From contig JAWPMN010000001.1 of NCBI GenBank assembly GCA_033344895.1, forward strand, positions 4,224,001 through 4,288,000: a DNA stretch of 64,000 nucleotides. Direction: 5' to 3'. The position numbers and the translations under genes are program-made. Each line of letters starts with the position of its first letter. The first letter of the stretch is position 1. The notes under the pieces are model-generated. The model worked only from the letters and a program-made list of their open reading frames with translations, did not search any database and had not been told where the DNA came from. This document shows, piece after piece, positions 1-64,000 of this stretch. Origin of the DNA: Alphaproteobacteria bacterium. GTDB taxonomy: Bacteria > Pseudomonadota > Alphaproteobacteria > UBA8366 > Aestuariispiraceae.

Positions 1-773
1 AGATCGTCGGTCATCAGAAGGCCGTCGAATTTCAGCTCATCGCGAATGAAGGCGATGCCGTCCTCGGACTGGGTCACGGGACGATCCGGATCAATGGCGT
101 CAAAAACAATGTGCGCCGTCATGCCAAAGGGCATGTCGCAAAGCTGCTGAAAGGGGATGAAGTCACTGTCGGCCAGTTCCGCCCTGGGTGTCGCGACGCG
201 CGGCAGGTCATGGTGACTGTCCGCCGTCGCGCGGCCATGTCCCGGCAGATGTTTGATGACGGGGTAAACGCCGCCCTGCATCAGCCCTTCGCAGGCGGCC
301 CGGCCGCAGGCCGAAACGGTTTCGGCGTCGACGGCAAAGGCCCTGTCGCCAATGACATCGTGTGCCCCTGGCACCGGCACGTCGAGGCAGGGAACACAGT
401 CGACATCAATTCCCAGATCCGTCAGTTCCGCCGCGATCAGACGATAATTCAGGCGCAGAGCCTCCAGCCCGGCTTCCGCATTTCGCCTGTACAGATCACC
501 GAAATCGCGGGCTGAGCGGGCCTGACGCCAGTGCGGCGGGCGCAGACGCTGTACCCGGCCGCCCTCCTGGTCGATCAGGATCGGGGCGTCCGGGCGCCCG
601 GACGCGTCGCGCAGAGCGGCCGTCAATGCCCGAACCTGTTCCGGCGTATCGATGTTTCGGGCAAAGAGTATGAACCCGTAGGGCCGCACTTCGGCAAAGA
701 AGCGTTGCTCATCGCGGCTGAGCTCATGACCGGCACAGCCGAAGATCGCCGCGGATACGGCCTCGATCGCCAC
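1..773 (-). CDS. nagZ: Beta-N-acetylhexosaminidase NagZ, 3' end outside the window
   Basis: Glycoside hydrolase family 3 enzyme that removes N-acetylglucosamine from muropeptides in the cytoplasm during cell-wall recycling. The reverse strand from 773 reads VAIEAVSAAIFGCAGHEL, then ILIDQEGGRVQRL, LDVPVPGAHDVIGDRAF and the family hallmark KHLPGHGRATADSHHDLP, and reaches DGLLMTDDL at the window edge. About 257 codons are visible of roughly 340 expected. The start is a GTG at 773, three bases after the stop of the SPOR gene, so the two are translationally close and sit in one minus-strand unit with argS and dgt. The C-terminal part lies before position 1. Confidence 0.93.
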   Translation of the reverse strand, partial: MAIEAVSAAIFGCAGHELSRDEQRFFAEVRPYGFILFARNIDTPEQVRALTAALRDASGRPDAPILIDQEGGRVQRLRPPHWRQARSARDFGDLYRRNAEAGLEALRLNYRLIAAELTDLGIDVDCVPCLDVPVPGAHDVIGDRAFAVDAETVSACGRAACEGLMQGGVYPVIKHLPGHGRATADSHHDLPRVATPRAELADSDFIPFQQLCDMPFGMTAHIVFDAIDPDRPVTQSEDGIAFIRDELKFDGLLMTDD

Positions 774-776
774 GGA

Positions 777-1715
777 TTACTTCCCGGGGGCGACGGGGAT
801 ACAGGCAACCCCCTTGGCCTTGAGTTTCGCACACAGTGCCTTGGCGGCATCGGCATTCGCCAGAGGGCCGCCCCGGACGCGGAAGTAGTCGGTTCCGTTC
901 ACGGTTGCCTTCTGAACCTGAAGGGCCAGTGCCCCCAGCAGGTCCTGATTGGCCCCCTGAATCTTGTTCCACTGCGACCGGGCGGCCGCATCGCTCTTCA
1001 GCGCGGCGATCTGAATGCGCCATCCGGTCCCGGCATCATTGGCCGGCGCGGCAGCCGATTGCTGTGGCGCGGGTTGGGGCTCGGGCGCAGGTGGCGGAGC
1101 CGGCGGCTCGGGCGGCGGCGCCGCCGTTGCGGAGACACCCTGTGTTTCCGAGCCTGCAGTCGGCGGCGGCGCCGTGGGCGCTGCAAGGGACTCGTCCGGC
1201 AGCGGTGCGGTCTGTTCAGGCTGCGGGATCGGCTGACGCTGCGCAGAGCTGTCCGAAGATGTCTGCGTTGACCCGCCTGTTCCCTGGGCAGAGGATGGCG
1301 CAGCCGGTGCCTGTGTCTCCGGTACGGGCTGCGGCGGCTGCGGCGGCTGCGTCGGCAGCGCCTTCGGCTCCTCGGGTTCCGGCAGGATGCGTTCGACATT
1401 CGGGCGGCTGGTGCCGTCCGCGCCGTTCACAACATCATAGACACCGAGTTCCGCCCCGGCGATCTGACGGCCGCCAGGATCGTCCGGCGTTTCCTTTGCC
1501 GGGCTGTCCGGGCGCAGAAGCGGCGCTGCGACCTCGCTGCCCTCCCGAACACCCTGTGTGTATGCGTACCAGACGATGCCGCCGAGCGCGAAAAGCGAAA
1601 CGACCCCCACCATGATCGGCAGGACGCGTACGCCGCCGGCGCGCTTGCGTGCGGCGCGCTCATCCGCCAGGTCGCCGAGTTCCCGGTCCAGTTCGTCGTA
1701 TTCAGAGGCGATCAT
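777..1715 (-). CDS. SPOR-domain membrane protein
   Basis: Predicted bitopic inner-membrane protein of 312 aa. The N terminus is charged and cytoplasmic, and one membrane segment lies at about residues 31-52 (VLPIMVGVVSLFALGGIVWY). A long Pro/Gln/Ala-rich periplasmic linker follows. The C-terminal 80 residues form a SPOR domain (WRIQIAALKSDAAARSQWNK... YFRVRGGPLANADAAKALC). SPOR domains bind peptidoglycan stripped of stem peptides, usually at division sites. It lies between argS and nagZ, an arrangement I recall from Rhodospirillales. The proline-rich linker is low complexity, so only the ends are informative. Its exact division role is inferred from the domain. Confidence 0.9.
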   Translation of the reverse strand: MIASEYDELDRELGDLADERAARKRAGGVRVLPIMVGVVSLFALGGIVWYAYTQGVREGSEVAAPLLRPDSPAKETPDDPGGRQIAGAELGVYDVVNGADGTSRPNVERILPEPEEPKALPTQPPQPPQPVPETQAPAAPSSAQGTGGSTQTSSDSSAQRQPIPQPEQTAPLPDESLAAPTAPPPTAGSETQGVSATAAPPPEPPAPPPAPEPQPAPQQSAAAPANDAGTGWRIQIAALKSDAAARSQWNKIQGANQDLLGALALQVQKATVNGTDYFRVRGGPLANADAAKALCAKLKAKGVACIPVAPGK

Positions 1716-1811
1716 CCGCCGCGGCTCCTCGAAGGAAGCAAGAAGGTTCGCATTCGACCCATTCAGGGAGCTTCAGTTTGAAGCGTTTGCCTGATGTGGG
1801 GTCGATCCGGT

Positions 1812-3638
1812 TCAGGTCAATTCCTCAACTGGCTCGACACCGAATACGGCCAGCCCGGAAGCGATCACGATTCGCACCGCCTTGACCAGCGCCAATCGCG
1901 CCAGGGTGACGTCACGGTCATCGGACTGAATGAAGCGCAAGGCCGTATCCTCCTTGCCCTTCGTCCACCAGCCGTGGAAGGCCGAGGCGAGGTCATAGAG
2001 GTAATAGGCAATCCGATGTGGCTCCTCCGCATCCGCCGCAGCTTCGACCAGGCGCGGCCATTCCGCAAGCAGCCGAAGAACCGCCTGTTCGGATTCCTCG
2101 GTCAGGCGGGACAGATCCGCGCCGCCCAGCGCTGTATCGGAGATGTCCAGATCCGGCATCTGTTCCGTGGCCATGCGATGCACGGAGCAGCCGCGTGCAT
2201 GGGCGTAGTGCACATAGAAGACCATGTTGTCCCGGGACTGTTCCTTGACGGCCGTCAGATCGAAATCCAGCGGCGCATCCGGCTTCCGGGTCAGCAGGTA
2301 GAAGCGCACAACATCCTTGCCGACCGCATCGACCAGGTCGCGCAGGGTGACGAAATTGCCGGCCCTCTTGGACATCTTCATCGGTTCGCCCTTGTCCATC
2401 AGGCGCACCATCTGACAAAGCTTCACCGTCAAGGCGGACTTGCCTTCGGATACCGCGGCAACCGCCGCCTGCATCCGCTTCACATATCCGCCGTGGTCCG
2501 CCCCCCAGATGTTGATCTGGCGGTTGAAGCCCCGCTCATGCTTGTTCCAGTGATAGGCAATGTCCGACGCGAAATAGGTCCAGCTGCCGTCCGATTTCTG
2601 CAGAGGACGGTCGACATCGTCGCCAAACTGGGTTGCCCGGAACAGCGTCTGCTCCCGCGGTTCCCAATCGTCCGGCTTCTGGCCCTTCGGCGGTTCCAGG
2701 ATGCCGCGATAGATCAGATCCCGATCCTTCAGCCAGGCGACGATGCGATCGACGTGATTGTCGATGATCCAGCGCTCGGATGTGAAGACATCCTGGTCGA
2801 TGCCCAATACCTTCAGATCGGACTTGATCAGGTCCAGCATGCGGTCGACGGCAAACAGACGGATCGGCGGCAGCCATTCCTCTACCGGCCGGCCGGAATA
2901 GCCGGCGCCGTCCTTCAGCGCCAGGGCATCCCCCTTCTCGGCGTGAAGCGCTTCGGCGACGGGGATCAGATACTCCCCGCGATACTCCAGTTCCCGGTCC
3001 GGCGCCCCCATCGCAGCCATGAACGACTTGATTGCGTCTTCGTCGGAAAGATCGAACCTCTTCGGATCGAGAATTTCCAGATAGCGCCAGTAAACCGCCC
3101 AGCCCAGGGAATCGATCTGCGATCCGGCGTCGTTGACCCAATATTCCTTGCAGACGTCGAAACCGGCCTTTAGCAGCAGCCCCGACAGCGCGTCGCCAAC
3201 AACTGCACCGCGCGCATGTCCGATATGCAGCGGCCCGGTCGGATTGGCCGACACATATTCCACATTGACCTTGCGCCGGGCGCCCATGTCGCTGTCGCCA
3301 TAGGCGGTACCGAGTGCCAACACGGATCGCAGGACGCCATGCCAAGCCGCATCGGTCAGCCTCATGTTGATGAATCCGGGGCCGGCGACTTCCGCCGTCG
3401 CGATCCGGTCGTGGCCGGTCAACGCATTTGCCAGCTTCTCCGCCAGATCGCGCGGCTTCATGCCTGCCGGCTTCGACAGCAGCATGGCGGCGTTGGTGGC
3501 CATATCGCCATGCGAAGGATCGCGCGGCGGTTCCACCGTCACCCGGCTGAGATCCAGCCCTTCGGGCAGGACACCCTCGGCGATCAACGTTTCGACAGTC
3601 CGATCCAGATCGGCCTTTACGTCACGGAACAGGTTCAT
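1812..3638 (-). CDS. argS: Arginyl-tRNA synthetase
   Basis: Class I aminoacyl-tRNA synthetase (608 aa) charging tRNA-Arg. The N-terminal Arg_tRNA_synt_N domain begins [18 protein letters not shown]. The HIGH signature appears as [20 protein letters not shown], the KMSKS-type loop as [17 protein letters not shown], and the C-terminal DALR anticodon-binding domain ends at the stop. The length is slightly above the usual 550-590 aa. The gene sits 32 bases after dgt and about 96 bases before the SPOR gene, consistent with one minus-strand transcript. Nothing is missing. Confidence 0.98.
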
Positions 3639-3670
3639 CGGCGCAGCTCTTCACAGTTCCCCACGCCGGA

Positions 3671-4825
3671 TCATTCCTCGTAGAAGATCTTCCGGTGCAG
3701 GCGCTTGGCGAAGCGGTCGGTCATGCCGGCGATATAGTCGGCGACGATCCGCTCCCAGGATTCGTTGACGGCGCGGGGATACGCCGTCAGCCACGTCATG
3801 TCCAGCGCGCCGCGCACTTCCATGTAGTAGGTGAACAGATCACGGACGATCTGCGCCCCCGCCTCCCGCTCGCGATTGACGGTGGGGGCGCGGTACATGT
3901 TCTCGAACAGGAAGGTCTTCAGGGCGCGTTCGTTTTCCTTCATCGGCTCGGTGAACCGAACCACGGGCTCCCCGCATTGACGCAGTTCCGTGGCATCGAC
4001 CGGGCGGATTCTGTCGAGCCGACGACGCGTGCATCCCAAGGCATCCCCGACCATGTCACCGATCAGCCGGCGTACCGCCTCCTGCACGATGATCGGCTCC
4101 GGTGCCTCCGGTTCGTCCGCACGAACCTCGGAAATCGCCTTGGCGACATGCGGCACGGAATCGCAGATCTGCTCTACGGAAAACAGGCCCGCGCGCAGAC
4201 CGTCGTCCATATCGTGATGATTGTAGGCGATATCGTCCGCAATTGCGGCAATCTGCGCTTCCAGACCGGCGTGTGTCTCGATCTCCAGATCGTACTGACC
4301 GTTGAACCAGGCCAGGGTGGACTGAACGTCATTCGGGTCGATCGGGCCGTTGTGCTTCACGACCCCCTCCAATGTCTCCCAACTGAGATTCAGCCCATCG
4401 AACTTGGGATAGCGCTGCTCCAGCAGGACAAGTACTCGCAGCGCCTGGTCATTGTGGTCAAACCCGCCGGCATGCGCCATGGCGGCATCCAGCGCATCCT
4501 CCCCTGCATGACCGAAGGGCGTATGCCCCAAATCATGGGCCAGGGCGATGGCTTCCGTCAGATCCTCATCCGCCCGCAGCACCCGCGCCATCGACCGGGC
4601 GATCTGCGCGACTTCGAGAGAATGGGTCAGCCGGGTCCGGAGATGATCCCCCTCCGGCGAGATGAAAACCTGTGTCTTGTGCTGCAGCCGACGGAACGCG
4701 GTGCAGTGAATGATGCGGTCCCGGTCGCGCTGAAACGGGGTACGCGTCCGGGACGGTTCCTCTTCGGTCATGCGGCCGCGTGAAATGGTATGATCTGTCG
4801 CGTAAGGTGCCCGAAACGGTGTCAT
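3671..4825 (-). CDS. dgt: Deoxyguanosinetriphosphate triphosphohydrolase-like protein
   Basis: HD-domain dNTP triphosphohydrolase (384 aa) that cleaves dGTP or other dNTPs to nucleoside plus triphosphate. The metal-binding HD features are visible: RLTHSLEVAQIARSMAR, AIALAHDLGHTPFGHAGEDAL and AAIADDIAYNHHDMDDG. The N-terminal segment RTPFQRDRDRIIHCTAFRRLQHKTQVF is typical of the shorter class 2 (Dgt-like) proteins common in alphaproteobacteria. It is the first gene of the minus-strand unit with argS and is divergent from erpA across about 160 bases. Confidence 0.95.
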   Translation of the reverse strand: MTPFRAPYATDHTISRGRMTEEEPSRTRTPFQRDRDRIIHCTAFRRLQHKTQVFISPEGDHLRTRLTHSLEVAQIARSMARVLRADEDLTEAIALAHDLGHTPFGHAGEDALDAAMAHAGGFDHNDQALRVLVLLEQRYPKFDGLNLSWETLEGVVKHNGPIDPNDVQSTLAWFNGQYDLEIETHAGLEAQIAAIADDIAYNHHDMDDGLRAGLFSVEQICDSVPHVAKAISEVRADEPEAPEPIIVQEAVRRLIGDMVGDALGCTRRRLDRIRPVDATELRQCGEPVVRFTEPMKENERALKTFLFENMYRAPTVNREREAGAQIVRDLFTYYMEVRGALDMTWLTAYPRAVNESWERIVADYIAGMTDRFAKRLHRKIFYEE

Positions 4826-4882
4826 GCCCCGCCTTCCCTCTCGACCCGTCCAGACTTCGGGATTGCCCCGCTTGGTCGCCGA

Positions 4883-4911
4883 TTGACAATCGCGCCGGAC
4901 CGCCTACGTAT
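4883..4911 (+). promoter_or_regulatory. Candidate sigma-70-type promoter of erpA
   Basis: A perfect TTGACA lies at 4883-4888. About 16-18 bases downstream is TACGTAT, a poor match to the -10 consensus. It points to erpA, whose start is about 80 bases further on. The -35 match is strong, the -10 is weak. Confidence 0.3.
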
Positions 4912-4954
4912 GAGCCGTGGTAACATTATGCTATCCTTAGCAATGTGCTACAGA

Positions 4955-4968
4955 TTGCGAATTGGCAA
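4955..4968. repeat. Inverted repeat in the erpA leader
   Basis: TTGCGAATTGGCAA is a 14-base dyad with 12 matching positions, 20 bases before the chosen erpA start. It could be an operator for an iron or redox regulator, but I do not recognise the consensus. Confidence 0.25.
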
Positions 4969-4988
4969 CCCGTTTGGAAAGTGTCGAC

Positions 4989-5354
4989 ATGTCCGATCCG
5001 TTCGCCCTTGAAACCACCGATAACGCCCGGGAACTGACCCTGTCGGACGCGGCGGTTGCCCGGTTGTCGAAACTGATCCAGGCAGAAGGCGACGAGCGGC
5101 TGATGCTGCGGGTCACCGTATCCGGCGGCGGCTGTTCCGGCTTCCAGTATGGATTCGATTTCGACACCGAGATCGGAGAGGACGATCTGATCTTCGAACG
5201 CAATGGCGTGCGGGTCGTGACGGACACGGTTTCGATGGATCTCCTGGCCGGGTCCGAACTCGACTTCGTCGATGATCTGGTCGGCGCCTATTTCCGGGTC
5301 AATAATCCCAACGCGTCGTCTTCCTGTGGCTGCGGGACGTCCTTCGCGGTCTGA
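4989..5354 (+). CDS. erpA: A-type iron-sulfur cluster carrier (ErpA/IscA/HesB family)
   Basis: Small A-type carrier (121 aa) that delivers Fe-S clusters to apo-enzymes. The three conserved cysteines are visible: one in VSGGGCSGFQYGF and two in the terminal SSSCGCGTSFAV. The acidic FDFDTEIGEDDLIFERNGV segment is also typical. I chose the ATG at 4989 (MSDPFALETTD) over the in-frame one at 4962, because GGAAAG lies eight bases upstream and the shorter N terminus fits the family. The gene is monocistronic or co-transcribed with xthA, and divergent from dgt. ErpA and IscA cannot be separated with certainty from sequence alone. Confidence 0.92.
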   Translation: MSDPFALETTDNARELTLSDAAVARLSKLIQAEGDERLMLRVTVSGGGCSGFQYGFDFDTEIGEDDLIFERNGVRVVTDTVSMDLLAGSELDFVDDLVGAYFRVNNPNASSSCGCGTSFAV

Positions 5355-5364
5355 TCTAGATCAG
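5351..5364. promoter_or_regulatory. FNR/FixK-like palindrome between erpA and xthA
   Basis: CTGATCTAGATCAG is a perfect 14-base palindrome covering the erpA stop codon. Its core TGAT-N4-ATCA equals the FNR/FixK half-sites, with only the outer bases differing from TTGAT-N4-ATCAA. It lies 62 bases before the xthA start, a position compatible with activation. The call rests on the motif only. Confidence 0.3.
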
Positions 5365-5425
5365 CCCTGAAATCACCCTTTTTCGGGCCTGTCCAAATCC
5401 GACGACGCGGTCTAGTCTGCGCGGC

Positions 5426-6205
5426 ATGCAGATTGCGACATTCAACGTAAACTCCGTAAAAGCCCGCCTCCCACGGGTTCTGGAATGGCTCGAAGCGGCA
5501 CAGCCCGACGTGGCGTTGCTGCAGGAACTTAAATGCGTCGACGACGATTTTCCGCGCCTGGAGATCGAGGGGCTGGGCTACAAGGCCGAAGTTCACGGCC
5601 AGAAGTCGTATAACGGCGTCGCGATCCTGTCGAAGCGGCCGATCGAGAATGTCCGTCGCGGACTTCCCGGCGACGATACCGACGAGCAGGCTCGTTACAT
5701 TGAGGCCACCATCTCCGGCGTTCGCGTCGCGTCCATCTACTTGCCGAACGGCAACCCGGTCTCCGACGATGCGAAATACGGCTACAAGCTGCGCTGGATG
5801 GAGCGCCTCGCGGCCCATGTCGCAGAGACACTGCTGCCGGCGGAATCACCGGTCGTTCTGGGCGGCGACTACAATGTCTGCCCCACGGATGACGATGTCT
5901 ACGACCCCGACGGATGGGCGGATGATGCGCTGTGCAAGCCCGAAACGCGCAACCGATTTCGCCGCCTGCTGAATCTGGGGCTGACCGAGGCCTACCGATC
6001 CCTCCACCCGAACGAGGCACATCGCTATTCCTACTGGGATTACGTCAAAGGACGCTGGCAGAAGGACGAGGGACTGCGCATCGATCACTTGCTGCTGTCC
6101 CCTCGCGCGGCGGACCGGCTGGAGGCCTGCGACATCGACAAGTCACCACGCGGCAAGGAAAAGCCGTCCGACCATACACCGGTCTGGTGCCGCCTGAGCG
6201 AATAG
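5426..6205 (+). CDS. xthA: Exodeoxyribonuclease III
   Basis: Endonuclease/exonuclease/phosphatase-fold AP endonuclease (259 aa) acting in base-excision repair. Motifs in order: MQIATFNVNSVKARL at the N terminus, the metal-binding Glu in LLQELKCVDDDFP, the YNGVAILSK segment, the GGDYNVCPTDDDVYDP loop with catalytic Asp and Asn, and the terminal PSDHTPVWC with the catalytic His. The length matches the ExoIII family. It starts 71 bases after erpA and is followed after two bases by the putative glycosyltransferase start, so these two may be co-translated. Confidence 0.96.
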   Translation: MQIATFNVNSVKARLPRVLEWLEAAQPDVALLQELKCVDDDFPRLEIEGLGYKAEVHGQKSYNGVAILSKRPIENVRRGLPGDDTDEQARYIEATISGVRVASIYLPNGNPVSDDAKYGYKLRWMERLAAHVAETLLPAESPVVLGGDYNVCPTDDDVYDPDGWADDALCKPETRNRFRRLLNLGLTEAYRSLHPNEAHRYSYWDYVKGRWQKDEGLRIDHLLLSPRAADRLEACDIDKSPRGKEKPSDHTPVWCRLSE

Positions 6206-6207
6206 CG

Positions 6208-6978
6208 TTGCGCGAGTCCCGTACCCTCATCATCCAAAGCCATAACTTCCAGGTGCTGCGCGGCTGGATCGGGCGCTGCGTCGACAGCGTTCGGGAATGG
6301 TCGGAATCCAGCGGTTATGAATACCGCTTCCTGGGCGATGAAATCTTCGACCTGATTCCGAACTGGTACCGCGACAAGGTTTCGGGACGCATGCCGATCC
6401 AGGCCGATCTGGCGCGGCTCATTCTGATCCGGGATGCCCTCGCCTCCGGCTTTGACAGGGCCGTATGGTTCGATGCGGACCTGTTGGTTTTTGCCCCGGA
6501 CAGGCTCGATCTGGATCAGGTACAGGATACCTGCGCCTTCGGTCGGGAGCTCTGGGTCGGGACTGATCCGGCCGGGCGTCTGAAGACATGGCGCAGTATT
6601 CACAACGCGGTTTGTCTTTTCCAGGCAGGTGATCCGGTACTGCCGTTTCTGATCCACACCGTGGAACGGATCATCGACCGCGCCGATGCGGATCGCATTG
6701 CTCCGCAGATGGTCGGCCCGAAGCTCCTAACCGCGCTGGACAACATTGCCGGGTTCGGGCGAATCGAAACCGTCGCCGCCTTCAGCCCCCTGGTTCTGCG
6801 GGACATCGATGCCGGCGGCGGGGACGCGCTGGCGTCCCTGAAGTCCGCGATCGGCAGGGAAAAAATGCCCATGCCTGCCGCCGCCAATCTGTGCGCCTCG
6901 CTATCCGGGGACAGGACCAGCGACGAGTTGCTGGAGCGGGTAGTCCGCCGGTTGCTGAAAGACCGGGCCCTCCCCTAA
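6208..6978 (+). CDS. Putative glycosyltransferase-like protein (GT-A type fold)
   Basis: Predicted 256-aa cytoplasmic protein. A DXD-like motif appears in AVWFDADLLVFAPDRLD, preceded by QADLARLILIRDALASGFD, the arrangement found in GT-A enzymes that read a sugar acceptor from a bound nucleotide-sugar. I set the start at TTG 6208, two bases after the xthA stop, because the open frame upstream is antisense-like xthA shadow sequence. The first residues then read RESRTLIIQSHNFQVLRGW. The sugar donor and acceptor are not predictable. It might be an uncharacterised Rhodospirillales family rather than an active transferase. Confidence 0.6.
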   Translation: MRESRTLIIQSHNFQVLRGWIGRCVDSVREWSESSGYEYRFLGDEIFDLIPNWYRDKVSGRMPIQADLARLILIRDALASGFDRAVWFDADLLVFAPDRLDLDQVQDTCAFGRELWVGTDPAGRLKTWRSIHNAVCLFQAGDPVLPFLIHTVERIIDRADADRIAPQMVGPKLLTALDNIAGFGRIETVAAFSPLVLRDIDAGGGDALASLKSAIGREKMPMPAAANLCASLSGDRTSDELLERVVRRLLKDRALP

Positions 6979-6999
6979 GATGGGGAACGGGAGGACGGG

Positions 7000-7977
7000 A
7001 TGAGAAAGACGATTACGGCGATCGTCGCGACATGGATGTTGTGCAGCGGTCCGGTGTTGGCTGCGGACCCGGTCGATCGCTATCTTGCGACGACGCGGGC
7101 CGAGATCCGAAAGGAACTTCAGGGCGACGCGGCCAGCGCCTATGTTGCGAACCTGTACAGCCGCGCCCTGTCCCAGGACGATCCCAGGGCACTCACCGAA
7201 CTGGGTCTCATGACCACCATGACCCGCCGCGACGCGGAGGGGCGTCGGGAGGCCTGCGGATACTTCGAGAAGGCAGCCGAACTGGGCTTTGCGGCTGCGC
7301 AGTTTCTCTCAGGCAATTGCTATGCGGACGGCACATTGACCGCCGACCGGGCCGCCGCCCTGGAACGCTGGTACGGCGCGGCGGCGGCGCAAGGCGCATG
7401 GTCGGCCCAATGTGCGCTGGGGCGGCTCCTGATGGATGGCGACCTGTTACCACGCGATACGCCGCGCGGCTTCGCCCTGTGCGAGGAAGCAGCCGGGAAC
7501 GGTTCTGCCAGCGCGGCCGTCACGGTCGCCAGGGCCCATATCGCCGGATGGACCGGGGCTCCCGATTACGTCACGGCCGGGCGCTATCTGGAAACCGCCA
7601 CTCGGGACGGCAATGCGGAGGCCGCCTATCTGCTGTCGATCCTGCATTTCGATGGGCTGAGGAAGTTGCAGTCGCAAGAGCAGGCACTGCAACTCTCGGA
7701 CTTCGCCGCGAAGCGCAGTCATGTACCGGCCTTCATTCTATCGGCCCGCTATCGCATGAACCAATTGACCGGCGGCGGCATCGGCACCAACGAAATTCGC
7801 GGCGATTTCGGATGGCGCCTGTATTTTTGGGCCACAATGGCGGAGCGCCACGACCTGGACCGTGCAGTTCGCCGCGAAGCCCGGCGTATTCTGAGCGTTC
7901 TCAAGCAGGCGGTGCCATCCGACATCTACAGCCGCTGGACCGACGCCGCCGCCCGAACACGACCTGTCCAGATGTAG
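7000..7977 (+). CDS. Secreted Sel1-repeat (TPR-like) protein
   Basis: 325-aa protein with a clear Sec signal peptide (MRKTITAIVATWMLCSGPVLA, cleavage near residue 21). Several Sel1-like repeats follow, for example ACGYFEKAAELGFAAAQFLSGNCY, ERWYGAAAAQGAWSAQCALGRLL and GRYLETATRDGNAEAAYLLSILHF. Sel1 repeats form alpha-solenoids for protein-protein contacts, often in envelope or signalling roles, so a periplasmic scaffold is inferred. It follows the glycosyltransferase-like gene by 21 bases and converges with the M81 gene one base away. The partner is unknown. Confidence 0.82.
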   Translation: MRKTITAIVATWMLCSGPVLAADPVDRYLATTRAEIRKELQGDAASAYVANLYSRALSQDDPRALTELGLMTTMTRRDAEGRREACGYFEKAAELGFAAAQFLSGNCYADGTLTADRAAALERWYGAAAAQGAWSAQCALGRLLMDGDLLPRDTPRGFALCEEAAGNGSASAAVTVARAHIAGWTGAPDYVTAGRYLETATRDGNAEAAYLLSILHFDGLRKLQSQEQALQLSDFAAKRSHVPAFILSARYRMNQLTGGGIGTNEIRGDFGWRLYFWATMAERHDLDRAVRREARRILSVLKQAVPSDIYSRWTDAAARTRPVQM

Positions 7978-7978
7978 A

Positions 7979-9496
7979 TCACCCCGTCTTCGGGCGCAGC
8001 CGGCATCCAGGGCGAACCTTCCTGAAGGCCAAGCTTGCGGGATCGGCATAGACCGGGCCGGGGGCGGCGACCGTCAGAACGTCACGGGCCAGCGGTGCGA
8101 AATCGGCGCGAAAGTGCACGGAACTTTTCAGGCCGAGTATGCCGACCTGCGAGGGGTCGATTCCGACATGTCGGAACATGGACTGATCGCCCGCTTGCTG
8201 CGGTTTGGATGCCACGACGACGTCCACTCCATCGCGGCGCAGTCGGGCCGAGGGCCCCATTTCATAGCGTGTGCCGCCCCACATGGGACCTGTCCCGGTG
8301 AATTTGCCATTCCCCAGCGCGATCACTTCGAATGGCCCGGAAATGGGTGAATCGCCGGGGAACAGCTTGCCGCCGAGATCCAGTTCCACCGTCGCGCCGA
8401 CAGGATAGCGATGCGCCTTTTCAGCGCTTTCCGGGTCGTTCAACACACCGATTGCGGCACCGCCCGGAACCGACCCCGCCCCTCCTTGCAGCAATGCCCG
8501 CAGCAGGCCCGTCGTATCGCCGGGACCGCCGCCACCGGGATTGTCCTGGGTATCGGCGAGCACCACAGGACCGTCCCCGTCACGTCGAAGCAGGTCCCTG
8601 GACTTATGAATCGCTTCATCCGGGGTCCAGATCCGCGATCCGAACTGGGCCTCGCGGGCGTTGACCGCGTCGATCAGCGCATCGGCCGCCCGGTTCGCGG
8701 CCGCGGCATCGTCCCCGTATGCGACAAGCCCCGGACCAACCTCAGCAATGTCGGACAACGGGAATCCCATTGCGAGCGCAAGTGCATTCAGGTTCCGATC
8801 TCCACTCAGCAGGCCCGGCAGGGTCTCTCCATAGAGGGTTTTCGGCGGGTCGATGTCGGTACAGCCGAAGTTGAGAGGGACCAGAAATTCAGTGCGCCGG
8901 AACGCCTTGGCCCATTTGCCACCCCCGGCAATCAGTTGCAGCAAATGGCGCGCGGTCCGGGCGCCGGTTTCCCCCATATCGACATGCGGATAGGTTCGAT
9001 AGATGTCGAGCACATCGGCATGACGAACCATTGCCTCAGTCAGGTTGGCGTGGAGATCCAGACTGACGGCGATCGGCAGGTCCGCGCCAACAAGGTCCCG
9101 AATGCGGCGCAACAGTTCCCCTTCGCCGTCTTCGAAATGGTCGCAGACCATCGCCCCATGCAGATCGAGATAAATCCCGTCCAACGGCGCGGCCACCGCC
9201 GCAGCTTCTATATCTTCCAGCAGCATGGCGGAAATGCGCTCAAAGGCGTCTTCCGTCACATGGGCCGAAGGGGTCGCCGCGGACCAGCACAGGGGCAGGA
9301 CTTCCGCCCCCGCGTCGCGCAGGGTCTTCAGCGCACCCGATACCGGGATATGAACCCCGTCGACAGCTTTCAACATGGCTTCGCCGCGCGACAGTCCTGG
9401 CCAGCCCCCCGAACGTTCGAATGCTGCAAAATCCGCCTTTACCGGCGCGAATGTATTGGTTTCATGCTGAAATCCACCGACCGCGACCCGCGCCAT
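7979..9496 (-). CDS. M81 family metallopeptidase (MlrC-like)
   Basis: 505-aa member of the MlrC/microcystinase C family (DUF1485 plus MlrC C-terminal domain). Features: VGGFQHETNTFAP near residue 10 carrying a probable metal ligand, GIYLDLHGAMVCDHFEDGEGELL, AVSLDLHANLTEAMV, DIYRTYPHVDMGETG and the C-terminal DTQDNPGGGGPGDTTGLLRALL. MlrC hydrolyses linear peptides in microcystin breakdown, but most homologues act on unknown small peptides or amides. No mlrA, mlrB or mlrD is nearby, so microcystin degradation should not be assumed. It is divergent from the 2OG-oxygenase gene, and the 43-base gap holds both starts. Confidence 0.88.
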   Translation of the reverse strand: MARVAVGGFQHETNTFAPVKADFAAFERSGGWPGLSRGEAMLKAVDGVHIPVSGALKTLRDAGAEVLPLCWSAATPSAHVTEDAFERISAMLLEDIEAAAVAAPLDGIYLDLHGAMVCDHFEDGEGELLRRIRDLVGADLPIAVSLDLHANLTEAMVRHADVLDIYRTYPHVDMGETGARTARHLLQLIAGGGKWAKAFRRTEFLVPLNFGCTDIDPPKTLYGETLPGLLSGDRNLNALALAMGFPLSDIAEVGPGLVAYGDDAAAANRAADALIDAVNAREAQFGSRIWTPDEAIHKSRDLLRRDGDGPVVLADTQDNPGGGGPGDTTGLLRALLQGGAGSVPGGAAIGVLNDPESAEKAHRYPVGATVELDLGGKLFPGDSPISGPFEVIALGNGKFTGTGPMWGGTRYEMGPSARLRRDGVDVVVASKPQQAGDQSMFRHVGIDPSQVGILGLKSSVHFRADFAPLARDVLTVAAPGPVYADPASLAFRKVRPGCRLRPKTG

Positions 9497-9539
9497 CTGT
9501 CATCATCCTCCCTGAAAATTCGCATTCGGACGCTAGTCG

Positions 9540-10412
9540 ATGAACGCCTATTGGAAAAGTGTCGTGCGCGGTTATTCTCGCCGAATGCGAGACGCAGCAA
9601 AGGCCAAGCAAGACACTTCGGAACTGACCCGCTTGCGGGAGGTTGGATGGTGCCGGTTTGCAGCCGATGCCGATCTCATCCGCTGGATACACGACAGTCG
9701 CGCGACCATAGATCAAAGCATCCGCGATCCGGAAAATGCCCATTGGCTGCGCTATGACGACACCTGGTTCGCGGGGGTTAATGTCCTGCCCAATGACGAC
9801 CGGGGCGCGGTGCCGAACGGACCGCCCCTTTCAGGCCGGGCCATCTCCTTCATTCACGAGCGGCTGGGCCATCGCACCCTGCCCTGGGACCGGGCACAGG
9901 TATCGGTCTGCTATCCGGGCTACCCGCGACCGGTGAACGAAGAATCCGATGCTGTCTTCGCCTTCCGGCGTGACAGGGATGCTGCCCATATCGACGGCTT
10001 GCTGAAGGACGGGCCGGACCGGCGGCGCTATCTGCGCGAACACCATGCCTTCATTTTGGGCATTCCCGTTTCGACACACGATGACGGTGCAGCGCCTTTC
10101 ACGGTCTGGGAAGGATCCCATCGTCTGATCGGCGGCTGGCTGCGCGATCGATTGCGCGATATCCCGACCTGCGACTGGGGCAAATGCGATCTGACCGAGG
10201 AATACACCGCCATCCGGCGTGAGGCATTCCGATCCTGCCGTCGGGTTCCGATTCCGGCCCAACCGGGGGAGGCCTATCTGGTGCACCGACATGCACTGCA
10301 CGGCATGGCACCCTGGGCGGACGGCGCCGCATCGGACTCTGGCGGCAGGATCATCGTCTATTTCAGACCGCCCATGAACAATTTGGAGGCATGGCTTTCG
10401 GCGTCCGACTGA
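9540..10412 (+). CDS. 2OG-Fe(II) oxygenase, phytanoyl-CoA dioxygenase-like
   Basis: 290-aa protein with the jelly-roll oxygenase iron triad pattern: H150 and D152 in DAAHIDGLL, a distal His in HRHALHGMAPW (about residues 249-259) and a 2-oxoglutarate-binding Arg in GGRIIVYFRPP (about 270-276). WEGSHRLIGGWL resembles the SGSH region of the PhyH family. The substrate is unknown. The next gene starts about 20 bases downstream and a methyltransferase follows it, so a three-gene tailoring cassette is likely. The first 15 residues are basic, and a start at the internal Met16 is possible. Confidence 0.78.
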   Translation: MNAYWKSVVRGYSRRMRDAAKAKQDTSELTRLREVGWCRFAADADLIRWIHDSRATIDQSIRDPENAHWLRYDDTWFAGVNVLPNDDRGAVPNGPPLSGRAISFIHERLGHRTLPWDRAQVSVCYPGYPRPVNEESDAVFAFRRDRDAAHIDGLLKDGPDRRRYLREHHAFILGIPVSTHDDGAAPFTVWEGSHRLIGGWLRDRLRDIPTCDWGKCDLTEEYTAIRREAFRSCRRVPIPAQPGEAYLVHRHALHGMAPWADGAASDSGGRIIVYFRPPMNNLEAWLSASD

Positions 10413-10432
10413 AGGCCGGGAAACCGCAGAAC

Positions 10433-11899
10433 ATGGAACTGAACGGCAGATCACTCTCTCCGGAAATACTGGCCTCCGTATCGAAAGACGGGACGACGCT
10501 GTCCTTTTCGCCCAACGGCCGGAACATGTTGGATCGGTCACGTGCGATCATCGACAAGGCGATAGCGGATGCCGTGCCGATTTACGGTGTCACGACCGGT
10601 CTCGGCTCCCGTGCGACGGAAGCCCTGAATGCCGATGCACTATCCGGGTTTTCCGTGGAAACCCTCAACGGTCGCGCCCACGCCCTGCCCCCCGCCCTGC
10701 CGCGATCGGTCGTACGCGCCGCCATGGCGGTGCGACTGAACACCTTCCTGATCGGCGCTGCGGGCGTGTCCCCGGCTGTCGCCGAACATCTTCGTTTAGT
10801 GTTCAATGCGGGCCTGACACCGGTTGTGGGGCGTTGGGGGACCATCGGTGCCGCGGACCTGCTGCTCGGCGCAACGATGGGACGGGCGGTGATGGGACTT
10901 GGCGGCCACCTGGCGGATCAGGACGGAGCGGAGCGGCCGGCCGCCGACGCTTTGGCGGAAGGCGGCCTGACGCCACCGGCACTCGGCCCCAGGGACGGGC
11001 TCGCACTCGCCAATCACGCCTGTTTCAGCGCGGCACTGGCAGGGCTGGCCGTGGCAGAGGCTCGCCGCGCCCTGCAAAATCAGACATCCGTCGCCGCCTT
11101 GTCCTTCTTCGCCTTTGGCGGCAATGTCACCCCGCTCGATCCGTCGGTCCTCAAGCTTAAGCCCCATTCCCATGATGCGCGGGTCGCCGCGCGCTTCCTG
11201 ACATTGCTGGAAGGGTCGCCACTTGCAGACCCCGCAAACGCGCGTCGCCTGCAGGACCCGATCTCGATCCGGAATGCGGTACAGGTTCTGGGTTCCGCCG
11301 AACGCAGCCTTGCGGAAGCCGCGGACGTCACGACAACGGAACTGAATGCCGCCAGCGACAATCCGGCCGTCCTGGTCGACGAAGGACGCGTCGTGTCGAC
11401 CGGCAACTATCACACCCCGCATCTGACCTTGGCCTGCGACTATGCCGGACGCGGGCTCGCCGCGACGGCAACGCTTTCCACCGCCCGGTTTGCCCGTCTG
11501 TGTACGGAACGGCTGACCGGCCTGCCACAGTATCTGGCTGACCCGGAAGTCGGCACAAACGGATTCGCGCCACTCTTGAAGCTGGCGGAATCGCTCCTGG
11601 GCGGCATACAGCATCTGACCCAGCCGACAGCGGTCTGGCCCAGCATCAACGCCGATGGGGTGGAAGACGGCCTGACCCTCGCCCTTCTGTCGGCCAGCAA
11701 CTTCATGGAAGCCGCATCCCTAAGCCGACGCATCACGGCGCTCGAAGCTCTGGTAGCCGCGCAGGCCTGCGACTTGCGCGGTGCTAAATTACCGCACAGA
11801 TTGTCGGACCTGCATGAGGCAATCCGTGCGGTCAGTCCGCGCATCCGCGAGAGCCGCCCTCTCGCGGACGATATCGAACGAGTGGCAGAGGCAATCTGA
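10433..11899 (+). CDS. Aromatic amino acid ammonia-lyase homologue lacking the MIO triad
   Basis: 488-aa protein of the HAL/PAL/TAL fold. Family landmarks: IYGVTTGLGSRATEAL, LNGRAHALPPALPR, ELNAASDNPAVLVDEG, GNYHTPHLTLACDYAG and INADGVEDGL. The Ala-Ser-Gly that cyclises to the MIO electrophile is replaced: where GSVGASGDL is expected the protein reads GRWGTIGAADL (residues 133-143), and the NGT segment is NHAC (about 194-197). Classical deamination by MIO chemistry is therefore unlikely. I chose ATG 10433 (MELNGRSLS) since it gives the family N terminus. The upstream ATG at 10391 overlaps the oxygenase and has GGAGG only two bases away. It is followed after two bases by a methyltransferase. 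Confidence 0.8.
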   Translation: MELNGRSLSPEILASVSKDGTTLSFSPNGRNMLDRSRAIIDKAIADAVPIYGVTTGLGSRATEALNADALSGFSVETLNGRAHALPPALPRSVVRAAMAVRLNTFLIGAAGVSPAVAEHLRLVFNAGLTPVVGRWGTIGAADLLLGATMGRAVMGLGGHLADQDGAERPAADALAEGGLTPPALGPRDGLALANHACFSAALAGLAVAEARRALQNQTSVAALSFFAFGGNVTPLDPSVLKLKPHSHDARVAARFLTLLEGSPLADPANARRLQDPISIRNAVQVLGSAERSLAEAADVTTTELNAASDNPAVLVDEGRVVSTGNYHTPHLTLACDYAGRGLAATATLSTARFARLCTERLTGLPQYLADPEVGTNGFAPLLKLAESLLGGIQHLTQPTAVWPSINADGVEDGLTLALLSASNFMEAASLSRRITALEALVAAQACDLRGAKLPHRLSDLHEAIRAVSPRIRESRPLADDIERVAEAI

Positions 11900-11901
11900 C
11901 G

Positions 11902-12705
11902 ATGGATGAACAAAGCGAAACCAACCGACGGAACTGGGACGAGCGTGTCGGCATCCATATCGGCGACCGCAGCGGAATCTACAATGTGGAGGCCTTTCTG
12001 CGCGGCGAGACCGGGCTTCTGCCGCTTGAACTTGCGGAGATCGGCGATGTGGCAGGCCTGACGGTCGCCCATCTGCAATGCCATTTCGGCATCGACACCT
12101 TGTCCCTGGCACGCATGGGAGCTCAGGCAACCGGTCTGGATTTCTCGACATCCGCCATCGCCGCCGCACGAGAGCTGGCGCAGCAGGCAGGGATTCAGGC
12201 GGAATTCGTGGAAGCCAATGTCTATGACGCCGCAAAGCATCTGACACCGGGTGACTTCGATCTGGTTTACGTGAGTTGGGGCGCCATTAACTGGCTGCAG
12301 GATATCGGCGCCTGGGCGGCGACGGTATCGACCATTCTGAAACCAGGCGGCCGGCTATTCGTGGCCGAGGGCCATCCCGCGTTGCTTCAACTGGAGGAAA
12401 TCGACGGGCAACTGGTCGTGACCTATCCCCTGGATACGACGCTTCGGTTCCGGGAGGAGAAGACTTACGCGGGCGATGGGCAACCCATGCACAACAGGGA
12501 CACCTTCGAGTGGATCCATTCGACGTCCAGTCTGATCACGGCACTGTTGGACAACGGCATGCAACTGACGTCCTACCGTGAACATGACAGCCTGCCCTGG
12601 CCCGCCGTGTCATCCATGACACAAGGGGACGACAGGATGTTCCGCATGCCAGAGGGCAAGGCCTCACCGCCCCTGGCCTTCACCCTGTCAGCCAGCAAGC
12701 TCTAA
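11902..12705 (+). CDS. Class I SAM-dependent methyltransferase
   Basis: 267-aa Rossmann-fold methyltransferase. The SAM-binding motif I region is VAHLQCHFGIDTLSLARMGAQ (about residues 54-74), with motif Post I at ATGLDFSTSAI and an acidic/aromatic motif at GDFDLVYVSWGAINWL. The family is the unspecialised Methyltransf_11/25 type, so the acceptor (N, O or C) is unknown. It follows the lyase homologue by two bases and should be co-translated with it, suggesting action on the same small molecule. The end overlaps the convergent GNAT gene by four bases. Confidence 0.85.
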   Translation: MDEQSETNRRNWDERVGIHIGDRSGIYNVEAFLRGETGLLPLELAEIGDVAGLTVAHLQCHFGIDTLSLARMGAQATGLDFSTSAIAAARELAQQAGIQAEFVEANVYDAAKHLTPGDFDLVYVSWGAINWLQDIGAWAATVSTILKPGGRLFVAEGHPALLQLEEIDGQLVVTYPLDTTLRFREEKTYAGDGQPMHNRDTFEWIHSTSSLITALLDNGMQLTSYREHDSLPWPAVSSMTQGDDRMFRMPEGKASPPLAFTLSASKL

Positions 12706-13205
12706 AGGTCCGAGAAGGCACGGGCATACTCGATATGTCCGTCCTTGGGCAGATTGTCCGGCCCCAGCACCCGCATCATCAGGTAAGGGCCGGCATAGGG
12801 GCTAAGGTATCCATGAGCCCGTTCCACCGAAAAGCCGAAGCGTCCGTAGAATCCGGGATCACCCAGGACAAAGACTGCCCGAAACGCTCGGTCGGTCGCG
12901 CTTTCCAGACCCAGGCGCACAAGGGCGGATCCGATTCCCTGTCCGGCCGCATCAGTCGCGACCGCCAATGGCGCGAGCCCGAGCGCCCGAAATGGCGCCT
13001 TCATTGCCGAAAATCCGATATGCCCCAAGGTGCCGTCTTCGGTTTCCGCCACCAGAGAGATCGTCAGGTCCCCTTCCCGCCGCAACCGATCCACCAGATC
13101 GGCTTCCGCCGGGGTCGGAAAGGCGGAAAGGTGCAATGCACGTATGGCATCGATATCCGAAGGGATTTCGGGTCGGATTTCATATCCGGCCCGAGGGGAC
13201 GTCAT
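12702..13205 (-). CDS. GNAT N-acetyltransferase (YhbS-like)
   Basis: 167-aa acetyltransferase. The acetyl-CoA motif A appears as LAVATDAAGQGIGSALVRLGLE, and the C-terminal VLGDPGFYGRFGFSVERAHGYLSPY is typical of the YhbS/COG3153 group. The open frame extends far upstream, but the true start is ATG at 13205 (MTSPRAGYEIRPEI): it makes an ATGA overlap with the agmatinase stop and leaves the expected N terminus. Last gene of ilvD-speB-GNAT. The substrate is unknown. Confidence 0.86.
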   Translation of the reverse strand: MTSPRAGYEIRPEIPSDIDAIRALHLSAFPTPAEADLVDRLRREGDLTISLVAETEDGTLGHIGFSAMKAPFRALGLAPLAVATDAAGQGIGSALVRLGLESATDRAFRAVFVLGDPGFYGRFGFSVERAHGYLSPYAGPYLMMRVLGPDNLPKDGHIEYARAFSDL

Positions 13206-14164
13206 CTGCTGAAGTAGCCCGCGCGAACCGCGGCGCCGATGAAATTGCAGATCAGCCGTTCCGCGTGGATCATGGTAATCCGTCCCACATCCCGAGAGGG
13301 CGCGATTTCGACCAGATCCATGCCGAGCACCCGACCCTTGCTGACAAGCCCCTGCACCAGTTGCCGCGTCTGGAGCCAAGTCAGCCCGCCGGGTGTCTGG
13401 GCCATGACCGCAGGCATGATCGTGGGATCGATCCCGTCGGCATCGATTGTCAGGTAATACGGCCCGCCATTCGGTATCCGATCCAGAATGGCCTGCATCC
13501 CGACTTCATGCAGCTCATAGGCGGTGACGATATCTGCGCCATAGGCACGGGCATCCGCCACTTCCTGACTGCGGGCACTTCCGATACCCCGGATTCCGAT
13601 CTGCACGATATGATCAATCCAGGGCAATTCGGATGCCCGACGGATCGGACTGGAATATCCGTTCCTTTCGCCGTTCACCTCGTCGCGCCAATCGATATGC
13701 GCGTCGACATGCACCAGGGTGATCCCCGACTGTCCGGTCTCCTCAAGGGCTCGAAGCACCGGAATGGGAATACCGTGATCGCCCCCCAGAACGATCGGCA
13801 GGGCACCAGCCCTGAAGATTTTCCGTGCCGCCTCCTCGGCGCGCCGATAATGCACACTGTGGTCCGTCATATCGGCGGTAACATTGCCGCAATCGACGAC
13901 GCGCACATTCTGATCGTCCAGCAGCGTACCGCCCAGGTCCCAGTCATAGTGAGACTTGGTATATGCCGCGATTTCACTCGATTGGCGCAGGGCGTCGGGG
14001 GCACGGCTCTGATCGTTGGCCATTTCCCCCGGGCGGTAGGGCATGCCGTAGGGGATGCCCAGAATGGCGATATCCGCCTGCAGATCGTCCAGATCTCCCG
14101 CGAAGGGAAAATCCAGGAAGGTCCGGCAAGGACCCGACGGTTCCTTGGTCAGGATATCGCTCAT
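13202..14164 (-). CDS. speB: Agmatinase / ureohydrolase family protein
   Basis: 320-aa arginase-superfamily enzyme with the binuclear manganese site visible: GGDHGIPIPVL, VHVDAHIDWR (DAHxD) and LTIDADGIDPTIMPA (DxDxxDP). Members hydrolyse agmatine, arginine, guanidinobutyrate or related guanidines, and residues alone do not settle which. Twelve bases separate it from the ilvD stop and it overlaps the GNAT start by four bases, so the three are one operon. The symbol marks family membership; agmatine specificity is likely but unproven. Confidence 0.85.
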   Translation of the reverse strand: MSDILTKEPSGPCRTFLDFPFAGDLDDLQADIAILGIPYGMPYRPGEMANDQSRAPDALRQSSEIAAYTKSHYDWDLGGTLLDDQNVRVVDCGNVTADMTDHSVHYRRAEEAARKIFRAGALPIVLGGDHGIPIPVLRALEETGQSGITLVHVDAHIDWRDEVNGERNGYSSPIRRASELPWIDHIVQIGIRGIGSARSQEVADARAYGADIVTAYELHEVGMQAILDRIPNGGPYYLTIDADGIDPTIMPAVMAQTPGGLTWLQTRQLVQGLVSKGRVLGMDLVEIAPSRDVGRITMIHAERLICNFIGAAVRAGYFSR

Positions 14165-14176
14165 CCCGGGTTCTCC

Positions 14177-15892
14177 TCAGATATCGGCGTAGGTGTGGGT
14201 TTCCGCCTTCGCGCCAGGATGGGTCACGGCACCGGATACGGCCGACCCGACGGTCTGGGCATAACGCCACAATGCGCCGGACTGATGGTGATGCGCGCGC
14301 GGGGCCCATTCCTTGCGGCGCTCCTCCAATTCCTCTTCGGACAGATCGACATCGATCGTGCCCTCGACGGCATCCAACGTGATCACGTCGCCGTCCTTCA
14401 GAAGGCCGATCGGCCCGCCGACCGCGGCTTCCGGTCCGACATGCCCGACGCAGAATCCGCGCGTCGCGCCGGAGAAGCGGCCGTCGGTAATCAGGGCAAC
14501 CTTGTCGCCCATGCCCTGACCGTAGATCGCCGCCGTGGTGGCCAGCATCTCGCGCATGCCCGGACCGCCTTTCGGCCCTTCGTAGCGGATGACCAGCACT
14601 TCGCCTTCCTTATAGTTCCGGGCCTCAACCGCCTTGTATGCGTCTTCCTCACAATCAAAGCAGCGCGCCTTGCCGGTGAACTTCAGGTTCTGCATGCCCG
14701 CAACCTTCACAATGGCTCCTTCCGGCGCCAGATTGCCGCGCAGGCCCACGACACCTCCGGTCGGCGTGATCGGGTTGGAGGTCGGACGAACGACATCCTG
14801 ATCGGTCGGGAAGACAACATCGGCCAGATTTTCACCGATGGTCTTGCCGGTGACGGTGAGGCAGTCCGCATGCAGGTAACCACCGTCCAGCAGCGCCTTC
14901 ATGATGACTTCGACGCCGCCGATTTCGTAGAGGTCCTTCGCAACATAGCGCCCGCCTGGCTTCAGGTCGGCGATATACGGCGTCGACTTGAAGATCTCGG
15001 TCACGTCGTTCAGGTCGAAATCGATCCCGCATTCATGGGCAATGGCAGGCAGGTGCAGACCGGCATTGGTCGATCCGCCGGAGGCCGCGACCACGCGCGC
15101 CGCATTTTCCAGCGACTTGCGGGTGACGATGTCGCGCGGACGAATGCCCTTCTTCAGGCATTCCATGATCGCACGGCCGGAGGCTTCGCAGAACGCATCA
15201 CGGCTCTCGTAAGGTGCGGGTGCACCGGCGGAGCCGGGCAGCGCCAGGCCGATGGCTTCGGAAACACAGGCCATGGTGTTCGCCGTGAACTGACCCCCAC
15301 AGGACCCTGCCGACGGACAGGCGGCACATTCGATGCCGTGCAGTTCCTCGGCGTCGATCTGACCACCGGAGAACTTCCCGACCGCTTCGAAAACATCCTG
15401 AACCGTCAGGTCTCGCCCCTTGAAACGACCCGGCAGGATCGAGCCGCCGTAGATGAAGATCGACGGCACGTTCAGGCGGACCATGGACATCATCATGCCC
15501 GGCAGCGACTTGTCGCAGCCGGCCAGACCGACCAGAGCGTCATAGCAGTGACCGCGCATCGTCAGTTCCACCGAATCTGCGATCAAATCACGGCTTGGCA
15601 GCGACGAATACATGCCCGCATGTCCCATCGCGATGCCGTCCGTAACGGTAATCGTACAAAATTCCCGGGGCGTGCCGTTGGCCGCCTTGACGCCCTTCTT
15701 CACCGCCTGCGCCTGGCGTGACAGGGAGATGTTGCAGGGCGCGGCTTCGTTCCAGCAGGTGGCGACACCGACGAAAGGCTGTGCGATCTCCTCCTCGGTC
15801 ATGCCCATGGCATAATAGTAGGAACGGTGCGGCGCACTGGCCGGACCGACGGAGACATGCCGACTGGGCAGTTTGGACTTGTCGATCGTCAT
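14177..15892 (-). CDS. ilvD: Dihydroxy-acid dehydratase
   Basis: 571-aa IlvD/Edd-family enzyme catalysing the third step of valine and isoleucine synthesis, dehydrating 2,3-dihydroxy-acids. The cluster-binding cysteines sit in [35 protein letters not shown] and [15 protein letters not shown]. The C terminus carries [21 protein letters not shown]. The same fold also serves sugar-acid dehydratases, but the overall pattern is that of IlvD. It is the first gene of a minus-strand operon with the agmatinase-family and GNAT genes. Confidence 0.94.
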
Positions 15893-16180
15893 GGACGGAT
15901 CCCCCTAGATGTACTGACGAATGGTGTTTCGGGAGTTTCTATCATCGGTGACCGTCTTGGAAAACGGAAACGGCGGCACAGGACTTGGGTTTCAGGGCAC
16001 CCAGCCCGTTACGCCTAACACATTGCGGAACCGGATGAATTGGCGATCTCCCGGCCACGCGCGCCTCACTGCACATAATTTCACCATTTGCACAATTCAT
16101 GACCACATCCGCTGATCAATTGATGGGAATCAGCCACCCAACTCCTTTTACAATCAATAACTTAAAAACAGCGATCGAAA
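15893..16180. other. Intergenic control region between ilvD and glnB
   Basis: About 290 bases with no convincing gene. The right half is distinctly AT-richer than its surroundings. It contains GCTGAT...ATCAGC (16111-16116 and 16129-16134) around the perfect palindrome ATCAATTGAT (16115-16124). Such an AT-rich region just upstream of a sigma-54 promoter is where NtrC and IHF sites are expected, but I cannot identify a clean NtrC dyad. A 64-codon frame at 15921-16115 has no coding character. Confidence 0.5.
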
Positions 16181-16626
<446 letters not shown>

Positions 16627-16703
16627 GAACAGCCTGACCGGAGCGAAGACCGCCCCGGGGGCAGCAATCGGTAACACAAAGTCAGATATCGAGAGGAACG
16701 ATC

Positions 16704-18116
16704 ATGGCCGATGCAGTGAAAAAGGTAATGGAGATGATCAAGGAAAACGACGTTCAGTACGTCGATTTCCGATTCACCGATCCGCGCGGAAAATGGCAGC
16801 ACACGGCCCAGCACGTCTGCACGATCAACGAAGACATCTTCAAGGACGGCATCATGTTCGACGGTTCGTCGATCGCCGGTTGGAAGGCAATCAACGAATC
16901 CGACATGATCCTGATGCCGGATCCGGAATCCGCCTGCATGGACCCGTTCGCGGTACAGCCGCTGATGATCCTGTTCTGCGACATCCTGGAACCGTCGACC
17001 GGGCAGCCCTATGACCGCGACCCGCGCTCCACGGCCAAGAAAGGCCTGGCCTACATGGCGAGCCTGGGCATCGGCGACACGGCGTATTTCGGTCCAGAAG
17101 CCGAATTCTTCGTCTTCGACGATGTCCGCTGGTCGACGTCGATGAACAACATGTCCTACCAGATCGACTCGGCGGAAGGCCCCTACAACACCTTCGCCGA
17201 ATTCGAAGGCGGCAACCCGGGTCACCGCCCGGGCGTCAAGGGCGGCTACTTCCCGGTACCGCCGGTCGACAGCGAACAGGACCTGCGCGCTGAAATGGTT
17301 TCGACCATGATGGGCATGGGCCTGCAGATGGAAAAGCACCACCACGAAGTCGCCCCGTCTCAGCATGAGCTAGGCATGCGCTTCGACACCCTGGTGCGTA
17401 CCGCCGACACCATGCAGATCTACAAATACGTCGTGCACATGGTTGCCCATCAGTACGGCAAGACGGCGACCTTCATGCCGAAGCCGATCGTCGGCGACAA
17501 CGGCTCGGGCATGCACACGCACCAGTCGATCTGGAAAGACGGCAAGAACATGTTTGCCGGCAACGGCTATGCGGATCTGTCGGAATCCTGCCTGTTCTAC
17601 ATCGGCGGCATCATCAAACACGCCAAGGCCCTGAACGCCTTCACAAACCCGTCGACGAACAGCTACAAGCGACTGATCCCGGGCTTCGAAGCGCCGGTCC
17701 TGCTGGCTTATTCTGCCCGCAACCGGTCCGCGTCGATCCGCATTCCGTATGACGCCAACCCGAAGGGCAAGCGTCTGGAAGCCCGCTTCCCGGATGCCAT
17801 GGCCAACCCATATCTGGCCTACACCGCCATGCTGATGGCCGGTCTGGACGGTATCCAGAACAAGATCCACCCGGGCGACCCGATGGACAAGGATCTGTAC
17901 GACCTGCCGCCGGAAGAACTGAAAGACATTCCGACGGTCTGCGGTTCGCTGCGTGAAGCACTGGAAAGCCTGGATGCCGACCGCGACTTCCTGAAGAAGG
18001 GCGACGTCTTCACCGACGACCAGATCGATGCCTATCTCGAACTGAAGTGGGAAGAAGTCTACAACGTCGAGCACACCACCCACCCGATGGAGTTCTCGAT
18101 GTACTACTCGTCGTAA
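16704..18116 (+). CDS. glnA: Glutamine synthetase type I
   Basis: 470-aa dodecameric enzyme making glutamine from glutamate, ammonia and ATP. Visible signatures: [18 protein letters not shown], the metal/glutamate segment [27 protein letters not shown], the ATP-binding Arg region [13 protein letters not shown] and the adenylylation Tyr399 in [10 protein letters not shown]. Adenylylation by GlnE is therefore expected in addition to transcriptional control. It lies 77 bases after glnB and shares its sigma-54 promoter. A strong terminator follows. Confidence 0.98.
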
Positions 18117-18141
18117 TCACGACGACGCGTATCGACTTTGG

Positions 18142-18171
18142 AAGCCCCGCCTCTCTCCCGAGGCGGGGCTT
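18142..18171 (+). terminator. Rho-independent terminator of glnBA
   Basis: AAGCCCCGCCT and AGGCGGGGCTT (18142-18152 and 18161-18171) form a perfect 11-base stem around an 8-base loop, 25 bases after the glnA stop. The T-run is short and interrupted. The symmetric A/T ends may also serve the convergent DUF457 gene. Confidence 0.85.
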
Positions 18172-18189
18172 TCGCTTTCCCACGTACGC

Positions 18190-19284
18190 TCAGCAACCCA
18201 GATCGAGGGGCGGCAGCACATCCGCGTCGAGCGGCAGGTCAACGCGATTGACCCGCTCGGCCTCTCTTACCGTTCCCTTCCCCATGACACCGTTGATCAG
18301 CCAGTCCAGATCCCGTGACAGTTCCCGTACCGGCCGCAAACGTTCGGCCACGATGGGCAGTATCCCGTTCGGGGTCAGTTGCCCAATCTCAAAACGGAAG
18401 ACGTAATCGGGGGTCAGGCCCATTCGAAGGTCGGCAACACGGACAATTTCGCCCTCCCGCTCCAGGCGGACGAATCCTTCGCTGAACTCCGCAATCCTAT
18501 TCAGTTCCGTCAGAGATGAGGCACAGGACAGCGCCTCTACATTGCGGTGATGGGCATAGGCCAGCACCTCCTCCGTTCCCCCCAGCAAAGGCACGTAGAG
18601 GTTCACGTAATCGTCGTCACGCAGCAGGACGACCTTCCAGAACAGGGTGTTGAAGGGCACCGGTGTTGCCAGGAACCGATCCGCCGGCAGCCGCTCACCG
18701 ACCGCGTCCGCCGCCCTGGCAAGCGCGACCTGCTGTGCCCCTGCGGACCACGCCAGATACCCGGTCGACAACATGAAGGCTGCCATGAGGCCACGTCGAA
18801 ACCGGTCCTGCCAGCGGGACAGGAACAGGGCCCAGATCGTGAGCACAAGGAGCGGCAGCGTATATAGCGGGTCGATAATGAAGATTGAGCCGAGCCCGAA
18901 CGGCTCCGCCGATATCGGCCAGAACAGCTGCGTGCCGTATACCGTCATGGCATCCAGCAGGGCATGCGTCGCGAAACAAAGATAGACGGCGGCATAGACC
19001 CGCCATCGGCTCAGGGGTTGCTCCGCCTTTCCGAACGCTCTGAACAACCTCAGGATCGCCTCTCCGAAAAGAGGCGTCGCTAGGAGATGAACTACCAGGG
19101 AATGGGTCGCTCCGCGATGCAGGACAAAGCTGTCGACGGGGCCGTCATATGGGAAAAAGACATCCAGATCCGGGACCGTGCCCAGCAATCCACCGACAAT
19201 GACCGCTTTCCTGGGCCCGATGCCAGGCCCCAGCGCCGCGGCGCCGACACAGGCGCCCAGTACGAATTGTGTCGCTGAATCCAC
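18190..19284 (-). CDS. DUF457 (YdjM-like) membrane-bound predicted metal-dependent hydrolase
   Basis: 364-aa inner-membrane protein of the YdjM/YbcI group. The metal-binding signature is at the N terminus: VPDLDVFFPY followed by LHRGATHSLVVHLL, then FATHALLDAMTVYGTQLFWP. Several hydrophobic segments fill residues 1-170 and a soluble C-terminal half of about 190 residues follows. It starts at GTG 19284 with AGGAG seven bases upstream. The physiological substrate is unknown; E. coli YdjM is SOS-induced, but I see no LexA site here. Confidence 0.85.
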   Translation of the reverse strand: MDSATQFVLGACVGAAALGPGIGPRKAVIVGGLLGTVPDLDVFFPYDGPVDSFVLHRGATHSLVVHLLATPLFGEAILRLFRAFGKAEQPLSRWRVYAAVYLCFATHALLDAMTVYGTQLFWPISAEPFGLGSIFIIDPLYTLPLLVLTIWALFLSRWQDRFRRGLMAAFMLSTGYLAWSAGAQQVALARAADAVGERLPADRFLATPVPFNTLFWKVVLLRDDDYVNLYVPLLGGTEEVLAYAHHRNVEALSCASSLTELNRIAEFSEGFVRLEREGEIVRVADLRMGLTPDYVFRFEIGQLTPNGILPIVAERLRPVRELSRDLDWLINGVMGKGTVREAERVNRVDLPLDADVLPPLDLGC

Positions 19285-19483
19285 GCCTTATCTCCTGATA
19301 CCCGGTCGATCCCCAGAAGCCTGTATGTAGGGTGCCGCCATCGATTGTCACGCTTTGTCGCGAGGTATGCACCGAATGCAGGGCTAGGTTACGCCGCTCG
19401 CGTTTGTACTGCACTGCAACTAGGCGCATCTATGGCGCGTCGCGATGAGGCGACATGACAAATTCCGAAGACGGAGAACACCC

Positions 19484-19567
19484 ATGGACACCGTCCTGTG
19501 TTCAGCCCTTCTGCTGGTAGCGGCGATCGCCGCAAATGCAGAAACGCTCACCCGGGCGTTCAGCTGA
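19484..19567 (+). CDS. 27-residue hydrophobic mini-protein or leader peptide
   Basis: A 28-codon frame beginning ATG 19484 encodes MDTVLCSALLLVAAIA followed by ANAETLTRAFS. GGAG lies eight bases upstream and a strong terminator begins 20 bases after the stop, so it looks like a complete transcription unit. The peptide has one short hydrophobic stretch ending in an Ala-rich, signal-peptidase-like ANA. It could be a small membrane peptide, a leader, or the tail of a small RNA gene. The rest of 19285-19483 shows no gene. I do not recognise homologues. Confidence 0.45.
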   Translation: MDTVLCSALLLVAAIAANAETLTRAFS

Positions 19568-19586
19568 CACCCATTTCCCAAATTAG

Positions 19587-19627
19587 GTAGCGGCCCCGGC
19601 CTGTATCAGGCGGGGCCGTTACTTTTT
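19587..19627 (+). terminator. Rho-independent terminator after the mini-gene
   Basis: GTAGCGGCCCCGGCCTG pairs with CAGGCGGGGCCGTTAC with one bulged base and a short loop, followed by TTTTT at 19623-19627. It is a textbook plus-strand terminator and cannot belong to glnA, which has its own far upstream. Confidence 0.88.
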
Positions 19628-19641
19628 GGGCGCGATCTCCA

Positions 19642-20580
19642 TTACGACGCGGACTCGGCGATCTTTGCCGGATCGGTGTTGCCGCCACAGACCAGAACAC
19701 CGACACGCTCTTTCGGTTCGGGCCTATAGGCTCCGCCGACCAGCGCTGCCAGGGCCGTGGCGCCCCCCGGTTCCGCGATCAAACGCAGGCGATCCCACAG
19801 CAGTCTCTGGGCCGCGCGTACCGCATCGTCCCCAACGAGGACGCTCTCCGAAACGAATGCCTGCGCCGCTGCGAAACCCAGTTCACCGACGCGACGCGCC
19901 CCGAGTGAATCCGCGGCAGGTCCGGATACGGTCACATCCACGGGATGCCCTGCCTCGAGCGCCGCGTTCAAACAGGGAGTACCGACCGTTTCGACGGCCA
20001 CCACCTTCTTCCGTCCGCACAACCAGCTTGCAACGCCGCCGATCAGGCCGCCGCCTCCAACGGCAATCAGGTAGGTATCCACGTCCGGCGCCTGCGCTTC
20101 GAACTCCAGCCCCACGGTTCCCTGTCCGGCGAGAATATCCGGCTGATCGTAGGCATGCAGAAGCACCGCGCTGGTTTCCGCCTGTCGTGCCTGGCAAGCC
20201 TCCAACGCCTCCGCAAACTCCCGCCCGACAACGTTCAGCGTTGCGCCATAGGATTCCAGCAGCCGCTTTTTTGCCGGCGAGACAATCTCCGGTACGAAAA
20301 TTTCAGCCCTGTATCCCAGGCGCCGCGCTGCAAAGGCCACCGCAGCCCCATGGTTGCCCCCGGATGCGGCAATCGCACCGGCGGACGGAACGGACTGCGA
20401 CAACAACGCATTGAACGCACCACGCGGCTTGAAGGAGGAAGCATGCTGAAGCTGTTCGAGCTTAAGCGTGACGTCGACGCCATCGAGAAAATCGCCGGCG
20501 GGGAGTGATATGACCGGCGTGCGGCGGATATAGGACCCGATCCGATCATAGGCGGCGGAGATGTCATTTTTCGCAATCAT
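19642..20580 (-). CDS. Threonine/serine dehydratase-like PLP enzyme
   Basis: 312-aa fold-type II PLP enzyme, the size of catabolic threonine dehydratase or serine racemase (no ACT regulatory domain). The PLP lysine sits in ASSFKPRGAFNALLS, the substrate/PLP loop in AASGGNHGAAVAFAARRLG and the phosphate-binding glycine loop in YLIAVGGGGLIGGVASW. The C terminus reads GVLVCGGNTDP. Ser/Thr deamination to 2-oxo-acids is inferred; racemase activity is possible. It is divergent from the PAS-protein gene. Confidence 0.87.
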   Translation of the reverse strand: MIAKNDISAAYDRIGSYIRRTPVISLPAGDFLDGVDVTLKLEQLQHASSFKPRGAFNALLSQSVPSAGAIAASGGNHGAAVAFAARRLGYRAEIFVPEIVSPAKKRLLESYGATLNVVGREFAEALEACQARQAETSAVLLHAYDQPDILAGQGTVGLEFEAQAPDVDTYLIAVGGGGLIGGVASWLCGRKKVVAVETVGTPCLNAALEAGHPVDVTVSGPAADSLGARRVGELGFAAAQAFVSESVLVGDDAVRAAQRLLWDRLRLIAEPGGATALAALVGGAYRPEPKERVGVLVCGGNTDPAKIAESAS

Positions 20581-20760
20581 CGATGGCCCCTACAGTCTTG
20601 TTTCCGGAACCGGTAGCCGCCGGTTGCCGCTCTGGCAAGTTTTGATCCGTCACCGAATTATTGCCTCAACGGCGCAATCGCCTCCCTTCCTAAAGCAATG
20701 CAAAAACTCTATGTTAACCAACCGGCATAAGGTAGGGCGCCGGGATTTAGGGGATGGCCG

Positions 20761-21237
20761 TTGGTCAAATTTGAAGTCGATCCGCTGTTCGAAATTCTCG
20801 AGCAGCCTGAACTGCAGGAAGCAAGGGCGCTCCACGACTACTGGCGGTCATTATGGACCGGCACGGAACTGCCGAACCGGAACGACATCAAGCTTGAAGA
20901 GGTCGCCAGACTGGGATGCGCCGACCGGATCTTCATCATGGATCCACTTCCGAACGGCGATTGGCAGTATCGCCTGCTGGGCAGCGAAATCGTCCGCTAT
21001 TTCGGGCGCGACGTGACCGGTGTCCCCTTTCGGCGGCACATGCGCGCCGACGAGGCCGAAGAGGCCATCCGAATTTCGAACCAGGTTGCACAATCGAGAA
21101 CGCCGATCTTCCTGAAGGTTCGGTTCGCCAGCGGCGACCATATCGGCATCATCGAAACCATGTCGCTGCCAATCCTGGCGCGGAAAGGCGGTCAGATCTG
21201 GCTGTTCGGCGGAACCTTTTTCACCCCCGACCCTTAG
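20761..21237 (+). CDS. PAS-domain protein
   Basis: 158-aa stand-alone sensor-type protein matching the PAS_5-like family common in Rhodospirillales. The core reads CADRIFIMDPLPNGDWQYRL, GSEIVRYFGRDVTGVPF and the terminal ILARKGGQIWLFGGTFF, with no output domain. It starts at TTG 20761 with AGGGGA six bases upstream; no ATG or GTG gives a better frame. It may bind a small ligand or partner. It converges with the hydrolase gene, overlapping by 17 bases. Confidence 0.7.
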   Translation: MVKFEVDPLFEILEQPELQEARALHDYWRSLWTGTELPNRNDIKLEEVARLGCADRIFIMDPLPNGDWQYRLLGSEIVRYFGRDVTGVPFRRHMRADEAEEAIRISNQVAQSRTPIFLKVRFASGDHIGIIETMSLPILARKGGQIWLFGGTFFTPDP

Positions 21238-22069
21238 CCATGTGCTCCGTCACGAACCTTTCTATATCGGTCAGAAATCCGTGTTCAAACAGATCGACAT
21301 GGCCCGCTTCCGGCTTGTACACGAATTCCTTCGGTTCCTGCGCCACCTGAAAAAGGCGTCTGCCATGGCGTTCGGGGATGATCCGGTCCTGGCCACCATG
21401 CCCGATCAGTACAGGTATTCGGACATTCGCAATGCGCGCGGCGGAATCGAAACGGTCCTTCAGAAGCAGTCGGACCGGCACGTACCAATAGAGCCGCGCG
21501 GCCACTTCCATGACGCTGTCGAAAGGCGCATCGAGGACAAGCGCACCGAGATCCGGTCGTTCCGCCGCCAGGGCCGTTGCGACACCGGAACCAAGCGATT
21601 CCCCGAACAGAACGATCCGATCCGGCGCTATCCCGCGGTCCTGCAGCCAGTTCAAAACAGCGCGCCCATCGGCGATCAGCGCGTCCTCCGATGGTCGCCC
21701 GTCGGTGCCCGCATTGTATCGATAGGCCGGCATCAGGACGCCCCAACCTTTCGATAGGAACGCCGTCATGCGCTCTTCCCGGTCGGCCTGGCTTCCGGCA
21801 TTGCCATGAAAATACAGGAGCACCGGCGCATCCGCCGACGCTGGCGCCGCCCACCAGGAAAACAGTCCCAGACCGTCATGCGAGGGGACTTCTTCGATCG
21901 AAACATGTCCGGACAGGACCGCCCCGGGACGCGGTCGGTCGCCATTGGGGTGGTACAACAGGGCCCGTTGCGCGATGTACAGGCCGAGCACCAGCATCAC
22001 ATAGGCCAGCAGGACCGCCCCTGTAATCATCAATGTCACGGTCATGATCGGCCCGGCCATTCCTCGCAT
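21221..22069 (-). CDS. Membrane-anchored alpha/beta hydrolase (FrsA/BEM46-like)
   Basis: About 282 aa with an N-terminal transmembrane anchor (VTLMITGAVLLAYVMLVLGLY) followed by RALLYHPNGDRPRPG, then the hydrolase core. The oxyanion strand reads PVLLYFHGNAGSQADRE, the nucleophile elbow VLFGESLGSGVATALA, the acid IGHGGQDRIIP, and the His is in KPEAGHVDLFE. This is the COG1073/BEM46 group with unknown substrate. The start is uncertain: I use ATG 22069, but 22126 is possible, and longer forms would overlap the divergent DUF1194 gene. Confidence 0.83.
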   Translation of the reverse strand: MRGMAGPIMTVTLMITGAVLLAYVMLVLGLYIAQRALLYHPNGDRPRPGAVLSGHVSIEEVPSHDGLGLFSWWAAPASADAPVLLYFHGNAGSQADREERMTAFLSKGWGVLMPAYRYNAGTDGRPSEDALIADGRAVLNWLQDRGIAPDRIVLFGESLGSGVATALAAERPDLGALVLDAPFDSVMEVAARLYWYVPVRLLLKDRFDSAARIANVRIPVLIGHGGQDRIIPERHGRRLFQVAQEPKEFVYKPEAGHVDLFEHGFLTDIERFVTEHMAKGRG

Positions 22070-22184
22070 CGGTTCCCACCGTTGATAGCCTTCGTGTCGG
22101 TTGCGGTCCAGTGAACCATGCCGCATGATTTCACCCGGCTGCCGGCGATTAGCCCGCTCGGTCCGAAACAGTGTCGGAAACCGC

Positions 22185-23009
22185 ATGTCGATTCCGAAGG
22201 ATATCGTTCCGAAATCGGGCCGCAAGTCGGTCTGCGGTGGCATGTCCCGCCGCGCGGCCCTCGTGTCCGGCACCGCGGCCTTGCTGACCGGTCCGGTCCA
22301 TGCCCAGGGCAACCTGCCGGTCGATCTGATCCTGCTCCTCGCTATTGACTGTTCCTACAGTGTCAGCCGCACTGAATACAATCTGCAGACACAAGGCCTC
22401 GCCCTCGCCTTCCTGGACCCGGAAATCGTCGAGGCAGCCCTGGCGGGACCGAACGGCAGAATCGCCCTCGCGGTGATGCAGTGGTCCAGCGAGAACAGCC
22501 AGATCCCGAGCATTCCCTGGAGGCTAATCGACACGCCCGAAGCGGCGGTCCAGTTCTCCGTTCACCTCTCCACCATGGCGCGCCAGACGGCGGATGGTGC
22601 AACAGCCCTCGGAGACGCGCTCAGCCAGGCTGGCGCATATATCCAGTCGGCCCCATACGACGCGTTCCGGCGGGTCATCGATGTTTCAGGTGACGGTCGG
22701 AAGAATACCGGTTCTGTCGTCACGCCGGTACGGGACGCTCTGGTGGAACGCGGCATAACGATCAACGCGCTCGCCATCCTGAACGAGGATCCGGAGCTCG
22801 ACGCCTATTACGCGCGCGACCTGATTGGCGGCATCGGATCCTTTGTCATGATCGCCAACGACTACAAGGAGTATGGCAAAGCGATCCGAAAGAAGTTGCT
22901 TCGCGAGATTCGGTTCGTACCGGTTTCCGAGGCCGATCCGGGGCGTCTGCAGTCAGAATGGCCAGCCCGGAACGGACTTCGGGAGGGCCAGAAAAATCGG
23001 GATTCCTAA
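22185..23009 (+). CDS. Exported DUF1194 (von Willebrand A-like) protein
   Basis: About 274 aa with a twin-arginine-type leader (GGMSRRAALVSGTAALLTG, ending VHAQG) and then a VWA-like domain with an intact MIDAS start LLLAIDCSYSVSRTEY. DVSGDGRKNTG supplies the second metal-site loop. DUF1194 proteins are periplasmic or exported with unknown function; metal-dependent adhesion or chaperone roles are inferred. I use ATG 22185 with GGAAA upstream. ATG 22242, directly before the RR motif, is an alternative. Confidence 0.83.
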   Translation: MSIPKDIVPKSGRKSVCGGMSRRAALVSGTAALLTGPVHAQGNLPVDLILLLAIDCSYSVSRTEYNLQTQGLALAFLDPEIVEAALAGPNGRIALAVMQWSSENSQIPSIPWRLIDTPEAAVQFSVHLSTMARQTADGATALGDALSQAGAYIQSAPYDAFRRVIDVSGDGRKNTGSVVTPVRDALVERGITINALAILNEDPELDAYYARDLIGGIGSFVMIANDYKEYGKAIRKKLLREIRFVPVSEADPGRLQSEWPARNGLREGQKNRDS

Positions 23010-23183
23010 TACGTTAACCATGACTTATCCTTGCCCGGCCAACCAGAAAGTTGGTATGGACGGCACGTCGAGAATCATTGAGTATCCAATAGTGGCCTAT
23101 CATATCCGCGTGACGGCATGTGTTAGACTGCAAGATAACCCGATGTGTAACATCGCCTATTGCAGGGTGAGGGACGCGAATAC

Positions 23184-23678
23184 ATGACGGATTTGTCCCG
23201 CGAGGAGCTCCGGGCACACCTGTCCGCCGTCGAGGCGCAGGTGCGGGCCGCTTTGCGTATCGTCGCGGCCGAATCCAAATCCGTCCAGCAGGCGCACAGC
23301 GCGCTTCGCGCGGACCTGTCCGCAGCCCTGATCCGGCTGCAATCGGAGATGAATGACGGAAACAAGCGTGTCGACGGAAAGGTTGAGAAGGTGATCACCG
23401 AAATCAACGGCCTTTCCCGGCAACGCCGTCTGACCGCTGCAATCCTGACCACGCTGGTTCTTCTGTTCGGTATCACGCTGGGGCTTTTCGCCGGCGGTGG
23501 CTGGTATCTGGTCAGTCAGAAGGGCGGAACATCCTCGATGTCCGCTCCTTTCGGTCAGTCCTCATCCTCGGGTGCCGGTCAATCCGCACCCGCGGCCAGC
23601 ATTGCATTGCCCAGCGCGGGCAGCACCCAGACCGGTACCGGGCAAGATTCCCAGCGCGGTGTCGTTACCGCACAGTAG
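23184..23678 (+). CDS. Coiled-coil, single-pass membrane protein of unknown function
   Basis: 164-aa protein with no family I recognise. Residues 1-80 are charged and heptad-like (LSREELRAHLSAVEAQVRAA and NDGNKRVDGKVEKVITEI). One membrane segment lies at about 87-112 (TAAILTTLVLLFGITLGLFA). The outer tail is short and rich in Ser/Gly/Ala/Gln. The topology suggests a cytoplasmic coiled coil anchored in the inner membrane. I chose ATG 23184 (MTDLSREEL). The 174 bases upstream are AT-rich and probably hold the promoter. Confidence 0.65.
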   Translation: MTDLSREELRAHLSAVEAQVRAALRIVAAESKSVQQAHSALRADLSAALIRLQSEMNDGNKRVDGKVEKVITEINGLSRQRRLTAAILTTLVLLFGITLGLFAGGGWYLVSQKGGTSSMSAPFGQSSSSGAGQSAPAASIALPSAGSTQTGTGQDSQRGVVTAQ

Positions 23679-23705
23679 TCCTACCGGCGCGTTGCGGACC
23701 ACACA

Positions 23706-25745
23706 CTACAGATTGATGCAGAGCCGCAAGGCGTCATAGGTTGCCGCCGCAATGTTGCGTGACGTGACGCAATCGCCGATGCGGTAGACGCGATACCCGT
23801 CGCCGTGAGCCTCCTCATACGGCTGTTGTCTGCCCGCAGCCAGGGCCTCAAGATCCATGCGTCCACCGTTTGTCGCCCTGCCCCGAAGATCCTGAAAGAT
23901 CCCGTCCATCGGAAAGGTGCCGTGTTCGACCACGACCCGGTCGGCCGAGACTTCTTCCACTTCCGTGGTGATCTCGTTCTCGAAGCGCGCGATCAGACGG
24001 TTGCCGTCACGACGGACATCGATCAGGCGGCGGTCCATTTTCGGATCGACCTTCAATTCGTAGAGGCGTTTCTTCCAGAAGACCCTCTCACCATAGGCCT
24101 GTTCCTGGATGCGCATGTCATCGATCGAATAGAGGGAAACCGATGCGCCCGCCTGACGCAGGCGTTCGACGGCAGTCGGTGCCGCGTGACGACCGGTTCC
24201 GTCCCAAACGATGACCTCCTCTCCGCCTGTCGGCGTATCGGTCAGGACATCCCAGGATGTGGTCACATGTTCCGCCCCGGGGATCCATTCCGTATCCGGA
24301 ATCCCGCCTGTCGCGACAATGACCACATCGGCCCTCAGCGCCTCGACATCCGACGGCTCCATGAAGCGGTTCAAATATACCGTGACGCCGAGACGCTCCA
24401 GCTCCTGCGCCCGCCAGTCCACCACCCCGACAATATCGCCGCGCCAGCTGGCGGTCTTGGCAAGCTGGACCTGGCCCCCCAGTTGAGCCGACGCTTCATA
24501 CAATTCCACGACATGGCCGCGTTCGGCGCAGACCCGTGCCGCCTCAAGCCCGGCTGGCCCGCCCCCGACGACCACGATCCTCTTGGCCGGGCCTTCGGAT
24601 CTGGTGATGACGTGCGGGAATCGGGTTTCCCGGCCGGTGGACGGATTATGAAGGCAGGTCGGCCGATGTTCCGACATGCAATGCGTGGCGCCGACACAGG
24701 GCCGAACGCGATCCGCCTCCCCCGCCTCCAGTTTTCGGACAATGTAGGGATCGGCGATATGCGCGCGCGTCATGCCGACCATATCCAGAAGCCCCTCGGC
24801 AATGGCGTAACGGGCGGTGGCTAGGTCTGAGATGCGTGCGGCGTGAAAGACCGGCAGTTTGACGGCGCGCTTGAACTTGGCTGCCTTTTCCAACCAGGGT
24901 GCGATCGGCATCGCCATGCCCGGCATGTTATCCTTTGCAAGGCTGAGCGCCGTGTCCATCCGTCCATAGATGGCATTGAAGAAATCAAGCGTGCCACTCT
25001 CCTGGAACTTCTCGGCAATGGCCAGACAGTCCTCGTCGGTCAGGCCGCCGGCCAACCCTTCGTCGACCACGAAACGGAACCCGACCAGGAAGTCATCCCC
25101 TACCCTGCGCCGGATTTCATCGTAGACCATCAGACCGAAGCGGCATCGGTTTTCCAGGGATCCGCCGAACTCATCTGTTCGCTTGTTCGTGGCCGGGGAC
25201 AGAAACTGCCCGATCAGATGGCCGCCGGCCAGCGTCTCGATACCGTCCAGGCCGCCTTCCTTGCAGCGCCAGGCGGCATCCCCAAACGCCTTCACCACGC
25301 GATCGATGTCGTCGCGGTCCATCTCCCGGGCGAAGGCGCGATGCAGGGTTTCGCGGGTCGGCGACGGCGCGATCATCGGCAGCCAGTCACCGGCATAGGA
25401 ATCCCCGCGTCGGCCCAGATGGGTGATCTGGCACATCAGGGCCGCACCGTGGCGATGCATACGCTCCGAGAAACGCTGCAGATGCGGGATCACCGCGTCG
25501 ACCCCGATATTCAGTTGTTGAAAGGTATTGGGGCTGTCCGCGGCGACGTTGGATGACCCGCCGAACATGGAAAGGCCGATGCCCCCCTTTGCCTTCTCCT
25601 CATGATAGGCCTGATATCGTTCCGCAGGCATCCCATCGTCGTGCAGGCCGCAGGCATGGCTGGTGCTCATGATCCTGTTCCGGATCGTCAGATGCTTGAT
25701 GGTGATCGGCTGCAGCAAAGGGTCCTTGGTAACGGTATCCGGCAT
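23706..25745 (-). CDS. NADH:flavin oxidoreductase, dimethylglycine/N-methylproline demethylase-like
   Basis: 679-aa flavoprotein of the DgcA/StcD/trimethylamine-dehydrogenase group. An Old-Yellow-Enzyme barrel occupies about residues 1-345 (TSHACGLHDDGMPAERYQAY, QITHLGRRGDS, GGSLENRCRFGL), then a cluster region, then a nucleotide-binding half (IVVVGGGPAGLEAARVCAERG at 390-410). The cluster region has Cys350, Cys356 and Cys364. The fourth Cys of the CxxC pattern is Ala353 (CVGATHC), a variant I recall in DgcA-like proteins. Oxidative N-demethylation of betaine derivatives is likely; the substrate is not certain. It stands alone. Confidence 0.82.
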   Translation of the reverse strand: MPDTVTKDPLLQPITIKHLTIRNRIMSTSHACGLHDDGMPAERYQAYHEEKAKGGIGLSMFGGSSNVAADSPNTFQQLNIGVDAVIPHLQRFSERMHRHGAALMCQITHLGRRGDSYAGDWLPMIAPSPTRETLHRAFAREMDRDDIDRVVKAFGDAAWRCKEGGLDGIETLAGGHLIGQFLSPATNKRTDEFGGSLENRCRFGLMVYDEIRRRVGDDFLVGFRFVVDEGLAGGLTDEDCLAIAEKFQESGTLDFFNAIYGRMDTALSLAKDNMPGMAMPIAPWLEKAAKFKRAVKLPVFHAARISDLATARYAIAEGLLDMVGMTRAHIADPYIVRKLEAGEADRVRPCVGATHCMSEHRPTCLHNPSTGRETRFPHVITRSEGPAKRIVVVGGGPAGLEAARVCAERGHVVELYEASAQLGGQVQLAKTASWRGDIVGVVDWRAQELERLGVTVYLNRFMEPSDVEALRADVVIVATGGIPDTEWIPGAEHVTTSWDVLTDTPTGGEEVIVWDGTGRHAAPTAVERLRQAGASVSLYSIDDMRIQEQAYGERVFWKKRLYELKVDPKMDRRLIDVRRDGNRLIARFENEITTEVEEVSADRVVVEHGTFPMDGIFQDLRGRATNGGRMDLEALAAGRQQPYEEAHGDGYRVYRIGDCVTSRNIAAATYDALRLCINL

Positions 25746-25949
25746 GGCGGGCGCTCTCCCGTTTGGCTGAAAAGTGTCGGCTGGACAGACGGGAAGCCTA
25801 TCAAGGCCATTTCGGAATAAAAGCAGGTCACGGTAACAGCCGTCGTGCCGTCACGGAACGAGTGTCTTTGAGTTGCATTTCCCCCAACAATGCTTGCTGC
25901 TTTTACGCGAATCATTGCTCTCTTAGATCGTAGCAATCTGGATGCGGGC

Positions 25950-26585
25950 ATGATCCTACGGTTCGAAACGGCCTTGCGGGCCCTGTGGCTGATGACCGAC
26001 CGGCGCGACGCGGCCGCGGTGGAGCCGCATGGCCATGGCTGGACGGAGCGCTGGCAACGTCTGGATCGGGAAACCGCCCACAGGCTGCTATCGGCACAGC
26101 CGGACCGGCAGTCGACCTTACGAGAAATCCGCCGCGCCCTTGCCTTCTACGACGGCAGCGGTGTGAGTCGCCTGTCCGACGACGATGCGATGGCCGCCTT
26201 GTCGCGGCATTTCGACTTTGGCTGGGCCGTCGAAATCGACCGCATCCTGCCCAGCGGCGGCTGGCAGGGTGAGGATGATTCCGACAGCGCCATTATCGTG
26301 ACCGACGCGGTGGAGCCGGAGGAAAACCCGACCGGGGTGCCGGCCAAGAAGGAAAAGGACCACTTCATCATCGTCGAACTGGTCGGCGAGAACGGCGAAC
26401 CGATCCCCAACGAGCTCTGTCGCATCACCCTGCCAGACGGCGAAATCGTGGAACGCGAAACAAACAGCCAGGGCAAGGTCGAGGAATACGGCATCGAGGA
26501 AGGCGACTGCACGATCGAGTTCCCGGACCTCGACAAGGATGCCTGGGAACCCTATCAGGCGGCAGCTCAGGGAGCGGCGGCATGA
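25950..26585 (+). CDS. Orphan protein with a type VI-associated 'FPDLDKDAW' C-terminal domain
   Basis: About 211 aa in two parts. Residues 1-120 are an uncharacterised helical region rich in Arg and Asp. The C-terminal 70 residues (FIIVELVGENGEPIPNEL, ITLPDGEIVERETNSQGK, CTIEFPDLDKDAWEP) match a small beta-sandwich domain I know from genes next to VgrG/PAAR type VI spike genes and LysM-type partners. No vgrG, hcp or sheath gene is in the window. The start is uncertain: ATG 25950 has GGA upstream, while 25890 is in frame with no Shine-Dalgarno. A possible adaptor role is inferred. Confidence 0.6.
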   Translation: MILRFETALRALWLMTDRRDAAAVEPHGHGWTERWQRLDRETAHRLLSAQPDRQSTLREIRRALAFYDGSGVSRLSDDDAMAALSRHFDFGWAVEIDRILPSGGWQGEDDSDSAIIVTDAVEPEENPTGVPAKKEKDHFIIVELVGENGEPIPNELCRITLPDGEIVERETNSQGKVEEYGIEEGDCTIEFPDLDKDAWEPYQAAAQGAAA

Positions 26586-26644
26586 GTGATGAAGTTGGCG
26601 CCAAACCTGTCGGGAACGGAGATTGGGTCGTGGAGCACGGCTGA
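26582..26644 (+). pseudogene. Truncated start of a possible LysM-type gene
   Basis: A 20-codon frame whose ATG overlaps the stop of the preceding gene in an ATGA arrangement. It reads MSDEVGAKPV then GNGDWVVEHG and ends at TGA. The end WVVEHG resembles the first strand of LysM-like partners (xVVxxGDCxSSIA) that usually follow the FPDLDKDAW-domain gene. I infer that a translationally coupled downstream gene has been lost or cut here. It could instead be a genuine micro-peptide. Confidence 0.35.
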
Positions 26645-26950
26645 CCTGAGCCCCTTCGCTCTGGCCGGCGGTGAAATTCGGACGAATTCTGACCGATTTA
26701 TTGGATTTCTATCCGGAACCTAAACCATCGCGACTGTCGCCGCACAGGTCGAAACTATGACGTCGTGGAACAATTTTGGAGGCTATTTGGCACCGTTGGC
26801 GATTGCCAATGCGATCCGTTTTTCTTTCAATATCTTCACAACGACCACCGGAACCGACAGAGCTATCACCTCCGCAACAGCACCAAATGGTAGCGCGGTC
26901 ATCGCGCCGTTAAACTACAATGGTTTTGATCATTACTGCTGAGCACTGCG
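26645..26950. other. AT-richer gene-poor patch
   Basis: About 300 bases with lower GC than the flanks and no recognisable gene. Frames exist on both strands (61 codons plus-strand at 26757, 39 codons minus-strand at 26783-26902) but neither has a convincing ribosome-binding site. It may be a deletion scar or insertion remnant behind the truncated gene. Confidence 0.45.
26783..26902 (-). CDS. Possible 39-aa single-span membrane peptide
   Basis: ATG 26902 to TAG 26783 encodes MTALPFGAVAEVIALSVPVV followed by VVKILKEKRIALAIANGAK: one hydrophobic span with a basic tail, a credible small inner-membrane peptide. There is no good Shine-Dalgarno and a plus-strand frame overlaps it, so this is a candidate only. 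Confidence 0.22.
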   Translation of the reverse strand: MTALPFGAVAEVIALSVPVVVVKILKEKRIALAIANGAK

Positions 26951-27859
26951 TCATAGTTCCGCGCGCGCCAGCCCGACCCCGATCTCCAGCAACCGACGCC
27001 CAGCGTCGGGGGTGTTCCAGGCGGCGTGCGATGTAAGGGTGACATTGTCGAAATCGCGGATTGGGTCATCCAACGGCAGCGGTTCCTCCGGGTAGACGTC
27101 CAGTGCGGCATGGCCGAGGGGGCCGTTCGTCAGGGCGGCGTACAGAGCCAACTGATCGACCAGTTCCCCGCGCGCGACATTGACCAGGATTGCGCCCTCC
27201 GGCATCCGGCCTAACAGATCGCTGCCGATCATGCCGATGGTTTCCGGCGTGGTCGCGACATGCAGCGAGACGGCCAGGGATTTCTCGAACACGGTCTCCA
27301 GAGAAACCAGTTCGACCGGAAGCTCCTCTTTCAGCGGACTACGGTTCCAGGCGAGAACATTCATGCCAAAGGCCGCGCCGATCCTGGCCATCTCCTTGCC
27401 GATCCCGCCCAGACCGACCACGCCAAGGGTCTTGCCCTTCAATTCCGGTCCGCCACGTACGTGCCAGTTCCCGGATCGGATATCGCGATCCATCCGGGAG
27501 ATTTTTCGGGCGGAATCGAGCAGCAGGCCAAAGGCAAATTCCGCAATGGTGCGGCTGCCGTAATCGCGGCAGACCTCGACCGATATGCCAAGGCGGTCCG
27601 CGACGGCCATATCGATATAGGTTTCGGCCCCGGTCCCCAGAAAGACAATCCGCTTCAGCGTCGGGGCGAGCGCCTCCAGCACCGCGGCCGGCATATAGCT
27701 ATGGCCGTTGATCGCCACATCCGCCCCCTTCAGGCGGCCGATGATCTCGCCCTCATTCGCCGGACTGCCCTCATGGACTTCAATGCCGCTGAAGAAGCCG
27801 GGCTCCTGCGCCACCAAAGCGGCGGTGTCGGCGGCGCAATCGAAATAGACGATACGCAT
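26951..27859 (-). CDS. D-isomer specific 2-hydroxyacid dehydrogenase
   Basis: 302-aa NAD(P)-dependent dehydrogenase interconverting a 2-oxo-acid and a D-2-hydroxy-acid. The Rossmann loop reads TLGVVGLGGIGKEMARIGAAF. The substrate-binding Arg lies in VNVARGELVDQ, the catalytic Glu in YPEEPLPLDD and the catalytic His in LTSHAAWNTPDAG. I chose ATG 27859 (MRIVYFDCA), eight bases after the glpD-like stop; the longer frame would overlap that gene. It forms a two-gene unit with glpD. The substrate is unknown. Confidence 0.9.
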   Translation of the reverse strand: MRIVYFDCAADTAALVAQEPGFFSGIEVHEGSPANEGEIIGRLKGADVAINGHSYMPAAVLEALAPTLKRIVFLGTGAETYIDMAVADRLGISVEVCRDYGSRTIAEFAFGLLLDSARKISRMDRDIRSGNWHVRGGPELKGKTLGVVGLGGIGKEMARIGAAFGMNVLAWNRSPLKEELPVELVSLETVFEKSLAVSLHVATTPETIGMIGSDLLGRMPEGAILVNVARGELVDQLALYAALTNGPLGHAALDVYPEEPLPLDDPIRDFDNVTLTSHAAWNTPDAGRRLLEIGVGLARAEL

Positions 27860-27866
27860 CGGCCTG

Positions 27867-29423
27867 TTACTCCGCATTCCCATGAACCGAATGAACCTGG
27901 TCCAGATAGGTCCGATAGGAATCGACCTCCGCCCGGGTGCGGCTCTCATCCCATCCCAGAACCGGTGCGGCAACCTCCGCGACGCGCTGGGCCTGGGCGC
28001 GGCCCTGTCCGAGGGTCCAGGTCAGTCCGAGGCGACGTACCATCAGGTCCGTCAGGGTGAGCGGCCCCTCCTCCCGGGCGCAACGGGCAACCTCCGCGTC
28101 GGTCACGCTGCCCGGCTCATTGTCCAGAGGCGTGCCCCGCGGCTCTTCTGACGGCGCGGGCCGAGTGACATCGCATCTCGGTCCGGACGGCGCCAGGGTC
28201 GGGCGCAACACATCAAGGAAGGCACGCCCCGCCGATTTGTGCATCATGATCGTTCCGGCCGTCATGGCATAGACACCGGGCATGCCATCAGCGGACAGGT
28301 CATGGATCTCCCGGGACCGCTTGCCTTCGGGGTAGCCCGGGTCGAAACCCAGCGGCCGCACCCCGGCCCAGGTGAAAACAACATCCTCCCGCCTCAATGC
28401 CAGGCCCGGCAGCAGCGCATTCGCCTCGCGCAGCAGGAAGGCAACCTCCTCCTCGGTGGCGGAAATGGCGTCCGGATCTCCGTGATAGTGGGTCTCCGTT
28501 GGACCGAAATAGTGGAACCCGCGCCAGGGAATGCCATAGATCGGCTCCTTCAGACTGTTGAGCGAGACAATCCCCTGCCCGGCCATTTCCGGCGGCAGCT
28601 TGACGACAATATGCGCGCCTTTGGTTCCCGTGATGAAACGGCGTGCCTGCGGGCGGGTATTGCGATTGACCCGGTCGATCCAGATTCCGGCGGCATTGTA
28701 GACGCGCCGGGCGGTGACGGTCGCTTCCTCCCCGGTCGGTTCGTCCTTCAGGGAGACCCGCCACAGATCGCCGTCCCTCGCCATTCCGGTAACCGCAGTG
28801 TGGTTCCGCGCGGTAGCCCCGCCATGCCTGGCATCCAGCACCATGTCGAGGCAGATCCGCTCCGGCCAGTTGAATCGAATTTCCTGAAACCGGGCCACCC
28901 CGGCCAGTTCATCAATGTCAGCAAGATGCCGCAACAGCGGATTACGGCGAACCTCTTCGCGCCCCAGAATGGCGCGGTTCAGCTTTTCCCCGGACCGCCC
29001 AGCCAGGAAATCCAGAATCCAGAGACCAAGCCGCAACTGCCAGAGCTTGTAGTGCGACCCCTTGTAGATCGGGAAATGGGAGGCATAGGGCACGCCCCGT
29101 TCCGGGTTGTCGCGGATGAATTCCGTCCGGTCCCGCATGGTCTGTCGCGCCATCTTCAAGGCGACGAAGAGCTTGTCCGGCCGTTTGAAGAAATTCCAGA
29201 AAGTCGGGTTCGGTTCCAGGTATCGCAGGCCACAATGCATCAGGCCGCTGGACCGACCGGACGATCCGGTCGCGAAATCGGCCTTGTCGACGATCAGGAC
29301 GCGATACCCCTCCGCGGTCAATGTCCTGGCCGCACTGGCGCCGTTTACCCCGGCACCGATGATCACGACATCATAGGGATCTCCGGCCAGCGTCGCCAAA
29401 GGTTCCCGCTTCCAGTCGGCCAT
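27867..29423 (-). CDS. glpD: FAD-dependent glycerol-3-phosphate dehydrogenase family protein
   Basis: 518-aa flavoprotein oxidising glycerol-3-phosphate to dihydroxyacetone phosphate with electrons passed to quinone. The FAD site is YDVVIIGAGVNGASAARTL near the N terminus, then SSGRSSGLMHCGLRYLE, the mid-domain GIPWRGFHYFGPTETHYHGD and AGVRPLGFDPG, and a C-terminal DAO_C helical domain. The start ATG 29423 (MADWKREPL) gives a proper N terminus. It precedes the 2-hydroxyacid dehydrogenase in the same unit. Family assignment is firm; glycerol-3-phosphate specificity is likely but no glpK or glpF is here. Confidence 0.86.
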   Translation of the reverse strand: MADWKREPLATLAGDPYDVVIIGAGVNGASAARTLTAEGYRVLIVDKADFATGSSGRSSGLMHCGLRYLEPNPTFWNFFKRPDKLFVALKMARQTMRDRTEFIRDNPERGVPYASHFPIYKGSHYKLWQLRLGLWILDFLAGRSGEKLNRAILGREEVRRNPLLRHLADIDELAGVARFQEIRFNWPERICLDMVLDARHGGATARNHTAVTGMARDGDLWRVSLKDEPTGEEATVTARRVYNAAGIWIDRVNRNTRPQARRFITGTKGAHIVVKLPPEMAGQGIVSLNSLKEPIYGIPWRGFHYFGPTETHYHGDPDAISATEEEVAFLLREANALLPGLALRREDVVFTWAGVRPLGFDPGYPEGKRSREIHDLSADGMPGVYAMTAGTIMMHKSAGRAFLDVLRPTLAPSGPRCDVTRPAPSEEPRGTPLDNEPGSVTDAEVARCAREEGPLTLTDLMVRRLGLTWTLGQGRAQAQRVAEVAAPVLGWDESRTRAEVDSYRTYLDQVHSVHGNAE

Positions 29424-29486
29424 GCCCCGCCCCCGCGTGTGGTTCCGGCAACATTGCATCGCACCAGGCAAGGCCACACAAGAAGA

Positions 29487-29521
29487 GCGGGCGGCACAGC
29501 TGTTATGCCCGTGCCGCCCGC
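29487..29521 (-). terminator. Rho-independent terminator of aspS
   Basis: GCGGGCGGCAC (29487-29497) and GTGCCGCCCGC (29511-29521) form a perfect 11-base stem, 25 bases beyond the aspS stop. On the minus strand it is followed by a pyrimidine-rich TCTTCTTGT run. Confidence 0.78.
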
Positions 29522-29546
29522 CAAAAGCCTGAAATGTCCTGGAACC

Positions 29547-31337
29547 TTAGACGTCCAGATCGCCATCCGGAAGGTTCAGGGCAATGTGCACGTCTTCCAA
29601 CTGACGATCGGACACCGGTGCCGGCGCGCCCATCATCAGATCCTGCGCCATCTGGTTCATCGGGAAGGCGATGACCTCGCGGATATTCGTCGTACCGGCC
29701 AGCAGCATCACGATCCGGTCGATGCCCGGGGCCGACCCACCATGCGGCGGGGCGCCCAGCTTCAGGGCATTGATCATGCCGCCGAAGCGGGTGTCGACAA
29801 CCTCCGGCCCGTAGCCGGCGATCTCGAATGCCTTGTACATGACTTCCGGCAGATGGTTCCGGATGGCCCCGGAGCTGAGTTCCACACCGTTGCAAACGAT
29901 GTCGTACTGGTACGCCAGGATGTCGAGCGGATCCTGATTCTCCAGCGCGTCCATGCCACCCTGCGGCATCGAGAACGGATTGTGCGAGAAATCGACCTTC
30001 TTCAGGTCCTCGTTGTATTCGAACATCGGGAAGTCGACGATCCAGCAGAACTCGAACCGGTTCTCGTCGATCAGTTCCAGATCCTCGCCAAGCTTCGTGC
30101 GCGCGGCCGCGGCAAACGACGCAAAATTTTTCGGGACACCGGCGACAAAGAACACCGCATCGCCGTCCGCGAGTTCCAGCTCGGTGCGGATCGCCTCGGT
30201 TCGTTCCGGGCCAATGTTCTTCGCGATTGGACCGGCGCCCTCCCCTTCGCGGAAGAAGATGTAGCCCAGACCCGGCTGCCCCTGAGACTGCGCCCAGCTG
30301 TTCATGCGATCACAGAAGGCGCGGCTGCCCCCTTTCGGGGCCGGGATGGCGAAGACCCGAACGGCCTCGTCCTTTTCGATCATCCCGGCGAAGACCTTGA
30401 AGCCCGAGCCGCGGAAATGCGTGGTGACATCCGACATGACCAACGGGTTGCGCAGGTCCGGCTTGTCGGACCCGTATTTTGCCATCGCCTCGGCGTAGGG
30501 GATGCGCTGGAACGGCAGCGGCGAGACGCTGCGGCCATTGGCAAACTCCTCGAACACGCCGTGCAGGACGGGTTCGATCGCCGCGAATACATCCTCCTGG
30601 GTGACAAAGGACATCTCGAAATCGAGCTGATAGAACTCACCCGGCGAGCGGTCGGCACGGGCGTCCTCGTCGCGGAAGCAGGGCGCGATCTGGAAGTACC
30701 GATCGAAACCGGAAATCATCAGCAGCTGCTTGAACTGCTGCGGCGCCTGGGGCAGCGCGTAGAACTGGCCCGGATGCAGGCGGGACGGAACCAGGAAGTC
30801 GCGCGCGCCTTCCGGCGAGCTCGCCGTCAGGATCGGCGTCTGGAACTCGCGGAAACCCTGGTCGACCATGCGGCGCCGAATTGAGCTGATGATATCGCTG
30901 CGCAGCAGGATATTGCGGTGCATTTCTTCGCGCCGCAGATCCAGGAAACGGTTCTTCAGGCGAATCTCTTCCGGGTAGCCGGCGTCCTGATTGACCGGCA
31001 TCGGCAGCGCCCCGGCCCGCGACTGGATGTCCAGCTGCTTGATATAGACTTCGATCTCACCGGTCGGGAGGTTCGGGTTGATCGTCTCATCCGTGCGTTT
31101 GACGCATTTGCCGGTGACGGTGATGACCGATTCCAGGCTCAACCCTTCGACCATTTCCAGCAACGCCGTATCGTCCGCATCCACGACGCACTGGGTCAGA
31201 CCGTAATTGTCCCGCAGATCGACGAACAGCAGACCGCCATGGTCCCGTTTCCGATGAACCCAACCCGACAGTCGTACCTGTTCGCCCGCGTCCGAGGCCC
31301 GAAGGGCGGCGCAGGTGTGCGTGCGATAAGCGTGCAT
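29547..31337 (-). CDS. aspS: Aspartyl-tRNA synthetase, probably non-discriminating
   Basis: 596-aa class IIb synthetase. It has an N-terminal OB-fold ([21 protein letters not shown]), the catalytic core ([24 protein letters not shown]), a GAD insertion domain and motif 3 near [16 protein letters not shown]. His33 in RDHGG is the residue linked, from Pseudomonas and other studies, with non-discriminating AspRS that also makes Asp-tRNA-Asn for GatCAB; discriminating enzymes usually have Leu or similar. A strong terminator follows. Confidence 0.97.
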
Positions 31338-31553
31338 GATGACAGCTCCAGAACAATGATAATCGGAGCGCGTCCGGCCCCATGAATTCCGGCGCGAAAG
31401 GGCCCTTTTCCGCCGGGAATGTCAAGGGGGCTGAGGGATTCCCCAAGGACCGAAATACCGCCCCAATCACCCCGGTGTCCTGTATCCTGTTCGATATTCC
31501 GATCCGGGACCCTACATGACCTTTTCTGATCCAGAACATCCAGGAACCAGGCT

Positions 31554-32516
31554 GTGATTTCGAGACTGCTGTCCCCCCGCACGATAAAGGAAAGGAACGG
31601 TGGAAAGCCGTCCTCGACACTTGCGGGTTTCGTTTGGGCAATGAGCGGCCGCCATCAGTTCGCCGTTTGCGCAATCGCCTTCCTGGTTGCGGGGCTGAGC
31701 ATGGCGCCCCTGGAGTTGCAAAGGCGGATCGTGGATGGTGCCGTGGCACAGTCCGACCTGACGAGTCTGTTCCTGCTGGGGGGACTCTATCTGGCAGTGG
31801 TTCTGGTGCAGGCGGCGGTCAAATACGGCCTCAGGCTCTATCAGGGCTGGCTGAGCGAAAGCGCAATCAAACATTGTCGACGCGCCCTGTTATCCGTGCA
31901 TCGCCGCCACGTCACGAAGGAAAAGGATCGCAATGGCGGCAGCGCGGTCGCGGTCATCGGCAATGAGATCGACAAGTTGGGCGGCTTTGTAGGGGACGGA
32001 TTTTCCCAGCCCTGCGTCAACGTCGGAATGCTGCTTGCGATCGGCGGCTATATGCTGACGGTCGACCCGACGGTTGCGGCCCTGTGCCTGCCGTTTCTGC
32101 TGCCGCAGCTTGTCGTCGTGCCCTTGCTGCAGGTCCGACTGAACCGAATGATCGCCCAGCGAGTCAAACTGATGCGCGGGATGAGCGATTCCGTCGCCGA
32201 GATTGACGGGGACGAAGATTGGAACGAAGACGCCATCCAAAGAGGCTTCGACGGGCTGTACAACAATCGCATCCGCTTTTTCGTTCTTAAGTTTGCCCTG
32301 AAGATGTTCATCAACCTGATGAACAACCTGGCACCGCTCAGCGCCCTGGTCTTTGGCGGATATTTCGTGATCCAGGGCGAAACCAGCATCGGGGTCGTGG
32401 TCGCCTTCATGTCCGGATTCGACCGTCTGGCCAGCCCCCTGCGCGAGTTGATCGCCTACTACCGGATTGCCGCACAGGCGAATGTTCAGCACCGCATGAT
32501 CAAACGCTGGATCTGA
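31554..32516 (+). CDS. ABC-transporter membrane domain without ATPase domain
   Basis: 320-aa protein matching only the transmembrane half of an ABC exporter. Hydrophobic segments are at about residues 40-58, 74-92, 152-170, 178-192 and 255-275. It ends at RELIAYYRIAAQANVQHRMI, exactly where the nucleotide-binding domain normally begins; no Walker A follows. It starts at GTG 31554 with GGAA about 8 bases upstream. No separate ATPase is adjacent. It may be a natural stand-alone membrane subunit, or a remnant after loss of the ATPase. Confidence 0.78.
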   Translation: MISRLLSPRTIKERNGGKPSSTLAGFVWAMSGRHQFAVCAIAFLVAGLSMAPLELQRRIVDGAVAQSDLTSLFLLGGLYLAVVLVQAAVKYGLRLYQGWLSESAIKHCRRALLSVHRRHVTKEKDRNGGSAVAVIGNEIDKLGGFVGDGFSQPCVNVGMLLAIGGYMLTVDPTVAALCLPFLLPQLVVVPLLQVRLNRMIAQRVKLMRGMSDSVAEIDGDEDWNEDAIQRGFDGLYNNRIRFFVLKFALKMFINLMNNLAPLSALVFGGYFVIQGETSIGVVVAFMSGFDRLASPLRELIAYYRIAAQANVQHRMIKRWI

Positions 32517-32528
32517 TCTGCCGCCGCC

Positions 32529-32714
32529 TCAATCAGCGGGTCGATTGGCGTGCGCGTTCAGATAGGCCTCTAGGTCTTCCCGATCGACCCTCCATTCCCG
32601 ACCGAACTTGATGGCACGCAATTCGTTGGACTGAATCCAGACACGCACCGTTGCCTCGCGAACCTTCAGCAAGTCGGCGACTTCGTGGACGGTCAAAAGT
32701 GGACTGTTCAACAT
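32529..32714 (-). CDS. Excisionase-type helix-turn-helix protein
   Basis: 61-aa winged-HTH protein of the MerR/excisionase (HTH_17) family: LLTVHEVADLLKVREATVRVW, then SNELRAIKFGREWRVDREDLEAYL. ATG 32714 (MLNSPLLTV) is chosen over a longer frame since the family begins here. Such proteins act as excisionases or small regulators. No integrase is present, so a local regulator is as likely. It converges with the ABC membrane gene and is divergent from nhaA. Confidence 0.8.
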   Translation of the reverse strand: MLNSPLLTVHEVADLLKVREATVRVWIQSNELRAIKFGREWRVDREDLEAYLNAHANRPAD

Positions 32715-32761
32715 CGTGCTACACTGCCATTCATGTAGGTCGAAAAGTGTGGGACTCCTTC

Positions 32762-32789
32762 TTGACGTTTGCAAGTGGTTACCTACGTT
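32762..32789 (+). promoter_or_regulatory. Candidate promoter of nhaA-sbtA-sbtB
   Basis: TTGACG (32762-32767) and TACGTT (32784-32789) are separated by 16 bases, directly before a leader hairpin. The -35 is strong, the -10 weak. Confidence 0.4.
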
Positions 32790-32806
32790 GATGGCTGTTT
32801 GCCATC
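32790..32806 (+). repeat. Leader hairpin upstream of nhaA
   Basis: GATGGC-TGTTT-GCCATC is a perfect 6-base stem with a 5-base loop at the expected transcript start, 24 bases before the nhaA ATG. It could be an operator or a 5' stabilising hairpin. Confidence 0.4.
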
Positions 32807-32830
32807 GTTTATCGCCTGACAGGGGGGAAT

Positions 32831-34042
32831 ATGCCGGTTCGCGCTCTCTACAATGAAATCGTCAAGGCCATGGGGCACGACACGGCGCCCGGCCTTGTTC
32901 TGATCGCCGCGGCAGCCGCCGCCCTGCTCGTCATGAATTCCGGCCTCGCGGACGGTTATACGGCAGCACTGGCAACCAAGTTCACGATTGCCTACGGCGA
33001 TATCGGCCTGTCGAAGCCCCTGCTTCTTTGGATCAACGATTTCCTGATGGCGATCTTCTTCCTGCTGGTCGGCCTGGAGATCAAACGCGAGATCATCGCC
33101 GGCAACCTCTCCAGTTTTCGCGCCGCCTCCCTGCCTGCCATCGCCGCGGTCGGCGGCATGATTGTCCCGGCGCTGATCTATTGGGGCTTCAATGCCGGAG
33201 ATTCGGATGCCATGCGCGGCTGGGCCATTCCGGCTGCAACCGATATCGCGTTCGCGCTCGGCGTCCTGGCCCTGTTGGGACGACGCGTTCCGATCGCATT
33301 GAAGGTTTTCCTTCTGGCAGTGGCAATCATCGACGATCTGGGCGCGATCGTGATCATCGCCCTGTTCTACACCGCCGATTTGTCCGGCGCCGCCCTCGGA
33401 ATTTCCGCGCTCATGATTATTGCGCTGACAGCCCTGAACCGCCTCGGCGTCAGAGCCATCACCCCCTACATGCTGCTAGGTGTCGTCCTCTGGGTTGCCG
33501 TCTTGAAATCCGGTGTCCACGCGACCCTGGCCGGTGTCGTTGTCGCGTTCTGCATTCCGATGGGTGAACGGGAAGACGAAGACGAGCCCCCGCTCTATCG
33601 GTTGGAGCATGCTCTGGTGCCCTGGGTCTCGTTCGGGATCATGCCGATCTTCGCCTTCGCCAATGCCGGGGTTTCGCTCGCCGGCATGGGGCCGTCATCC
33701 CTGCTGGAGCCGATTTCAGCGGGAATCGCCGTCGGCCTGTTTGCCGGTAAGCAGATCGGCATCGTTCTGGCCTGTGTCCTGGCGGTCATGCTGGGTATCA
33801 GCAAGCTGCCGTCCGGCATCAACTGGCAACAGATATGGGGCGTCTCCCTGTTGGCCGGAATCGGCTTCACGATGAGCCTGTTCATCGGCAACCTTGCCTT
33901 CGAAACACCGGAACAGGCGGCCTCCGTGCGGGTCGGGGTGCTGTCCGGCAGTATCGTATCCGCTGTCCTGGGGTACATCGTCCTGCGCCTGTCGCACCGC
34001 GCTGCGGAGCGGCGTGTCGGCGCCGAAGCGATCAACCGGTAG
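32831..34042 (+). CDS. nhaA: Na+/H+ antiporter NhaA
   Basis: 403-aa inner-membrane antiporter exporting Na+ for H+. The essential double Asp lies in AIIDDLGAIVIIALF. Other landmarks are FFLLVGLEIKREIIAGNL, GWAIPAATDIAFALGVLALLG and the C-terminal LLAGIGFTMSLFIGNLAF. The length matches the family. It is separated from sbtA by nine bases and shares its likely promoter, so it probably recycles Na+ that enters with bicarbonate through SbtA. Confidence 0.96.
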   Translation: MPVRALYNEIVKAMGHDTAPGLVLIAAAAAALLVMNSGLADGYTAALATKFTIAYGDIGLSKPLLLWINDFLMAIFFLLVGLEIKREIIAGNLSSFRAASLPAIAAVGGMIVPALIYWGFNAGDSDAMRGWAIPAATDIAFALGVLALLGRRVPIALKVFLLAVAIIDDLGAIVIIALFYTADLSGAALGISALMIIALTALNRLGVRAITPYMLLGVVLWVAVLKSGVHATLAGVVVAFCIPMGEREDEDEPPLYRLEHALVPWVSFGIMPIFAFANAGVSLAGMGPSSLLEPISAGIAVGLFAGKQIGIVLACVLAVMLGISKLPSGINWQQIWGVSLLAGIGFTMSLFIGNLAFETPEQAASVRVGVLSGSIVSAVLGYIVLRLSHRAAERRVGAEAINR

Positions 34043-34051
34043 GCCGCCGCC

Positions 34052-35014
34052 ATGGAGTGGGGACTCGCAATCCAGAACCTGGTTTCGCCGCCGGTTCTGT
34101 TCTTTGCCCTCGGGCTGATCGCCGCCCTCGCCCGATCGGACCTGTCGGTACCGGAAGCCGTCGCCAAGGCCCTGTCGCTCTATCTGATGCTCGCCATTGG
34201 GTTCAAGGGCGGGGTCGCCGCGGCCGGCCACGGTTTCGGCATGGACCTTCTACTGGTCATTGGCGCCGCCGCGATCCTGTCCTTCTGCATGCCCGTCCTC
34301 GCGTTCGGGCTGCTACGGGCGACCACGCGGCTTGAACGGGTCGACGCGGCCGCCATCGCGGCGCATTACGGCTCGATCTCCATCGTCACCTTCATTGCCG
34401 CGACGGCAGCGCTGGACGCCGCCGGAATCAGTTATCCGGGCATCATGGTTGCAGCAGCGGCGGCCATGGAGGTCCCTGCAATTGCGTCCGCCCTGATCCT
34501 TGCCAAGCGCGGCAGCAGCGACACCAAAGGGGAAGTGCCCTGGCGCGAGGTTGCGCTGAACGGCTCCGTCGTTCTGTTGATCGGTGCGTTTCTGATCGGT
34601 CTCTCAACGGGTGAAGGAGGCTATGTCGATATTGCCCCGTTCATCTCCGACCCGTTCAAGGGTGTCCTGTGCCTGTTCCTGCTCGATATGGGACTGGTCG
34701 CCGGTCGCGAACTGCGCCAGGTCCGCAAGACGCTGACAGCGCCTCTGCTGGTATTCGGCCTCTACATGCCACCGATCGGCGGCGTGATCGGTGGCCTTGC
34801 AGGAGCATTGATTGGCCTGAACCCGGGCGGCATCGCCCTGATGTCGGTCCTGACGGCGAGCGCCTCCTATATTGCGGTTCCGGCCGCGATGCGTCTCGCC
34901 CTGCCTGAGGCAAAGCCGTCGCTTTATCTGACATTGTCTCTGGCAATTACGTTTCCGTTCAACCTGACGATTGGGATACCGTTCTACATCACACTCGCCA
35001 ATTGGCTGTCATAG
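34052..35014 (+). CDS. sbtA: SbtA-type sodium-dependent bicarbonate permease
   Basis: 320-aa membrane protein with about ten hydrophobic spans (PF05982 family). Typical segments: SPPVLFFALGLIAALARSDL at the N terminus, YLMLAIGFKGGVAA, AAHYGSISIVTFIAATAALD, LFLLDMGLVAGRELRQVR and TASASYIAVPAAMRLALPEA. SbtA is the high-affinity Na+/HCO3- symporter of cyanobacteria; family members in heterotrophs are presumed to do the same, but transport is not proven for them. It lies between nhaA and a PII-like sbtB gene (9-base gaps), the canonical sbtA-sbtB order. Confidence 0.9.
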   Translation: MEWGLAIQNLVSPPVLFFALGLIAALARSDLSVPEAVAKALSLYLMLAIGFKGGVAAAGHGFGMDLLLVIGAAAILSFCMPVLAFGLLRATTRLERVDAAAIAAHYGSISIVTFIAATAALDAAGISYPGIMVAAAAAMEVPAIASALILAKRGSSDTKGEVPWREVALNGSVVLLIGAFLIGLSTGEGGYVDIAPFISDPFKGVLCLFLLDMGLVAGRELRQVRKTLTAPLLVFGLYMPPIGGVIGGLAGALIGLNPGGIALMSVLTASASYIAVPAAMRLALPEAKPSLYLTLSLAITFPFNLTIGIPFYITLANWLS

Positions 35015-35023
35015 GGGCCCGAC

Positions 35024-35335
35024 ATGGAAACCTTCCCGAAGAAACGACTGTCCATCATCATCGAAGCGCCCTTTCTCAACAGGCTGCTGGATATTCTCGA
35101 TGACGTCGAGGTGCCGGGATATACGGCACTTCCCGCACTCGCCGGGCGCGGAACACGCGGATCCTGGCGCCGCGACAGCCTGTCATCGGATGCCGGGCGC
35201 ATGGTTCAGGTCCTGATCGTCCTGGACAAGGACAAGGTCCCGAAGGTCCTGGACGCGGTGCGAAAGGTACTGGACCGGCAGATGGGTATCGTCTCGCTTT
35301 CCGATGTCGAGGTTCTGCGGCCGGATAAGTTCTAA
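35024..35335 (+). CDS. sbtB: PII-like SbtB partner protein
   Basis: 103-aa PII-superfamily protein. The ferredoxin-like pattern is visible: RLSIIIEAPFLNRLLDILDD, then the T-loop-like YTALPALAGRGTRGSWRRDS, then VQVLIVLDKDKVPKVLDAVR. In cyanobacteria SbtB binds cAMP/AMP/ADP/ATP and controls SbtA. The Cys-containing C-terminal R-loop of some SbtB proteins is absent. Position directly after sbtA supports the call. A nucleotide-sensing brake on SbtA is inferred. Confidence 0.85.
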   Translation: METFPKKRLSIIIEAPFLNRLLDILDDVEVPGYTALPALAGRGTRGSWRRDSLSSDAGRMVQVLIVLDKDKVPKVLDAVRKVLDRQMGIVSLSDVEVLRPDKF

Positions 35336-35409
35336 ACGGATGAAACCTATACACCCTTACCCGTTTCCGCCTTCCCCTTCCCCAGCGACTCGTCTATACG
35401 CGGACGGTC

Positions 35410-36576
35410 ATGTCCAGTTCGATAATCGCTTCTACCGACGCCTTGTCCGCCTATTGCGAAAGCATCGCCGACGCCCCCTGGGTGACGGTCGATACCGAAT
35501 TCATGCGCGACAAGACCTATTGGCCAAAACTTTGCCTGATTCAGATTTCGGCTCCGGAAGCGGGTACCGAGCGCGCCATCGACCCCATGGCGGACGGGAT
35601 CGACCTTGCCCCGCTGTTTGCCATCATGCGCGACCGACAGGTCGTGAAGGTCTTTCATGCCGCGCGCCAGGATCTGGAAATCTTCTATAACCTGATGGGC
35701 GAAGTACCGGCACCGCTGTTCGACACCCAGGTCGCGGCGATGGTCTGCGGCTTCGGCGATCAGGTCGGCTATGAAGGCCTGGTCAAGAAGATCTGCCGCC
35801 AGGAGTTGGACAAGTCCTCTCGCTTTACCGATTGGGCCCATCGCCCACTCACCGACCGACAGATGAAGTACGCCCTTTCGGACGTAACGCATCTGCGCGA
35901 TATTTACCTCTATCTTGATGAATCGCTGCGGAAGACCGGCCGGTCGCATTGGTTGGAAGAGGAAATGGCAATCCTGTCCAGCGCGGAAACGTATCGAAAC
36001 GACCCCGATGATGCCTGGCGCAGGGTCAAGGTACGGGGCGGCAAGCCGCGTTTTCTCCAGATCGTTCGTGAAGTCGCCGCCTGGCGCGAGACCGAGGCCC
36101 AGGCCCGAGACCTGCCGCGCAACCGCATCATCAAGGACGATTCGCTGCTGGATATCGCCGGCAGCGCCCCAAAGTCGCTGGACGATCTGTCGCGTATTCG
36201 CGGTCTGAGCCGCGGCTTTGCCGAAGGGAAATTGGGCAAGGGATTGCTGGACGCGGTGGCGCGCGCCATGGCCGTGCAGAAGGAAGACCTTCCCAAACCG
36301 CCGAAGCAGGAACGTCCGCCGCCCGGACTTGGGCCGGTCACGGACCTCCTGAAGGTCCTGCTCAAGCGCAATTGTGAATCCGCCGGTGTCGCTTCCAGAC
36401 TGATCGCCAACGGCGAGGATCTGGAGCGGATTGCAGCGGATGACAACGCGCCGGTTGCGGCCCTTTCCGGCTGGCGGCGGGAACTGTTTGGTGACGATGC
36501 ACTGGCCCTGAAGCGCGGGGAGATCGCGCTGACTTGTGGTGCAAACGGGATCGACGTGATCCGGAGGGAGAACTGA
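35410..36576 (+). CDS. rnd: Ribonuclease D
   Basis: 388-aa 3'-5' exoribonuclease that matures tRNA and other small RNA 3' ends. The DEDD exonuclease core shows VTVDTEFMRDKTYWPKLCL, VFHAARQDLEIFY and RPLTDRQMKYALSDVTHLRDIY; an HRDC domain follows. The length is typical. It begins about 75 bases after sbtB and is followed after one base by the M23 peptidase gene. Confidence 0.95.
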   Translation: MSSSIIASTDALSAYCESIADAPWVTVDTEFMRDKTYWPKLCLIQISAPEAGTERAIDPMADGIDLAPLFAIMRDRQVVKVFHAARQDLEIFYNLMGEVPAPLFDTQVAAMVCGFGDQVGYEGLVKKICRQELDKSSRFTDWAHRPLTDRQMKYALSDVTHLRDIYLYLDESLRKTGRSHWLEEEMAILSSAETYRNDPDDAWRRVKVRGGKPRFLQIVREVAAWRETEAQARDLPRNRIIKDDSLLDIAGSAPKSLDDLSRIRGLSRGFAEGKLGKGLLDAVARAMAVQKEDLPKPPKQERPPPGLGPVTDLLKVLLKRNCESAGVASRLIANGEDLERIAADDNAPVAALSGWRRELFGDDALALKRGEIALTCGANGIDVIRREN

Positions 36577-36577
36577 G

Positions 36578-37822
36578 ATGCGCATTGCGGCAGCGATCGG
36601 GGCGGTAATCCTGTTGGTCGGACTAGGTCTGGCCGCGCGCTATTTCGCGACCGACGACGGTACTTCCCTGGATCTGACGGACCTGCCGACCCCGCAGCCT
36701 CAGGCAACGTCCCCGGAGACATCGGATGCGGGTGGACAGGTTGCGCAAACTCCGCCGTTGCCGCCGGCCCAGCCAGAAGGCAGTGACCTGCCGCCGCTGC
36801 CCGGCCAGGACGGCGCGTCGGGCACGCAGCCGCAGCAGAACGCCATGGAGTCGGCACCGATGATGTCGGAGGAGGAAGGGCCTCTGCGCTTCTCGATGCC
36901 GCTCGACTGCCCGGTCTACGGCGAGGACTGCTACATCCTCAACTATGTCAATGCCGGGCTGGAAACCGATCCCCGGGATTATTCCTGCGGATCGCTGACC
37001 TATGCCGAACATCGCGGCACGGATTTCCGTCTGCTGACGGAACGCCAGATGCAGGCGGGCGTCAGCGTGCTGGCCGCCGCCCCCGGCACTGTCGAACAGG
37101 CTCACGACGGCATGCCCGACGCAAACTACCGCCTGTTCGGCCGCGCGGCTGTCGCCGATCGCGGCCTGGGCAATCGCGTCGTCATCGATCATGGCGACGG
37201 CATCAAGACCATCTACGGTCATCTGAAACGCGGCAGCGTCGCCGTCAGTGCGGGCGACGTCGTCGCGCGCGGTCAGATGATCGGCCAGGTCGGCATGTCC
37301 GGACTGACAGAGTTTCCCCATGTCCACTTCGAAGTCAGCGAACTGGGCAGTTTTGTCGATCCCTTTACCAGCGCCCTGCGTCACGAGGGGTGCGGCCTCG
37401 CCGGGGATTCGATGTGGCAGCCCGAAACTCTCGCCAAGCTTCGCTATCTCCGGACCGTCGTCATTCGCTCCGGCTTTGCGGATGAGACCCTCAACCGGGC
37501 TGCGGTCGAATATGGCCTGTTCAACAACGGACCGATCTCCGCCAATGCGACGGCCCTCGTTCTGCATGTCTATGTGGCAGGCATACAGGAGGGCGATGCC
37601 TTCGTGGCGGAAATCACGGACCCGACGGGCGCCCGCTTCGTCAAATCTGGTAGCGCGTTCAGCCAGTTCCGGCAGTCCCGCCTGTTCGCCATTGGAAAGC
37701 AGGATCTGATCGATCCCCTTGTCCCGGGCATCTATACAGGTGAGTTCCGGTACTATCGCAAAGACGCAAGCGGTGAGCCGGTCCTGTTGCTGACGGTCAA
37801 CGAATCCGTGGAAGTCCGCTGA
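36578..37822 (+). CDS. Membrane-anchored M23 (LytM) family peptidase
   Basis: 414-aa protein with an N-terminal hydrophobic anchor (AAAIGAVILLVGLGLAARYF) and a Pro/Gln-rich linker to about residue 105. An M23-type domain follows with the zinc site HRGTDFRLL (HxxxD), ending GLTEFPHVHFEVSELGSFVD (HxH). A beta-rich C-terminal region of about 130 residues follows. It probably cleaves peptidoglycan cross-links or regulates amidases in the periplasm. It is one base after rnd and so likely co-translated. Confidence 0.88.
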   Translation: MRIAAAIGAVILLVGLGLAARYFATDDGTSLDLTDLPTPQPQATSPETSDAGGQVAQTPPLPPAQPEGSDLPPLPGQDGASGTQPQQNAMESAPMMSEEEGPLRFSMPLDCPVYGEDCYILNYVNAGLETDPRDYSCGSLTYAEHRGTDFRLLTERQMQAGVSVLAAAPGTVEQAHDGMPDANYRLFGRAAVADRGLGNRVVIDHGDGIKTIYGHLKRGSVAVSAGDVVARGQMIGQVGMSGLTEFPHVHFEVSELGSFVDPFTSALRHEGCGLAGDSMWQPETLAKLRYLRTVVIRSGFADETLNRAAVEYGLFNNGPISANATALVLHVYVAGIQEGDAFVAEITDPTGARFVKSGSAFSQFRQSRLFAIGKQDLIDPLVPGIYTGEFRYYRKDASGEPVLLLTVNESVEVR

Positions 37823-37841
37823 CGGCGCCGCATTCGGCGTT

Positions 37842-39344
37842 TCAGGCCAGCCGGTCGATTTCCGGCGAAAGGGTCATCGCCTTTGCCAGCGTGGAGAAGC
37901 GACGCTCCACGACTTCCCCCACCAGGAAGGACAAATCCGCCGGGACGCGCAGGATCAGTTTTTCGTCTGTACGGGTCAGACCGATGCGGTGCAGGACCGA
38001 TGTGATCCCCCCCGTCAACGTGTAGGCCAGACGGATCGACAGGCCGATGGCCCGCGCTTGATCCATTCGGCTGGGCTCGATCAGGGCCCGTACCGTGCGC
38101 ATGGCCGGATGATCTTCATCCATCTGCGCATGCCGACTTGCAACCGCAAGCGCGAGGAAAACCCGTTCGTCGTGATGAATACCGACAAAGGGCAGGCGCT
38201 TCACGCGCAGCAGCGCGTGTTCTGCCCGATAGTCCGGATGCTCCCGTTTCGCGATGTCTGCCAGAATACAGGCGGCATGCCGCAACCGTCGGTCCGCCGC
38301 CGATTCCTTGTCATAGATCGGCGACATCCAGTCGAACAGATCGTCCCCGGTTACGGCGGCATCCGGACGCTCGTGATCCGCGATCCGGCGGCATCCGGCC
38401 AGAAGCGGGTCTTCCCTGCGTGCTTCGGGATCGAGACGGTCGAAAAGACACCCTTCCCGCAATCCGTTGGCGGAGAACACGATTTCCGTCGGCTGACCTG
38501 CAACCATGATCCGGTGCAAAAGCATTGCCGCATAGGGCAGGACATCGACACGCCGCTTGGAGACGCCGGGAACCCGCTGAAGCGCGGCGGGGGACTGCCG
38601 GGACACAATTTCCGCCAGTTCCAGCGCGTCATCGGCGCCGATCCGGTAGTCGTGAATGACATGCAAAGGGTATTCGATGTGGTCCATGTGCAGCCGGGCC
38701 AGATTACGCCATGCACCACCAACCAGATAGAAGCGCCGCCCTTTCATCTCCGGCAGCCAGGAAATCTGGGCAAAGGCGCGGTCGATCTCTTCCTTGGCCT
38801 TGGCCGGCTTGGCAACCAGCTTCGGGTCCAGCCGCAACGGTCCCATGGGAAGCGTTGCCTGTCGGCCGGTATGCCCGTCACTCAATTCCACCAGTTCGAC
38901 ACTGCCGCCCCCGAGATCGCCCATCAGACCATCGGCACCCGGCGTACCGGACAGGACACCGAGGCCGCTGAGTCGGGCCTCTTCCTCACCGGACAGAACC
39001 TGTATCTCCTGGCCGCAAAGCTGACCGGCCCGGCGCACGAATTCCGGCCCGTTCTCCGCATCGCGCGCCGCCGCGGTCGCCAGCATGTCAACCCGCGCGA
39101 CCCCCATGTCGGCGGCCAATCTCATGAAGCGCGGCAGGGCGGCCAGGGCCTGTTCGATGCCGTCGTCATTCAGGCGGCCCGTAGCATCCAGTCCGCGCCC
39201 GAGGCCGCAGAGCAGCTTCTCGTTAAAGATGGCGAACGGTGCCCGGTCAGAGGATTCGTAGACGACGAGCCGGATCGAATTCGACCCGATGTCGACAACA
39301 GCGACGGGCGGGCTATCAGGCAAGCTGGTGCGCCTATCGGCCAT
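37842..39344 (-). CDS. ppx: Exopolyphosphatase / guanosine pentaphosphate phosphatase
   Basis: 500-aa ASKHA-fold Ppx/GppA enzyme releasing phosphate from polyphosphate ends or from pppGpp. N-terminal PHOSPHATE1-type loop VAVVDIGSNSIRLVVYE, then GLMGDLGGGSVELVELSDGH. An HD-like C-terminal domain follows (RRLRHAACILADIAKREHPDYR). It lies 83 bases downstream of ppk on the same strand, the classical ppk-ppx pair. It converges with the M23 gene. Confidence 0.94.
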   Translation of the reverse strand: MADRRTSLPDSPPVAVVDIGSNSIRLVVYESSDRAPFAIFNEKLLCGLGRGLDATGRLNDDGIEQALAALPRFMRLAADMGVARVDMLATAAARDAENGPEFVRRAGQLCGQEIQVLSGEEEARLSGLGVLSGTPGADGLMGDLGGGSVELVELSDGHTGRQATLPMGPLRLDPKLVAKPAKAKEEIDRAFAQISWLPEMKGRRFYLVGGAWRNLARLHMDHIEYPLHVIHDYRIGADDALELAEIVSRQSPAALQRVPGVSKRRVDVLPYAAMLLHRIMVAGQPTEIVFSANGLREGCLFDRLDPEARREDPLLAGCRRIADHERPDAAVTGDDLFDWMSPIYDKESAADRRLRHAACILADIAKREHPDYRAEHALLRVKRLPFVGIHHDERVFLALAVASRHAQMDEDHPAMRTVRALIEPSRMDQARAIGLSIRLAYTLTGGITSVLHRIGLTRTDEKLILRVPADLSFLVGEVVERRFSTLAKAMTLSPEIDRLA

Positions 39345-39427
39345 GGCGATCCCTAAAACTGCGGCCGCGAGACCGGAAGATCCGGCACGCTTTGACGCGG
39401 GGAAAATCGAAGATCAGGTCCAGCACG

Positions 39428-41701
39428 TCAACCGGTCTTGGCCGCCTTTGACGATTTCGCCGCAGGTGATTTGCCCGACGCCTTCTTCGCCTTGGCCTTC
39501 GTGCGCTTGACCGTCGTCGCCATTTTGCCGGCCCTCTTGATCGCCTTTCCACGTCCGGAAAGACTTGGATTGGTCATGAAGAAGACATGGCAGTTGAAGC
39601 CAGCCCCGACCGGTTCGTTTCGATCATATTCAGCGGTCGGTTCCATGTGCCAGGTCTGCGCCTCGTCATTGAGATTTGCATACATGACCTGTTCGAGAAT
39701 CTGCCGCTTCACGGTCACGTTCTCTATCGGAACCATGGTTTCGACACGCCGATCCAAATTCCGCGGCATCAGGTCAGCCGAACTGATGTAGACCTTGGCG
39801 TCCAACGACGGCAATCCGTTCCCTGCCCCGAAGCAGAAGATGCGGCTGTGTTCCAGAAAGCGCCCGACGATGCTCTTCACCCGAATACGGTCGCTGAGGC
39901 CAGGCACGCCCGGGCGCAGACAACAGATCCCGCGGATGACGAGATCGACTTCGACCCCGGCATTGGAGGCATCATAGAGTGCGTCGATCAACTCGCCGTC
40001 GACCAGGTTGTTGACCTTGATCCAGATCTGGGCCGGTCTGCCTGCCTTGGCGTGCTCAATCTCTTCGCGGATGCTGGTCAGCAGACGGTGGCGCAGTGTA
40101 ATCGGCGCAATCGCCAGTCGTTCCAGCCCTTCGGGCGTCGCATAACCGGTCATGTAGTTGAAGACGCGCGCGGCATCCCGCGCCAGCGCCGGGTCGCAGG
40201 TGAAGTAACTGAGGTCGGTATAGATCTTGGCGGTGATCGGATGATAGTTCCCGGTCCCGAAATGAACGTAGGACCGCAGACCCGACCCCTCGCGGCGCAC
40301 CGCCATGGACACTTTCGCATGGGTCTTCAGGTCCACGAAGCCATAGACGACCTGAACGCCCGACCGTTCAAGATCGCGCGCCCATCGGATGTTTGCCGCC
40401 TCGTCGAAACGGGCCTTGAGTTCGACCAGCGCCGTAACCGACTTGCCCGCCTCCGCCGCCTCACTCAGCGCAGCGATGATCGGCGAGTCCTTCGACGTTC
40501 GATACAATGTCTGCTTGATCGCGACGACGGCCGGGTCCTGCGCGGCCTGGCGCAGGAACTGAACCACGACATCGAAGCTTTCATACGGGTGGTGAACGAT
40601 GATGTCCTTGGCCCGGATTGCCGCGAAACAATCGCCGCCGAAGTCGCGGATGCGTTCCGGGAAGCGGATGTTGAAGGGATCGAACAGCAGGTCCCGGCGT
40701 TCCGACACGATCATCTGACTGACATCCGACATGCCCAGAATGCCGTCGAGCGGGAAGACGTCGTCCGAATCGGTATCCAACTGATCGATCACGAAATCCC
40801 GGAGCTCCTCCGGCATGCTGGCATCCATGGTCAAGCGGATGACGTGACCGCGACGGCGTCGGCGCAGCATGCTTTCGAAGGTCCGCACAAGGTCTTCGGC
40901 TTCTTCGTCGATTTCAACGTCGCTGTCCCGTATGACACGGAACATCCCCTGCCCCGTCACGGCAAAGCCCGGGAACAGCCGGTCCATGTAGATCCGGATC
41001 GTGTCTTCCAGAAGGATGAAACGCGCCTTTTGTCCCGGCAGGCGGATAAAGCGGTCCAGATTGCTGGGCACCGGCAACAGGCCGTTCATGTGCTTGTCGT
41101 CTTCCGGCCGCATCAGTTCGAGTGCCAGCACGAGCCCCTTGTTCGGAATGAAGGGGAACGGATGCGCCGGGTCGACGGCCAGCGGCGTCAGGGCCGGGAA
41201 TATCTGCTCCAGGAAAAACCCATCCAGCCAGCTGCGTTCCCGGACCGTCAGCTCGTCCGCGTTGAGCAGCGTCACGGAGTTGCGGCGCAATTCGATCTGG
41301 AGCTCCTCCCAGATCTGCTGCTGCAGGCGCATTAGGGCACCGGCCTCTTCGGAAATCAGACGCAGCTGCTGTGCCGGGGAATTGCCATCCTGGCTGGGAG
41401 TCGTGATCCCTGCCGACACCTGCCCCTTCAGGCCGGCAACGCGAACCATGTAGAACTCATCAAGGTTGCTGGCCGAGATGGACAGGAAGCGCAGACGTTC
41501 CAGCAAGGGATGATGGGTGTTGCTGGCTTCCTCAAGGACACGTGTGTTGAAGGCAAGCCACGAGAGTTCGCGGTTTATGAAGCGCTCCGCCCCCCAATCC
41601 GCCGGAGAACGCGGATTTTGCGGCACGGCAATGACCGTATCGGCATCGTTCTGGCCGTCGTCGGCTGCGCTTGTCGGCTCTCCGCTATTCTCTGTCGTCA
41701 C
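39428..41701 (-). CDS. ppk: Polyphosphate kinase 1 with Lys/Ala-rich tail
   Basis: 757-aa enzyme making polyphosphate from ATP. The N domain contains [19 protein letters not shown]. The active-site region has [20 protein letters not shown] with the phosphorylated His, plus [18 protein letters not shown] and the C2-domain [11 protein letters not shown]. The catalytic part ends near [19 protein letters not shown]. An extra Lys/Ala/Ser-rich tail of about 40 residues follows ([19 protein letters not shown]), which typical PPK1 lacks. It is first in the ppk-ppx unit and divergent from sixA. Confidence 0.96.
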
Positions 41702-41786
41702 GGCAGATCTCCCAGTGAAATCCCGATAGGATACACGAGTTGTTCATGCGGGATAGCGAATGCTCGCGCGGGTGTCACGGCGAATT

Positions 41787-41804
41787 TTGTTACAAACCTG
41801 TGGC
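41787..41804. promoter_or_regulatory. Weak PHO-box-like repeat between ppk and sixA
   Basis: TTGTTAC-AAAC-CTGTGGC has the 7-4-7 layout of a PhoB site and matches about 12 of 18 consensus bases. The call is weak and rests mainly on position between polyphosphate genes. Confidence 0.2.
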
Positions 41805-41889
41805 TAAGGGTGCCGGATTTCTGTCACTTGAGGCCGCGTATGGGCTCGTGGTAATCGGCCTCTGTCGACAGACTATGGAAGTGACCATC

Positions 41890-42414
41890 ATGCCGCTGCT
41901 CTATGTCTTCCGCCATGCCAAATCCAGCTGGGCCGAGCCCGGAATGAAGGATTTCGACCGGCCACTGGCCAATCGAGGCCTGAAGGCAGCGCCGCGCATG
42001 GCCATGTTGATGCGGGATCGGAAGATTAGACCGAACCTAATTCTCTGCTCCACCAGCCGACGTACCCGGGAAACCCTGGGCCTTGTCCTGCCGTTCCTAG
42101 AGGGAGAAACCCGCATCTTACTGGAAGATTCGATTTACGAGGCGAGAAGCGAAAACGATCTGCTGGAGCGTCTGCGGCGTCTGCCGATCGGCACGAAACG
42201 CGTCATGGTAATCGGCCACAACCCGATCATGCAGGACCTGACCCTCGCCCTGGGCAAGTCCGCCACCACGCCGGATCACCTCGTGTCCGTGAAGGAAAAG
42301 TTCCCCACGGCGGGGCTGGCCGTACTCGATCTGGGTGACACGCCATGGCCCGCCATTGCACCCGACACCGCGACCCTCACAGATTTCATCACTCCGCGCG
42401 CTTTGCCGAATTGA
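41890..42414 (+). CDS. sixA: SixA-type histidine phosphatase
   Basis: 174-aa histidine-phosphatase-fold protein. The RHG-type catalytic motif is YVFRHAKSSWAEPG, the second basic site is CSTSRRTRETLGLVLPFL, and the second His is in VMVIGHNPIMQDLTLAL. SixA proteins dephosphorylate phospho-His in phosphorelays or PTS proteins; related short forms may act on small phosphates. I chose ATG 41890 with GGAAG eight bases upstream. It is divergent from ppk and converges with the CYTH-CHAD gene, so a role near phosphate metabolism is plausible. Confidence 0.88.
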   Translation: MPLLYVFRHAKSSWAEPGMKDFDRPLANRGLKAAPRMAMLMRDRKIRPNLILCSTSRRTRETLGLVLPFLEGETRILLEDSIYEARSENDLLERLRRLPIGTKRVMVIGHNPIMQDLTLALGKSATTPDHLVSVKEKFPTAGLAVLDLGDTPWPAIAPDTATLTDFITPRALPN

Positions 42415-42442
42415 ACATCAGCGCCCGGAGGCCGCCACCGCC

Positions 42443-43966
42443 TCAATGCCAGAATGGCGTCAGACGCTGAAACACCATCCACTTTCCAGCCAGATCCGAA
42501 AGACCGGCCTCGACCTTTTTCCGATTGTGCGCGGCAATGTATTGCCGGACCGACTTCGGCACCGGCCGGTCCGGTGCATCCATGGCGTCGACCAGCGCCG
42601 CATGCACGACGGCATCGTTCAAACCGCCGAGACACTCCTGTAGTTTCTTGCTGGCGGAACGCCAGGGCTTCACATCGTTGGAACCATAAAGACTTTCAAA
42701 AAATTCAATCGCATAACGGAATTTCTTGATGTCGATGCGCAGCGCATGAAGGGCCTCCTCCGGAAGCGAGGTCGGGTCTTCACCCGCAGCGGTACGGACA
42801 ACCGTCAGACGGTCATCCAACAGGCGCCGGGCAATCGTGCCGATATTCAATCCCCGCGCCGCCAGCGGTTCCGGGAGGTAGGGAAATCGTACCAATGCGA
42901 TCTGCAGCCTGCCGTAGCGCGGCGACCGCAAAGCCTTGTGTGCCTTCTTGTACGACCGATCCCGTGCCGTCCTGGCGCGCTCGACAAATGCCTTGAGGGC
43001 CTTGGGCGCATCGCGGCGCGCGCTCAGTGGCTCCAGCGTTTCATTCAGAAACACATCCCAGTCCCGTGCCGGCCCAAGAGCCCCCTGCTGACGCTGCAGT
43101 TCCCTGCTCAGCGGTTTGCGGATTTCGTCCGGCAGAATGGTACGAAAGGCCGCCAACGCGGCACGGATCCTGCGCACGGCCACCCGGCTCTGATGCACGC
43201 CGCCGATATGCGTGCCATCCAGGATCACGGCATCATTCCCGAGAACCTGCGACGTGCCCTCCTCCACGAGCCGACCAAGGGCGGACCAGGCGCGATCGTC
43301 AGGCTTCAGAACAACCTTCTCCGCCTTGCGCGGTTTGGGGTTGGATTGAAGGAAAAGCGCGTATCCCCTTGCGGCCTTGCTTTCTTCCCCCACGTGACAT
43401 GTATAGCGATCCGCCAGGTCCGCCGCGAATTCCAGCAGGGCTTGCGGGGTGCCGCCTTTGAGTTCCAGCTCGGCTTCGCAGACTTCTACCGAACGGCCGC
43501 AACTGTCGATCCGGCCGACATCAAGAGCCAGTTCGACGGCGCCCCCTCCCAAGTCCAGCATCCAGGCGGTACGGCGGATATCCGTCGTGAAGACCGGACG
43601 CAGCGGCGACTTCCTTGTCAGCGTGGCGATATCGTCCCGCAGCGCCATATCCGCGATCAGAGAGATATCGGGCTCTTGTGACGAAGTCGGCGCATTGTGT
43701 TCGCGACGGCGCTGCAGCCCGGCACCGCCGGCGGCCCCCTTTACGGTCTGAATTCGGTCCGACCCTTCCTGACGGATCCGAAACGCCATCTTGCGGGATT
43801 TCAGATCCAGGCCGTCGGTATCGAAATACACAGCCAACAGATTCTTCGACACCGCGCGTCCGCGCTTGGCGCGATGGATCAGGGGGTCGCGTCGGAAGCG
43901 GTCCAGATCGGCCGGGTCGAGACGAAGCTTAAGTTCGATTTCACTCTCTGACATGACCGGATTCAT
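42443..43966 (-). CDS. CYTH-CHAD domain protein (predicted inorganic triphosphatase, polyphosphate-binding)
   Basis: About 507 aa. The N-terminal CYTH domain opens with the ExExK signature in SESEIELKLRLDPADL and continues FRIRQEGSDRIQTVKGAAG, the tunnel fold hydrolysing triphosphate. The C-terminal CHAD domain has conserved His/Arg/Lys helices (GGVHQSRVAVRRIRAALAAF, EALHALRIDIKKFRYAIEFF) shown in other bacteria to bind polyphosphate granules. The start ATG 43966 has GGAGG three bases upstream; ATG 43954 is the alternative. The longer open frame beyond is not coding. Confidence 0.9.
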   Translation of the reverse strand: MNPVMSESEIELKLRLDPADLDRFRRDPLIHRAKRGRAVSKNLLAVYFDTDGLDLKSRKMAFRIRQEGSDRIQTVKGAAGGAGLQRRREHNAPTSSQEPDISLIADMALRDDIATLTRKSPLRPVFTTDIRRTAWMLDLGGGAVELALDVGRIDSCGRSVEVCEAELELKGGTPQALLEFAADLADRYTCHVGEESKAARGYALFLQSNPKPRKAEKVVLKPDDRAWSALGRLVEEGTSQVLGNDAVILDGTHIGGVHQSRVAVRRIRAALAAFRTILPDEIRKPLSRELQRQQGALGPARDWDVFLNETLEPLSARRDAPKALKAFVERARTARDRSYKKAHKALRSPRYGRLQIALVRFPYLPEPLAARGLNIGTIARRLLDDRLTVVRTAAGEDPTSLPEEALHALRIDIKKFRYAIEFFESLYGSNDVKPWRSASKKLQECLGGLNDAVVHAALVDAMDAPDRPVPKSVRQYIAAHNRKKVEAGLSDLAGKWMVFQRLTPFWH

Positions 43967-44039
43967 AGCCCTCCGATCAATGTAATCAATCAGATAGTGT
44001 ATCGTCACAAAAGCTTCATCCGATTGCCACCATCTGCAA

Positions 44040-44819
44040 CTACAGCGTGCCTGGGAACCCGCCGCCATCGACCAGAAGGTTCTGGCCCGTAATGAAGCCT
44101 GACTGCGCACTGCACAGGAACGCACAGGCATGACCAAATTCATCCGGCTCCCCGACGCGCCCCGCCGGATTGGCTTCTCCGATCCGTTTCAGCGCCTCGT
44201 CTTCGCTGATGCCGTCCTTTGCCGCACGGGCCGCGATCGTGCCCCGCAGACGGTCGGTATTGAACGGACCCGGCAAGAGGCCGTTGATGGTCACGTTATG
44301 CCGGACGGTTTCCCTAGCGATGCCGGCCACGAAGCCGGTCAGCCCCGCCCGCGCGCCGTTCGACAGGCCCAGGATCGATATCGGCGCCTTCACGGCGGAG
44401 GAGGTCACATTGACAATCCGACCGAACTTCCGATCCATCATTCCGTCCACGGTCGCCTTGATCAGAAAGATCGCGGTCAGCATGTTTGCGTCGACCGCCT
44501 TGATCCAGTCGTCGCGATCCCAGTCCCGGAAATTCCCCGGGGGCGGCCCTCCGGCATTGTTGATCAGGATATCGGGCTCTGGACAGGCGGACAGCAGGGC
44601 GTCCCGGCCTTCGTCGGTGGTCACGTCGATTGCGACCGGCGTCACGGTGACGCCAGTCGCTTGCCGGATCTCATCCGCAGTTCTCTCCAGGGCATCGGCG
44701 CTGCGGGCGTTGATCACCAGATCCACCCCCTCCTGCGCCAGGGCCATTGCACAGGCCTTTCCCAGCCCCTTGGACGACGCACAGACGATCGCTTTCTTGC
44801 CCTTCAGACCGAGATCCAT
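44040..44819 (-). CDS. SDR family oxidoreductase with altered catalytic motif
   Basis: 259-aa short-chain dehydrogenase/reductase. The cofactor loop is AIVCASSKGLGKACAMALAQ, with ILINNAGGPPPG and the catalytic Ser at about 140 (IVNVTSSAVKAPIS). The usual YxxxK is not present: at the same distance the protein reads SNGAR (LGLSNGARAGLTGF), giving Ser153 and Arg157. Such LSNGARAG variants occur in a recognisable SDR subgroup. Start ATG 44819 has GGGAG eight bases upstream. The substrate is unknown and normal reductase chemistry is doubtful. Confidence 0.84.
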   Translation of the reverse strand: MDLGLKGKKAIVCASSKGLGKACAMALAQEGVDLVINARSADALERTADEIRQATGVTVTPVAIDVTTDEGRDALLSACPEPDILINNAGGPPPGNFRDWDRDDWIKAVDANMLTAIFLIKATVDGMMDRKFGRIVNVTSSAVKAPISILGLSNGARAGLTGFVAGIARETVRHNVTINGLLPGPFNTDRLRGTIAARAAKDGISEDEALKRIGEANPAGRVGEPDEFGHACAFLCSAQSGFITGQNLLVDGGGFPGTL

Positions 44820-44837
44820 GTTCACACTCCCTGTTTG

Positions 44838-45536
44838 CTAGGTCGGTTCGCTTTCATCGAGAAAGCCCAAATTGGCGAGGGCCGGCCGGACCATCTGGGC
44901 CGACGGCTTGCGTTTCGCGGCAAGGCTGAGGCGATCGATTTCCCCGACCAGCGCCCGTGCCGCGTCAAAGGTTCGGGGCATCCATGTCAGCAGTGAACGC
45001 ACAAGCTGTGGCGAAACCTGGATCCCCCGGTCATCAAACTGTTTGACCAGAACCGCCTGAAGGATCTCGTCGTCCGGCGCGCCCAACTCCAGCAAGGGCA
45101 CGGCCGCCAGTCTGGAGCGCATGTCCGCTGTACCAAAGGTCCATCGTGCCGGTGGTTCCCGAACCGCGATCAGCAGATGTCCTTTCCGCTCCCGCATCAT
45201 GTTCACCAGATGGAACAGACAATCCGGCTCGGCACAGCAATCGGCGTTATCCACCGCGACCGCCTTCGCCGCCCCGATCCGCTGGTCCAGTTCCGCAACC
45301 CGAAGGTCCGGCCCGTCCAGCCAAACAGCGTCGGCCGCCGTCGCCCAAACCGCGGTCAGATGAGATTTTCCGCTGCCGGGCGGTCCCCGCAGAACGGCGA
45401 CCGCATCCGACCAGTCCGGATAGCGGTCGACCCAGACCACGGCGGCCTCGTTGCAGGCGGCAACCAGAAAGTCTTCCCGCCCGGAGGCCGCGCGGAAAGG
45501 CAGATCGAACGGTATCTGGGATGGCTGGCCGATCAT
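44838..45536 (-). CDS. hdaA: DnaA-regulator HdaA-like protein
   Basis: 232-aa AAA+ DnaA-like protein without the DNA-binding domain. The N terminus carries a beta-clamp-binding type motif (GQPSQIPFDLPFRA). The P-loop is VLRGPPGSGKSHLTAVWA, and there is a degenerate Walker B region (AVAVDNADCCAEPDCLFHL) and sensor region (RSRLAAVPLLELGAPDDEIL). With the replicative clamp it promotes DnaA-ATP hydrolysis after initiation. Its start overlaps the DUF2066 stop by four bases. The SDR gene lies 18 bases downstream. Confidence 0.9.
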   Translation of the reverse strand: MIGQPSQIPFDLPFRAASGREDFLVAACNEAAVVWVDRYPDWSDAVAVLRGPPGSGKSHLTAVWATAADAVWLDGPDLRVAELDQRIGAAKAVAVDNADCCAEPDCLFHLVNMMRERKGHLLIAVREPPARWTFGTADMRSRLAAVPLLELGAPDDEILQAVLVKQFDDRGIQVSPQLVRSLLTWMPRTFDAARALVGEIDRLSLAAKRKPSAQMVRPALANLGFLDESEPT

Positions 45537-46711
45537 CGACGGGTCAGGGTCCAGGTCTCTCCGTCATCGCCCGGCGCCAATGCAAGGGCCACACGGGCGA
45601 AAGCACGACCCAACCGGTCGGTATCGCCGATATAGTCGATTTCCAGTACCGCATGGGATGTGGCCAGTTCGGACAGGCGCCAGGACTTGATCGGGGCAAC
45701 ACTGCCGAGGGAAGCCCGAATCTTCAGCCAATCCTCCAGACCGGTGAGGCCGACACGGGCCGTCAGCTTGGACGCTTCCTGATCGAAGCGGAGGATGTTC
45801 TCACCTTTCCAGCGTGCCTCCATGGCTTCCAAAGTCATGGATGCGGCCGCGAAGAGCTGTGCCGCACGCGATGTCGGGTCGCCCTCGCCTTGCGCGCCGT
45901 CCTCCTCCTTGGCCAGCAGAATACCGGCGCGTTCGGTCAATGCCTCATCGCTGAAACGCAGAAGGTCGGGCTGCCCCGGCCATCCCGCGCCAAAAGTCGC
46001 AAGTTCGACCAAGATGCCGCCCTCCGCCGCGAAGGTCGCGATCGGAATGGCCACCGCACCGGCGCGATAGCGTCCGGCAATGGCATTGATGCCGGCCGGA
46101 TCGACGCTGACGGCGCGCTGGGCATCAATGGCACCGATATCGCCCAGGTCACCCAGGGGCACGGTAAACGGCACGACGGTCCCATTCTCGTCCAGGCGCC
46201 ACCAGGCATCGAGCCAGGGATTCGTGTCGGACCAGAGCTGGTCTCCGTTCTCGTCCCGAAAAATCGGAAGGATGACGGCCAGCGGACTTGGATTGCCGAG
46301 ATAGGCGGTTCCGCTGCGCTGCAGGTAACGATTCACCTCGTCCGGCTGGAAGCGCACGGTCAGTGTCGCGATATAGCGGCCGCCACCGAACTTTTCGGCG
46401 CTGAAGGACATGTCGCGAATCAGGAACTCCAATCGCTCGTCATCCGGTATCGGCGGCGCCTCGCCCGCCAGCGTCAGGCGCGCCATCATCTCCTGAAACG
46501 CGGCGCGTTTGGCCTTCGCGACCCCGACCTGCTTGGCCTGCAGTTCGCTGGAAGCCGTCTCGTCCACCTCGATGCCCGAAACGGCATAGAGGTCCTGCGC
46601 CTCGGCCCCTTTCGGCGGTCCTGAAAGGCAAAATGCCAGAACCAGCACCGAGAGAAGCCCGACAGCGGGGATTTTCCGGGTCAAAAACGGGGATTGGGGC
46701 CGTTCGGCCAT
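45533..46711 (-). CDS. DUF2066 exported protein
   Basis: 392-aa protein with an N-terminal signal or anchor (VGLLSVLVLAFCLSGPPKG, Ala-rich cleavage region near AEAQ) followed by a DUF2066 region (YAVSGIEVDETASSELQAKQ, EFLIRDMSFSAEKFGGGRYI, ATLTVRFQPDEVNRYLQ). The function is unknown. It typically sits next to hda and purM in alphaproteobacteria and does so here: ATGA overlap with hdaA and divergent from purM across about 60 bases. Confidence 0.88.
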   Translation of the reverse strand: MAERPQSPFLTRKIPAVGLLSVLVLAFCLSGPPKGAEAQDLYAVSGIEVDETASSELQAKQVGVAKAKRAAFQEMMARLTLAGEAPPIPDDERLEFLIRDMSFSAEKFGGGRYIATLTVRFQPDEVNRYLQRSGTAYLGNPSPLAVILPIFRDENGDQLWSDTNPWLDAWWRLDENGTVVPFTVPLGDLGDIGAIDAQRAVSVDPAGINAIAGRYRAGAVAIPIATFAAEGGILVELATFGAGWPGQPDLLRFSDEALTERAGILLAKEEDGAQGEGDPTSRAAQLFAAASMTLEAMEARWKGENILRFDQEASKLTARVGLTGLEDWLKIRASLGSVAPIKSWRLSELATSHAVLEIDYIGDTDRLGRAFARVALALAPGDDGETWTLTRR

Positions 46712-46762
46712 TGCAAATGGCTCCCTTTTGGATAATGTCCCGCCCGTTATAGCCGCCGAGAC

Positions 46763-46776
46763 AGGAGGGCGCCATA
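46763..46776 (+). promoter_or_regulatory. Shine-Dalgarno and ATA start of purM
   Basis: AGGAGG at 46763-46768 is a full-strength ribosome-binding site. Five bases later comes ATA (46774-46776), in frame with the conserved PurM N terminus. The frame has a TAG at 46750 and contains no ATG, GTG or TTG before the TTG at 46906. Confidence 0.75.
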
Positions 46777-47841
46777 TCTCAGGACATTAAAAGAAGCGGT
46801 CTTACCTACGCCGATGCGGGCGTCGATATCGACGCTGGCAACAGGCTGGTCGACCGGATCAAACCGCTCGCCAAGGCGACCGCTCGCCCCGGCTCGGATG
46901 CCGGTTTGGGCGGGTTCGGCGCGTTCTTCGACCTGAAGGGCGCCGGTTTCAAGGATCCCTTGCTGGTATCCGGCACCGATGGTGTCGGCACCAAGCTCAA
47001 GATCGCGATCGATAGCGGCATTCACAACACCGTCGGCATCGACCTTGTTGCTATGTGCGTAAACGATCTCGTGGTTCAAGGGGCAGAGCCGCTTTTCTTC
47101 CTCGACTATTTCGGCTGCGGGAAACTGTCGGTCGATGTCGGAGAACAGGTTGTCGCGGGCATTGCCGAAGGCTGCAAGCTGGCAGGGTGCGCCCTGATCG
47201 GCGGAGAAACCGCCGAAATGCCGGGCATGTATCCGGACGGCGAATATGATCTGGCGGGCTTTGCCGTCGGCGCCGTCGAGCGCGACGAGGTGATCACCGG
47301 TGAAAAGGTTTCCGAAGGCGATGTCCTGATCGGTGTTGCATCCAGCGGCGTCCATTCGAACGGCTTCAGCCTGGTCCGAAAGATCATGACCCTCGATGCG
47401 TTGACCTTCGCCTCGCCCTGCCCCTGGGACACGGCCAAGTCGATGGGTGAGGCCCTCCTGGAACCGACACGAATCTACATCCGGTCGGCTCTTGCAGCGA
47501 TCAAGGCAGCCGAAGGCGGCGTCCATGGCATCGTGCATGTCACCGGCGGCGGCTTTTTCGAGAACATCCCACGCATCCTGCCCGACGATATGGGGGTCAG
47601 TGTCGATGTGAATGCCTGGAAGCGTTCCCCGGTATTCGAATGGATCGCGGAAGCCGGTGGCGTCGCCCCGCATGAGATGTTCCGCACCTTCAACTGCGGC
47701 ATCGGCCTGATTCTGTGTGTCGACGCCGGCAAGGCCGACATGGTCCTGACGACACTGGCGAATGAGGGCGAAACGGCCTGTGTCATCGGGACTGTCGCCC
47801 CCCGCGACGTCGTTGGACGTCCGGTCGCGCTCAACCTGTAG
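46774..47841 (+). CDS. purM: Phosphoribosylformylglycinamidine cyclo-ligase, apparent ATA start
   Basis: About 355-aa AIR synthetase, step five of purine synthesis. From ATA 46774 the frame reads (M)[20 protein letters not shown], then [19 protein letters not shown], matching the invariant PurM N terminus. It continues through [47 protein letters not shown] and [15 protein letters not shown]. Starting at the first conventional codon (TTG 46906) would delete 44 conserved residues. Either this is a rare ATA start with perfect AGGAGG, or a base error changed ATG to ATA. It forms a unit with purN. Confidence 0.93.
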
Positions 47842-47849
47842 CGCCTTCG

Positions 47850-48509
47850 ATGGCTGTTGAGGATCAACGTCCCTGTGTTGCGGTGCTCGCTTCTGGCGGC
47901 GGCACCAATCTTCAGGCGCTTATCGACGCAGCGCAGGACCCGGGGTTTCCGTCACGGATCGGTCTGGTCCTGACCAACGTGCCGGGCGCCTATTGCCTGG
48001 AACGGGCCAGGGCCGCCAACATTCCGGGTGCCGTCGTGGATCACCGCGACTATCCGGACCGGCCCGCATTCGAGGCCGCGGTCGATCTGACCCTGCGCGA
48101 ATACGGTGCCGAATATGTCTGTCTCGCCGGCTTCATGCGGATTCTGACGGAAGGATTCGTGGAAGCCTGGCACGACCGCATGCTGAACATCCATCCCTCC
48201 CTGCTGCCCAGGTACAAGGGACTGCACACCCACCGCCGCGCCCTGGAATCCGGCGACGAGATGCATGGCTGCACGGTGCATCTGGTTCGCCCTGCCCTGG
48301 ACGACGGGCCGCTGATCCTGCAGGCCGAAGTCCCGATACTGCCCGGCGACAGTGAGGACACGCTGCAGCAGCGGGTGCTCAGCCGGGAGCACGTGATCTT
48401 TCCGCAAGCCCTCGCGCTCGTGACCGCCGGACGGGTCGAGGTCAGCGGGTCGGAGACACGTATCGACGGTCAGCCCGGCCCGTTGCGCCTGCCATGGACG
48501 GATGACTGA
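47850..48509 (+). CDS. purN: Phosphoribosylglycinamide formyltransferase
   Basis: 219-aa GART transformylase, step three of purine synthesis, using 10-formyl-THF. VAVLASGGGTNLQALIDAA is the phosphate-binding N terminus. The catalytic Asn/His are in MLNIHPSLLPRYKGLHTH, and the Asp in VHLVRPALDDGPLILQ. It starts eight bases after purM, the standard purMN pair. Confidence 0.97.
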   Translation: MAVEDQRPCVAVLASGGGTNLQALIDAAQDPGFPSRIGLVLTNVPGAYCLERARAANIPGAVVDHRDYPDRPAFEAAVDLTLREYGAEYVCLAGFMRILTEGFVEAWHDRMLNIHPSLLPRYKGLHTHRRALESGDEMHGCTVHLVRPALDDGPLILQAEVPILPGDSEDTLQQRVLSREHVIFPQALALVTAGRVEVSGSETRIDGQPGPLRLPWTDD

Positions 48510-48613
48510 CCAACTACATGGAATCTTGAGCGCCGCGCGGGTTTGAGTAAACTGTGCGGCAGATGCATGAACCGCTGGCCGCTGTGCCGGCATAGGGGGA
48601 AAGGGCTTTAAAC

Positions 48614-48748
48614 ATGGACGACATGGAATTCAGCAAAGCGCCGCGCGCCAACCTGGACACTTGGGATGGGCTCAAAAAGACGATCACCTGGTCCAGCGTT
48701 GCCATTGTAATCGTGCTGGCGATTATGGCCGCGACACTGACCGGCTGA
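48614..48748 (+). CDS. aa3-type cytochrome c oxidase subunit IV (small)
   Basis: 44-aa single-span membrane protein: MDDMEFSKAPRANLDTWDGL followed by KKTITWSSVAIVIVLAIMAA and TLTG. This matches the bacterial aa3 oxidase subunit IV family (PF07835), where a short cytoplasmic segment with a W-x2-(L/F)-x2-x-T-x-W pattern precedes one helix. It packs at the oxidase periphery and is not catalytic. It lies downstream of purN, away from any cox genes in the window, and is followed by a terminator. Confidence 0.82.
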   Translation: MDDMEFSKAPRANLDTWDGLKKTITWSSVAIVIVLAIMAATLTG

Positions 48749-48775
48749 CCCGTTTGGGACAATCCGGACACGAAA

Positions 48776-48799
48776 AAAGGCGCCGTCACCGGCGCCTTT
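48776..48799. terminator. Bidirectional rho-independent terminator
   Basis: AAAGGCGCCG (48776-48785) and CGGCGCCTTT (48790-48799) form a perfect 10-base stem with a TCAC loop. A-runs and T-runs on either side serve both the purMN/subunit IV unit and the convergent ndk. Confidence 0.92.
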
Positions 48800-48827
48800 C
48801 TCGTATCTGCACGGTGAACCGCCCGGC

Positions 48828-49250
48828 TTAGCCGACGATTTCCTTACCCGCGAAGAAGTATGCAATTTCGATCGCCGCGTTTTCCGGCGAATCCGAACCG
48901 TGCACCGAGTTGGCTTCGACCGATTCGCCATACAGCTTGCGGATCGTACCTTCGTCGGCGTTGGCCGGGTTGGTGGCGCCCATCACTTCGCGGTTTTTCA
49001 GGATGGCGTTTTCACCTTCCAGCACCTGAACAACAACCGGGCCCGAGGTCATGAACTTGACCAGGTCCGGAAAGAAAGAGCGTTCCTTGTGCACACCGTA
49101 GAAGGTTTCGGCCTGCTCCTGGGTCATGCGGATGCGCTTCTGCGCGACGATGCGCAGGCCGGCGTCTTCCAGCATGGCGTTGATTTTGCCGGTCAGGTTG
49201 CGACGGGTCGCGTCCGGCTTAATGATCGAAAACGTGCGTTCCAGAGCCAT
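48828..49250 (-). CDS. ndk: Nucleoside diphosphate kinase
   Basis: 140-aa enzyme transferring gamma-phosphate between nucleotides. Signatures are [20 protein letters not shown] at the N terminus and the active His117 in [16 protein letters not shown]. The start ATG 49250 is standard; the longer frame upstream is non-coding. It converges with the aa3 subunit IV gene over a shared terminator, and is divergent from the ABC-F gene. Confidence 0.98.
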
Positions 49251-49465
49251 GATATCTCTTCGCCCCTCTTGGTCGGGCCGCCGGTCGCGGTCCCTCGTTG
49301 TATCCCATAATCTGTTCAAGCCGCCGGCCGCCGCCACTCGGGCGGCCAGTTGCGGCGCGGGCGCCTTATAGACGGATGCCCCTCGGGCTTCAAGCCCGGC
49401 GTCCCGCCGCCACCAGCCCCGTGCGAGATTTGCAACAGGACCGGAAAGTGCTAATCCGGCGCATC

Positions 49466-51349
49466 ATGTTGAGAATAGACGATGTCACCTATCGCGTCGG
49501 CGGGCGCACGCTTCTGGACGGCGCCTCGGCGACGGTGCCCGACGGCCACCGTGTCGGTCTGGTCGGGCCCAATGGGGCCGGCAAAACCACCCTGCTGCGT
49601 CTGATCGCCGGAGAGATTTCAGTCGATTCCGGGGAAATCGCGACCGGCAACCGTGATCGTATCGGCACCGTGGCGCAGGAAGCTCCCGACGGCAGCGTGA
49701 CGCCGCTGCAGACCGTCCTGACATCGGACCCGGAACTGGCCGCCCTGCGCGACGCAGCGGCCAGCGACGAGGTACGAGACGATATCGGTGAAATTCATGC
49801 CCGCCTGATCGATCTGGACGGACACAGGGCGGAAGCCCGCGCGGCACGGATTCTGGACGGGCTGGGCTTCGACGATGCAGCCCAGAACCGCCCCCTGTCG
49901 ACCTTCTCCGGTGGCTGGAAGATGCGGGTATCGCTCGCCTGCGCCCTGTTCCGGGAACCGGAAATCCTGCTGCTCGACGAGCCGACCAACCACCTGGACC
50001 TGGAAGCGGCGCTGTGGCTGGAAAGCTATCTGTCGCGCTATCCCCGTACCCTGATCATCGTCAGCCATGATCGTGGCTTCCTGAACCGCATCCCGACGGC
50101 GATCCTGCATCTCGAGGGCGGCCGGTTGAACTTCTATTCGGGCGGCTATGATCGGTTCGAACGTACGCGCGCCGAAAAACAGGCACGTCAAACGGCGCTC
50201 TACGCCAAACAGCAGGAACAGCGTCGCCATATCCAGGCCTTCGTCGACCGCTTCCGCTACAAGGCGTCCAAGGCCCGCCAGGCACAGTCCCGCCTGAAGA
50301 TGCTGGAGCGCATGGAGCCGATCGCCAGCGTCACGGACGATCACACGGTCAGTTTCCAGCTGCCGAAGCCGGACATTCTGCCGCCACCGATCATCACCCT
50401 GGAAGATGTCTCCGCCGGTTACGATCCGGAAAACCCGGTGCTCAGGCGTCTCAACCTGCGCATCGACATGGACGACCGGATCGCGCTTCTGGGGGCGAAC
50501 GGCAACGGCAAGACCACCCTGCTGCGTCTGCTCTCCGATCGTCTGAAAGCGGGCAGCGGCGCCTTGCGCCGTTCCTCCAAGCTGGAGGTCGGTTATTTCG
50601 CGCAGAACCAGATGGAAGAACTGTCGCCGAACCGCAGTCCGGTCGAGGAACTGCAGGCGTTGGAGCCGATGGCGGTTGAAGAGAAGCTGCGATCCCATCT
50701 CGGTCGGTTCGGCTTTCCGCAGGGCAAGGCCGACACCAAGATCGGAAGCCTGTCCGGTGGTGAGAAGGCGCGGCTCTCGCTCGCCGTCATCTGTCGGCGC
50801 CGTCCGCAGTTGCTGCTGCTGGACGAACCGACGAACCACCTGGACATCGACGCCCGACAGGCACTGATCCATGCCTTGGCCGAGTATGAAGGCGCCGTCA
50901 TCGTCGTCAGCCACGACATGCATCTGGTGGAAGCCACGGCGGACCGGCTCATCCTGGTCGAAGGTGGCACCATTGCGCCATTTGACGGCGACGTCTCGGA
51001 TTACCGCCGCCATCTGCTGGAACAGCGCCGGGCGGCAGCGAATGACGGCCCGCCGAAACAGAAGGCGCAGGACGACAAGAAGCCCGACCGCCGCAGCCGC
51101 GCGGAAGCCCGCGCGAAGCTGGCCCCCCTGCGCAAGGCGGCCGAGGGGCTGGAGGCGCAACTGGAGAAGCTCAGCGCGGAACGCGCCCGGATCGATGTCA
51201 AACTGGCGGATCCGGCCCTTTATGCAGGGGACGGTGCCGGTGTCGCCGATCTGACAAAGGCGGCGTCTGACCTGGATCGGGCGATTGCCAGAACGGAAGA
51301 CGCCTGGCTGCAGGCACAGGACGCGCTGGAGCGGGCGGAACAGACCTAA
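49466..51349 (+). CDS. ABC-F family ATPase (Uup/YheS/EttA type)
   Basis: 627-aa soluble protein with two ABC domains and no membrane part. Domain 1: Walker A GLVGPNGAGKTTLLRLIAGE (residues 31-50) and signature STFSGGWKMR with LLLDEPTNHLDLEAALW. Domain 2: LLGANGNGKTTLLRLLSD and IGSLSGGEKARLSLAVI. A PtIM-type linker joins them and a charged C-terminal coiled coil follows, as in Uup. ABC-F proteins act on the ribosome rather than in transport. ATG 49466 (MLRIDDVTY) is the start. Confidence 0.93.
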   Translation: MLRIDDVTYRVGGRTLLDGASATVPDGHRVGLVGPNGAGKTTLLRLIAGEISVDSGEIATGNRDRIGTVAQEAPDGSVTPLQTVLTSDPELAALRDAAASDEVRDDIGEIHARLIDLDGHRAEARAARILDGLGFDDAAQNRPLSTFSGGWKMRVSLACALFREPEILLLDEPTNHLDLEAALWLESYLSRYPRTLIIVSHDRGFLNRIPTAILHLEGGRLNFYSGGYDRFERTRAEKQARQTALYAKQQEQRRHIQAFVDRFRYKASKARQAQSRLKMLERMEPIASVTDDHTVSFQLPKPDILPPPIITLEDVSAGYDPENPVLRRLNLRIDMDDRIALLGANGNGKTTLLRLLSDRLKAGSGALRRSSKLEVGYFAQNQMEELSPNRSPVEELQALEPMAVEEKLRSHLGRFGFPQGKADTKIGSLSGGEKARLSLAVICRRRPQLLLLDEPTNHLDIDARQALIHALAEYEGAVIVVSHDMHLVEATADRLILVEGGTIAPFDGDVSDYRRHLLEQRRAAANDGPPKQKAQDDKKPDRRSRAEARAKLAPLRKAAEGLEAQLEKLSAERARIDVKLADPALYAGDGAGVADLTKAASDLDRAIARTEDAWLQAQDALERAEQT

Positions 51350-51414
51350 CGACTGCCCGTCCGCGCGACAAAGAAAGTTTCAGAGGTCCAAGCCGGACCG
51401 GGGAGAAATTGTAC

Positions 51415-52533
51415 ATGAAGGCACTGGACGGCCTCCTGGTCATATCCATCGAACAAGCTGTGGCGGCGCCCTATTGTTCCTCTCGTCTTGCCGATGCCGG
51501 CGCACGGGTGATCAAGATCGAACGGCCGGAGGGCGATTTTGCCCGGCGATACGACAAGCTGGCCAAAGGCGAGAGCGCCTACTTCGTCTGGCTAAATCGC
51601 GGCAAGGAATCTGCAGCCCTGAACATCAAGGACGAAGACGACAAGGCTCTGCTGGACGCGATGATCGCGAAAGCCGATATCGTCATTCAGAATCTGGCCC
51701 CAGGTGCCGCCTCGCGCGCCGGATTTGGCTCCGCGGAACTGCGCGCGGCGCGCCCGGAGCTGATCTGTGTAGACATCTCCGGATATGGTCAGAGCGGTCC
51801 CTATCGCGACATGAAGGCTTACGACCTGCTGGTCCAGGCCGAAACCGGGCTGTGTTCGGTTACAGGCACACCCGACAGCCCCGGCCGGGTCGGGGTTTCC
51901 GTCTGCGACATCGCCTGTGGCATGTATGCCTATCAGGCCATTCTGGAGGCCCTGATCCTGCGCGGACGCACCGGCGAGGGCCGGACCATCGAGGTTTCCC
52001 TGTTCGGCGGCATGGCCGACTGGATGACGGTTCCTTTCCTGCAGCATGTCTATGGCGGCGTGACCCCGGGCCGGGTCGGCCTGAACCATCCGACCATTGC
52101 CCCCTATGGCGCCTATCCCTGCAGCGACGGCATCCCCGTCCTGTTCTCGATCCAGAACGAGCGGGAATGGCAGCGGCTCTGCGCCGATGTTCTGGGCAAT
52201 GCGGCATTGGCAGCCGACCCGCGCTTTGCGGATAACGATGCGCGGGTTGCAAACCGGGCCGCCCTGAACGCCGAAATCGGCGCGGTTTTCACCGCCGCCC
52301 CCGCCGCAGAGATCGCGAAACGCCTGAATGCCGCCGCCATCGCCTATGGGATGCTGAACGACATGGCGGGGCTGGCCGACCATCCGCAGCTGCGCAAATA
52401 CCCGGTGACCATTCCGAACGGCGACACAGTCGACCTGATCGCCCCGCCCGCCTACTGGCAAGGTCAGGACGAAAGTTTCGCCCGCGTTCCGGGCGTCGGG
52501 GAAAACACAGATGCACTGCGAGCCGAGTTCTAA
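51415..52533 (+). CDS. Class III CoA-transferase (CaiB/BaiF family)
   Basis: 372-aa CoA-transferase moving CoA between acyl acids. LDGLLVISIEQAVAAPYCSS starts the protein; the CoA-site segment reads GARVIKIERPEGDFARRYD. The catalytic Asp165 falls in VSVCDIACGMYAYQ, and the LFGGMADWM region follows. ATG 51415 has GGGGAG nine bases upstream. The acid substrate is unknown. It stands alone, downstream of the ABC-F gene. Confidence 0.92.
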   Translation: MKALDGLLVISIEQAVAAPYCSSRLADAGARVIKIERPEGDFARRYDKLAKGESAYFVWLNRGKESAALNIKDEDDKALLDAMIAKADIVIQNLAPGAASRAGFGSAELRAARPELICVDISGYGQSGPYRDMKAYDLLVQAETGLCSVTGTPDSPGRVGVSVCDIACGMYAYQAILEALILRGRTGEGRTIEVSLFGGMADWMTVPFLQHVYGGVTPGRVGLNHPTIAPYGAYPCSDGIPVLFSIQNEREWQRLCADVLGNAALAADPRFADNDARVANRAALNAEIGAVFTAAPAAEIAKRLNAAAIAYGMLNDMAGLADHPQLRKYPVTIPNGDTVDLIAPPAYWQGQDESFARVPGVGENTDALRAEF

Positions 52534-52595
52534 CTGGCCGCTAGCAACTATCGGCTGTAGAACAGCCAAGTCAGGCTAAAAATTGGTGACTCTTG

Positions 52596-53171
52596 ATGGT
52601 AGGTCTCACACTCGGGCGTGTTTGCGTCTTGCTGGGTATCACCTTTTGCGCACCCGATCGGCTCGACCAAACATCCGAGTTCATGTTCGAGCGTTGCGTC
52701 GCAGGAATGGAGAAAAAACAGACCCCGGACTATCGGGGACTGAAGCAGATGCCTGCCGACTATACAGAGCATCGTTACGCCGATCATGGCGATTTGAGTT
52801 GGATCAGCAACGAGTACCCAATTCTATTGGTATACACTGAGAAGGTAGTCGGAGACCTGACTCTTCGTGGCTGTCTCGTCGAGCATTCAACACTTCTGCA
52901 CGACCCACTGGATTACCAATTGTCCGAACTAGCCGCTATTTTCGATCGCTGGGCCGACAAACAAATTGCCGATGGTCGCTACGTGGCACGTTCGCTTTGT
53001 GGACCGAACAACTACGGTTGGGCGAGAGTTATCAAGAGTACATTTCGTCAGAGCAACGGAACAGTGCTGCATGTCTCCATGTTTATGCAAACACCGGAAC
53101 TGGACGACTTTGTTTTCTTCTATGCGACCGAAGTTCCGGCAGACACACCGGACTGTCGGGAGTCCGAATAG
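52596..53171 (+). CDS. Uncharacterised AT-richer protein, possibly exported
   Basis: 191 aa with no family I recognise. The N terminus (MVGLTLGRVCVLLGITFCAP) resembles a signal sequence without a proper lipobox. The rest is hydrophilic with several Cys and mixed beta content (SWISNEYPILLVYTEKVVGD, VLHVSMFMQTPELDDFVFFY). GC is visibly lower and codon choice is unlike the neighbours, suggesting recent acquisition. The start may be TTG 52593 or ATG 52596. The region 52534-52595 holds nothing else. Confidence 0.6.
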   Translation: MVGLTLGRVCVLLGITFCAPDRLDQTSEFMFERCVAGMEKKQTPDYRGLKQMPADYTEHRYADHGDLSWISNEYPILLVYTEKVVGDLTLRGCLVEHSTLLHDPLDYQLSELAAIFDRWADKQIADGRYVARSLCGPNNYGWARVIKSTFRQSNGTVLHVSMFMQTPELDDFVFFYATEVPADTPDCRESE

Positions 53172-53198
53172 ACTGTCAGCCGAGGACGTTCTGTTGAT

Positions 53199-53615
53199 TC
53201 AGGCGAATGCGGACAGTTTTTCGCGTACTTCTTCCGGGATCGCCATCGGCGTCGGGCCGGTCATGTCCATGCAGACCCCGACCGTGTCATAGATCGCGCG
53301 GACCCGGTCATCTTCTGCCCCCAGCATGGTGACCCTGTAGCCGACGGATTTTCCGCCGATCCGGCTGACGGTGATTTCGAAGCGCAGGGCCGTGCCGCGT
53401 TTCACGGGCTCCACGACGTCAAGTGTCGCGGTGGCAGAATAGGTCGACCGGTTGATGCTGCGCCGGGCTTCGGCCCCGATCCCGACCTCGTCGAGGAAAT
53501 AGTCCGACGCCCGGTCGCAGGTGCGGTAGTAGAAAAAGGACAGGGCCATGCCGTGCTCGTCGAACTGCCCTGGTTCGTCCGCGATGAAATCGCCGTCTAT
53601 CTGCAATGCCGCCAT
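53199..53615 (-). CDS. Hotdog-fold acyl-CoA thioesterase (4HBT type)
   Basis: 138-aa hotdog protein: FDEHGMALSFFYYRTCDRAS with the probable catalytic Asp region, then TATLDVVEPVKRGTALRFEI and SVGYRVTMLG. Single-domain thioesterases of this type hydrolyse acyl-CoA. Start ATG 53615 is two bases after the ABC ATPase stop, so it is the last gene of the ABC-importer unit. Its link to transport is unclear. Confidence 0.78.
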   Translation of the reverse strand: MAALQIDGDFIADEPGQFDEHGMALSFFYYRTCDRASDYFLDEVGIGAEARRSINRSTYSATATLDVVEPVKRGTALRFEITVSRIGGKSVGYRVTMLGAEDDRVRAIYDTVGVCMDMTGPTPMAIPEEVREKLSAFA

Positions 53616-53617
53616 GG

Positions 53618-55291
53618 TCAATTGTCCGCTGCCTTGAGGACCCTGCCCTGTTTCGCCATCTCCGCCCGTTCGGCCAGCAGCCGGTCGAGCCAGTCCGGGT
53701 CCATTTCGGGCACGGAGGAAAGCAGCAGGTCGGTATAGTCGTGATGCGGCGGGGTAAACATTTCCTCTTTCGGCCCCAGTTCGACCACCCGGCCGTTCTG
53801 CATCACCACCACTTCGTCGGAAATCGCCCGCACGGTGGCGAGGTCATGGGTGATGAACATGTAGGACAGGTCGAACTCGTCCTGCATGCGCTGCAGCAGT
53901 TTCAGGATCTCCTCCGCCACCAGCTGGTCGAGTGCGGACGTCACCTCGTCACAGATGATCAGTTCCGGTTCCGCCGCCAGGGCGCGGGCTATGCAGATGC
54001 GTTGCTTCTGTCCGCCTGACAGTTCCGTCGTGAGGCGGTTGATGTACTGATCGGGCTCCAGTTCCACGAGACGCAGCAACTCACGCACCCGTTCTTCCAG
54101 CTTCCGGCCCGTCAGGCCGAGATAGAAGAAGGCCGGGCGCCCGATCACATCACGAATCCGCGACTTCGGGTTCAGCGCCGTGTCCGGCATCTGGTAAATC
54201 ATCTGCAGCCGGCGCAGCTGATCGGTATCGCGCTGGCGATAATCGAGCGGCAGGGGACGCCCCTTGTAGAGAACCTCCCCGGCCTTGGGTGGCAGCAGGC
54301 CCGTTATGACCCGGGCGGTGGTGCTCTTGCCGCTGCCGGACTCGCCGACAACCGCAACCGTCCGCTTCTTGTAGATGTCGAAACTGACATCATACAGAAC
54401 CGGCACCGTCCCGTAGGAGGCGTCGACCCCGCGGACCTGCATCAGCGGCCCTTCATTTTCCGGCCGGTCGCGTTGATCGCGCTTGTAGGTTCGGACCGCC
54501 AGGAGGTCGGATGTGTACTTTTCCTCCGGCTTGGCCAGCATCCGTCGGGTATCCCCCTCCTCGACCGTGTTGCCGTAGCGCAGAACCTTGATGGTATCGG
54601 CCATCTGCGCGACGACGGCGAGGTCGTGGGTGATGTAGATCGCTGCCGTATTGAATTGGTCGACGATATCCCGGATCGCGGCCAGAACCTCGATCTGGGT
54701 CGTCACGTCCAGGGCGGTCGTCGGTTCGTCGAAAATGATCAGGTCCGGACGACAGGACATCGCCATTGCCGTCATGGCCCGCTGCAACTGACCGCCGGAC
54801 ACCTGGTGCGGATAGCGTTCGCCGATCGTGTCCGGGTTGGGCAGACGAAGGCGCCGGAACAGGTCCTTCGCGTCCTTCTCCGCCTGCTCGCGCGACATGA
54901 CACCGTGTTGAACCGGGCTTTCGCAATACTGGTCAATCAACCGATGGGCCGGGTTGAAGGATGCCGCGGCCGACTGCGCGACATAGGAAATGCGATGCCC
55001 CCTCAGCCTGCGCAGGGTCTCGTCCGGTGCGCTGCGCAATTCGGTGCCGTCGAACCAGATCTCGCCGTCGCTGATCCGGCAGCCGTCACGGGCGTACCCC
55101 ATGGCGGCCAGCCCGATTGTGGACTTTCCGGCCCCGGATTCGCCGATCAGGCCCAGCACCTCGCCCCGACGCAGCGTCACGTCGACACCATGGACGATCT
55201 CCAGCCATTCCTCATCGGCACGGCCTTCGATTTTCAGCCCTTTCATCTCCAGAAGAATGTCGCCCTTCTGGCCGCGTTTGGTATCGCTCAT
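53618..55291 (-). CDS. Fused dipeptide-type ABC ATPase (DppD-DppF)
   Basis: 557-aa protein with two full ATPase domains of the oligopeptide/dipeptide import class in one chain. Domain 1: GLIGESGAGKSTIG, PHQVSGGQLQRAMTAMAMS and LIIFDEPTTALDV. Domain 2: VVGESGSGKSTTARVITGLL, TTELSGGQKQRICIARALAA and LIICDEVTSALD. It energises the two adjacent permeases (overlap of four bases with the second). The start ATG 55291 replaces a longer non-coding frame. Confidence 0.93.
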   Translation of the reverse strand: MSDTKRGQKGDILLEMKGLKIEGRADEEWLEIVHGVDVTLRRGEVLGLIGESGAGKSTIGLAAMGYARDGCRISDGEIWFDGTELRSAPDETLRRLRGHRISYVAQSAAASFNPAHRLIDQYCESPVQHGVMSREQAEKDAKDLFRRLRLPNPDTIGERYPHQVSGGQLQRAMTAMAMSCRPDLIIFDEPTTALDVTTQIEVLAAIRDIVDQFNTAAIYITHDLAVVAQMADTIKVLRYGNTVEEGDTRRMLAKPEEKYTSDLLAVRTYKRDQRDRPENEGPLMQVRGVDASYGTVPVLYDVSFDIYKKRTVAVVGESGSGKSTTARVITGLLPPKAGEVLYKGRPLPLDYRQRDTDQLRRLQMIYQMPDTALNPKSRIRDVIGRPAFFYLGLTGRKLEERVRELLRLVELEPDQYINRLTTELSGGQKQRICIARALAAEPELIICDEVTSALDQLVAEEILKLLQRMQDEFDLSYMFITHDLATVRAISDEVVVMQNGRVVELGPKEEMFTPPHHDYTDLLLSSVPEMDPDWLDRLLAERAEMAKQGRVLKAADN

Positions 55292-56502
55292 TCTTTCAAA
55301 CCGCTCATTTTGTGCAGGAACCAGTCGACCACGAAGTTCACGGCGACGGTCAGCAAGGCAATTGCGAAGGCCGGCAGCAGCGGAGTCACACCCATGGCCG
55401 GCGCATAGAGGAAGAAGTTGATCAGGTTCGCGCTCTCCCGAACCATCGCGCCCCAATCCGCCGTCGGCGGCTGCAGGCCGATGCCCAGGAAGCTGAGGGC
55501 ACTGATGAACAGAAAGACGAAGCAGAAGCGCAGTCCGAACTCAGCCGCTAGCGGCGCAGTGGCATTGGGCAGCACTTCCTTGTAGATGATGTACCACATC
55601 CGCTCACCGCGCAGCTTTGCCGCCTCGACATAGTCCATGACGACGATGCTCATCGCGACGGATCGGGACAGTCGGAAAACACGGGTCGAATCAAGCAGCG
55701 CAATGACGATGATCATCTTCACCGCGCCGGACCCGACCACGGTGAAGATCACCAACGCGAAGATCAGTTGCGGGATGGCCATCAACACATCGACAAGCCG
55801 GCTGAGCCCCTGATCGATCCAGCCCTGCATCGAGGCGGCAAGCAGCCCGAGCAGCGACCCGATCAGGAAGGTCAGCGCCGTGGTGACGAAGGCGATCCCA
55901 ACCGTGTTGCGGGCACCGTAAAGCATCCGTGACAGGATATCCCTGCCGAGTTGATCCGTGCCCAGATAGGCAATGCCGCCATCCTTCAACTCACTGCCCC
56001 AGGGCATGTTGGACGCGCCCATCGGTGCCGACTGGGAATAGGGCGCAATGATCGGCGCCAGACAAGATGCCAGCACGTACAAAAAGATGATCGTGAGACC
56101 GAACCAAGCTGTCGGCGGCGCCTTCCTGACCTCTTTCCAGCCGGCCAAGACGGCCAGCAGGAATATCAGGGCACCCGCCATCCCGGCGAAGGAAGACCAG
56201 GGATTGGCTGAAAACTGCGGCCAGTAGATGAGGCCCGCAAGTACGTAAATCCCGACCCCGGCAGCCAGGATGCCGTCACGACCGGCCTCCGATAGCAGCC
56301 GCGGCCAGCATCGGTAGAACGCGGCGCAAAAGCCCGCAGCCACGATGAACCCGCTGGCGGCACTGACGAGATCGCCATCAAGATTGACCGCAAACCCGGC
56401 GACCAGAAAGGTGAAGGCAACGGCGCAGGCGACCTGAATGGTAAGGGTCGGCGCACGCACGAGCGCTTCCGGGCCGGTGGCGGTGCTGTCGACACTGCTC
56501 AT
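55288..56502 (-). CDS. DppC-type ABC permease with extended N terminus
   Basis: 404-aa membrane protein, about 100 residues longer than usual. Residues 1-130 hold about four extra hydrophobic segments (for example VAFTFLVAGFAVNLDGD, GILAAGVGIYVLAGLIYWPQ, GALIFLLAVLAGW). Then comes the standard OppC core with YLGTDQLGRDILSRMLYGAR, the EAA loop DYVEAAKLRGERMWYIIYKE and the last span. It imports a small peptide or related solute with the DppB permease and the fused ATPase. Confidence 0.92.
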   Translation of the reverse strand: MSSVDSTATGPEALVRAPTLTIQVACAVAFTFLVAGFAVNLDGDLVSAASGFIVAAGFCAAFYRCWPRLLSEAGRDGILAAGVGIYVLAGLIYWPQFSANPWSSFAGMAGALIFLLAVLAGWKEVRKAPPTAWFGLTIIFLYVLASCLAPIIAPYSQSAPMGASNMPWGSELKDGGIAYLGTDQLGRDILSRMLYGARNTVGIAFVTTALTFLIGSLLGLLAASMQGWIDQGLSRLVDVLMAIPQLIFALVIFTVVGSGAVKMIIVIALLDSTRVFRLSRSVAMSIVVMDYVEAAKLRGERMWYIIYKEVLPNATAPLAAEFGLRFCFVFLFISALSFLGIGLQPPTADWGAMVRESANLINFFLYAPAMGVTPLLPAFAIALLTVAVNFVVDWFLHKMSGLKE

Positions 56503-56519
56503 GGTTGTTCCCCTCCCCC

Positions 56520-57506
56520 TCAGCGCGGATGCATCAGACGCGGATTCGTCACGATGGACAGAATATCCGCAGTCAGATTCAACAGGATGTATGTCGCGGC
56601 GAAGATCATCGCGCTGGCCTGAACGACCGGCACGTCACGGAACTTCACATGGTCCACGAAGATCTTGCCCAGGCCCGGATAGTTAAAGACGACTTCCACC
56701 ACCACGACGCCGACAATGAGGTAGGCAAGGTTGATCGCGATGACGTTGATGATCGGGGCCAGCGCGTTGGGCAATGCGTGACTGACGATGATGCGGGAGT
56801 TCTTGATCCCCTTCAGTCGCGCCATTTCGATGTACGGGCTGGCCAGCAGGTTGATGATCGCCGCCCGCGTCATCCGCATCATATGCGCCACGACCACGAG
56901 GGTCAGGGTCAACGCCGGCAGGAAGACCAGATACAGTCGCTCACCAAAGCTCGTATCCTCGTTTACCGAGGCCATGGCCGGGAACCACGGGCCGTCAGGG
57001 CCGATCGGGTTGGGCCCGACCGTCATCACCGACAGCAGCAGCACCAGGATGTAGGCGACGAAGAACTCCGGGAAGGAGATCGACGTTAACGTGAAGACAT
57101 TCACGAACCGGTCATAGAGGCTGTAGCGATAGAGCGCCGCCAGGACACCGAGAAACAGCGCCAGAGGTACCGCGATCGCGGCCGTAAACCCGGCCAGGAA
57201 CAGGGTATTGGACAGCCGAACGGAAATCAGTTCCGCGATGTCGCGCTTGTTGGCGAGCGACTGCCCCATATCCAATGTCGCAAAGCCGCTGAGCCAGTCG
57301 ACATAGCGAATCACGAAAGGCTGATCGAAGCCGTTCTCCCTGCGGCACGCATTGACGGTTTCCTCCGTCGCCGACTGCCCCAGAATGGTTTCGCAGAAAT
57401 CGCCCGGCAGCAATTCCAGCATGCCCGCGATCACCAATGACACGACGAATAGCGTCAAAACCCCAAGGCCGAGCCTCTGGGCGATTGTCGCCAAGATCTT
57501 AGACAT
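56520..57506 (-). CDS. DppB-type ABC permease
   Basis: 328-aa membrane protein of the OppB/DppB family: RLGLGVLTLFVVSLVIAGML at the N terminus, large periplasmic loop with FDQPFVIRYVDWLSGFATLD, and the EAA loop IEMARLKGIKNSRIIVSHALPN. First gene of the ABC unit. No substrate-binding protein gene is nearby. Seventeen bases separate it from the dppC-type gene. Confidence 0.93.
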   Translation of the reverse strand: MSKILATIAQRLGLGVLTLFVVSLVIAGMLELLPGDFCETILGQSATEETVNACRRENGFDQPFVIRYVDWLSGFATLDMGQSLANKRDIAELISVRLSNTLFLAGFTAAIAVPLALFLGVLAALYRYSLYDRFVNVFTLTSISFPEFFVAYILVLLLSVMTVGPNPIGPDGPWFPAMASVNEDTSFGERLYLVFLPALTLTLVVVAHMMRMTRAAIINLLASPYIEMARLKGIKNSRIIVSHALPNALAPIINVIAINLAYLIVGVVVVEVVFNYPGLGKIFVDHVKFRDVPVVQASAMIFAATYILLNLTADILSIVTNPRLMHPR

Positions 57507-57545
57507 ACATCCCCCTGCGGCTACCCCGCATCGTTCTCCCTTGTC

Positions 57546-57561
57546 GGGGCCGTTCGGCCCC
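57546..57561. repeat. Hairpin in the dppB leader region
   Basis: GGGGCC-GTTC-GGCCCC is a 6-base G/C stem with tetraloop, 40 bases upstream of the dppB-type start in the ABC/oxidase divergent region. It could be an attenuator or operator in the 5' leader. Confidence 0.3.
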
Positions 57562-57783
57562 CGCCACCCTGTCGGGACGGGTCGATGCCCGGTCCCATTT
57601 CTTTCTCAAGCGGTTAGCGCCGCCTTTGTCAGCTAAACCTAACATCGGCCATCGGATACTGTCGCCAAAATTATTCTTACCTGACGATGATTCCGATCAA
57701 CGCTTCGACCGCTTGCCGCCGGCTCACGGAACAGGCTAGCCTTGCCCGCGCGACACGCACACGTCAGTCGGAGTTCCCCAATA

Positions 57784-58887
57784 ATGCCGGAAAATGCGCC
57801 CCGCTCCGAGGTAGCCCAGACCTGCCTGATCGTCGGTGCCGGTATCATCGGTGCCTCCATCGCCTTTCGCCTGGCCCGGTCGGGGTGCCAGGTGACCCTG
57901 ATCGACGCGGTCGGTCCGCACGCAGGCGCCTCCGGGCGTTCCTGGGCCTGGATCAACGCCATTGCCGCCGACACACCCAGCTACGTCGCACTGCGGCGTG
58001 CAGGCATCGACGCCTATCATCGGCTGGAACAGGATCTGTCCGGCCGATTGGAGATCGACTGGAGTGGTTCGATCGTCTGGGATTCGGGGCTCTTCGATCC
58101 CGACGCGGACTATGCCGGCCGTCAGGATCTTCGCCGGGTGGACTCGACGGAAATTCGGACGCTGGAACCAATGCTGGCAGCGCCGCCTGCCGCGGCCCTG
58201 TATTCCCCCGATGATGGCCTGATTGACGGCGCGCATGCGACGGGTGCGATTCTGGCCGCAGCCGCAGAGGCCGGCGCGCGGACGGTCTATGGTCTGCCTG
58301 CCGACGGCGTCATCGTGGAAAAGAGTCGCGCGGGCGGCGTGACCTGCGGCGATGCCGTGTTACGCGCGGACACAACGATCCTCTGCGCCGGAACCGGCAC
58401 GGCCGACCTGCTCGCATCGCTGGGGCGTGACCTGCCGATGCGGAACCGGCCGGGTTTGCTGGTCACGACCCGTCCCGTTTCAGCAAAGCTCTCCAGGGCC
58501 ATCTGGACAGAGACCACGCATGTAAAGCAGTTGCGGGACGGTCGACTTCTGATCGGGGAAAGCGCCCATCGGGACGGTGCACTGCACGACCCGGAGAAAC
58601 TGGCGGCGGCCATGCTGCAGGATGCCGGCGCGTTGCTGCCGGGATGCGCACCGCTTCAGCTCGAACGATACACCGTCGCGACACGGCCGATCCCGGCTGA
58701 CGGTTATCCGGTGATTGGCCCGGTTGACGGGCTTGCAGGGCTCTATGTCGCGACAATGCATTCCGGTATGACCCTCGCCGCAATCGTCGGCGAGCTGGTT
58801 TCTGAAGAGGTGATCCGCGGCGAATCCCCGGACATGCTGGCCGCGTTTCGTCCGGGGCGCTTTCCCGGCATGATCAGGAAGGACTGA
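57784..58887 (+). CDS. FAD-dependent D-amino-acid-oxidase-like oxidoreductase
   Basis: 367-aa DAO-family flavoprotein oxidising an amine or amino acid. The FAD loop is CLIVGAGIIGASIAFRLARSG. PHAGASGRSWAWINAIAADT follows the usual phosphate-contact segment, and the C-terminal YVATMHSGMTLAAIVGEL closes the FAD site. ATG 57784 (MPENAPRSE) is chosen. It is three bases upstream of the amidase GTG start, so the two are coupled. The substrate is unknown. Confidence 0.87.
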   Translation: MPENAPRSEVAQTCLIVGAGIIGASIAFRLARSGCQVTLIDAVGPHAGASGRSWAWINAIAADTPSYVALRRAGIDAYHRLEQDLSGRLEIDWSGSIVWDSGLFDPDADYAGRQDLRRVDSTEIRTLEPMLAAPPAAALYSPDDGLIDGAHATGAILAAAAEAGARTVYGLPADGVIVEKSRAGGVTCGDAVLRADTTILCAGTGTADLLASLGRDLPMRNRPGLLVTTRPVSAKLSRAIWTETTHVKQLRDGRLLIGESAHRDGALHDPEKLAAAMLQDAGALLPGCAPLQLERYTVATRPIPADGYPVIGPVDGLAGLYVATMHSGMTLAAIVGELVSEEVIRGESPDMLAAFRPGRFPGMIRKD

Positions 58888-58890
58888 GCC

Positions 58891-60297
58891 GTGAGCATAC
58901 CGATGGAACTCTGGAAATTGAGCGCGGCCGAAACCGCCTTGGGCATTCGCAACCGACGCTTCACGGCGCGTGCGGCCACCGAATCCGTCCTGGCCCGTCT
59001 GTCGGCGGTCAATCCGGCGTTGAATGCTGTTGTCGCCGAGATGCCGGAAGAAGCGCTGGAAGCCGCCGACGCTGTCGACGCCAAGATCGCGAAGGGGATG
59101 GATCCCGGCATTCTGTGCGGTGTCCCGGTGACCGTGAAGGTGAATGTCGATCAGCAGGGGCATGCCACCACAAACGGCCTGCGGATCCAGAAAGACCTGA
59201 TCGCAAAGACGGATAGTCCGGTCGTTGCAAACCTGCGCAAGGCCGGTGCCATTATCATCGGACGCACGAATACGCCCGCCTTCTCCACACGCTGGTTCAC
59301 GCGAAACGATCTGCATGGCGGAACCAGGAACCCGCGCGACGCGGGATTGACGCCCGGCGGATCCTCCGGCGGCGCGGCCTCCGCCGTCGCGGCGGGGATA
59401 GGCGCCATAGGGCACGGCACGGATATCGCGGGATCCATCCGCTATCCCGCCTATGCCTGCGGCGTTCACGGCCTGCGCCCCACCTTCGGGCGCATTCCGG
59501 CGGTCAACTTCACGGCGCCGGACCGCCATATCGGCGCACAGATCATGGCGGTTTCCGGGCCCATCGCCCGGACGGTGGACGATCTGCGCCTCGGCTTCGA
59601 AGCGATGAGCCAGCCGGACCTTCGGGATTCCTGGTATGTGCCGGATCCGGGCGAAAAGCCGCGTCTGCAAAAGAAGGCTGTCCTGACTGTCGCCCCGGAA
59701 GGCCTCGCGGTCGATCCGTCGGTACAGGACGCCCTACGGGACGCCGCGGGCCGACTGAGCGACGCCGGTTGGCAGGTAGAGGAACGCCCCTGCCCGCCGC
59801 TGCGCGAAATGATGGCCATTCAGCTGATCCTGTGGCTCGCGGATTTCCGACGATCCGCCCTGGATGCCATGGCGCGCGAAGGCAACGAGGATGCACTGTT
59901 CATTTTCGATCAGTTGGTACGCCACGCCGGCTGCGAGGGGTTCGAGCCCCTGATGGACGCATTGCAGGCGCGGTATCGCCTAGTGCGGGAATGGCAGATG
60001 TTCCTGGCCGATACGCCGCTGGTTCTGCTGCCGGTGTCTGCCGAGCCGCCCTTTCCGGATCAGCTCGACGTGCAGTCCCCCGATGCATTCGATCGTGTGG
60101 CCGAGGCCCAACTGGTGCAGATCGCCCTGCCGCTGGCCGGCATACCGGCGATGACGGTCAGCACCCGAATGGCTGGCACAGCCCCCATTGGTGTTCAGAT
60201 CGCCGCACCGCGCTACCGCGAGGATATTCTGTTCGAGGCAGGACGTATCCTGGAAGCGGGCGGTACCCCGCCAAGCCCGATCGACCCGGCGGGGTAA
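58891..60297 (+). CDS. Amidase-signature family hydrolase
   Basis: 468-aa amidase with the Ser-cisSer-Lys triad: Lys83 in VPVTVKVNVDQQG, Ser158 in TPGGSSGGAASAVAAG and the nucleophile Ser182 in GTDIAGSIRYPA. It hydrolyses an amide, carbamate or Glu/Asn-type bond. The start is GTG 58891 with AGGAAGGA upstream. It is coupled to the oxidase and converges with the TRAP operon, so all may handle the same class of compound. No gatB or gatC is nearby, arguing against a GatA role. Confidence 0.88.
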   Translation: MSIPMELWKLSAAETALGIRNRRFTARAATESVLARLSAVNPALNAVVAEMPEEALEAADAVDAKIAKGMDPGILCGVPVTVKVNVDQQGHATTNGLRIQKDLIAKTDSPVVANLRKAGAIIIGRTNTPAFSTRWFTRNDLHGGTRNPRDAGLTPGGSSGGAASAVAAGIGAIGHGTDIAGSIRYPAYACGVHGLRPTFGRIPAVNFTAPDRHIGAQIMAVSGPIARTVDDLRLGFEAMSQPDLRDSWYVPDPGEKPRLQKKAVLTVAPEGLAVDPSVQDALRDAAGRLSDAGWQVEERPCPPLREMMAIQLILWLADFRRSALDAMAREGNEDALFIFDQLVRHAGCEGFEPLMDALQARYRLVREWQMFLADTPLVLLPVSAEPPFPDQLDVQSPDAFDRVAEAQLVQIALPLAGIPAMTVSTRMAGTAPIGVQIAAPRYREDILFEAGRILEAGGTPPSPIDPAG

Positions 60298-60306
60298 CTC
60301 CCGTGA

Positions 60307-61674
60307 CTATTGTGTGATGATCTCCGGCCCCAGGAAGGTCGTCGGCAGATAGGTCGACACCCACGGGACATAGGTGATGATGATCAGGAAGATGAAGAGG
60401 ATGCCCAGGAAGGGCAGCGCCGCCCTCACGACATCCATCATCGGCATCTGCGCTACACCGGAGGTCACGAACAGATTGAGCCCGACCGGTGGCGTGATCA
60501 TGCCGATTTCCATGTTCACCACCATGATGATCCCCAGATGGATCGGATCGATTCCCAGCTGGATTGCAATCGGGAAGACCAGCGGCGCGACGATGACAAT
60601 CAGGCCCGACGGCTCCATGAATTGACCACCGATCAACAGGATCACATTGACGATGATCAGGAACATGACCGGTCCGAAGCCGGCATCCAGCATCATTGCC
60701 GCGATGGACTGCGGAATCTGCTCTTCGGTCAGCACGTGTTTCAGGATCAGCGCATTGGCGATGATGAACAGCAGCATCACCGTCAGCTTGCCGGCTTCCA
60801 GCAACGTCTTCTGGGTATCCTCATGCCAGAAGCTGCGTACGGTTCCGGTCACGATCGCCACGGGATTGCTGGGGAAGCCATCCTTGAACGGGCCCATGTC
60901 ACGATAGATGAAGTTCGCGACCAGGAAGGCGTAGACGGCGGAGACGGCGGCCGCCTCCGTCGGTGTGAACACGCCGCCGTAGATTCCGCCCAGGATCACA
61001 ACGATCAGGAACAGCCCCCAGGACGCATCCTTGCCGGCGACAAGGATCTCCCGAATGCCGGCGAAGGGCTGGGCCGGCAGATTCTTGATCCGCGCAAAAA
61101 TGTAAATCCCGACCATCAGCATCAGTCCGGCCAGCAGTCCGGGCAGGACACCGGCCAGGAACATGCGTCCGACCGACACATCCACCGCTGCGGCATAGAC
61201 GACCATGACGATGGAGGGCGGAATCAGGATGCCGAGCGTGCCGGCGTTGCAGATCACGCCCGCCGCGAATTCCTTGGTATATCCGACCTGCCGCATGGCC
61301 GCGATGATGATCGTCCCGATTGCGACAACCGTCGCCGGGGACGATCCGCTCAAGGCCGCGAACAACATGCAGGCGAAGACCCCGGCAATCGCCAGGCCGC
61401 CCCGGAAATGCCCGACGCAGGCGATCGCAAAACGAATGATCCGCTTGGCCACGCCACCGGTCGACATGAAGGACGATGCCAGGATGAAAAACGGGATCGC
61501 CAGCAGCGTGTAGTGTCCTTCGAAGGCGGAGAAAAGGGTCTGCGCGATTGACGCCAGAGACGCATCCGAATAGACGACCAGGAACAGAATACTGGATAGA
61601 CCCAGCGACACGGCAATCGGAACCCCGATCAGCAGCAGGCCGATCACCAGAAGAAAAAGCAGTAGAGCTTCCAT
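60307..61674 (-). CDS. dctM: TRAP transporter large permease DctM
   Basis: 455-aa membrane protein with about 12 spans. SLGLSSILFLVVYSDASL follows the N-terminal span; the repeated DctM motif is visible in SGSSPATVVAIGTIIIAAMR and later in MEPSGLIVIVAPLVFPIAIQ. It couples Na+ or H+ gradient to import of an organic acid bound by DctP. The start is five bases after the dctQ stop. Confidence 0.95.
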   Translation of the reverse strand: MEALLLFLLVIGLLLIGVPIAVSLGLSSILFLVVYSDASLASIAQTLFSAFEGHYTLLAIPFFILASSFMSTGGVAKRIIRFAIACVGHFRGGLAIAGVFACMLFAALSGSSPATVVAIGTIIIAAMRQVGYTKEFAAGVICNAGTLGILIPPSIVMVVYAAAVDVSVGRMFLAGVLPGLLAGLMLMVGIYIFARIKNLPAQPFAGIREILVAGKDASWGLFLIVVILGGIYGGVFTPTEAAAVSAVYAFLVANFIYRDMGPFKDGFPSNPVAIVTGTVRSFWHEDTQKTLLEAGKLTVMLLFIIANALILKHVLTEEQIPQSIAAMMLDAGFGPVMFLIIVNVILLIGGQFMEPSGLIVIVAPLVFPIAIQLGIDPIHLGIIMVVNMEIGMITPPVGLNLFVTSGVAQMPMMDVVRAALPFLGILFIFLIIITYVPWVSTYLPTTFLGPEIITQ

Positions 61675-61679
61675 AGCGG

Positions 61680-62297
61680 TCAGTTCCTCTCGGAATCGCG
61701 CATGGACCGACCGGCTTCTTCAACCGCGTCCTCGGCTTCATGACTGACGATGATGAGGTCCTGGCGTCCGGTGTAGACGCGCCATCCGGCCTGCAGGAAA
61801 CGCAGCGCCAGCAAAGCCATGCTGAGCGGCAGGACAAAGTAAGGGATGAACCGGGGCATCTTCTCGTATTCTTCGCCCTCATTCAGCCAATCTGCAAAAA
61901 ACTGCAGGAAAACCGGCATCGGAACGTCGTTCACCTCAAGGAAGGCTGCCGACGAGGCGAAGCGCCACCAATAGTTCCAGGCACCGATCAGAAGCAGGAT
62001 GGAAAAGGCCAGGCAGGCCGCGACCGACAGCAATGTCAGCGTCTTTCGCAAGGGTGCGGGCGCCATGACGACGAAGGCATCGACGCCGATATGGGCGTTG
62101 ATCTTGACGCAATACGACGCGCCCAGAAGCACCAGCCACGCGAACAGAAAGACGACGGCTTCCAGTCCCCACAGCAGGCCGCTGCCGAAACCGTAGCGCA
62201 ATACCACGTTCGCAAATGTGATCAGCGTCATCGCGCCAAGAAGAAGGGCGATCAGGATCTCTTCGAGCCTGGTCACCGAATTGCCGAGAGCTTGCAT
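61680..62297 (-). CDS. dctQ: TRAP transporter small permease DctQ
   Basis: 205-aa four-span protein, the small partner of DctM: EEILIALLLGAMTLITFANV, LEAVVFLFAWLVLLGASY, KTLTLLSVAACLAFSILLLI and PLSMALLALRFLQAGW. It is slightly longer than typical and has an acidic C-terminal tail. It forms the membrane complex with DctM. Confidence 0.93.
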   Translation of the reverse strand: MQALGNSVTRLEEILIALLLGAMTLITFANVVLRYGFGSGLLWGLEAVVFLFAWLVLLGASYCVKINAHIGVDAFVVMAPAPLRKTLTLLSVAACLAFSILLLIGAWNYWWRFASSAAFLEVNDVPMPVFLQFFADWLNEGEEYEKMPRFIPYFVLPLSMALLALRFLQAGWRVYTGRQDLIIVSHEAEDAVEEAGRSMRDSERN

Positions 62298-62432
62298 TGT
62301 CCTCCCCCAAATCCCGGGCCCGTTTCCCGTGGTTTCGGTCGTTCGGGCCGGCGCCGCCTGTCTTCCCCAGGATTCTTATGTCGGGCGGGCCGCCGAAACA
62401 GTATTGGGAACGTCCCATTCGGTTCGTCCGAA

Positions 62433-62470
62433 CCGGTGGCGGACTTGCTCCGAAGAACACCCGCCACCGG
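62433..62470 (-). repeat. Intercistronic hairpin between dctP and dctQ
   Basis: CCGGTGGCGG (62433-62442) and CCGCCACCGG (62461-62470) form a perfect 10-base stem with an 18-base loop, 25 bases after the dctP stop. Such hairpins often stabilise the binding-protein mRNA or partly terminate, giving DctP excess over the permeases. Confidence 0.7.
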
Positions 62471-62495
62471 CACCGAACCGAAACAGTCTACGCGA

Positions 62496-63509
62496 TCAGT
62501 TCGCCGCGTTGTAGGACTGAGCCGCTGCGATCAGATCTTCCCCGATATCATCGGCGAACTGATCCCAGACCGGCTTCATCGCTTCGACCCAGGCGGCACG
62601 CTGTTCGGCCGTCAGGGTCCGGACTTCGCCACCGGCTTCGATGATCAACTGCTTGTTCTTCTCGTTGATCGCGGTCGATTCGGCATTACGGGTTTCGGTG
62701 ACTTCCTTCAGGATCGTCGCCAGCTGGTCGCGGACGTCGTCATCCAGGCCGTCCCAGAACTCCGTCGAGGTCACGACCAGATAGTCGATGATGCCGTGGT
62801 TGGATTCGGTCACACCGTCCTGAACCTCGAAGAACTTCTTGCCGTAGATGTTCGACCAAGTGTTTTCCTGACCGTCCACAACGCCGGTCTGCAGCGCGCC
62901 GTAGACTTCGCTGAATGCCATTTTCTGCGGCACCGCACCGATGGCTTCGAACTGGGCCTGCAACACGTCGGACGCCTGAATCCGGAACTTAAGCCCCTCG
63001 GCATCGGACGGGCTCAGCAGCGGCTTGTTGGCCGACAATTGCTTCATGCCGTTGTGCCAGAAGGCAAGACCCAGCAGGCCCTTACGCTTCATGGAGGATT
63101 TCAGCGCCTGGCCGTCTTCGGAATTCTGGAAGCGCTCAACCGCCGCGATGTCCTCGAACAGGAACGGCAGGTCGAAAATGCGGAATTTCTTGGTGAACTT
63201 CTCGAACTTCGACAGCGACGGCGCAGCCATCTGGGCATCGCCCAGCAACAGGGCTTCCAGAACCTTGTTGTCATCGTAAAGCTGCGAGTTCGGATAGACG
63301 ATCATGCAGGCCTTGCCGTCCATCTCTTCATTGACGCGCTGCTCCAGCAGGGACGCGGCAATACCCTTCGGGTGCTTGTCGGTGTTGGTGACGTGGCTGA
63401 ACTTGATGACGACTTCGCCTTCCTGACAGGCATCCTGCGCCTGTGCCGGCGCGGACGCCATGAAAGCGGTTACGGCAGCCGCAGCGGCCGCGGTCATGAG
63501 TTTACGCAT
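62496..63509 (-). CDS. dctP: TRAP substrate-binding protein DctP
   Basis: 337-aa periplasmic binding protein with a Sec leader (MRKLMTAAAAAAVTAFMA, cleaved after APAQAQ). The DctP-family region includes VVIKFSHVTNTDKHPKGIA, the carboxylate-binding Arg area KFRIQASDVLQAQFEAIGA and ALQTGVVDGQENTWSNIYG. C4-dicarboxylate or related organic acid is expected; the ligand is not predictable. ATG 63509 is the start, under a sigma-54 promoter. Confidence 0.94.
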   Translation of the reverse strand: MRKLMTAAAAAAVTAFMASAPAQAQDACQEGEVVIKFSHVTNTDKHPKGIAASLLEQRVNEEMDGKACMIVYPNSQLYDDNKVLEALLLGDAQMAAPSLSKFEKFTKKFRIFDLPFLFEDIAAVERFQNSEDGQALKSSMKRKGLLGLAFWHNGMKQLSANKPLLSPSDAEGLKFRIQASDVLQAQFEAIGAVPQKMAFSEVYGALQTGVVDGQENTWSNIYGKKFFEVQDGVTESNHGIIDYLVVTSTEFWDGLDDDVRDQLATILKEVTETRNAESTAINEKNKQLIIEAGGEVRTLTAEQRAAWVEAMKPVWDQFADDIGEDLIAAAQSYNAAN

Positions 63510-63611
63510 GGTCGTTACCTCCCAGTGGATTTCTTTATGGCCCGACGCCCCTGTTGAAACGTCCGGCATGCCCCCGACCGGCCGGCTTGCCGACGGGTCC
63601 GCGCATCCAGT

Positions 63612-63627
63612 GGCAAATGATGTGCCA
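63612..63627 (-). promoter_or_regulatory. Sigma-54 promoter of the dctPQM operon
   Basis: On the minus strand the sequence reads TGGCACATCATTTGCC, an almost perfect sigma-54 site with -24 TGGCAC and -12 TTGC correctly spaced. Transcription would start near 63600, about 90 bases before dctP. Confidence 0.88.
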
Positions 63628-63686
63628 GTTTCGGGTGCGCGGTTTCGAGCTTGAAAACGCGTTCTATTACTTTGAAACGCAACCCC

Positions 63687-63761
63687 TTTTCCGCAAACGC
63701 ACAAATCAGGCATTCACACACATGTGCGGAAATCCACACACATGCAGAACGCCATGTGTGG
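63687..63761. promoter_or_regulatory. Putative upstream activator sites for a DctD-like regulator
   Basis: Inverted repeats cluster 60-135 bases upstream of the dctP sigma-54 promoter: CCACACACATG (63734-63744) with CATGTGTGG (63753-63761), and TTTTCCGCA (63687-63695) with TGTGCGGAAA (63723-63732). Palindrome CACATGTG lies at 63719-63726. Position and the adjacent DctD-like gene suggest activator binding. The repeats are seen; the binding is inferred. Confidence 0.6.
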
Positions 63762-63777
63762 ACAATCATACAATATC

Positions 63778-64000
63778 TCAGTCATCCTTGAACTGCGTCT
63801 GATCGATACCGTGCTTCTGAAACTTCTCGTAGAGTGTCTTCCGACCGATCCCCAAGGCGGTATGCGTCTGCTTCACGGAACCCTTGTAGCGTCGCAGTGC
63901 GGCGATGATCTCCGCTCGTTCGACGGCCTCCAGCCGCTGCGGCAGGGATTTCGGACGGTTCCCGGCCGGGTCGTCCGGCATGTCGTCCAGCCCCAGGGTA
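63778..64000 (-). CDS. dctD: C-terminal end of a DctD-like sigma-54 activator, 5' end outside
   Basis: The visible frame reads leftward from the window edge (LGLDDMPDDPAGN) and ends with a Fis-type HTH: ERAEIIAALRRYKGSVKQTH followed by ALGIGRKTLYEKFQKHGIDQ. This is the characteristic DctD/NtrC-family C terminus that binds upstream activator sites. The AAA+ and receiver domains would lie beyond 64000. Its gene is next to dctP, as usual for C4-dicarboxylate control. Confidence 0.87.
   Translation of the reverse strand, partial: TLGLDDMPDDPAGNRPKSLPQRLEAVERAEIIAALRRYKGSVKQTHTALGIGRKTLYEKFQKHGIDQTQFKDD

What the first reader, a model, noticed from the sequence alone, without database searches (positions are those of the whole stretch)
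10433..11899. Ammonia-lyase homologue without the MIO-forming Ser
Seen: the Ala-Ser-Gly triad is GAA within GTIGAADL (codons at 10847-10855), and the NGT segment is NHAC, while other landmarks (YGVTTGLGS, GNYH, VEDG) remain. Known: HAL/PAL/TAL enzymes and MIO aminomutases need the autocatalytic MIO from ASG (or close variants). Inference: the protein may do different chemistry, be a binding protein, or use another catalytic path.
Basis: partly seen in the sequence, partly recalled or inferred. Interest (0 to 1): 0.75.

Follow-up and report, generated by a model that had tools for sequence, protein, structure and literature searches.

The report
Cofactor-free relative of histidine ammonia-lyase
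The gene encodes an intact protein of the histidine ammonia-lyase family whose sequence cannot form the family's built-in cofactor; it is related to ergothionase, which removes trimethylamine from its substrate without that cofactor, and its own substrate is not known.

Summary
Window 10433-11899 encodes an intact PF00221 protein (E 4.5e-106). Against P. putida HAL the Ala-Ser-Gly triad is Ala-Ala plus a one-residue deletion, not a plain substitution. The gene looks constrained (dN/dS 0.11). In 62 aligned rows, 35 (window included) share the shortened loop and loss of Tyr280; 31 of them also have a new lysine (window K383). T. denticola ergothionase, reported to lack MIO, shares all three. With those columns removed, a tree separates window-type, ergothionase-type and triad-bearing enzymes. 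Arg replaces His83 in 34 of the 35 rows. The lyase goes with one ornithine-cyclodeaminase-family (OCD) gene: nearby in 22 of 29 loci, and in the same 7 of 14 genomes of the window's family, the window's own included, where it lies elsewhere. Five of eight fetched plasmid relatives are annotated 'histidine ammonia-lyase'. Best reading: an ergothionase-like, MIO-independent lyase expelling a good leaving group, probably trimethylamine, from a betaine-type amino acid. Substrate unproven. Missing MIO is not new to the family; I found no description of the OCD-linked clade in the library searched.

The parts
10433..11899 (+). MIO-less PF00221 lyase-like protein, 488 aa (an upstream in-frame ATG at 10391 is also possible)
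10841..10858 (+). Shortened MIO loop T137-I-G-A140-A141-D142; equivalent of HAL S139-V-G-A-S-G-D with Ser143 replaced and one residue deleted
10583..10585 (+). Tyr51 codon (HAL Tyr53), present in 35 of 35 shortened-loop rows
10673..10675 (+). Arg81 codon (HAL His83; ergothionase His): Arg in 34 of 35 shortened-loop rows, the exception being L003
11261..11263 (+). Ile277 codon (HAL Tyr280; ergothionase Leu)
11579..11581 (+). Lys383 codon (HAL Val386; ergothionase Lys in the same column)
11663..11665 (+). Glu411 codon (HAL Glu414), present in 35 of 35 shortened-loop rows
11902..12705 (+). SAM-dependent methyltransferase directly downstream; kept beside the lyase in the one close orthologous locus (79% identity, dN/dS 0.09); no match in the other 19 lyase loci compared
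9540..10412 (+). 290-aa protein directly upstream, resembling a 2-oxoglutarate/Fe dioxygenase by eye only (recalled motif); no Pfam or PDB match; kept in L031 (67% identity), not in the other 19 lyase loci

Best explanation
The gene encodes an active, MIO-independent lyase of the PF00221 fold, related to ergothionase but outside its clade. SHOWN by sequence: the MIO tripeptide is gone, Tyr280 is lost, a lysine stands where ergothionase has one, and general active-site residues (Tyr51, Gln274, Arg280, Glu411) are kept in a constrained gene. INFERRED: with no electrophilic cofactor to activate ammonia as a leaving group, the enzyme acts on a substrate that already carries a good leaving group, most likely a trimethylammonium (betaine) form of an imidazole amino acid, such as ergothioneine, an S-oxidised form of it, or hercynine. 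Acid/base catalysis by residues including Lys383 and Glu411 would expel trimethylamine and give a urocanate-like acrylate. Arg81 in place of HAL/ergothionase His83 suggests a substrate that differs from ergothioneine itself. The enzyme probably works in a catabolic route together with an OCD-family, presumably NAD(P)-dependent, enzyme that this genome encodes at another place.
For: Shared loop deletion, aliphatic 280 and Lys with ergothionase 6s7j: deletion in 35 of 35 window-type rows and 5 of 5 ergothionase-type rows; Lys in 31 of 35 and 4 of 5; Lys in 0 of 17 ASG/SSG rows and 0 of 5 'GY' rows. Trait-free tree: ASG+GY on one side at 100/100, ergothionase clade 100/100, window clade of 28 rows 93/93. 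High-confidence HAL-fold model, pLDDT 91.3. OCD subfamily gene near the lyase in 22 of 29 loci. In the window's family the lyase is in 7 and OCD in the same 7 of 14 genomes; of 385 class genomes, the 11 found with a shortened-loop lyase are all among the 26 found with OCD. OpuAC (glycine-betaine type) transport genes near six clade members; hutC beside two. The ergothionase-clade lyase of Polaromonas also has an OCD gene of this subfamily (63% identity).
Against: No substrate or activity was tested. The window clade has Arg, not ergothionase's His, at 83, and mostly Asn rather than Ser at 195 (25 of 35). It is not inside the ergothionase clade. In phmmer, two HALs score above ergothionase (172 and 166 against 154 bits), P. 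putida HAL below it (146), so raw similarity does not favour ergothionase. The fold search ties HAL and ergothionase (Z 42.7 / 42.6). Four of 35 rows lack the Lys (L003, L050, L130, L132), as does L129. OCD occurs in 15 class genomes where no shortened-loop lyase was found at the threshold used. OpuAC transporters can also carry histidine (recalled), so they do not prove a betaine. The window locus has no OCD or transporter beside it that I identified. That the ergothionase lysine is catalytic is recalled; the paper was not held.
Confidence: 0.55

Rival explanations
1. It is simply an ergothionase: ergothioneine to thiourocanate plus trimethylamine (a special case of the best explanation).
For: Shared deletion, aliphatic 280 and Lys; the OCD gene is also found beside the Polaromonas ergothionase-clade lyase.
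Against: Separate clade; Arg instead of His83 in 34 of 35 rows; 27% identity to 6s7j. LLM monooxygenases beside three rhizobial members suggest a different or modified substrate.
Confidence: 0.2
2. It is a MIO-less lyase, hydratase or hydroaminase on an unrelated substrate (not a trimethylammonium compound), for example an N-substituted amino acid handled together with the OCD-family enzyme, or a biosynthetic step with the neighbouring methyltransferase and dioxygenase-like protein.
For: OCD is the one partner shown to co-vary with it; the methyltransferase is kept beside it in one relative with dN/dS 0.09; MIO-free C-N lyases of the fumarase/adenylosuccinate lyase group are held to be distant relatives of this fold (recalled; Z 12-13 is no better than for unrelated helix bundles there).
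Against: The ergothionase-type lysine and loop are kept in most rows; the methyltransferase was seen only at the window and one relative among 21 loci.
Confidence: 0.25
3. Pseudoenzyme or binding protein.
For: Loss of the cofactor triad.
Against: Tyr53, Asp145, Gln277, Arg283 and Glu414 equivalents in 35 of 35 rows; dN/dS 0.11; relatives lie among metabolic and transport genes.
Confidence: 0.07
4. A working MIO ammonia-lyase using a different triad.
For: Some homologues carry a full-length variant triad (ACG in L136, L140, L141).
Against: The window loop is one residue shorter with no Ser or Cys, and no such triad exists elsewhere in the protein; RxPAL S153A lost MIO and practically all activity (PMC3903478, passage).
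Confidence: 0.02

Closest known systems
Ergothionase (ergothioneine trimethylamine-lyase), T. denticola, PDB 6s7j/6s7q
   Same: PF00221 fold; one-residue deletion of the MIO triad; Tyr280 to aliphatic; Lys in the HAL-386 column; Glu414 kept
   Different: Window has Arg for His83 and Asn (not Ser) at 195, lies in a separate clade, 27% identity; substrate untested
Histidine ammonia-lyase HutH (P. putida 1gkm/1b8f)
   Same: Fold (1b8f Z 41.4), Tyr53, Asn195, Gln277, Arg283, Glu414
   Different: No ASG, no Tyr280, no His83; NCBIfam hutH score 298.8 bits against a cutoff of 539.15
'Histidine ammonia-lyase' genes on rhizobial and Martelella plasmids (L113-L116, L118) near an OpuAC-type transporter, OCD and, in four of five, a PhnD/SsuA-like protein; LLM oxidoreductases in three
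   Same: Same clade, same loop deletion, Lys, OCD partner
   Different: 33-38% identical to the window protein; the window locus has no OCD or such transporter beside it that I identified

Membership tests
MIO-dependent aromatic amino acid ammonia-lyases/aminomutases (HAL, PAL, TAL) | PF00221 domain and fold | tested here: met
   E 4.5e-106; fold Z 42.7
MIO-dependent aromatic amino acid ammonia-lyases/aminomutases (HAL, PAL, TAL) | Ala-Ser-Gly (or close variant) triad forming MIO | tested here: not met
   A140-A141-gap; no such triad elsewhere in the protein
MIO-dependent aromatic amino acid ammonia-lyases/aminomutases (HAL, PAL, TAL) | Tyr280 (HAL numbering) | tested here: not met
   Ile277; Tyr in 17 of 17 ASG/SSG rows, 0 of 35 shortened-loop rows
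HutH equivalog (TIGR01225) | score above curated cutoff | tested here: not met
   298.8 bits against 539.15
Ergothionase | MIO-less shortened loop | tested here: met
   Same one-residue deletion
Ergothionase | Lys in the HAL-386 column (catalytic role recalled, not read) | tested here: met
   K383
Ergothionase | Placement in the clade holding 6s7j | tested here: not met
   Ergothionase clade 100/100 without the window; window clade 93/93
Ergothionase | His83 and Ser195, as in 5 of 5 ergothionase-clade rows | tested here: not met
   Arg81 and Asn194
Ergothionase | Trimethylamine elimination from ergothioneine | not testable with these tools
   needs an enzyme assay
OCD-coupled, Arg83-type MIO-less PF00221 clade (defined here) | Deletion, Arg83, Lys386, aliphatic residue at 280 | tested here: met
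OCD-coupled, Arg83-type MIO-less PF00221 clade (defined here) | Subfamily OCD gene in the same genome | tested here: met
   71% identical OCD at G000:C1:4028165-4029148

The most novel reading that the evidence does not exclude
A widespread, uncharacterised subfamily of MIO-independent PF00221 lyases (Arg83-type; seen here in alpha- and gammaproteobacteria and one Streptomyces) carries out a new betaine-lyase reaction in an unknown catabolic pathway that depends on one OCD-family enzyme, and several of its members are annotated as histidine ammonia-lyases. A bolder version, which the unrooted tree does not exclude: the cofactor-free enzymes are closer to the pre-MIO ancestral state of the family.
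Probability: 0.45. Interest if true: 0.65.

Novelty: new variant of a known kind. Interest (0 to 1): 0.5.

Why it matters
Absence of MIO in this family is known from ergothionase, but here is a second, OCD-linked branch that automated annotation can call histidine ammonia-lyase (five of eight plasmid loci fetched), so predictions of histidine use at such loci may be wrong. If the branch releases trimethylamine it would add an unrecognised source of that compound in soil and sea, and its active-site differences (Arg at 83, Lys at 386) give a direct test of how lyase chemistry works with and without the built-in electrophile.

Tried and rejected
Frameshift or sequencing error: judged unlikely. 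Hidden alternative triad: none in the protein. Fold search as a discriminator: HAL and ergothionase tie. PhnD/SsuA-like and FA_desaturase-family proteins as partners: they recur near clade lyases and the window genome has both, but all 14 of 14 family genomes have a match with or without the lyase, so they carry no co-occurrence evidence. Ergothioneine biosynthesis in the same genome: no EgtD-family (PF10017) match, neutral for a catabolic role. The 290-aa upstream protein: no Pfam match at E 1 and no PDB match at E 1.

Literature: the held library was searched; I saw listings, and passages of PMC13405746, PMC3903478, PMC9967237 (a reference entry only) and PMC7653990. None of what I saw describes the OCD-linked clade, but the main ergothionase papers are not held (a further DOI likewise), so absence from print is not established.

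Limits of the counts. A first neighbourhood pass missed the upstream 290-aa gene in the orthologous locus through a wrong-strand ORF choice; one search corrected it. Of 63 aligned rows, one search counts 62: L129 (wrong ORF picked) is left out; L135, L136, L140 and L141 were never in the alignment (no ORF picked). In one search L129 has the shortened loop and Arg but Ser in the Lys column; L135 has the shortened loop, Arg, Lys and Phe at 280; L136, L140, L141 carry ACG. Near-identical rows (for example L025 and L026) are counted apart, and L003, counted among the 35, is not placed with the window clade by the tree. Fourteen near-duplicate or mis-picked rows were dropped before the tree. A second lyase query over the same 385 genomes found 17 at E 1e-55; two of its genomes not in the first list (G077, G286) were not read for motif.

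Full report
The observation. Window 10433-11899 translates as one open frame of 488 residues with a full-length PF00221 match (8-465, E 4.5e-106). It scores far under the curated cutoff of the HutH equivalog (298.8 against 539.15 bits). The triad region reads GTIGAADL, with codons at 10847-10855 as stated. Aligned to P. putida HAL and 41 other rows, HAL A142-S143-G144 matches A140-A141-gap: the serine is replaced and one residue is missing. No other such triad exists in the protein. The closest orthologue (82%, L031/L024) has the same loop, and dN/dS between the two is 0.11, with dS about 1.2.

It belongs to a group. The genome carries three PF00221 matches: L001 with the canonical GASGDL, the window gene, and L003 with GSVGASDL, also shortened. 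Relatives at 36-46% identity in named genomes (L032-L048, L050) and the eight plasmid loci fetched first (L111-L118) all have the shortened loop. Of 63 aligned rows I sorted 62 by the triad columns (L129 left out): 35 window-type (the window and L003 among them), 5 ergothionase-type, 17 ASG/SSG, 5 'GY'. In the 35 the deletion is in 35, position 280 is I/L/V in 35, Arg replaces His83 in 34, Lys stands in the HAL-386 column in 31 (exceptions L003, L050, L130, L132), and Tyr53, Asp145, Gln277, Arg283 and Glu414 are in 35. The 5 ergothionase-type rows share the deletion (5), Leu280 (5) and Lys (4), but keep His83 (5) and have Ser195 (5). The ASG/SSG rows have Lys in 0 of 17.

Tree. With the trait columns removed (49 rows), ASG plus GY rows form one side at 100/100, the clade of T. 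denticola ergothionase with L145-L148 is 100/100, and the window-type clade of 28 rows is 93/93. L003 is a long, unresolved row. An earlier tree with those columns in (43 rows) gave one side for all non-ASG rows with weak support (72/41), ergothionase there being a long, uncertain branch. One MIO transition is therefore not ruled out, and the window protein is a neighbour, not a member, of the ergothionase clade. The root is unknown, so loss and gain of MIO cannot be told apart.

What is known of MIO-less enzymes. PMC13405746 (passages) states that ergothionase lacks MIO and breaks ergothioneine into trimethylamine and thiourocanic acid. The structural paper (Maurer 2019) was not held; that its lysine is one of four essential residues is recalled. 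PMC3903478 (passages) reports that a Ser-to-Ala change in the triad of a PAL removes MIO and practically all ammonia-lyase activity. PMC7653990 (passages) also describes ergothionase.

Partner gene. One OCD/mu-crystallin subfamily gene (63-100% identical to the query) lies in the fetched neighbourhood in 22 of 29 window-type loci, some of them close relatives of one another. The seven without it are the window, L024/L031, L028, L033, L034, L036 and L038; for three of those genomes (G000, G004, G012) it lies elsewhere. In one search it was beside 14 of the 21 lyase loci compared. In the window's family of 14 genomes, the lyase (E at or under 1e-70) and this OCD (E at or under 1e-60) are in the same 7 (1 in 3,432, 2.9e-4; kinship not corrected). 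In 385 class genomes the A1 profile found 20 at E at or under 1e-90: 11 carry the shortened loop, 4 GY, 2 ASG and 3 ACG (G000 directly). The 11 are all among the 26 genomes with OCD (hypergeometric 1.3e-14, kinship not corrected); 3 of the 4 GY genomes are too, and 12 OCD genomes have neither at that threshold. The nearest solved relatives of the own-genome OCD are archaeal alanine dehydrogenase and pyrroline-2-carboxylate reductase, so a reductase or deaminase role is likely.

Operon hints on substrate. Five plasmid loci hold an OpuAC-type ABC transporter component near the lyase and OCD, and three of them LLM flavin oxidoreductases. P. entomophila has an OpuAC protein upstream of OCD and the lyase. 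Two loci have hutC adjacent, and an ergothionase-clade gene of Paracoccus lies beside hut genes. Polaromonas has YeiH, lyase, OCD and a PhnD-like protein together. These favour catabolism of an imported, perhaps quaternary-ammonium, histidine-like compound. They are hints only; OpuAC systems for histidine are known (recalled). The PhnD-like and desaturase-like genes proved universal in the family (14 of 14) and were discarded as co-occurrence evidence.

The window locus itself. A methyltransferase follows the lyase after two bases, and a 290-aa protein with no Pfam or PDB match precedes it. Both are kept in L031 with dN/dS 0.09 and 0.25 but matched no other of the 21 lyase loci compared. Whether they act in the same pathway is unknown. 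No EgtD-family match was found in the genome.

Structure. AlphaFold2 on 24 aligned rows gave pLDDT 91.3 and pTM 0.92, lower in residues 51-60 (62), 131-140 (73) and 401-410 (64). Solved HALs and ergothionase tie as best matches (Z 42.7 and 42.6). A monomer model cannot show the active site, which in this family is built from several subunits (recalled).

Verdict. An enzyme-like, MIO-independent, ergothionase-like protein from a distinct Arg83, OCD-coupled clade. That MIO cannot form in the known way follows from the sequence; trimethylamine-type elimination is the likeliest chemistry (about 0.55); the substrate is open.

Noticed in passing
L003:1336-2913 (own genome, G000:C1:2785926-2787503): A second shortened-loop paralogue in the same genome (GSVGASDL, QDPLSFR, His in the Lys column, His at 83); its place in the tree is unresolved.
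   Followed up: partly
L037:16044-17567, L137, L138, L139, L144: A third triad type, GSVGY followed by Leu/Ile with columns 143-145 missing, Leu280 and no Lys; in Leisingera (L037) it lies near a HutC-type regulator. Looks like a separate MIO-less group nearer to HAL.
   Followed up: partly
L136, L140, L141: Full-length homologues with Ala-Cys-Gly in place of Ala-Ser-Gly and Leu at 280.
   Followed up: no
L113-L116, L118 (rhizobial and Martelella plasmids): Genes annotated histidine ammonia-lyase / hutH that lack the MIO triad: likely misannotations.
   Followed up: yes
L147:5929-7569 and 10244-10912: S. meliloti pSymA ergothionase-clade gene (Ala in the Lys column) near a gene annotated dimethylsulfoniopropionate lyase and ABC transporter genes.
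   Followed up: no
window 9540-10412: 290-aa protein with no Pfam or PDB match, by eye a possible 2-oxoglutarate/Fe dioxygenase; conserved upstream of the lyase in one relative.
   Followed up: partly
L031 (CP051228.1): Record titled Mesoflavibacter (by name a flavobacterium) holds the syntenic orthologous locus with an 82% identical lyase, while other family relatives found are titled Rhodospirillaceae, Rhodospirillales, Alphaproteobacteria or Hwanghaeella; the title may be wrong.
   Followed up: no
window 7979-9496 (-): M81/MlrC-family metallopeptidase gene beside the operon, syntenic in L031.
   Followed up: no
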